Below the pieces are notes generated by a model. The model was not told the DNA's origin, did not search any database, and saw only the letters and a list, made by a program, of their open reading frames with translations. A DNA stretch of 25,107 bases from Victivallales bacterium (GTDB lineage: Bacteria > Verrucomicrobiota > Lentisphaeria > Victivallales > UBA1829), in assembly GCA_016285335.1 (NCBI GenBank), contig JAEEQO010000013.1:1-25107 (forward strand), in the 5' to 3' direction. A program made the translations under genes and the position numbers. Shown here piece by piece: positions 1 to 25,107 of the stretch (the stretch's first letter is position 1; each line of letters starts with the position of its first letter).

Positions 1-120
1 CTAATAATATACAGGGTCCCGGAACAAATGCAAAGGCAAAGAACGGGCATTTTCCGCTTTTTTTGGATTCCCGGAAAACACGGCGGATAAGGCCGTCGCA
101 ATTTCACAGAACAATGCCGT

Positions 121-157
121 AAAAAAATCATGCCGGACACGAGGATGCCCGGCATGA
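121..157 (-). terminator. Rho-independent terminator of the GH115 gene
   Basis: On the minus strand, 35 bases past the GH115 stop codon, two perfect 9-base arms (TCATGCCGG and CCGGCATGA, at 128-136 and 149-157) enclose a 12-base loop and are followed by seven T residues (121-127). The rest of 1-191 shows no gene I can support. Confidence 0.9.
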
Positions 158-191
158 TGGAAGGTCCGTTTTTTCAGCAGGGAAGGGGGTC

Positions 192-3140
192 TTATTTCGT
201 CTTCACCTGGCTGTTGAATTTCGGGCCGAAGTAGGTCTTCGGCAGCGCGCCGGAGGAAAGCACGATCTTCTCCAGGACGATGGCGGGATCGACCATGTAG
301 ATCTTGAGCGTGTGGGCGCCGGCGGGGATGTCGAGCTGCGTCTTCATCTGGCGGCTGTTCTCCTTCACGATCCGGTCCCAGCTCGTGGAGCCGGACTCGA
401 ACGCCTGCTTGTAGGACGTCTTCTTGAAGCCCTCGTAGGCGTCCACGACGACCGGTTCGGCATCGTCGATGCCGACCGCGATGCGGAGCCCGCGGTCCGG
501 GACGAAGTTCAGGGTCGGGGACGTAAAGAGCGTGACGTCGTACTTGCCCGCCTCGGAGACGCAGATCGGATACTCCATATTCGGCGCCTTAGCGTGGTCG
601 GTCACGCTGTCGGCGGTCACGGGGTAGATGCTCATGCCGCCGTCCGCGCGGCCGTAGTTCGGGATGAGCTTCCAGGTCACGCCGTTGACGGCGTTGATCT
701 TCGAGGGCTTGTCGGCGGGGATGGAGACCGGACCGGCGAGCGCGGCCCAGACGGCCTTTGCGCCCTTCGGGGCGACCGGGGCATCGGCCTTGACGGCGGA
801 CACACGGATCTTCACGGCGCCGTTCGGACCCGCGACCTCGATGCTGCCGGCGTTCGTGCCGTTCTTCAGCGCGGTCCAGTCGATGTCGACGGACACCAGG
901 GCATCAACAGCGCCCGCCGTGCCGCCGGTCACATCGACCTTGATCCATTGTTCGGCCGGCTTGACCGTGAACCTGGCTTCCTTCGAGCCGCGGGCGAAGA
1001 CCTCGAACGTATGTTTGACCGGATTCCATGCATCGAACACGGGGAGGCTGAGCTCCTGCGCCGCGGGCCATGCCCGTTCGGAATTCTCGACCGCCACGCC
1101 GATCTCGGAGACGTCCGGCACGTTCACCTCGGTCAGCCTCGGCAGTTCGTTGCGGTTCGGGGTGTCCCAGCCGTTCCGCGAGGTGCCGATGTGCGGCTGG
1201 TCCATCATGTGGATCCACTTGCCGCCCGCGATTTCCTTGTTGTAGACGTCGGAAAGCTTCTGGTCCTCCTGGAAAAGGTCGCGGGCACGCTGCGCAAACG
1301 CCTTGGCGGAGGCGCGGCCCTGCTGCGCGTAGAGGCGGTTCTTCGCGACGGAGACCTGAAGCTCGGCGACCTGCGCGGAGGCTTTCACCGGATGGTAAAC
1401 GAGCTGGAAATAGGCGTCCTGATATTCCTTCGGCATCACTTTCTTCAGCGCTTCGGCGCGTTCGACGAGCTTTTTCCAGGCTTCCACGACGCCGTCGGCC
1501 TCGCGGTCGTTGACCACGCTGAACGTGTCCGCCTCGAGAATCTCCGGCTTGCGCCAGCCGTTGTACTTCGCGTACTTGGAAACGAGGTCGGCGATCTCTT
1601 CGGCGTGCTCGTCGCCGAACTGTTCCTTCGCCCAGTTGAGCATGTATTCCGGAAGCTTTTCGCGCGGGATGGCGTCGGGATCGTACGCGAACTTCAGCAC
1701 GAAGTCGATCGGGATCTCCATCGGCTTCAGGTCGCCGGTGTTCAGGATCCACACGCGGTCGGCGCCCCAGCGATAGGTCAGGTCCAGCTGTTCCCAGAGT
1801 TTCGGGACCGGGCTCACGTTCAGCCAGCGGTAGCTGTGCGGGCCGCCGACGTAATCGACGTGGTAGTAGATGCCCGCGCCGCCGGAGCGTTTGCGTTCCT
1901 CGGGGGTGGGCAGACGCCGCACGTTGCCCCAGTTGTCGTCGCACCACAGGATCGTGATGTCGTCCGGGACGCGCATGCCGCTGTCGTAGTAATCCTGCAC
2001 TTCCTTGTAGATCGCCCACATCTGCGGGACCTCGGAGGCGGGCTTGCCGTACGCCTCGGAAATGAGGCTGCGCTGGTCGTCGATGATGCGGTTCAGGAGC
2101 TTGATGTTGTCTTCCATCTTCGAATCGCGGCCCGCCATCGCCTCGTCGCCGTCGCCGCGCATGCCGACCGTGACCAGGTTGTCATACTTCGCGTTGCGGG
2201 TGATGCCCTCTTTCCAGAAGGAATACAGCCTGTCCTTATTCGTAAGGTAGTTCCACACGCCGTGGTTCGGGTAGTTGTGCCATTCCTGCTGGGCGCGCAT
2301 CATGGGCTCGTGGTGGCTGGTGCCCATCACGATGCCGTATTCGTCCGCCAGACGCGGGTTTTCCGGGTCGTCGGTGTTGAACGCCTTGCCCCACATCGCC
2401 GGCCACAGGTAGTTGCCCTTCAGGCGCAGGATGAGCTCGAACATGTGCACGTACATCTTGGAGTTGATGCCGCCGAAATTCGCGCGCGCCCACGGCCCGA
2501 ACGCCGGTTCCTCGTCGTTGATGAAGATGCCGCGGTATTTCACCTTCGGCGGCCCCTGCACGTAGGTCCCGGCGGCGATGTAAAGGGCGTCGTGCTTCTT
2601 CGCGGGGACGTCGGCCCACCAGTACCACGGGGAAACGCCGATCTTCTCGGAAATGTCGTAGATGCCGAAGATCGTGCCGCGCTTGTCGCTGCCGGCGACC
2701 ACGAGATTGCCGTCGACGGTCCCGATCAGGAACGATTCCCACTGGCCCTCGATCTTTGACACATCGATCTTCCCGTCGGCGATCAGGCCGTCGATGAGCT
2801 TGCTCTTGCCGATGGTGCCGACCACGACGGAACCTTTTTCGATCGAGCCGGCGTCAGTGACGACTTCCGAAGCCTTGCCGGTCACTTTGCCGACATCGTC
2901 GCCAAGGTCTTTCGCGGCGCGGATCACGCCCGCCCAGTCGGCGGCATCGACCAGGATCTTCGCGGAAACGCCGTCCTTCGCGAGCCGGAAGGCACCGGGT
3001 GCGGCGGCAAATTTCACATAGGGAACGGCCGCAGCGTTCGACGGCTGGGCGGAACCGGACGCTGCATCTCCGGACGTGGAGCATGCGGCGGCCGCGAGCG
3101 CGAAAGCGCAGCAGGCGGAGTACAGGAGCTTTTTCGACAT
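192..3140 (-). CDS. GH115 family xylan alpha-(4-O-methyl)glucuronidase, lipoprotein
   Basis: This is a predicted surface or periplasmic enzyme that removes (4-O-methyl)glucuronic acid side chains from glucuronoxylan. I start it at ATG 3138-3140 (982 residues), not at the in-frame codon 63 bases upstream: GAGGA lies 8 bases before this ATG and the protein then opens with a signal peptide (MSKKLLYSACCAFALAAAAC). The AAAC lipobox is slightly atypical at -3, and Cys20 would be lipidated. The family-specific core follows at about residues 200-300, with the FGPWARANFGGIN and LKGNYLWPAMWGKAF segments and then GTSHHEP. Further on are a HVDYVGGPHSYRWL segment and WILNTGDLKPMEIP. The C-terminal ~300 residues look like the beta-rich accessory domain usual for GH115. 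It stands alone with its own promoter and terminator. Family assignment is secure; substrate is inferred from the family. Confidence 0.93.
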   Translation of the reverse strand: MSKKLLYSACCAFALAAAACSTSGDAASGSAQPSNAAAVPYVKFAAAPGAFRLAKDGVSAKILVDAADWAGVIRAAKDLGDDVGKVTGKASEVVTDAGSIEKGSVVVGTIGKSKLIDGLIADGKIDVSKIEGQWESFLIGTVDGNLVVAGSDKRGTIFGIYDISEKIGVSPWYWWADVPAKKHDALYIAAGTYVQGPPKVKYRGIFINDEEPAFGPWARANFGGINSKMYVHMFELILRLKGNYLWPAMWGKAFNTDDPENPRLADEYGIVMGTSHHEPMMRAQQEWHNYPNHGVWNYLTNKDRLYSFWKEGITRNAKYDNLVTVGMRGDGDEAMAGRDSKMEDNIKLLNRIIDDQRSLISEAYGKPASEVPQMWAIYKEVQDYYDSGMRVPDDITILWCDDNWGNVRRLPTPEERKRSGGAGIYYHVDYVGGPHSYRWLNVSPVPKLWEQLDLTYRWGADRVWILNTGDLKPMEIPIDFVLKFAYDPDAIPREKLPEYMLNWAKEQFGDEHAEEIADLVSKYAKYNGWRKPEILEADTFSVVNDREADGVVEAWKKLVERAEALKKVMPKEYQDAYFQLVYHPVKASAQVAELQVSVAKNRLYAQQGRASAKAFAQRARDLFQEDQKLSDVYNKEIAGGKWIHMMDQPHIGTSRNGWDTPNRNELPRLTEVNVPDVSEIGVAVENSERAWPAAQELSLPVFDAWNPVKHTFEVFARGSKEARFTVKPAEQWIKVDVTGGTAGAVDALVSVDIDWTALKNGTNAGSIEVAGPNGAVKIRVSAVKADAPVAPKGAKAVWAALAGPVSIPADKPSKINAVNGVTWKLIPNYGRADGGMSIYPVTADSVTDHAKAPNMEYPICVSEAGKYDVTLFTSPTLNFVPDRGLRIAVGIDDAEPVVVDAYEGFKKTSYKQAFESGSTSWDRIVKENSRQMKTQLDIPAGAHTLKIYMVDPAIVLEKIVLSSGALPKTYFGPKFNSQVKTK

Positions 3141-3185
3141 GTTTGGATTCCTCGCGTTATTGTTAAAATATAACGGTTTTGATGT

Positions 3186-3203
3186 TTGAAAATAACATTT
3201 CAA
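3186..3203. promoter_or_regulatory. Palindrome near the GH115 transcription start (operator candidate)
   Basis: TTGAAA and TTTCAA arms (3186-3191 and 3198-3203) form a perfect inverted repeat around a 6-base centre. It begins about 6 bases downstream of the -10 box proposed for the GH115 gene, where a bound repressor would block transcription. Its role is inferred from position and symmetry only. Confidence 0.4.
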
Positions 3204-3208
3204 GAGAT

Positions 3209-3236
3209 ACTATAGCCCGTATCTTCTTTTTTTCAA
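3209..3236 (-). promoter_or_regulatory. Sigma-70-type promoter for the GH115 gene
   Basis: TTGAAA (3236-3231), a 16-base spacer and TATAGT (3214-3209) on the minus strand. The predicted start of transcription is near 3202, giving a leader of about 60 bases to the ATG at 3140. Confidence 0.6.
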
Positions 3237-3321
3237 ATCATTTTTCTGCTTTTTAACCGCTTTTTTCGCGCGGCAGGTGCGCCGCGGGGTCACGGGTAAG
3301 CCGTGATTCCGGCGGAAGGAT

Positions 3322-3930
3322 TTACTTGCCGGAGATGTTTCCGGTCACCGCCGCGAGGAATTCCATGCGGAGGGATTCTTTCTTTTCGAACTCGCCGCGG
3401 ATGGCGGACGTGACCATGCTGGCGTTCTGCTTGCGGATGCCGCGACTGGTCATGCAGAAGTGGGTGGCCTCGCACATCACGTACACGCCGCGCGCGTCCA
3501 GCACGTCCATGATGGCGTCGGCGATCTGGGCGGTCATGCGTTCCTGGATCTGCAGGCGGCGGGCGAAGCAGTCCACGAGGCGGGCGAGCTTCGAAATGCC
3601 GACAATGCGGCGGTTCGGCAGGTATCCCACGGAGATATGCCCGAAGAACGGGAAAAGATGGTGTTCGCACGTGGAGTAGAACTCGCAGTTCTTCAGGATG
3701 ACCATCTCCCGGCACACGTCTTCGGTGAAGGTCTTCAGGATCTTTTTCGGGTCCTGGCGGTAGCCGGAGAAGATCTCTTCCGCGGCCAGGCGGACGCGGG
3801 CCGGCGTCTCGACGAGCCCCTCGCGGGAACCGTCCTCGCCGATAAGCCGGAAGAAGCTCGAAACGAGCTGTTCCATCTGCTGGTCGCGTTCGGACGTCGC
3901 CGGACGCGCGGATGCTGCCTTTCTGGGCAT
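3322..3930 (-). CDS. folE: GTP cyclohydrolase I
   Basis: This enzyme converts GTP to 7,8-dihydroneopterin triphosphate, the first step of both folate and queuosine (preQ0) synthesis. It is 202 residues, close to the usual length. The zinc site is visible as STCEHHLFPF (Cys88, His91) and ATHFCMTSRG (Cys159). VGYLPNRRIVGISKLARLV is the typical GTP-binding and decamer core. The ATG lies one base after the queE stop codon, and AGGAG inside the end of queE is spaced 9 bases from it, so the two are translationally linked. It is the last gene of the aas-queC-queE-folE operon, which suggests that it feeds preQ0 synthesis. A second folE for folate elsewhere in the genome cannot be excluded. Confidence 0.96.
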   Translation of the reverse strand: MPRKAASARPATSERDQQMEQLVSSFFRLIGEDGSREGLVETPARVRLAAEEIFSGYRQDPKKILKTFTEDVCREMVILKNCEFYSTCEHHLFPFFGHISVGYLPNRRIVGISKLARLVDCFARRLQIQERMTAQIADAIMDVLDARGVYVMCEATHFCMTSRGIRKQNASMVTSAIRGEFEKKESLRMEFLAAVTGNISGK

Positions 3931-3931
3931 G

Positions 3932-4510
3932 TCAACGAACTCCTATGATTTTGTGCAGCTGCACGGACAATTTGAAACGCGGATGGGCGAGCACGAAATC
4001 CAGCGCCTCCGCCAGATTGGTCGTGCCGTCCTTCCGGGCAAGCGGCTGGATGCGTTTCTCGCAGTCGGCCTCCTGCATGGAGAGATAGTATGGAATGCGT
4101 TCCGGTTCGAACACAAATTTCAGTTCATTCGCGCGCGGGACGACGGGCGAAAGCCCGTTCTTCGGGGAGACCGTGATCCAGTCCACCCAGTCCGGCACGG
4201 GCAGCGTGCCGTTCGTCTCGATGCAGACGCGGCATCCGAATCCGCGGAACAGCGGTTCGTCGTCGCGGAGCTGAAGCGCGGGTTCGCCCCCGGTCAGAAC
4301 GATGATCGCGCCTTCGCGGCCCTTCAGAAGCGCACGGACGGCGTCTTCCAGCTTGTCGCGCGTCATTTCCTCGGCGTGCGAGTGGTCGGTATCGCACCAG
4401 GGGCAGGCGAGGTTGCAGCCGGAGAACCGCACGAAGACGGCGGGCGTCCCGGCGAACGCGCCTTCGCCCTGAATGGAGTAAAAAACCTCGTTGACCCGGT
4501 AAGTGTGCAT
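3932..4510 (-). CDS. queE: 7-carboxy-7-deazaguanine synthase (radical SAM)
   Basis: This is a radical S-adenosylmethionine enzyme that converts 6-carboxytetrahydropterin to 7-carboxy-7-deazaguanine, on the way to preQ0 and queuosine-modified tRNA. It is 192 residues. Near the N-terminus FYSIQGEGAFAGTPAVFVRF is followed by GCNLACPWCD, giving the cluster ligands Cys32, Cys36 and Cys39 in CX3CX2C spacing. VLTGGEPALQ is the radical SAM GGEP motif, and IETNGTLPVP and WITVSPKNGL are typical QueE segments. It sits 6 bases downstream of queC and one base upstream of folE, with no room for separate promoters. Identification rests on motif order plus the neighbouring que genes. Confidence 0.95.
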   Translation of the reverse strand: MHTYRVNEVFYSIQGEGAFAGTPAVFVRFSGCNLACPWCDTDHSHAEEMTRDKLEDAVRALLKGREGAIIVLTGGEPALQLRDDEPLFRGFGCRVCIETNGTLPVPDWVDWITVSPKNGLSPVVPRANELKFVFEPERIPYYLSMQEADCEKRIQPLARKDGTTNLAEALDFVLAHPRFKLSVQLHKIIGVR

Positions 4511-4516
4511 GGCGGT

Positions 4517-5182
4517 TCAGTCCTCGTACACGGTCGGGTCGGGGAGTCCGGCCTCGCGGAACGCGTCTTTGCGTTCGCGGCAGGTACCGCATTTGCCGCA
4601 ATGCCTGTCGCGGCCGTTGTAGCAGCTCCAGGTGAGGGAGTAATCCACGCCGAGTTCGGCCCCGAGCGCGGCGATCTGCCCCTTCGTCATGCGGCAGAAC
4701 GGCGACAGGAGTTTCACTTTTCCGCCGGTCCCGGCGTCGATCGCCTGTGCCATGCCGTCGATGAATTCCGGGCGGCAGTCCGGATAGATCGCGTGGTCGC
4801 CGCTGTGGTTGCCGAGGATGACGGCGGAGCAGCCGGAATCCTCCGCGAGTCCGGCCGCGGCGGCGAGCATGATGCCGTTGCGGAACGGCACGACGGTCGA
4901 CGCCATGTTGGATTCGTTGTATGCGCCTTCCGGGATCGCGCCGCCCGATTTGAGCAGGGACGAGTGAAAATACTTGCCAATGAATCCGAGCGGGATCTCG
5001 AGGCGGGGGATATTGAGCTTGCGGCAGATCGCGTCCGCCGCGGCAAGTTCGCGCGCGTTGTGCTTGGCGCCGTAGGAAAACGATACGGCGGAGACGGTCT
5101 CGAATTCCCGTATCGCCCACCACAGTGCGGTAGAGCTGTCCATGCCGCCGGAAAAAACGACGAGCGCGTGTTCCTGCTTCAT
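4517..5182 (-). CDS. queC: 7-cyano-7-deazaguanine (preQ0) synthase
   Basis: This ATP-dependent enzyme turns 7-carboxy-7-deazaguanine into preQ0, using ammonia. It is 221 residues. The PP-loop ATP-binding motif SGGMDS is at residues 11-16, FSYGAKHNARE and ILGNHSGDHAIYPDCRPEF are family segments, and the C-terminal zinc site is formed by Cys187, Cys195, Cys198 and Cys201 (SC...HCGKCGTC). The ATG is well placed 18 bases after the stop of the acyltransferase gene. With queE and folE it supplies three of the four steps from GTP to preQ0. queD (6-carboxytetrahydropterin synthase) and queF are not in this window. Confidence 0.96.
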   Translation of the reverse strand: MKQEHALVVFSGGMDSSTALWWAIREFETVSAVSFSYGAKHNARELAAADAICRKLNIPRLEIPLGFIGKYFHSSLLKSGGAIPEGAYNESNMASTVVPFRNGIMLAAAAGLAEDSGCSAVILGNHSGDHAIYPDCRPEFIDGMAQAIDAGTGGKVKLLSPFCRMTKGQIAALGAELGVDYSLTWSCYNGRDRHCGKCGTCRERKDAFREAGLPDPTVYED

Positions 5183-5200
5183 TCGGCCGGCTCCTTCCAG

Positions 5201-7477
5201 TCAGATCTTGTCGCCGTGTTCGCGGGCGAGCTTGTTGATGGTCTGGAGGTCGAGCTTGCCGGATCCGAGCAGCGGGATGCGGTCGAGCTTGATGAAATCC
5301 GGGACCTTCGGGATCCAGAGCGGCGGCACGTTTTTCTTCTGAAGCTCCTCGATGACTTTTTCGGGGTCGAGGTTCGGATTCGAGTAGAAGACCACGATGC
5401 GTTCGCCGCGCTTCGCGTCGGGCGCCCCGGTCACGGCCACGTCGTGCGATTCGCTGCCGATGATCTCGCTCACGGACATCTCGACGAGTTCGTGCGGGAC
5501 CATTTCGCCGGCGATCTTGGAGAAGCGGGACAGGCGGCCGGTGATCGTGATGTAGCCGTCCTCCGCCATGGTCGCGATGTCGCCGGTGTTGTAGTAGCCG
5601 TTTTGGATGACCTTTGCCGTGAGCTCGGGTTCGTTCAGGTAGCCCTTCATCACCAGGCCGCCCTTCACGAGCATCAGGCCGGGCGTGTTCGGGGGCAGTT
5701 CCTCGAACGTGTCCGGGTCCACGATCTTCACGTGGATGCCGGGCAGGGGCGCGCCGATGCTGCCGGGCCTGCCGCACTCGCGTCCGAGCGTGAAAACGCT
5801 TCGCGCGAGGTTGATCGCCACGATGGGCGAGAGCTCGGTGCAGCCGAAGCCTTCGGTCACGGTGAGCCCGGTCATGGACTTCACCTTTTCGGAAATGTCG
5901 CTGCGGAGTTTCTCCGCGCCGGTGATGACCAGGCGGAGCGACTTGAACTGGCCCGGCTTCAGCTTCCGCATGTAGGTCTGCAGGAACGTGGGCGTGGCGA
6001 TCAGGATCGTGAGCTTGTCCTTCTCCACCGCGTTGCACACGCCCTGCGCGTCCAGCGGGTTCAGCAGGAACGTCACGCGCGTGCCGCACAGGCTCGGGAG
6101 GACGAACCCGATCATGAACCCGAACGCGTGGAAAAGCGGCAGATTGCCGACGGTCGTGTCGTGCGGCGTCCAGTTCACGTTGCGCCAGAAATTGAAGAAG
6201 TCGGAGTTCAGGTTGTGGTGGGTCAGCATGATGCCCTTCGGCATGCCGGTGGAGCCGCTGGAGAAGAGCAGCACGGCGTCGTTCATGCTGTCGCGCCACG
6301 TCTTCGGCGCGTACTGGCACATCAGCAGGCGCGACGGCAGCAGGATGGCGTCCATGATGGCGGTCCACTTGATGCCCTTCGTGATGTACGGGCGGATGTC
6401 CTCCAGCAGGAACATTTCCGGCGTCGGCTCCAGTTTCAGCTTTTCCAGGAACTTCCGGCTCGTGAGGATGAGCTTGATGTTCGCTTTCTCAATGGAGGCG
6501 CGGCGCACGGCCTCGCCGACCGAGTAGTTCAGGATCGCCGGGATGCGGTCCGCGAAGAGCACGCCGTAGAGCACGATGGCGGCGTTCACGCAGTTCGGCA
6601 GCAGCACGCCGATGTACTTGCTGTCGTTCTTTTCGTCCAGCTGGCGGATCACGCGGGAGAAGATCAGCGCCTTGATGAGCGTGTCCAGATCCTTCGGCCC
6701 ATTCTTGTCCGCGTCCTTGTACATGCAGTGGAACGGATGCCGGCGCACCTGGCGCGCAAACGCGTAGTGAATGGTGCGTTCGCTGGGGAAGCCCTCGCTT
6801 TCCACGTCCGCGCCCATTTCGGAAATGAGCTGGCGCAGCTGGAACGGCGTGATGTCCGGGCTGATGCGCTTGCCGATCGCCACGGCCACCGGGATCGGGA
6901 ACTGGCGCGGCATGATGAAACGGAAATGCCCCTTGTAATACGGGAACATGCTGCCCCAGAGCATGCCGATGCGGACCGGCAGGACCGGCACGTCGCGGTC
7001 CGCGGGCAGAATGCGCGAAAGCCCCTTCTTGAACCGCAGGATCAGGCCGTTGCCGGACACGCCGCCCTCGGGGAACATGCAGATGAGTTCGCCGTCGCGG
7101 AGCAGCTGCTGTGTTTTCTCCATGAACTCCTGCATCTTCTTCGGACCGGCGCCGGGGACCTCGATCACGCCCATGCGGCGGAAGAGCGGCCCCAGGAACT
7201 TCATATGGTAGAACTCCGTGTGCATCATGAAGTGGATCTTCCGCTTCGTGGTCGCCATCATGATGAACGAGTCGAAGATGGAAACATGGTTCGCCACGAA
7301 GAGCGCGGGGCCTTCCTTCGGGACGTTCTCCTCGCCGTCGAACCGCTCCACGAAGCACGTGTGCCGCAGGATCATGATGATGAACTTGAAGACTTCGTAC
7401 GGGAAGCAGACCAGCAGGACGGCAAACAGAAGGAATGCCGCTGCAAGACAGCCCAAAACTATCAGCAAGGTGTTCAA
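5201..7477 (-). CDS. Bifunctional lysophospholipid acyltransferase / acyl-ACP synthetase, Aas-like
   Basis: The protein has 758 residues. An N-terminal membrane segment (about residues 3-25) is followed by a PlsC-type acyltransferase domain with the HX4D motif NHVSIFD (63-69) and FPEGG (135-139). An adenylate-forming domain follows, with FSSGSTGMPKG (405-415), GFGCTELSP (543-551) and a later YYNTGD. This order and size resemble E. coli Aas (719 residues), which activates fatty acids and re-acylates lysophosphatidylethanolamine at the inner membrane; the substrate here is inferred. The start codon is TTG (7475-7477), with AGGAG 9 bases upstream and no in-frame ATG nearby. It is the first gene of the operon with queC, queE and folE, behind a good promoter. 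The functional link between lipid repair and tRNA modification is unclear. Confidence 0.9.
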   Translation of the reverse strand: MNTLLIVLGCLAAAFLLFAVLLVCFPYEVFKFIIMILRHTCFVERFDGEENVPKEGPALFVANHVSIFDSFIMMATTKRKIHFMMHTEFYHMKFLGPLFRRMGVIEVPGAGPKKMQEFMEKTQQLLRDGELICMFPEGGVSGNGLILRFKKGLSRILPADRDVPVLPVRIGMLWGSMFPYYKGHFRFIMPRQFPIPVAVAIGKRISPDITPFQLRQLISEMGADVESEGFPSERTIHYAFARQVRRHPFHCMYKDADKNGPKDLDTLIKALIFSRVIRQLDEKNDSKYIGVLLPNCVNAAIVLYGVLFADRIPAILNYSVGEAVRRASIEKANIKLILTSRKFLEKLKLEPTPEMFLLEDIRPYITKGIKWTAIMDAILLPSRLLMCQYAPKTWRDSMNDAVLLFSSGSTGMPKGIMLTHHNLNSDFFNFWRNVNWTPHDTTVGNLPLFHAFGFMIGFVLPSLCGTRVTFLLNPLDAQGVCNAVEKDKLTILIATPTFLQTYMRKLKPGQFKSLRLVITGAEKLRSDISEKVKSMTGLTVTEGFGCTELSPIVAINLARSVFTLGRECGRPGSIGAPLPGIHVKIVDPDTFEELPPNTPGLMLVKGGLVMKGYLNEPELTAKVIQNGYYNTGDIATMAEDGYITITGRLSRFSKIAGEMVPHELVEMSVSEIIGSESHDVAVTGAPDAKRGERIVVFYSNPNLDPEKVIEELQKKNVPPLWIPKVPDFIKLDRIPLLGSGKLDLQTINKLAREHGDKI

Positions 7478-7561
7478 AGGAGGGGACTCCTGAAATCGTT
7501 GGCGTGTTTTTGAAAATCCGACCCGAATCCGGCCGCACAGGCAGCCGCGTCATTGCAATGA

Positions 7562-7580
7562 GTATATTTATATAATATAC
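7562..7580. promoter_or_regulatory. Palindrome overlapping the -10 box of the aas operon
   Basis: GTATATT (7562-7568) and AATATAC (7574-7580) form a perfect 7-base inverted repeat around TATAT. It overlaps the -10 box of the operon promoter. It could be an operator, but AT-rich -10 regions produce such symmetry easily, so confidence is low. Confidence 0.3.
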
Positions 7581-7602
7581 CACACAAACGTTTCTGAATC
7601 AA
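7574..7602 (-). promoter_or_regulatory. Promoter of the aas-queC-queE-folE operon
   Basis: TTGATT (7602-7597), a 17-base spacer and TATATT (7579-7574) on the minus strand, in the short gap after the upstream glycosyltransferase gene. It gives a leader of about 90 bases to the TTG start at 7477. Confidence 0.65.
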
Positions 7603-7615
7603 CCCTGATTTCCAA

Positions 7616-9106
7616 TTATTTTGCCGCGGCGGGCTCCAAAATCGCCAGATCGATCGTCCGTTTGCGTTTTTTGCCGAGCAGGGAACGGTATTCGAAGTCC
7701 ATCGTGAACACGGGCGCATCCGGCACCCCGTACCAGTCCAGAATATCGGCCATGTCCTCCGGGCAGTCGTCCGCGGCGGCGAGTCCGCCGCGTCCCTTCA
7801 GCATGGGGCCGAGGCGGTCCAGTTCGCTTTGGTTTTTTGCGATGCAGCCCTCGGGGTGCCCGGGCGCATACTGACGGAACATCCCCGCAAGCCACGCATT
7901 GCCCGCCACGATCTCCAGAGGCCGCCCTGTCCTTTCCTCGTACATCCGCGACACTTCGGCGGTGAACTGACGCGCGGGGAAGTGCCTGCGACGGTCGGAT
8001 TTCGCCGAAAGCGCGATCGCGACGCCGAGCAGACACAGGAAGAAGAACACAAGGACCGAAATGCGAAAGCGTTTGAGCTGTTTCTCCGTCCAATCCGGGG
8101 AGAACAGCGCCGTCAGCAGGATGCCGAGCGGGAAGAACAACGGCACCAGCCACATCGTACGGACCGCCCTGCCGGACAGCCCGATCACGACCATCACGAG
8201 CAGCGGGACGCCCGTCATCACGGCGGAGAAAAGCGCGCCCTCCCGGCGCACCGGATCGACCGGCATGCGCGGACGTTCGAACTTCGACAGCCAGAACGCC
8301 CCGAGAGGGATCAGATACACCAGGAACGCGTTCCCGAGGATACGCAACACGTTCAGGACAAGCAGCCGGAACCACGACGCATCCGCGCCCGTCGCCATGC
8401 GTTTCTCCACATACGTCCGCATCATGGCGATCCCTCCGGTCAAAGCCCACATCGCGTGAGGCAGGATCACCACGCAGAAAGAGCCCGCTGCGATCCACGG
8501 TCCGGCGGTCAGGAGCAGACGCCGGCGTTCCTTCGAGAGCATCAGGAACACCGCGAACGCCGCGAAAAGCAGCGCGGAGGTGTACTTGCAGATGAGGCAC
8601 AGGCCGGAAATAACGCCCAGTAAGATCCAATCGCTGATCCGGTCGCGCCGGTACGCGCGGACGAAAAACAGCGCCGCCGCAGGCCAAAGCAGCAGGAGCG
8701 GCATGTTCACATTGAACTCCGGCGAAGTGACATTATAGTAGAAAATGAATTCCGGCGCCAGCGCCGCCAGCGCGGATTCCTCCCGCCCGAAGAACTCCCG
8801 CGCCAGCAGATAGATGCACGCCATGCCGCCCGCGACGCACAGCTGGCTCAGCAGGAAGATTGGCCAGTCGGCGTGTCCTGTCGCGGCCGTCGCCAGGCCG
8901 GCGATCCAGCCTGTGAGCGGCGGATGCTTGGCGTTGCCGAGCGAAAATCCGCTGCCCCAGGCGACGGCCTCCAGCGAATCCAGCGGCAGGACGGAATACA
9001 GCAGATCCGGGACAAGCGTCCACAGGACCAGGTGAAGCAGCAGGATCGCACCCAGAAGCCGCACGAGCAGCGGCTGTTCCTGGATTTTGAGCGGGGAAGA
9101 TTTCAT
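7616..9106 (-). CDS. Polytopic membrane glycosyltransferase (GT39/GT83, PMT_2-like)
   Basis: This is an integral membrane protein of 496 residues with about ten hydrophobic segments over its first 400 residues and a soluble C-terminal tail of about 100 residues. After the first membrane helix come PLDSLEAVAWG (Asp43) and KHPPLTGW (60-67), the loop pattern of ArnT/dolichyl-phosphate-mannosyltransferase-like enzymes that transfer sugars from polyprenyl-phosphate donors on the periplasmic face. Acceptor and donor cannot be read from the sequence. I chose ATG 9104-9106: an in-frame TTG at 9205 would put the N-terminus across the hisG terminator (9174-9202). No good Shine-Dalgarno is visible. TTGGCA-N16-CAGAAT just upstream is a weak promoter candidate, so the gene may be weakly expressed or fed by readthrough from hisG. 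Confidence 0.82.
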   Translation of the reverse strand: MKSSPLKIQEQPLLVRLLGAILLLHLVLWTLVPDLLYSVLPLDSLEAVAWGSGFSLGNAKHPPLTGWIAGLATAATGHADWPIFLLSQLCVAGGMACIYLLAREFFGREESALAALAPEFIFYYNVTSPEFNVNMPLLLLWPAAALFFVRAYRRDRISDWILLGVISGLCLICKYTSALLFAAFAVFLMLSKERRRLLLTAGPWIAAGSFCVVILPHAMWALTGGIAMMRTYVEKRMATGADASWFRLLVLNVLRILGNAFLVYLIPLGAFWLSKFERPRMPVDPVRREGALFSAVMTGVPLLVMVVIGLSGRAVRTMWLVPLFFPLGILLTALFSPDWTEKQLKRFRISVLVFFFLCLLGVAIALSAKSDRRRHFPARQFTAEVSRMYEERTGRPLEIVAGNAWLAGMFRQYAPGHPEGCIAKNQSELDRLGPMLKGRGGLAAADDCPEDMADILDWYGVPDAPVFTMDFEYRSLLGKKRKRTIDLAILEPAAAK

Positions 9107-9173
9107 GACGTGGAGGCGGAATCTCTTTTTTTCCGGGGAAATTCTGTTCTCCCGCGGGCAGTTGCCAAGGGTG

Positions 9174-9202
9174 AAAAAAAGCAGGTCCTCGCGAACCTGC
9201 TT
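9174..9202 (-). terminator. Rho-independent terminator of hisG
   Basis: AAGCAGGT and ACCTGCTT arms (9195-9202 and 9179-9186) with an 8-base loop are followed by a run of T on the minus strand (9180-9174), 16 bases beyond the hisG stop codon. It separates hisG from the glycosyltransferase gene. Confidence 0.9.
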
Positions 9203-9217
9203 CAACTTTTATTCCGG

Positions 9218-10108
9218 TCAGTCCACCAGCTTGTTCAGCGGGAACTCCACGATGCCCGTGGCATTCAGTTCTTTCAGCTGCGGGATGAGCTCGCGGACCA
9301 CAGCCTCGTCGACGATGGTGTTCAGCGCGAACCAGCCTTTTTCGGAGAGCGGAGACACGGTCGGACGCTGGAGGGCCGGGAGCTTCTGGAGAATGTTGTC
9401 CAGGTCCTTCTCCTGAACGTTCAGCATAAGCCCGACCTTGCCTTCGGCGTTGAGCACAGCCTTCAGAAGCATGGCGATGCGGCGGATCTTCGCGGCCTTG
9501 AACGGGTTCTCCAACGCCTTTTTGTTCGCGATGAAGCGCGTGGTGGTGGTGCAGAGCGTGTCGATGATCTTCAGGCGGTTCGCGCGCAGGCTGCTGCCCG
9601 TCTCCGTGATCTCCACGATGGCGTCGGCGAAATGAGGCGGCTTGACCTCGGTCGCTCCCCAGGAGAAGTCCACGCGGACGTTCTTCACATTGTTCGCGGC
9701 CAGATAGCGCTTCGTCATGCCGACGGCCTCGGTCGCGATGCGCTTGCCTTCGAGGTCGGCGGCGCACTTGATGTCGGAGTCTTCCGGCACGGCCAGGACC
9801 CAGCGCAGCGGGTTGCGTCCGACTTTGCCGTATACCAGCTCGCAGACTTCCTCGACGTCCGCCCCGGTCTCCTGGATCCAGTCGAATCCGGTCAGGCCGC
9901 AGTCGAGCATGCCTTCCTCCACGAACATCGCCATTTCCTGCGCACGCAGCAGCATGCAGTCGATCTCCGGGTCGTTGATGGTCGGGTACAGCGAACGCGA
10001 ACTGATCTCGATCTTGTAGCCGGCCTTGGCGAACAGCGCGGTGGTGGCGGCTTCCAGACTTCCTTTCGGAAGGCCGAGGATCAGTTTGTCGTCTCTATTT
10101 TCCAGCAT
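9218..10108 (-). CDS. hisG: ATP phosphoribosyltransferase, long form
   Basis: This enzyme catalyses the first step of histidine synthesis: ATP plus PRPP gives phosphoribosyl-ATP. At 296 residues it is the long, HisZ-independent form with a C-terminal ACT-like regulatory domain (about residues 220-296) that binds histidine. Catalytic-domain signatures include LILGLPKGSLE near the N-terminus, CGLTGFDWI, RIATEAVGMTKRYL and the PRPP-binding stretch IVEITETGSSLRANRLKII. The ATG is preceded by AGAAGGAG at 8 bases. No other his gene is adjacent. The upstream 370 bases contain a promoter, several stems and a strong terminator placed before the ribosome-binding site, so expression is probably controlled by termination in the leader. 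Confidence 0.96.
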   Translation of the reverse strand: MLENRDDKLILGLPKGSLEAATTALFAKAGYKIEISSRSLYPTINDPEIDCMLLRAQEMAMFVEEGMLDCGLTGFDWIQETGADVEEVCELVYGKVGRNPLRWVLAVPEDSDIKCAADLEGKRIATEAVGMTKRYLAANNVKNVRVDFSWGATEVKPPHFADAIVEITETGSSLRANRLKIIDTLCTTTTRFIANKKALENPFKAAKIRRIAMLLKAVLNAEGKVGLMLNVQEKDLDNILQKLPALQRPTVSPLSEKGWFALNTIVDEAVVRELIPQLKELNATGIVEFPLNKLVD

Positions 10109-10173
10109 AGCAGGGTCTCCTTCTATGGTTTATTTTTTTCTTTTGTGGATGAGGATCAGGTACCACAGGATAT

Positions 10174-10195
10174 AAAAAAGCCCCCGGTCCGGGGG
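10174..10195 (-). terminator. Terminator inside the hisG leader (attenuator candidate)
   Basis: CCCCCG and CGGGGG with a 3-base loop (10181-10195), then GC and six T residues (10179-10174) on the minus strand. It lies only about 65 bases before the hisG ATG, and I see no promoter between it and hisG, so hisG transcription must pass through it or start weakly after it. Confidence 0.85.
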
Positions 10196-10476
10196 TGAGA
10201 AAACAAATGGTGGTGTTTGCGCGAGAAAATCGGCGCAACACTTTGTTCTCAAAAACTTACAAAAGATTGATTTTTCCTTTCGGAAAAGTTGCGTGAACCC
10301 TCGACCTATTCGACCTTTCTGCCGAAAAAGATGAATAAAACGTCGAAAAATGAACAGAGAGTCCATAGGACAGAACGCGCTATACATATATTTTCGCTTC
10401 GTTGGTCGAGTGTTACGCGAAAAATCAGATTAAAAGAGCACAGGATAAAAACCGCGAGCACGGAAATCCATTCCAG
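10174..10476 (-). ncRNA. Structured hisG leader RNA or independent small RNA
   Basis: A promoter at 10483-10510 and the terminator at 10174-10195 bound about 300 bases with no convincing protein. In 5'-3' order on the minus strand there are these complementary segments. CTCGACC (10410-10404) pairs with GGTCGAG (10306-10300), and beyond one mismatch AAC pairs with GTT. CGCAAC (10293-10288) pairs with GTTGCG (10239-10234), enclosing a perfect TTTTCC-GAAA-GGAAAA GNRA hairpin (10287-10272) and a CTTTTGT/ACAAAG hairpin (10265-10241), which makes a three-way junction. The 3' strand of that junction can instead pair with GCGCAA just downstream. Mutually exclusive stems ahead of a terminator are typical of riboswitch or attenuator leaders. 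No known class was recognised; the T-box consensus is absent. Confidence 0.5.
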
Positions 10477-10482
10477 TATTAT

Positions 10483-10510
10483 AATATACACCAACCAAAA
10501 AATAATTCAA
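10483..10510 (-). promoter_or_regulatory. Promoter for the hisG leader transcript
   Basis: TTGAAT (10510-10505), a 16-base spacer and TATATT (10488-10483) on the minus strand. A perfect TATAAT overlaps at 10483-10478. It is divergent from the acetyltransferase promoter at 10601-10628. Confidence 0.5.
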
Positions 10511-10600
10511 ACTGATTTCATGTTTTTTGCCCCGGAGTTTTTTTTGTTTGACGATTGTAAAAGTAAACGCAGCGGTTAAAAGGTTGCATGATGCGTTTAT

Positions 10601-10628
10601 TTGACTTTTATTATTTTTATGCTATATT
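10601..10628 (+). promoter_or_regulatory. Promoter of the CatB-like acetyltransferase gene
   Basis: TTGACT (10601-10606), a 16-base spacer and TATATT (10623-10628). Because transcription would start near 10635, in-frame start codons upstream of that point cannot be used, which supports the ATG at 10714. Confidence 0.7.
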
Positions 10629-10713
10629 ACAAATATTCGAATACAGATGCATTAATGCGGTCCGCTTCCGGCATGGCTGCCGACCAGTTCAAACTCGGAG
10701 AAAGTTATACGAT

Positions 10714-11373
10714 ATGAGTGATTTCTGGATCAGGGTCTTCGCTTTCCTGCTGTTCCCCTGCAGCGGAAAAAAACGGAAGGAATTCCGCGCACGGCACGGC
10801 GAGACTGCCACATGGAACCGCAAACTGCGTGAAAAAGGCATCATCGGCCGCGGTTCCTACGTCAGCCTCGGCACGGTCATCAGCGACAAACGAACGCGGA
10901 TCGGGAAATTCTGTTCGATCGCCAGAAACGTCATGATCGGCACGACCACACACCCGACCGGTTTCCTCACCACGTCACCGATCCCGTACCGGAACATGCA
11001 CGGCGTAACAGAGGGGCTCGTTTTCCCGGACGACAAGCTCGTGAACTACACGTACTCCCGGCCCGTCACCATCGGCAACGACGTGTGGATCGGGATGAAC
11101 GCGGTCATCATGGACGGGATCACAATCGGAGACGGCGCCATTATCGGTGCGGGGGCCATCGTGACGCACGACGTGCCGCCGTACGCGGTCGCGGTGGGAG
11201 TCCCCGCCCGTGTGACCCGGTACCGCTTCGACGAGGAAACGATCCGGCGTCTGCTCAAGGTGCGCTGGTGGGACCGGCCGGACGAGGTGATCCTGTCGCT
11301 GACGATGGATGATGTCGAGGGATGTCTGCGCCAGCTTGAAAGCCTGCCCGCGCCTCCGTCTCCGGCACAGTGA
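10714..11373 (+). CDS. CatB-like left-handed beta-helix acyltransferase
   Basis: The protein has 219 residues and probably moves an acetyl group from acetyl-CoA to a hydroxyl on a sugar or small molecule. Hexapeptide-repeat turns run through residues 44-75 (IGRGSYVSLGTVI, TRIGKFCSIARNV) and 118-155 (VTIGNDVWIGMNAVI, ITIGDGAIIGAGAIVTHDV), followed by the closing PPYAVAVGVPARV. His80 in GTTTHPTGF is the likely catalytic base, and LKVRWWDRP (181-189) is the aromatic C-terminal segment typical of CatB/Vat-type xenobiotic and O-antigen acetyltransferases. The first 20 residues are hydrophobic. The start is set by the promoter at 10601-10628; the nearest Shine-Dalgarno-like GGAG is a loose 13 bases upstream. 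The acceptor is unknown, and there is no resistance-gene context. Confidence 0.85.
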   Translation: MSDFWIRVFAFLLFPCSGKKRKEFRARHGETATWNRKLREKGIIGRGSYVSLGTVISDKRTRIGKFCSIARNVMIGTTTHPTGFLTTSPIPYRNMHGVTEGLVFPDDKLVNYTYSRPVTIGNDVWIGMNAVIMDGITIGDGAIIGAGAIVTHDVPPYAVAVGVPARVTRYRFDEETIRRLLKVRWWDRPDEVILSLTMDDVEGCLRQLESLPAPPSPAQ

Positions 11374-11436
11374 CGGCGTTTCCGCTGTTTTCGCGGCGGA
11401 TGCCACGGAAAAACAGGCATATAAGAAAAAAAACGC

Positions 11437-11464
11437 TTGCTTTTTTCAAAAAGAAGTGTATATT
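11437..11464 (+). promoter_or_regulatory. Promoter of the rpsB-tsf operon
   Basis: TTGCTT (11437-11442), a 16-base spacer and TATATT (11459-11464). It implies a leader of about 160 bases before rpsB. Confidence 0.6.
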
Positions 11465-11554
11465 AAGAGCTACGTTTTCACAACGCGTCCGGACCGGCCG
11501 TATGCCGATCGTCCCGCACCAAACCAACCCCGCGGGCGGATGCGCACAACTGAA

Positions 11555-11598
11555 CAAGAAGGTATCTTGCTCCGCGACAACCACATCCAACCGCGGAG
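11555..11598 (+). promoter_or_regulatory. Hairpins in the rpsB leader (possible S2 autoregulatory site)
   Basis: CAAGA and TCTTG form one small hairpin around 11554-11567. CTCCGCG (11569-11575) and CGCGGAG (11592-11598) form a 7-base stem about 35 bases upstream of the rpsB ATG. Many bacteria control rpsB-tsf through S2 binding its own leader; whether these stems serve that role is inference. Confidence 0.35.
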
Positions 11599-11633
11599 GA
11601 AAAGAGCCGGAACAAAGAAAGGCGGATGGAACA

Positions 11634-12563
11634 ATGGCCATCTCTGTCAAAGACCTGTTGGAAGCCGGGTGCCATTTCGGGCATCAGACGAAGCGCTGGA
11701 ACCCCAAAATGAAAGATTTCGTGTACGGGGCGAAGAACGGTATCTCAATCATCGACCTCACCAAGACCATCCGCCAGATCGGCGATGCCTGCAATTTCCT
11801 GCAGCGTGAAGTCATGAAGGGCTCCCGCATCCTGTTCGTCGGCACGAAGCGCCAGGCGCAGCAGGTCGTCCGCAACGCCGCGGAAGAAACCGAAATGTTC
11901 TACATGTCCGAACGCTGGATGGGCGGCACGCTCACCAACATCGAAACGATCCGCAAGTCTGTCAAGAAGATGCGCGACATCGACGACATCGTGAACGATG
12001 AAGAGAACTCCAACCTGAAGAAGAAAGAGATCGTCCGCCTGGCGCGCCAGGGCGTCAAGCTCCATCGCGACCTCGACGGCATCGCCGACATGAAGCGCCT
12101 GCCCGACGTGGTCGTCGTGGTCGACGTCTGCCACGACGAGACGGCCGTGAAGGAAGCCAAGAAGCTCGGCATTCCGATCATCGCCATCGTCGACACGAAC
12201 GGCAACCCGGACGACATCGCCTACCCGGTCGCCGCCAACGACGACGCCGTGAAGTCCATCAAGATCATCATGGACACCTTCGTCTCCGCCATCAACGACG
12301 CCCTCAGCCTTTACAAGGTCAAGGTCGCCGAAGACAAGGCCAAAGCCGAAGCCGAACGCGCCGAGAAGAAGGGCGCCGACGACAAGGCCAAGAGCGACGA
12401 CGAGCGCCCCGCGCGCCGTCCGTCCCGCCGCCCCGCCGCCCGCAAGGACGCCGCTTCCGCCGACGGCGAGAAGAAGGCCGCCCCGCGCCGCAAGGCTCCC
12501 GCCAAGGAGGTCAAGGACCTCTCCGAACTCAAGAAATCCGATGTGAAACCCGAGGAGAAATAA
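11634..12563 (+). CDS. rpsB: 30S ribosomal protein S2 with a charged C-terminal tail
   Basis: This is a small-subunit ribosomal protein. I start at ATG 11634, which gives the canonical N-terminus MAISVKDLLEAGCHFGHQTK; the frame is open further upstream but runs back across the leader and promoter. Family motifs include RWNPKMKDFVYG, ILFVGTKRQAQ, SERWMGGTLTN and PDVVVVVDVCHDETAVKEA. The conserved S2 fold ends near residue 228. Residues 229-309 form an extra tail rich in Lys, Arg, Ala, Asp and Glu (AEAERAEKK, RRPSRRPAARK), where the E. coli protein stops at about 241. Such tails occur in several phyla, and this one is probably disordered. The stop codon lies two bases before the tsf ATG. Confidence 0.97.
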   Translation: MAISVKDLLEAGCHFGHQTKRWNPKMKDFVYGAKNGISIIDLTKTIRQIGDACNFLQREVMKGSRILFVGTKRQAQQVVRNAAEETEMFYMSERWMGGTLTNIETIRKSVKKMRDIDDIVNDEENSNLKKKEIVRLARQGVKLHRDLDGIADMKRLPDVVVVVDVCHDETAVKEAKKLGIPIIAIVDTNGNPDDIAYPVAANDDAVKSIKIIMDTFVSAINDALSLYKVKVAEDKAKAEAERAEKKGADDKAKSDDERPARRPSRRPAARKDAASADGEKKAAPRRKAPAKEVKDLSELKKSDVKPEEK

Positions 12564-12565
12564 TC

Positions 12566-13369
12566 ATGGCAGCCATCACTCCGCAAATGGTCAAGGAACT
12601 GCGCGACAAGACCGACGCAGGCATGGGCGAATGCAAGAAGGCCCTCATCGAAGCCGACGGCGACATCGAAGCCGCTGTTGATATCCTCCGCAAGGCCGGT
12701 ATCGCCAAGAGCGCCCACCGCGCCGACCGCGCCACCGCCGAAGGCAAGATCTTCGTCGCCGTCGACGGCAACCAGGCTCTCATGCTCGAAGTCTGCTGCG
12801 AAACCGACTTCGTCGCCAACAACGAAAAGTTCCTTGAATACGGCAACGGCGCCGCGAAGAAGATCCTCGCGAACACCACCGGCGACGGCGACGTGACCGA
12901 GGCCGCGCAGAAGTCCGAAGAGACCGAGCTCGCAGCCCTGTTCTCCAAGTTCGGCGAGAAGATGATCATCCGCCGCGCCCTCCGCTACACCACCGACCAG
13001 AAGATCGCCTACTACATCCACTTCAACGGAAAGATCGGCGTCCTCCTCGACATCGGCGGCGAGATCGACGAAGCCGGCATCAAGAACACCTGCCTCCAGA
13101 TCTGCGCCTCCAGCCCGCAGTACGTCAACGCCTCCGAGGTCCCGGCCGAAGCGATCGCCCACGAAAAGGAAATCGCCACCGCCCAGCTCAAGGAGAGCGG
13201 CAAGCCCGAGAACATCATCGAGAAGATCGTCGCCGGCAAGATCAACGCCTGGTACGGCGAGATCTGCCTCGTAAACCAGCCCTGGATCCTTGACAACAAG
13301 ACCACCTTCGGCAAGCTCTTCCCGAAGGCCACCGTCAAGCGTTTCGCCCGCTGGGCCGTCGGTCAGTAA
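12566..13369 (+). CDS. tsf: Translation elongation factor Ts
   Basis: This guanine-nucleotide exchange factor recycles EF-Tu. It is 267 residues, near the usual 280. The N-terminal UBA-like domain (ITPQMVKELRDKTDAGMGECKKAL) is followed by the EF-Tu-contacting TDFVAN motif at residues 80-85 (CCETDFVANNEKF). The second half-domain continues to a C-terminus ending KRFARWAVGQ. GAGGAG at the end of rpsB lies about 10 bases before the ATG, and the gap to rpsB is two bases, so the genes are co-translated. A strong terminator follows. Codon use is GC-rich with many C-ending codons, as expected for a highly expressed gene. Confidence 0.97.
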   Translation: MAAITPQMVKELRDKTDAGMGECKKALIEADGDIEAAVDILRKAGIAKSAHRADRATAEGKIFVAVDGNQALMLEVCCETDFVANNEKFLEYGNGAAKKILANTTGDGDVTEAAQKSEETELAALFSKFGEKMIIRRALRYTTDQKIAYYIHFNGKIGVLLDIGGEIDEAGIKNTCLQICASSPQYVNASEVPAEAIAHEKEIATAQLKESGKPENIIEKIVAGKINAWYGEICLVNQPWILDNKTTFGKLFPKATVKRFARWAVGQ

Positions 13370-13401
13370 TCGTTACTCCCGACCGTTTCTCTGAAACACC
13401 G

Positions 13402-13434
13402 AACCCGTTCCGGTTTCCGCCGGAGCGGGTTTTT
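13402..13434 (+). terminator. Rho-independent terminator of the rpsB-tsf operon
   Basis: AACCCGTTCCGG (13402-13413) and CCGGAGCGGGTT (13420-13431) pair over 12 bases with one T-G wobble around a 6-base loop, followed by a run of T (13430-13434). Confidence 0.93.
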
Positions 13435-13550
13435 GCATTTTACCGCGGCGGCACCCATCTCCTCCGCGCCTCGCGATAAAATGAACCTGTCGCTGAGTAT
13501 GAGCGTGCCTATCGAGGCGTGGGCATATCTTATAAGAAACTCTGCCGTTC

Positions 13551-13623
13551 GCGTCTCGCGGTAATCAATGAATGTCGAGCGTAAGCGAGCTTACCAAGGC
13601 GGCAACGCCGCCCCCAGCGAAGC
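13551..13623 (-). repeat. Dispersed 75-bp hairpin repeat, copy a (inverted)
   Basis: Read on the minus strand it begins GCTTCGCTGGGGGCGGC, then GCCGCC, GGTAAGCTCGCTTACGCTCG and, after a spacer, CCGCGAGACGCG. It matches the three plus-strand copies at 15984, 16114 and 16353 but lies in opposite orientation, on the other side of the Sel1 gene. Internal arms are GGCGGC/GCCGCC and GTAAGC/GCTTAC. The surrounding 13435-13673 holds another fragment (GCGAGGCGCGG, minus strand, near 13466-13476) and no gene. Confidence 0.8.
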
Positions 13624-13673
13624 GGTTCCTTATCTAAGCATTTGCGAAAGCTGCCAAGACCTATGAACACATG

Positions 13674-15572
13674 TTATTCCAAAGCTTTTTTCCTAAATTC
13701 TTTTTCTGCTTTTTCAAGCCACTTCAAAGCTTCACGAAGATTTTTAGGTACTCCAATGCCATACAAGTATCGCTCATGAAGATCATTCATGGCATCAATG
13801 TTACCACCGTCAGCGGCTTTTCGATACCACTTCATTGCTTCACTAGTGTTTCCTCTTAGATCATAGAATATCGCAAGATTGTATTGGGCTACATTATCCC
13901 CCTGATTGGCCGCTTTCCGATACCATTTCATAGCCTCTGTATTGTTTTTTTCAAGGCCATATTTCCCATCTGCGTAGGAAGTCCCTAAAACAGTCTGTGC
14001 CTCCACATTACCTGCTTCAGCAGCCTTGAGAAGCCATATTATGGCTTCATCTTCATCCTTACCTAACCCGAAAGTTCCATTTGCTCGAATCAGAAATGCA
14101 TTCCACTGTGATGCAACGTCTCCCTCTCTTGCTTTTAAAAACAACTTACATGTTAATATTTTGTCTACCCTTGAATTTAATCCTAATTCTCCAGACTTCT
14201 GATACCATTCCAACGCCTTAGAAAAGTCTTGTCGTTCTCCATCATTATAGTACAGATCTCCCAAGTGGATTTGTGCTTCTGGATGGTTTTGCATAGCTGC
14301 CTTTTGAAACCAAAAGAAAGCTTCTTCTTCTCGAGGGTTAACTCCTATTCCCGCCAAATAACATAAACCTAATCTAAATTGTGCCTCAAGATTATCTTGT
14401 TCTGCTGCTTTCCGAAACCATTTTACCGCTTCATCACTATCTCTTTTTATACCGTCTCCATTGTAATAGCATATTCCCAACAAAAGCTGTGCTTGGGCGT
14501 AACCTTGCTCTGCCCCTTTTTGAAAAAACTTGACAGCATCTTCATAACGATGTTCATTAATTGCTTTACTCCCCTTACTGTAATTGATTTCACCCATTGT
14601 TTTCTGATATTCAAGTTGAGCTTTTGCATGCCCAAGCTCTTCAGCTTTTTGAAAGAAACCAACAGCGTCTTCATAGCGATGTTCATTATATGCTTTCAGA
14701 CCTTTTTCATAGTTGATTTCTCCCAGTGTTTTTTTTCGTTCGAGTTGAGCTTTTGCATGCCCAAGCTCTTCAGCTTTTTGAAAGAAACCAACAGCATCTT
14801 CATAGCAATGTTCATTATATGCTTTCAGACCTTTTTCATAGTTGATTTCTCCCAGTGTTTTTTTATGTTCGAGTTGAGCTTTTGAATGTCCAAGCTTCGC
14901 AGCCTTCTGAAAAAGATTAGACGCATCTTCATAACGATGTTCATCATATGCTTTTCTGCCTTTGTCATAGGTTATTTCAGACTTTGCTTTATTCAATTCT
15001 GCTTCAGTTTCTTGGCGTCCTTGTTCAAGCGCTTTTTGAAAGAAAGCAACAGCTTCTTCATATTTTTTTTCGTTGAATGCTTTTTTCCCTTTTTCATAAT
15101 CTATTTCTGCCAATGTTTTTTTGTATTCAATTTGGGCCTTTACATGTCCCTTTTCTGTTGCTTTTTGAAAATACACAATGGCATCTTCATAGCGGTGCTC
15201 GTTGTACGCTTCCAAACCTCTTTTATAATCTTTTCCCGGGATGCTTTTTATATAGTTGAAGCCGCATAATGAAATCAAGACAACAATAAACACTGCGGAC
15301 AAAACAACAATGCTCCGAGCTATTATCTTTTTTTTGTGCTCGGAATTGCCTGCTTTGGTTTCCTCTTGTCCGCGTGAATCAATGTGATTACAGCTTTTTA
15401 TTTGATGGACGAAATGATTACTCGGTGAACTTTGGGGTATTGGAGCGATCTTTTGGGGGCTCCGAAGTGTAAATTTCTTCTCACAAACTGAACACTCGAC
15501 ATTTTGCCCGACAAGCGAATCGTCGACAGAATACTCCTGATTGCACCAAGGGCATTCAACCTTGATTTCCAT
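13674..15572 (-). CDS. Zinc-ribbon membrane protein with TPR/Sel1-like repeats
   Basis: The protein has 632 residues and its function is not recognised. Residues 7-30 form a zinc ribbon (CPWC at 7-10, CSVC at 27-30) of the kind found at the start of many PVC and delta-proteobacterial membrane proteins. A linker leads to KKKIIARS and a single membrane helix (about 83-103), so the ribbon should be cytoplasmic and the rest outside. Six repeats of 43 residues begin at Tyr116, 159, 202, 245, 288 and 331 (YEKGLKAYNEHRYEDAV pattern). From about 360 to the end classical Sel1 repeats follow (AQLLLGICYYNGDGI, AVKWFRKAAEQ, TVLGTSYADGKYG). Such solenoids usually mediate protein-protein contacts. AGGAGG lies 7 bases before the ATG. 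The gene is markedly AT-richer than its neighbours and is bracketed by inverted dispersed repeats, suggesting acquisition. Confidence 0.85.
   Translation of the reverse strand: MEIKVECPWCNQEYSVDDSLVGQNVECSVCEKKFTLRSPQKIAPIPQSSPSNHFVHQIKSCNHIDSRGQEETKAGNSEHKKKIIARSIVVLSAVFIVVLISLCGFNYIKSIPGKDYKRGLEAYNEHRYEDAIVYFQKATEKGHVKAQIEYKKTLAEIDYEKGKKAFNEKKYEEAVAFFQKALEQGRQETEAELNKAKSEITYDKGRKAYDEHRYEDASNLFQKAAKLGHSKAQLEHKKTLGEINYEKGLKAYNEHCYEDAVGFFQKAEELGHAKAQLERKKTLGEINYEKGLKAYNEHRYEDAVGFFQKAEELGHAKAQLEYQKTMGEINYSKGSKAINEHRYEDAVKFFQKGAEQGYAQAQLLLGICYYNGDGIKRDSDEAVKWFRKAAEQDNLEAQFRLGLCYLAGIGVNPREEEAFFWFQKAAMQNHPEAQIHLGDLYYNDGERQDFSKALEWYQKSGELGLNSRVDKILTCKLFLKAREGDVASQWNAFLIRANGTFGLGKDEDEAIIWLLKAAEAGNVEAQTVLGTSYADGKYGLEKNNTEAMKWYRKAANQGDNVAQYNLAIFYDLRGNTSEAMKWYRKAADGGNIDAMNDLHERYLYGIGVPKNLREALKWLEKAEKEFRKKALE
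14454..15227 (-). repeat. Six 129-bp tandem repeats inside the Sel1-like gene
   Basis: The 43-codon protein repeats correspond to 129-bp DNA units beginning at 15227, 15098, 14969, 14840, 14711 and 14582 (minus strand). The units starting at 14840 and 14711 are almost identical in DNA, including synonymous positions, which points to recent duplication or gene conversion. The outer units have diverged. Confidence 0.85.
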
Positions 15573-15652
15573 AGCCCGACCTCCTGATATTTTGTTTGTT
15601 TATTCTGAACTAAAAAGCAAAAGCTACGCAAAGGAGGCCGGTATGCAGGCAC

Positions 15653-15673
15653 AAAAAAAGCCGGACGCTTCCC
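15653..15673 (-). terminator. Terminator ending the candidate ncRNA
   Basis: The 3' arm of the closing stem and CCGGC are followed by seven T residues on the minus strand (15659-15653). It also fits a shorter hairpin GGTCGGAC/GTCCGGCT (15698-15691, 15666-15659, two wobbles). It lies 80 bases upstream of the Sel1-like ATG, so it would limit readthrough into that gene. Confidence 0.65.
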
Positions 15674-15883
15674 CATGCGTGTACACGAGGGTCCGACCAA
15701 GAACCCGATCCCGAGACGACAGAGAAACGCCCAGCAGAAACGGAGACACAATGCTCCTGCTGGTATTTCGTGTTCGGGATCAAAAGATTTGTTGTAAACT
15801 TGGTCGGTTTTCGTGTACTTTTGATTGAAATACGGCTGAAATGAGCTTGAAACCGGCTTTCCGTTGGTCAGAAAAGCGATTCC
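15653..15883 (-). ncRNA. Candidate structured non-coding RNA of about 230 nt, unknown class
   Basis: The stretch has a promoter 7 bases before its start, a T-tract at its end, and nested perfect complementary arms in between. Stem A joins the RNA ends: GGA plus CGCTTTTC (15883-15871) pair with GGGAAGCG plus TCC (15673-15663), with two wobbles. Stem B is GTACACGA/TCGTGTAC (15818-15811, 15688-15681). Stem C is CCGACCAAG/CTTGGTCGG (15807-15799, 15701-15693). Stem D is GATCCCGA/TCGGGATC (15781-15774, 15714-15707). Stem E is CCAGCAG/CTGCTGG (15763-15757, 15737-15731). An alternative stem, AAAGCCGG/CCGGCTTT (15860-15853, 15664-15657), would compete with A at the terminator. The long rod with closed ends and asymmetric bubbles recalls 6S RNA in outline, but no 6S consensus was recognised. 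It could also act as a leader of the Sel1-like gene, whose ATG is 80 bases on. Confidence 0.6.
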
Positions 15884-15890
15884 AAAAATC

Positions 15891-15918
15891 AATTTACACC
15901 CTGTAACGTGAAAGTCAA
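15891..15918 (-). promoter_or_regulatory. Promoter of the candidate ncRNA
   Basis: TTGACT (15918-15913), a 16-base spacer and TAAATT (15896-15891) on the minus strand. The predicted start coincides with the first base of the closing stem at about 15883. Confidence 0.6.
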
Positions 15919-15983
15919 GACGTTTTTCCGGCTTTTTCAGACAAAATATGAGGTTGATGAAAATTTGGACGCTTTTGCGTCCC

Positions 15984-16056
15984 GCTTCGCTGGGGGCGGC
16001 GTTGCCGCCTCGGTAAGCTCGCCGACGCTCGCACTTTTTTCTGACCGCGAGGCGCG
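15984..16056 (+). repeat. Dispersed 75-bp hairpin repeat, copy b
   Basis: It begins GCTTCGCTGGGGGCGGC and contains GCCGCC, CGGTAAGCTCG and GCTCGCACTTTTTTC, ending GCGAGGCGCG. The GGCGGC/GCCGCC hairpin is intact; the second stem is altered (CTCGCCGACGCTCG). After it lies a diverged piece of the TTGCAAC motif also found at 16193-16330. Confidence 0.85.
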
Positions 16057-16113
16057 ATTGTAAATACTTTCAGAAAAGTTGCAACAGAAATGTAAATGGC
16101 ATGCGTATGTGAC

Positions 16114-16187
16114 GCTTCGCTAGGGGCGGCTGCGCCGCCTCGGTAAGCTCGCTTACGCTCGCACTTTTTTCTGACCACAAGACGCGC
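16114..16187 (+). repeat. Dispersed 75-bp hairpin repeat, copy c
   Basis: Same layout as copy b with GCTTCGCTAGGGGCGGC, GCCGCC, intact GTAAGC/GCTTAC arms and GCTCGCACTTTTTTC, ending in CACAAGACGCGC. The change inside GGCGGCTGCGCCGCC keeps the pairing, so the hairpin is preserved while the loop differs from copy b. Confidence 0.85.
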
Positions 16188-16192
16188 ATGGC

Positions 16193-16330
16193 AGTGTTTT
16201 TTTGCCGGGGACACGAGCGTACGGCTGCAACTTCTTTCAATTTTGTTGCAACATACAGAACAAGGAAAGATGAGTGTTTTTTGCCGTGGATACGAAACTA
16301 GATTGCAACAACTTTCAATTTTGTTGCGGT
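16193..16330 (+). repeat. Diverged tandem duplication between repeat copies c and d
   Basis: Two units of about 60 bases, at 16193-16252 and 16273-16330, share AGTGTTTTTT, GCCG-GGA-ACGA, TTGCAAC/CTGCAAC and CTTTCAATTTTGTTGC in the same order. Each ends in a GCAAC/GTTGC inverted repeat. A third, weaker relative follows copy b (16055-16083). No gene is visible in 15919-16559. Confidence 0.7.
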
Positions 16331-16352
16331 AAAAAAAACGAAAGGAAAGGGT

Positions 16353-16429
16353 GCTTCGCTGGGGGGCGGCTGCGCCGCCTCGGTAAGCTCGCTTGCGCTC
16401 GCACTTTTTTATCTGATTGCGAGGCGCGC
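16353..16429 (+). repeat. Dispersed 75-bp hairpin repeat, copy d
   Basis: It begins GCTTCGCTGGGGGGCGGC with one extra G, then GCCGCC, CGGTAAGCTCGCTTGCGCTC and GCACTTTTTT, ending GCGAGGCGCGC. The T-run after the GC-rich stems could terminate plus-strand transcription. Confidence 0.85.
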
Positions 16430-16559
16430 AAGCAAAGCTTAAAGGAAAGCAAAAGCTAACGTCAGGTTTTACGTTTATCGAATAGCAGGCTTAGGGGGGT
16501 GTCAGGCGTTTGGCTTTAGTCATTTATTTGGAAAGTGGAGTTTTTTCTCCTTCCCGCAT

Positions 16560-16587
16560 TTGAAATTCGGGTTCGGCGTGCTATTGT
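16560..16587 (+). promoter_or_regulatory. Promoter candidate for the DUF362 gene
   Basis: TTGAAA (16560-16565), a 16-base spacer and TATTGT (16582-16587). It implies a leader of about 115 bases that contains the tandem Shine-Dalgarno repeat. Confidence 0.45.
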
Positions 16588-16621
16588 ATTCGTATTGATT
16601 CACAACCCCTTTTAACTCCAA

Positions 16622-16707
16622 GCATGATTCAAGGAGCTCACCCGTTTGCTCCGGGCGTCATTCGAGGAGTCCACACATCCACTCCAGGCACGATTAAGGA
16701 GTCCAGC
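16622..16707 (+). repeat. Tandem 33-bp repeat carrying Shine-Dalgarno sequences
   Basis: Two full 33-base units (16622-16654, 16655-16687) and a partial third share GC-T-ATT followed by a purine-rich Shine-Dalgarno: AAGGAG (16631), GAGGAG (16664) and AAGGAG (16696). Only the third has a start codon at correct distance (6 bases to ATG 16708). The units are 11 codons long and keep the downstream reading frame open. Confidence 0.8.
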
Positions 16708-17823
16708 ATGCCCGAAAAGATCTATTTCTGCAACTTCCGCACGAAAATGAACGGCACTCCCCTCCCCGGCAAGCTCCACAACCTCATGGCGAAGGCCGGA
16801 TTCGAGACGCTTGACCTGCGCGACAAGTTCGTGGCGATCAAGATGCACTTCGGCGAGCTCGGTAACCTCGCGTTCCTGCGTCCGAACTACGCGAAGGTCG
16901 TCGCCGACTTCGTGAAGCAGCGCGGCGGCAAGCCGTTCCTGACCGACTGCAACACGCTGTATCCGGGCTACCGCAAGAACGCGCTGGAACACCTCGAAAC
17001 CGCCGACCTCAACGGGTTCGGCCCGCTCACCACGGGCTGCCACGTGATCATCGCCGACGGCCTGAAGGGCGACGATGACGTCGACCTGCCCGTCCCGAAC
17101 GGCGTCCACTTCAAGACCGCGAAGATCGGGCGCGCCGTGTCCGACGCCGACGTGATCATCACGCTGAACCATTTCAAGGGGCACGAGCTGGCAGGCATGG
17201 GCGGCGCGATCAAGAACCTCGCCATGGGCTGCGCCTCGCGCGCGGGCAAAATGGCAATGCACAGCGACGGCAAGCCGGAGATCGACCGCGACCTCTGCGT
17301 AGGCTGCAAGATGTGCCTCAGGCAGTGCGCGAACAACGGCCTGGTATTCGACGCCGACGCCAGAAAGATGACCATCGACTACGACGCGTGCCTCGGCTGC
17401 GGGCGCTGCATCAGCGGGTGCCCGATGGACGCGATCCACGCCAGCTGGGGGCAGTCCGAAAAAGTCCTGAACGAGAAGATGGCCGAATACGCCGCCGCCG
17501 TCCTGAACGGCAAGCCGAATTTCCACATCAGCCTCATCTGCGACGTCTCGCCGAACTGCGACTGCCATGAGGAGAACGACGCGCCCATCATCCCCGACAT
17601 CGGCATGCTCGCCGGATTCGACCCCGTCGCGCTCGACGTGGCCTGCTGCGACCTCTGCAACAGGATGCCGCGTCTGCAGGGCTCCTGGATGGACGACTGC
17701 GCGAAAGACGGCGACGTGTTCGACGACGCCCACGACAACACCCACTGGCGCGTCGTCGTGGATCATGCGATGAAAATCGGCCTCGGCACCGACCGGTACG
17801 AGCTCGTCAAACTCGACAAGTGA
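16708..17823 (+). CDS. DUF362 domain protein with two [4Fe-4S] ferredoxin motifs
   Basis: The protein has 371 residues. The N-terminal and C-terminal parts match the DUF362 fold (VAIKMHFGELGNLAFLRP, ADVIITLNHFKGHELAGMGGAIKN, GFDPVALDVACCDLCN). A bacterial ferredoxin insert has two CX2CX2CX3C motifs: Cys197, 200, 203, 207 (CVGCKMCLRQC) and Cys228, 231, 234, 238 (CLGCGRCISGCP). In the first, Ala replaces the usual Pro after the last Cys. Proteins of this kind are thought to be cytoplasmic electron-transfer proteins, but the reaction is unknown. The ATG at 16708 has AAGGAG 6 bases before it. The frame extends upstream to 16624 but only through the tandem repeat. It is a single-gene unit followed by a hairpin shared with the convergent gene. 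Confidence 0.9.
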   Translation: MPEKIYFCNFRTKMNGTPLPGKLHNLMAKAGFETLDLRDKFVAIKMHFGELGNLAFLRPNYAKVVADFVKQRGGKPFLTDCNTLYPGYRKNALEHLETADLNGFGPLTTGCHVIIADGLKGDDDVDLPVPNGVHFKTAKIGRAVSDADVIITLNHFKGHELAGMGGAIKNLAMGCASRAGKMAMHSDGKPEIDRDLCVGCKMCLRQCANNGLVFDADARKMTIDYDACLGCGRCISGCPMDAIHASWGQSEKVLNEKMAEYAAAVLNGKPNFHISLICDVSPNCDCHEENDAPIIPDIGMLAGFDPVALDVACCDLCNRMPRLQGSWMDDCAKDGDVFDDAHDNTHWRVVVDHAMKIGLGTDRYELVKLDK

Positions 17824-17846
17824 GTGATTATCGAGGCCGACATAGG

Positions 17847-17886
17847 AAAAGGGCTGCTACAAAACGGTAAGGTTTTGCAACAGCCC
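17847..17886 (-). terminator. Long hairpin between convergent genes
   Basis: GGGCTG (17851-17856) pairs with CAGCCC (17881-17886), and inside a 3-base internal loop CAAAAC pairs with GTTTTG. On the minus strand only four T residues follow, so it is a modest terminator for the Val/Pro-rich gene and may also slow plus-strand transcription leaving DUF362. Confidence 0.6.
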
Positions 17887-17931
17887 CTCCTACTCGATCC
17901 TGGAGGTTCTATCGGTAATCAGCCTGTGCTG

Positions 17932-18804
17932 TCAACGTTTTTTCGGCGGGGCGCCGTGCTTCTGCGTGCCGCCGGTCTTTGCTTCCTTTTTCTCAGGACG
18001 GGCGGTCTTCGCCGCTTCAACGCGGGGCGCGTCCTTCTTCTCCGGACGGGTCACGACCGTGCGGACGGGTTCGCGGCGCGGGGGATCGTGACGGACCACT
18101 ACGGGTTCGCGGCGCGGCGTTTCGTGGCGGACCACCACCGGTGCGCGGCGGGGAGTTTCGTGGCGGACCACCACCGGTGCGCGGCGGGGAGTTTCGTGGC
18201 GGACGATCACCGGCTCATGACGCGGCGGTTCGTGACGGACGATCACCGGCGCGGGAGCAGGATGATGCTCGTTCAGGACGATGACCCTGTGCGGCCTGTG
18301 GTCCTGATGCCGGGGCGGAGGCGTCCATCTCGGCGGCGCCGCCGGACGCGGTTCCGCGCCGATCCAGTGCCAGATGTCGTGATAGTAGAGCCAGCCTTCA
18401 TAGTACGGGATGTATTCATCCTCGTAAAGGATGTACTCGTACTCCGGGAGCCCGATCGGTTCCGCGCCCGTCACGATGACGGTGGCCTGCGGGGTCGTGA
18501 CGACCCGCTGCGCGGCGGCGACGACCACGGGCTGCTGCTCCACGACGACCGGCTGCGCGGCGGCGACGACCACGGGCTGCTGCTCCACGACGACCGGTTT
18601 TTCCACGATCACCGTCTTTTCGACGACCACCGGAGCCGGAGGGGGTTCCACGATCGCCCGCACCAGGTTCACGATGTCGGTCGCGAGCCGGATGCCGTTG
18701 GCCGGGGGTTCATGGTGCGTTTCGTGTGCGAAGGCAGCCGGGGTGAGGATTACTGCGGCGGTGAGCGCCGCGCCGATCGCGAGTGTCTTGTTGATGGTCT
18801 TCTT
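17932..18804 (-). CDS. Secreted Val/Pro/His-rich repeat protein with a damaged start codon
   Basis: Function is unknown. The frame reads a clear signal peptide just after the Shine-Dalgarno (KKTINKTLAIGAALTAAV, then ILTPAAFA and HE). A region of Val/Glu/Gln/Pro repeats follows, then an acidic Tyr/Trp-rich block (EYEYILYEDEYIPYYEGWLY), five 12-residue repeats of the form VVVRHETPRRAP and a Lys/Arg-rich end. The product would be a periplasmic or outer-membrane low-complexity protein of about 290 residues. AGGAG (18817-18813) lies exactly 8 bases before codon 18804-18802, which reads AAG where ATG is expected. The first standard start in frame is GTG at 18672, which has no Shine-Dalgarno and would remove the signal peptide. 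The gene has an excellent promoter. It may be a recent pseudogene, a sequencing error or a non-standard start. Confidence 0.65.
   Translation of the reverse strand, partial: KKTINKTLAIGAALTAAVILTPAAFAHETHHEPPANGIRLATDIVNLVRAIVEPPPAPVVVEKTVIVEKPVVVEQQPVVVAAAQPVVVEQQPVVVAAAQRVVTTPQATVIVTGAEPIGLPEYEYILYEDEYIPYYEGWLYYHDIWHWIGAEPRPAAPPRWTPPPRHQDHRPHRVIVLNEHHPAPAPVIVRHEPPRHEPVIVRHETPRRAPVVVRHETPRRAPVVVRHETPRREPVVVRHDPPRREPVRTVVTRPEKKDAPRVEAAKTARPEKKEAKTGGTQKHGAPPKKR
18067..18246 (-). repeat. Five 36-bp tandem repeats
   Basis: Sixty codons encode five 12-residue units (VIVRHEPPRHEP, VIVRHETPRRAP, VVVRHETPRRAP, VVVRHETPRREP, VVVRHDPPRREP). The middle units are nearly identical in DNA, so copy number is likely to vary between strains. 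Confidence 0.85.
18511..18600 (-). repeat. Two 45-bp tandem repeats
   Basis: Two adjacent, almost identical 45-base units encode VVVEQQPVVVAAAQ-P and VVVEQQPVVVAAAQ-R. They differ only near the unit ends, as expected for recent slippage. Confidence 0.85.
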
Positions 18805-18875
18805 GGTCGTGTCTCCTATGGTGGGAGGTTGATGATTTCAGTCCGGGAACCGAATGTTCTTGACTTCCTTATAAT

Positions 18876-18903
18876 ACTATACTCCGAATTATTCGTTTGT
18901 CAA
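18876..18903 (-). promoter_or_regulatory. Strong promoter of the Val/Pro/His-rich gene
   Basis: A perfect TTGACA (18903-18898), a 16-base spacer and TATAGT (18881-18876) on the minus strand. Transcription would start near 18869, about 65 bases before the expected start codon. Confidence 0.75.
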
Positions 18904-18954
18904 ATGGGTTTCAAACATTTTTTTCGATTTTTTTTGAAAAAAGTCGCGTTTGAG

Positions 18955-19011
18955 CTCAAAAAAGAGAAAAGAAAGACCGGATTTTCTCTTGACAAAGGGG
19001 GCTGAAACCGG
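18955..19011 (-). terminator. Probable terminator of the uvrA-like gene
   Basis: On the minus strand CCGGTTTC (19011-19004) can pair with GAAA plus CCGG (18986-18977) with a short bulge, followed by the T-rich stretch TCTTTCTTTTCTCTTTTTT. The loop is 17 bases and the stem imperfect. Confidence 0.4.
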
Positions 19012-19012
19012 A

Positions 19013-21487
19013 TTACAGGTACTTTCCAGTCCAGGATTCCGGACAGCGGCGGATTTCTTCCGGTGTCCCGGTGAACACGATCCTGCCGCCCTCTTCGCCG
19101 CCTCCGGGTCCCATGTCGACGAGGTAGTCCGCGTGACGGATCACGTCCGGATCGTGCTCGATGACCACGACCGTCGCACCGTTCGCGATGAGGCGGCGGA
19201 ACACGCCGAGGAGCGACTGGACGTCGAGCGGATGGAGCCCGATGGTGGGCTCGTCGAAGACGAACAGCGCGTCGGACTGGATGCGGCCCATTTCGCTGGA
19301 GAGCTTGAGGCGCTGCGCCTCGCCGCCGGAAAGGCTGGGCGTGGCCTCGCCGAGCGTGAGGTAGCCCAGGCCGAGCTCGTCCAGGACCGAGAGACGCTGC
19401 CGGACGAGCTTGAGGTCGCGGCAGAATTCGAGCGCGGTGCGGATGTCCATCGACATCAGGTCGGGGAGCGAGACGGCGCGTCCCGCCTTGTTCGCCAGCA
19501 GGATCTGGGCGGCGGACTTGCCGTAGCGGGAGCCGCGGCAGTCGGGACACGGGATATCCACGTCGGGCAGGAACTGCACGTCGAGGCTGATGAGGCCGGT
19601 GCCGTCGCAGGTCGGACAACGGAGGCTGCCGGTATTGTAGGAGAAATCGCCGGCCTTGCGGCCGAGCCGCTTTGCGTCGGGCGTGCGCGCATAAATCTTG
19701 CGGAGTTCATCGTGAACGTTCGCGTAGGTCGCCACGGTGGAACGCACATTGATGCCGATGGGCGTGGCGTCGATGAGCTTGACCTGCCGGATGCCTGCCG
19801 GTTCGACCTCGCGCACGTGGGCGGGAAGTTTCCGCCCGGCGAGCTTGGCCTGAAGTCCGGGAATGAGGCTCTCCAGCACGAGCGTGGTCTTGCCGGACCC
19901 GGAAACGCCCGTGACCACGGTGAGGCGGCCCTGAGGCAGCTCCACGTTCAACGGTTTGACCGTGTGGATCGCGTCCGTGGCGAGGCGAATATGCCCAAGA
20001 TCAAACAGCTTTTTTTGGGGGCAGACAGGTGCGGGAATCGCCGGCTTCGCCCGCAGGAACGGCGCGATCTGCGAGGCGGGATCCGCGCAGATCTCCGGTA
20101 CGGAGCCCTGCGCGATGACGCGGCCGCCGCCCGCTCCGGCTTCCGGCCCGAGCTCGATGATCCAGTCCGCGCCGGAAAGCAGCTGCGTGTCGTGGTCCAC
20201 GAGCACGACGGAATTGCCGTCCGCGACCAGGTCCCGCATGACGCCCGTGAGCCCGACGAGATTCGCCGGATGCAGCCCGATCGAAGGTTCGTCCAGCACG
20301 TACAGCACGCCCGTCGTGCGGTTGCGGACCGCCCGCGCCAGCTGCATGCGCTGGCGTTCGCCGGTGGAAAGCGTGGAGGCCGCCCGGTCGAGCGTGAGGT
20401 AGCCCAGCCCCAGGTCAAGCAGACGTTTCGCGACCGTGCGGAACGATTCGCAGATGCTCCGCGCCATCGGGCGCATTTCGTCCGGCAGGGAGGCGGGGAT
20501 GCCGTCCACCCAGACGGCAAGGTCCGTGAGGCTCATCCGGCATGCCTCGTCCAGCGCGATTCCGCGCAGAAGCGGAGCCCGCGCCGCCTCGGAAAGCCGC
20601 GAACCGCCGCAATCCGGGCAGACGTCTTCCTTCAGGAACTTCGCCACGCGCTTCATGCCATTCTCGTCCTTGACGTTCCGAAGCGCGTTTTCGACCGTGT
20701 AGACGGCGTTGAAGAACGTGAAGTCCATCTCGCCGGACTCCCCGGTCTTTTTACTCTGATAGATCATGTGGTGTTTTTCGGGCGGGGCATGGAACACGAT
20801 GTCCTTTTCCCGCGCGGTGAGTTCGCGGAACGGCACGTCGGTGCGGACACCCAGGTCGCGCGCCATGTCCTTCATCAGCGACCACATCAGCGACTGCCAC
20901 GGGGCGACCGCGCCCTCGTTGATCGACAGCGAATCGTCCGGCACGATCGTGCTCAGGTCCACGTTCCGCACGATGCCCGTGCCGTCGCATTTCCGGCAGG
21001 CGCCCTGGCTGTTGAACGCGAGCCCCTCCGCGCCGGGGGCATAGAACCGCGCGCCGCAATCCGGGCAGACCAGCTCCTGTTCGGCGGCCACGGCGAGCGT
21101 CGGCGGCAGGTAATGCCCGTTCGGGCAGCGGTGGCTCGCCAGACGCGAATACATCAGCCGGAGATTGTTCAGGAGCTCGGTGCCCGTGCCGAACGTACTG
21201 CGGATGCCGGGCACGCCGGGACGCTGGTGCAGCGCCAGCGAGGCCGGCACGTGCAGGATCTCGTCGACCTGCGCTCTGCCCGCCTGCGTCATGCGCCGGC
21301 GCGTGTACGTGGACAGCGCCTCCAGGTAGCGCCGCGAGCCTTCGGCGTAGAGGACGCCCAGCGCGAGCGAGGACTTGCCGGAACCGGAGACGCCGGCGAT
21401 GCCGACGATGCGGTTCAGCGGGATGTCGACGTCGATGTTTTTGAGGTTGTGGACCCGCGCTCCGCGGACGTTGATGCTGTCGATCAT
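19013..21487 (-). CDS. UvrA2-type excinuclease ABC subunit A paralogue
   Basis: This is a tandem ABC ATPase of 824 residues against about 940 for true UvrA. Walker A motifs are GVSGSGKS (32-39) and GVSGSGKT (527-534). Signature motifs are LSTGERQR (373-380, Thr in place of Gly) and LSGGEAQR (719-726). Walker B motifs are LYVLDEP (395-401) and LFVFDEP (741-747). Zinc-binding groups occur at Cys121, 141, 144, 164, 167 and at Cys624, 627, 647, 650. The first zinc module follows Walker A after only about 85 residues, so the UvrB-binding domain is missing, which defines class II UvrA (UvrA2). These proteins are linked to DNA-damage tolerance and to self-protection against DNA-intercalating drugs. 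The ATG at 21487 has only a weak Shine-Dalgarno (AGAGA). No drug-biosynthesis genes are adjacent. Confidence 0.9.
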
Positions 21488-21524
21488 GATGTGTCTCTGT
21501 GTTTTCCTGTTCGCCGTTCATTTT

Positions 21525-21552
21525 AATCTAGTGCCTCTGCCGTTTTTTTCAA
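21525..21552 (-). promoter_or_regulatory. Promoter candidate for the uvrA-like gene
   Basis: TTGAAA (21552-21547), a 16-base spacer and TAGATT (21530-21525) on the minus strand, about 40 bases before the ATG. The -10 box is imperfect. Confidence 0.45.
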
Positions 21553-21652
21553 GTGAAAAAGCTCCGGTCCACTCCAAAAAGAAACGATGTCCGCCCATGC
21601 GGCCGCGTCGTCTTTTCGAAGCGGATTCGCAGGTTTGAACCATCGACCGCGT

Positions 21653-21681
21653 TTGCATTCCTCCATGAACGGTGGTATATT
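21653..21681 (+). promoter_or_regulatory. Promoter of the Gfo/Idh/MocA gene
   Basis: TTGCAT (21653-21658), a 17-base spacer and TATATT (21676-21681). Transcription would start near 21688, which excludes the in-frame codon at 21672 and supports ATG 21717. Confidence 0.65.
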
Positions 21682-21716
21682 ACACAAAAAAACAAACTTC
21701 GGAAGGAGACGATATT

Positions 21717-22817
21717 ATGCTGAAAGCCGGTTTGATCGGATGCGGAAACATCAGCGGGGCATACCTGCGCAACAAAGACGTGTTCCGGCACCTTCGCGTG
21801 GTGAAATGCGCGAGCAGGCGGATCGAATCCGCCCGCTCGACCGCGGAACAGTTCGGACTTCAGGCGGTCACGGTCGACGAGCTTCTGCGCGACCCGGAGA
21901 TCGACCTGATCCTGAACCTGACCACGCCGGACGCCCACGCGGAGATCAATCTGCGCGCGCTGGAGGCCGGGAAACATGTCTACACCGAAAAACCGTTCGC
22001 GGTCACGCGGGAGGACGCCAGAAAGGTCCTGCGTCTGGCCTCGGAAAAAGGCCTGCGGACCGGCTGCGCCCCGGACACGTTCCTGGGCGGCGGACACCAG
22101 CTCTGCCGCAAGCTCATCGACAGCGGCGCGGTGGGGAAGATCTCCGGCGGCTGCGCCATTATGGCGAACCGGGGCCCGGAAGGCTGGCATCCGAACTCCG
22201 GGTTCTACTACCTGAAAGGCGGCGGCCCGCTGATGGACATGGGGCCGTATTACATCACGGCGCTGGTCAATCTGCTCGGCCCGGTGAAACGCGTCGCCGG
22301 GTTCGGCGGCCGCGCGGTCGATCTGCGCCTCGGACGCGACGCCAATCTGGGCAAAACGTATCCGGTGGAGGTCGACACGCACTTCGCCGCCGTGCTGGAA
22401 TTCGCCTCGGGAGCCGCCATCAACCTGACCATGAGCTTCGATGTCTTCCGCCTCAGCGGGCAGATGGAGAACTGCATCGAACTGTGGGGGCTCGACGGCG
22501 CGCTCCGCACGCCCGACCCGAACACGTTCAACGGCGAGGTCCGCTTCGCGAACGCCGGCACAAAGGACGGCTGGGAGACGCCCGAAAACACGTTTATCTA
22601 TAACGATAACATGCGCCTGATCGGGTTGGCCGACATGGCCGCCGGGATCGAACTCGGGCGTCCGCACCGCTGCAGCGGCGAACTGGCGTATCATGTGACC
22701 GACGTGATGTGGTCCATCCTCGAATCGGCGGAAACGCGGCAGACGGTCGCGCCGGAAAGCACGTGCGCCCGTCCGGCTCCCCTCCGCGAAGGGCTCGCCC
22801 CCGGCGAGCTGGACTGA
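21717..22817 (+). CDS. Gfo/Idh/MocA family NAD(P)-dependent oxidoreductase
   Basis: This is a cytoplasmic sugar or cyclitol dehydrogenase of 366 residues. The N-terminal Rossmann fold starts at once with AGLIGCGNISGAY (GxGxxx at 8-13). LNLTTPDAHAEI and the conserved TEKPFAV (EKPF at 91-94) follow, the Lys of EKPF being the usual catalytic residue. The C-terminal alpha/beta domain contains GGGPLMDMGPYYITALVNLLG, in which the Asp and downstream residues contribute to substrate binding. AAGGAG lies 8 bases before the ATG. It is transcribed alone, divergent from the uvrA-like gene and convergent with the HExxH protein gene (22-base gap). Families of this kind are greatly expanded in PVC carbohydrate degraders. 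The substrate cannot be predicted from the sequence. Confidence 0.93.
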   Translation: MLKAGLIGCGNISGAYLRNKDVFRHLRVVKCASRRIESARSTAEQFGLQAVTVDELLRDPEIDLILNLTTPDAHAEINLRALEAGKHVYTEKPFAVTREDARKVLRLASEKGLRTGCAPDTFLGGGHQLCRKLIDSGAVGKISGGCAIMANRGPEGWHPNSGFYYLKGGGPLMDMGPYYITALVNLLGPVKRVAGFGGRAVDLRLGRDANLGKTYPVEVDTHFAAVLEFASGAAINLTMSFDVFRLSGQMENCIELWGLDGALRTPDPNTFNGEVRFANAGTKDGWETPENTFIYNDNMRLIGLADMAAGIELGRPHRCSGELAYHVTDVMWSILESAETRQTVAPESTCARPAPLREGLAPGELD

Positions 22818-22839
22818 AGCCGCGCCTTAAAAATGCGCC

Positions 22840-24123
22840 TCAGAACTTGATCTGGTATGGGTAGACGGCCGGGCCGTTGGAGGGACGACCCCAGCCGAAC
22901 GATTCCGGGCGGTATTCCTTCGTCGGACACCCCACGACCACGAGGTAGAGGCGCTTGATATTGCCCGGATTTTTATAGGTTAAAGTCTTCTCGGCCTCGG
23001 AATTTGCGCCCAGATAGGTCGGGTTGTTGTCGTTGTCCACGGCCACGAGGCCGTAACGCCAGCCGATGTTGTCCTGCGTGGGGAGTCCCCGGAACTGAAC
23101 CTCGACGGTCTGTCCGGCGGCGGGGAGCCTGATCTCGTCGACGTTGAACCCGTAGGTCTGAGGCGGATTGACGGGCCGGAGCCAGCCGTTGCCCGCGTCG
23201 CGGAGTTCGCTTTTCATCTCGCAGGCGTAGCGCACGCTGTCCTTGCGCTTGTCGGGGAAATCGAACGTGACGAGGCGGCTGTAGCAGTCGAGCAGCTCGT
23301 CGCCCATCTTTTTGACGTCGACCTTGTACATCCGCATGTACGTCTGCGCGAAGTCCTCTCCGGGCCTCGCGCCGCGGAACATGTCCGCCATGTACGTGAT
23401 GCCGTGCAGGAAGCTCCAGTATTCCAGCACGAACGGCGCGTGGTACATGTTGTCGCTGTGAAACAGGCTGAGGTGGATGCGCTGCTTGAAGTCCTGCCAG
23501 TGGTAGTTTTCGTCGGTGGTCCACTTCGGGTTCACGTTCCACAGCATCCACTGCGCGGAAGTCTCGAAGATGCCGCCCCCGCCGCCCTGCGAAAGCCCGT
23601 CGCTCGAAATCTGAATCTGGAAGCAGTGGCCGAGCTCGTGGGCGATGCAGTTGAGCGTTTTGTCCTGAATGCGGTTGGGCGCGACCCACAGCGCGCCGAT
23701 CACGCCGTCGTAGGAGCCCCCGTAGGCGGTCCCTTCGAGCGAGTAGTTGATCATGACCATCATGCGGTATCGGTCGGCCTTGCTCCCCGGCTGGAGGAAG
23801 CCCATCATGTCGCGGTAGACGTTGTAGAAATACTCCACGCGCGAAAGCAGGTTGTCGAGGTCGACCGTCATCTTCTGCCCGTTCAGGGGAGGGGCCTTGC
23901 TCAGATCGTCGCCGAATCCTTTTTCCCAGAAGCACACCACGTTCGGAGTGCATGCCATGCGGTAGTAACTCCATTTGGAATCGCGGCTGGTGAAGTCGTT
24001 GTCGCGGAGTTCCTGCGGGATGTAGATCTCTTTCCCCTTCGGCAGCGTGTAGCCCGGCGTCGACTGGGCACGGGCCGTCGCGACGCCCGCGAAGATCAGC
24101 AATGCGATGAACAGACGTTTCAT
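22840..24123 (-). CDS. Secreted HExxH zincin-like protein (DUF6055-like)
   Basis: The protein has 427 residues. The start ATG 24121-24123 is preceded by AGAGG at 9 bases and begins a Sec signal peptide (MKRLFIALLIFAGVATARA, cleavage before Gln20). An upstream in-frame codon overlaps the stop of the previous gene and would bury the signal. The central domain carries HELGH (162-166) with Glu187 in IFETSAQW as a plausible third zinc ligand, the arrangement of gluzincin-type metallopeptidases. It is preceded by MMVMINYSLEGTAYGG and followed by the Trp/Tyr-rich YHWQDFKQRIHL. The last ~110 residues look like a beta-sandwich, possibly carbohydrate-binding. The resemblance to DUF6055 is from memory of the family. 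It follows the GH2-like gene by 59 bases and is probably co-transcribed, suggesting a role in breakdown of glycans or glycoproteins. Confidence 0.8.
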   Translation of the reverse strand: MKRLFIALLIFAGVATARAQSTPGYTLPKGKEIYIPQELRDNDFTSRDSKWSYYRMACTPNVVCFWEKGFGDDLSKAPPLNGQKMTVDLDNLLSRVEYFYNVYRDMMGFLQPGSKADRYRMMVMINYSLEGTAYGGSYDGVIGALWVAPNRIQDKTLNCIAHELGHCFQIQISSDGLSQGGGGGIFETSAQWMLWNVNPKWTTDENYHWQDFKQRIHLSLFHSDNMYHAPFVLEYWSFLHGITYMADMFRGARPGEDFAQTYMRMYKVDVKKMGDELLDCYSRLVTFDFPDKRKDSVRYACEMKSELRDAGNGWLRPVNPPQTYGFNVDEIRLPAAGQTVEVQFRGLPTQDNIGWRYGLVAVDNDNNPTYLGANSEAEKTLTYKNPGNIKRLYLVVVGCPTKEYRPESFGWGRPSNGPAVYPYQIKF

Positions 24124-24182
24124 ATCGGAAAACCTCTTTTTTCGGATGGTTTTTTGTTTCTGCCGGAGAACCGCCGGACGCG

Positions 24183-25107
24183 TCACGGGGTGATGTAGAT
24201 GACGTTCTCCGCGAAATCGGTCTTGACCGGGAGGAACGCGAGTACGGCGCTGAGCTCGCCGATGAACTGATGGTCCCGCACTTCGAACTCGAAGTTGGTC
24301 AGGCTGGATTCCGAACCGTCGTCGAGGAATATCTCGGTGAATCCTTCCGCGAGGTAGAGCGTGCGTTCTCCGGCTTTCACCACATAGATGCGGCCCCAGG
24401 CGTATTTGAGCTGCGGGATCGGCGATTCGCGGCCGAATATCATCTTGTAACTTACAGGTACGCCCTGTTTGATCAGTTCATCCAGCACGGTGAGGATGGG
24501 ACAGACGACGCCCGTGGCGGAATCGGGGCGGAACGGCTTGCTGTAGGCCGGGAACTCAACCGGCTTCGAGCCGACGTAGACCGCGCAGGGCCTTGCGTTC
24601 GGATCGTCCAGCACGGGTGCGGGGCCGGACCCGGACGCGGCGACGTATTCGACGGGCTTGAAACGGCCGGGCGGGATTTCATCGTTATACGAGCCGAACC
24701 CGCCGTCCGACAGGTCGGCGGCGCGTGCCTCGATCGTCGCCTCCGCTTCGAACGCGGGCGACTTCATGTCCGGGGTGTCGATTGCGGCTGAACGCGCCTT
24801 GAGCGTGATCCTGCCCTTCTCGCGTGTGGCGCGGACGAACACGCGGTTCACGCCGCATTCCGCGAAGACATAATTCTTGTGGATCACGGAATCCTTGCCG
24901 AACTTGCCGGAATTGTAGCCGCCGAGGAAGACTCCAGGCCCTTCGAGCGTGAAGTCGATCCGGCGGGAATCGCACGGGCAGACGCGCCCCTTGTCATCGA
25001 CTACGGCGACATCGAAGAACGCGATGTCCGCGCCGTCTGCAAAGAATCCGCTGGGGCCGGTCACAGGCGTGAGGCGGATCCCGGCGGGCGCTCCGGCGCT
25101 TTCGATG
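24183..25107 (-). CDS. C-terminal part of a GH2-like glycoside hydrolase (cut by the window edge)
   Basis: This gene runs in from the right edge; the frame is open through base 25107, so only the last ~307 residues are visible and the start is not here. The visible part begins SAGAPAGIRLTPVTG, then FFADGADIAFFDVAVVDDKG and FTLEGPGVFLGGYNSGKFG. This is the Ig-like domain found at the C-terminus of many GH2 beta-galactosidase-type enzymes (the DUF4982/Big-like region), in which substrate-binding loops carry a GxGN-like segment. A second, less familiar domain follows (VVCPILTVLDELIKQG, YLAEGFTEIFLDDG). The catalytic domain is outside the window, so activity and family are inferred. It lies immediately upstream of the HExxH protein gene. 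Confidence 0.75.
   Translation of the reverse strand, partial: IESAGAPAGIRLTPVTGPSGFFADGADIAFFDVAVVDDKGRVCPCDSRRIDFTLEGPGVFLGGYNSGKFGKDSVIHKNYVFAECGVNRVFVRATREKGRITLKARSAAIDTPDMKSPAFEAEATIEARAADLSDGGFGSYNDEIPPGRFKPVEYVAASGSGPAPVLDDPNARPCAVYVGSKPVEFPAYSKPFRPDSATGVVCPILTVLDELIKQGVPVSYKMIFGRESPIPQLKYAWGRIYVVKAGERTLYLAEGFTEIFLDDGSESSLTNFEFEVRDHQFIGELSAVLAFLPVKTDFAENVIYITP

Follow-up and report, generated by a model that had tools for sequence, protein, structure and literature searches.

The window, by which we mean the whole 25,107 nt stretch of DNA analysed, carries on its minus strand the gene for a Sel1-like protein and, in the position of a 5' leader to it, an element of around 240 nt composed of a promoter-like sequence, a variable 5' hairpin, a knotted core and a U-tract. 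The features of the locus, in ascending order of coordinates, are:

13674..15572, minus strand: downstream gene with a GC content of 0.39 (whole window, 0.59), whose 632 aa product has a zinc ribbon and Sel1/TPR repeats
15653..15698, minus strand: predicted alternative intrinsic terminator, made of the PB2 3' strand, the 3' end GUCCGGC and the U-tract
15682..15689, minus strand: helix PB1, 3' strand (covariation)
15690..15692, minus strand: PX, RCC strand (covariation)
15693..15701, minus strand: helix PB2, 3' strand CUUGGUCGG, which also supplies the greater part of the alternative terminator's 5' arm
15703..15705, minus strand: PX, the second pseudoknot, GGY strand (mutual-information rank 18)
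15707..15715, minus strand: helix PC with its extension, 3' strand (covariation)
15731..15739, minus strand: helix PD, 3' strand (covariation, 91 copies)
15755..15763, minus strand: helix PD, 5' strand (covariation, 91 copies)
15773..15781, minus strand: helix PC with its extension, 5' strand (covariation; the extension overlaps PA)
15779..15786, minus strand: pseudoknot helix PA, 3' strand CUUUUGAU (covariation)
15799..15807, minus strand: helix PB2, 5' strand CCGACCAAG (mutual-information ranks 11, 16 and 21; 97.8% paired)
15810..15817, minus strand: helix PB1, 5' strand (mutual-information ranks 1-3, 5, 10, 12 and 13)
15818..15825, minus strand: pseudoknot helix PA, 5' strand AUCAAAAG, pairing with 15779-15786
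15849..15883, minus strand: 5' hairpin P1 of the predicted fold, variable in sequence
15891..15918, minus strand: predicted sigma70-type promoter TTGACT-N16-TAAATT (9/12 match)

The minus strand between 15653 and 15883 has a predicted folding energy of -85.1 kcal/mol (z -5.68), and none of 200 dinucleotide shuffles was equally stable. The nested stems that a preliminary description had reported on this strand are present: they include a 9 bp inverted repeat, CCGACCAAG/CTTGGTCGG, at 15799-15807 and 15693-15701, the further stems TACACG/CGTGTA, TCCCGA/TCGGGA and CCAGCA/TGCTGG, and a hairpin at the 5' end of the predicted fold. The same description took TTGACT-N16-TAAATT and a T7 tract as the bounds of the element, and both can be retained, as the former is the sole promoter-like site in 15500-16000 (mean of 0.4 in shuffled sequence) and seven T residues close the element. 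The scan for promoters and terminators, which had a loop limit of 8, did not place the T7 site on its list of terminators. It did reveal a perfect hairpin, GGACGCAAAAGCGTCC, upstream of the promoter at 15967-15982 on the minus strand. Also upstream of the RNA is a GC-rich dispersed repeat with the pattern CTTCGCT..GGGGCGGC..GCCGCC..GCTCGCxxACGCTCGC, found at 15983-16056, 16113-16186 and approximately 16353-16430; similar repeats lie upstream of other copies of the RNA, and also in L006.

A covariance model (A1) was made from 32 of 37 copies, the remaining five being partial or divergent. At an E value of 0.01 this matched 29 of the 36 genomes of the family, with between one and eight matches in each positive genome, so that several copies per genome are common. 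The model was positive in 75 of 137 genomes of the order (E 0.01) and 78 of 197 of the class (E 0.001), and a wider model in 62 of 387 genomes of the phylum (E 1e-4), all of these searches having stricter filters that lose weak matches. Judged by the numbering of the genomes, the sole positive outside the class was G417, at 4e-5. Searches of phages, plasmids and E. coli genomes gave no match, and neither did a search of viral contigs with a single exact pattern. Within the limits of this sampling, the RNA appears to be essentially confined to the class Lentisphaeria. Ninety-one copies were used for further analysis, comprising 80 hand-picked from the search lists, ten from a blastn list and that of the window, each fetched with its flanks; the window copy and 50 from its closest genomes are referred to as near, and the other 40 as distant. 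A promoter-like match is present in 84 of the 91, corresponding to 48 of the 51 near and 36 of the 40 distant copies, relative to shuffle means of 8.6 and 10.3 respectively.

Alignment of the 91 copies supports a structure of 52 pairs with two pseudoknots, in which 95.4% of pairs are standard. There are 812 cells in which both partners have changed, against 237 in shuffles and at most 176 when the partners are slid along the alignment; these compensatory changes across homologous copies bear out the suggestion that the segment specifies a structured RNA. The alignment was fitted to a model holding most of the 52 pairs, but neither PA nor PX. Ranking of column pairs by mutual information, with no structure given, put all of the top 21 within PB1, PB2, PC, PD and PX, when PB1 and PC are counted with their extensions. 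Double changes occur at all eight pairs of PB1, which is 97.6% paired, whilst PX is formed by GGY and RCC motifs on either side of the PB2 3' strand, its covarying pair being U-A in 75 copies and C-G in 13. A strand test comparing G-U with A-C cells gave 157 to 24 overall, with 141 of the G-U cells outside PA, PB and PC; within these helices it is uninformative, as the counts there are 16 to 19.

PA is the weaker part of the structure: its pairs are 91.2% standard in one stretch and 74.9% in the other, and the outermost of them is present in 58 of 90 copies. Among 32 near copies, 49 pairs including PA are 96.9% standard and have 197 double-change cells, compared with 61.5 in shuffled alignments and no more than 27 with partners slid; PA alone contributes 12, against 2.4 shuffled. 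Its compensatory changes include G-C to U-A, A-U to G-C and G-C to A-U, the outer pairs being the less well supported. The hairpin P1 is statistically weak (median z of -1.1 in 49 near copies, eight of which are below -2), and RNAalifold gave no consensus for it among near copies. On the evidence of these alignments, it is close to certain that the element is a real, conserved structured RNA.

Searches with the covariance models of Rfam release 15 found no match in the window at the gathering score, and at E values up to 10 there were three hits in 15550-16000, all far under the gathering score. In seven loci containing other copies, the only matches were to a tRNA and a SAM riboswitch, neither of them on the element. 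Hence the search, which included 6S RNA, agrees with the initial assignment to an unknown class. A SAM-I/IV riboswitch match barely above its gathering score lies at 4834-4945 of locus L182, around 1.1 kb from an RNA copy.

6S RNA is rod-like, with a conserved closing stem and a central bubble, and usually has one or few copies per genome. The element shares with it a similar length and strong folding, and was originally likened to such rod-like RNAs on account of an outermost stem said to join the 5' and 3' ends. The 11 bp repeat concerned, at 15655-15665 and 15927-15937, is real; however, its outer arm is 5' of the -35 box, and so outside the predicted transcript. The window is alone among the 91 copies in having the 11-base match, ten others having one of nine bases, and the outermost stem is thus not supported. 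The minimum-energy fold is closed by a stem between the linker and the 3' end, which is no better than with shuffled linkers and exhibits no fit specific to its own copy. That the element is a divergent housekeeping RNA of the 6S type, as might be proposed from its being a discrete, strongly folded unit of around 230 nt, therefore seems very improbable: it has a pseudoknotted core with no conserved outer rod, is present in up to eight copies per positive genome, is tied to downstream genes and, in 15550-16000, has no 6S match even at an E value of 10. The Rfam 6S model detects nothing in the 36 genomes of the family, leaving the role unfilled as far as the model sees, but this silence says little, as it matched just five of 14 control genomes.

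The preliminary description also noted an alternative stem overlapping the terminator, and this is upheld by the comparison of copies. When the segment is folded alone, 66 of 91 copies adopt a register in which the PB2 3' strand pairs with the conserved 3' end, forming a stem immediately ahead of the U-tract; in the window, where the 3' strand of PB1 also takes part in the alternative terminator, the segment has an energy of -21.8 kcal/mol. Taken over all copies, its stability is unremarkable, with a median z of -0.52 and 22 of 91 copies below -2, compared with -2.95 for the window. Variation in PB2 makes one of the seven terminator pairs non-standard in 42 of 90 copies. The strands of the core and of the predicted terminator thus overlap, making it plausible but not proven that the two structures compete as in an attenuator.

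Many copies have, beyond the U-tract, a downstream arm complementary to the 3' end of the RNA (median z -1.9, with 17 of 91 below -3). A permutation test, performed with two alignments of 20 copies each chosen by eye (A3 and A4), was repeated on the 40 distant copies and on 50 of the 51 near copies. In the distant set the 3' ends fit their own arms better than permuted ones, with none of 2,000 permutations, and none of 5,000 once near-duplicates were removed, doing as well. The equivalent fit in the near set is weak, as 48 of 2,000 permutations were as low, or 94 of 5,000 in the absence of near-duplicates, and the window copy ranks 39 of 50, giving no support to its own downstream arm. Where the fit to the own copy holds, the arm is most simply explained as part of the same transcript. 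Two other elements were observed past the U-tract. One, conserved and with the form GCTGGATTTCGCAGC...GTGGAATC, directly follows it in L182, L191, L194, L197, L202 and L216, which are from distant genomes; the other, GAGGCC...CAATGC...GCCGG/CCGGC, is found in around 20 near copies.

The first downstream gene of at least 90 aa is on the same strand as the RNA in 84 of 87 copies, at a median distance of 184 bases. The exceptions are L195, where an ORF overlaps the RNA and a same-strand glycosyltransferase gene lies behind it; L252, a transposase fragment identified through Pfam; and L226, a 107 aa ORF with no Pfam match. Shared strand alone is not rare, since 192 of 247 neighbouring gene pairs in these loci have it. 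The nearest upstream genes are mixed, 51 being on the same strand and 32 on the opposite one. The gene downstream is the more AT-rich of the two in 71 of 79 pairs, with a mean GC content of 0.447 compared with 0.565 upstream. All of these genes were predicted with a home-made gene caller trained partly on the same loci. The run of same-strand genes downstream, within the flanks fetched, is of one to three genes in 75 of 91 copies.

The 87 downstream proteins fall into 54 clusters (blastp, E 1e-6), 53 of which were scanned against Pfam, mostly through a single representative; models of defence proteins were used in addition. The largest, with 12 members, has AIDA adhesin repeats in the three members scanned, and the next, with 11, has Sel1 repeats, likewise in three. 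Others include glycosyltransferases, restriction enzymes (GmrSD, Mrr, Eco57I and PD-(D/E)XK), caspase-LRR and trypsin-like proteins, a permease and a NusG-like protein, whilst many representatives have no Pfam match. No shared pathway is obvious among them.

The preliminary description left it undecided whether the RNA was free-standing or a leader, and the data now favour the second. Free-standing RNAs acting in trans, in which case every copy would have a promoter and a terminator to itself and the gene after it a separate promoter, would account for the discrete unit running from promoter to U-tract, its presence in up to eight copies per genome, the movement of RNA alleles between gene contexts and the low conservation of the sequence directly after the U-tract in the first 37 copies. 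Such an arrangement seems unlikely, however, in view of the consistent strand of the downstream genes set against the mixed upstream ones, and of the co-fit, among distant copies, between the 3' end and the downstream arm of the same copy. A switch within a leader is the most likely function, because the RNA is nearly always found just ahead of a same-strand and usually AT-rich accessory gene.

The RNA also appears to have changed partners. A tree of 49 of the 51 near copies requires 24 changes of downstream gene family, compared with a shuffled mean of 28.4 (three of 200 shuffles were as low); coevolution of RNA and gene family was therefore rejected, there being slight clustering at most. 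The same tree splits genomes widely, requiring 36 changes. In L227 and L236, which are from two genomes, the 3' portions of the leaders and the starts of the genes are near-identical, with different RNA alleles ahead of them. Together with the tree, this suggests that conversion or transfer exchanges the RNA between genes as a module.

This raises the question of whether the promoter and RNA are part of a mobile DNA unit that inserted before captured genes. The EF-Ts encoded in the window shares 97-99% identity with that of seven genomes (L001-L007), to which alignments of over 400 bases are limited to rpsB-tsf; the RNA is absent from that place, downstream of tsf, in all seven, each of which has it elsewhere (blastn of 278 bases, best E <=3e-35 in each). 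These absences, the differing alleles of L227 and L236 and the proximity of several copies to contig ends would be expected of such a unit. However, the flanks beyond the promoter and U-tract are generally not shared among 37 copies, transposase-like ORFs among those examined downstream are just that of L252 and, by eye, one in L096, and the phage, plasmid and single-pattern viral contig searches were empty. The covariation, too, implies selection on the fold of the RNA. We regard this explanation as improbable, and on the basis of the differing flanks and empty searches the narrower proposal of a transposon end or MITE was rejected. The RNA copies of L190, L191, L194 and L197 lie a few hundred bases from contig ends, suggesting that repeats adjoin them.

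Given these observations, the best reading of the element is that it represents a new RNA class with no match in Rfam, acting as a promoter-proximal leader. It is probably the 5' leader of the Sel1-like gene, attenuating or antiterminating downstream transcription, and as such would constitute a new cis-acting class in the Lentisphaeria. While RNA polymerase moves away from the promoter, the emerging transcript would fold into the core formed by PB1, PB2, PC, PD, PA and PX, sequestering the 3' strands of PB2 and PB1, which could otherwise partner the conserved 3' end in the terminator. A signal favouring the core, which might be a small molecule, a protein or the polymerase itself, would then permit read-through into the acquired AT-rich gene, whereas in its absence transcription would stop at the U-tract, releasing an RNA of around 230 nt.

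Riboswitches and attenuators that control transcription are similar in being promoter-proximal, with a pseudoknotted core, a predicted overlap with a terminator and a gene on the same strand. The element differs from riboswitches in preceding 54 clusters of proteins with no common pathway seen, and in its lack of an Rfam match; a ligand-type metabolite riboswitch would be odd where the genes have no obvious pathway in common. Type III toxin-antitoxin (ToxI) loci likewise have a promoter, a pseudoknotted RNA, a terminator and then an AT-rich gene on the same strand, but here there is no single toxin family among the clusters behind the RNA. The literature search, which covered papers other than preprints and supplements, found none describing this RNA, although it may be present without a name in large lists of candidates; searching PMC8040213 by term returned nothing.

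A special case of a leader, with no ligand switch and odds that overlap those of the leader in general, is processive antitermination, whereby the RNA would bind RNA polymerase and cause distant terminators to be ignored. Put, EAR and conAn2 are described as RNA antitermination systems (PMC8955417, PMC9378689). Like put of phage HK022, EAR of the Bacillus eps operon and conAn2 of pLS20, the element would be a cis-acting RNA near the start of accessory or hard-to-express transcripts, and one copy precedes NusG-like genes. Its location where transcripts are predicted to begin, ahead of AT-rich accessory genes for adhesins, glycosyltransferases, restriction enzymes and the like, also recalls the targets of RfaH, a factor of this type being needed for adhesins and polysaccharides (PMC7593976). 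On the other hand, it is far larger than the HK022 put RNA, given as around 70 nt in PMC9378689, it matches no Rfam family, and the same-strand runs downstream are short. This mode of action is a doubtful, if conceivable, one.

More speculatively, a single knotted RNA module, alone or with a common signal, may let RNA polymerase pass termination before dozens of unrelated AT-rich acquired genes across the class, serving as an RNA counterpart of RfaH and ops; we advance this tentatively. To our knowledge, control of acquired-gene expression by one signal has so far mainly been attributed to proteins such as RfaH, and gene regulation in the class Lentisphaeria has been little studied. A large RNA class with two pseudoknots and strong support is now added to this class, and its occurrence before 54 clusters of accessory genes makes control of acquired genes by a single RNA testable. 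Were the RNA to act as such a licence for foreign genes, it would be a class-wide equivalent of RfaH and ops with alleles exchanged as modules.

The targets of RfaH/ops and LoaP are likewise xenogene-like, including adhesins, glycan synthesis and AT-rich genes, but in the present case it is a large RNA that is conserved, and NusG paralogues do not track it: most RNA-bearing genomes have one NusG match and some none. A specialised NusG partner was rejected on these counts, which also weigh against processive antitermination. Among the first downstream genes scanned, the NusG-like protein is found only at L113 (G005:C1:184765-187081), where two NusG-like genes, at 185392 and 186860, lie behind the RNA, in an arrangement reminiscent of the specialised NusG proteins encoded within operons.
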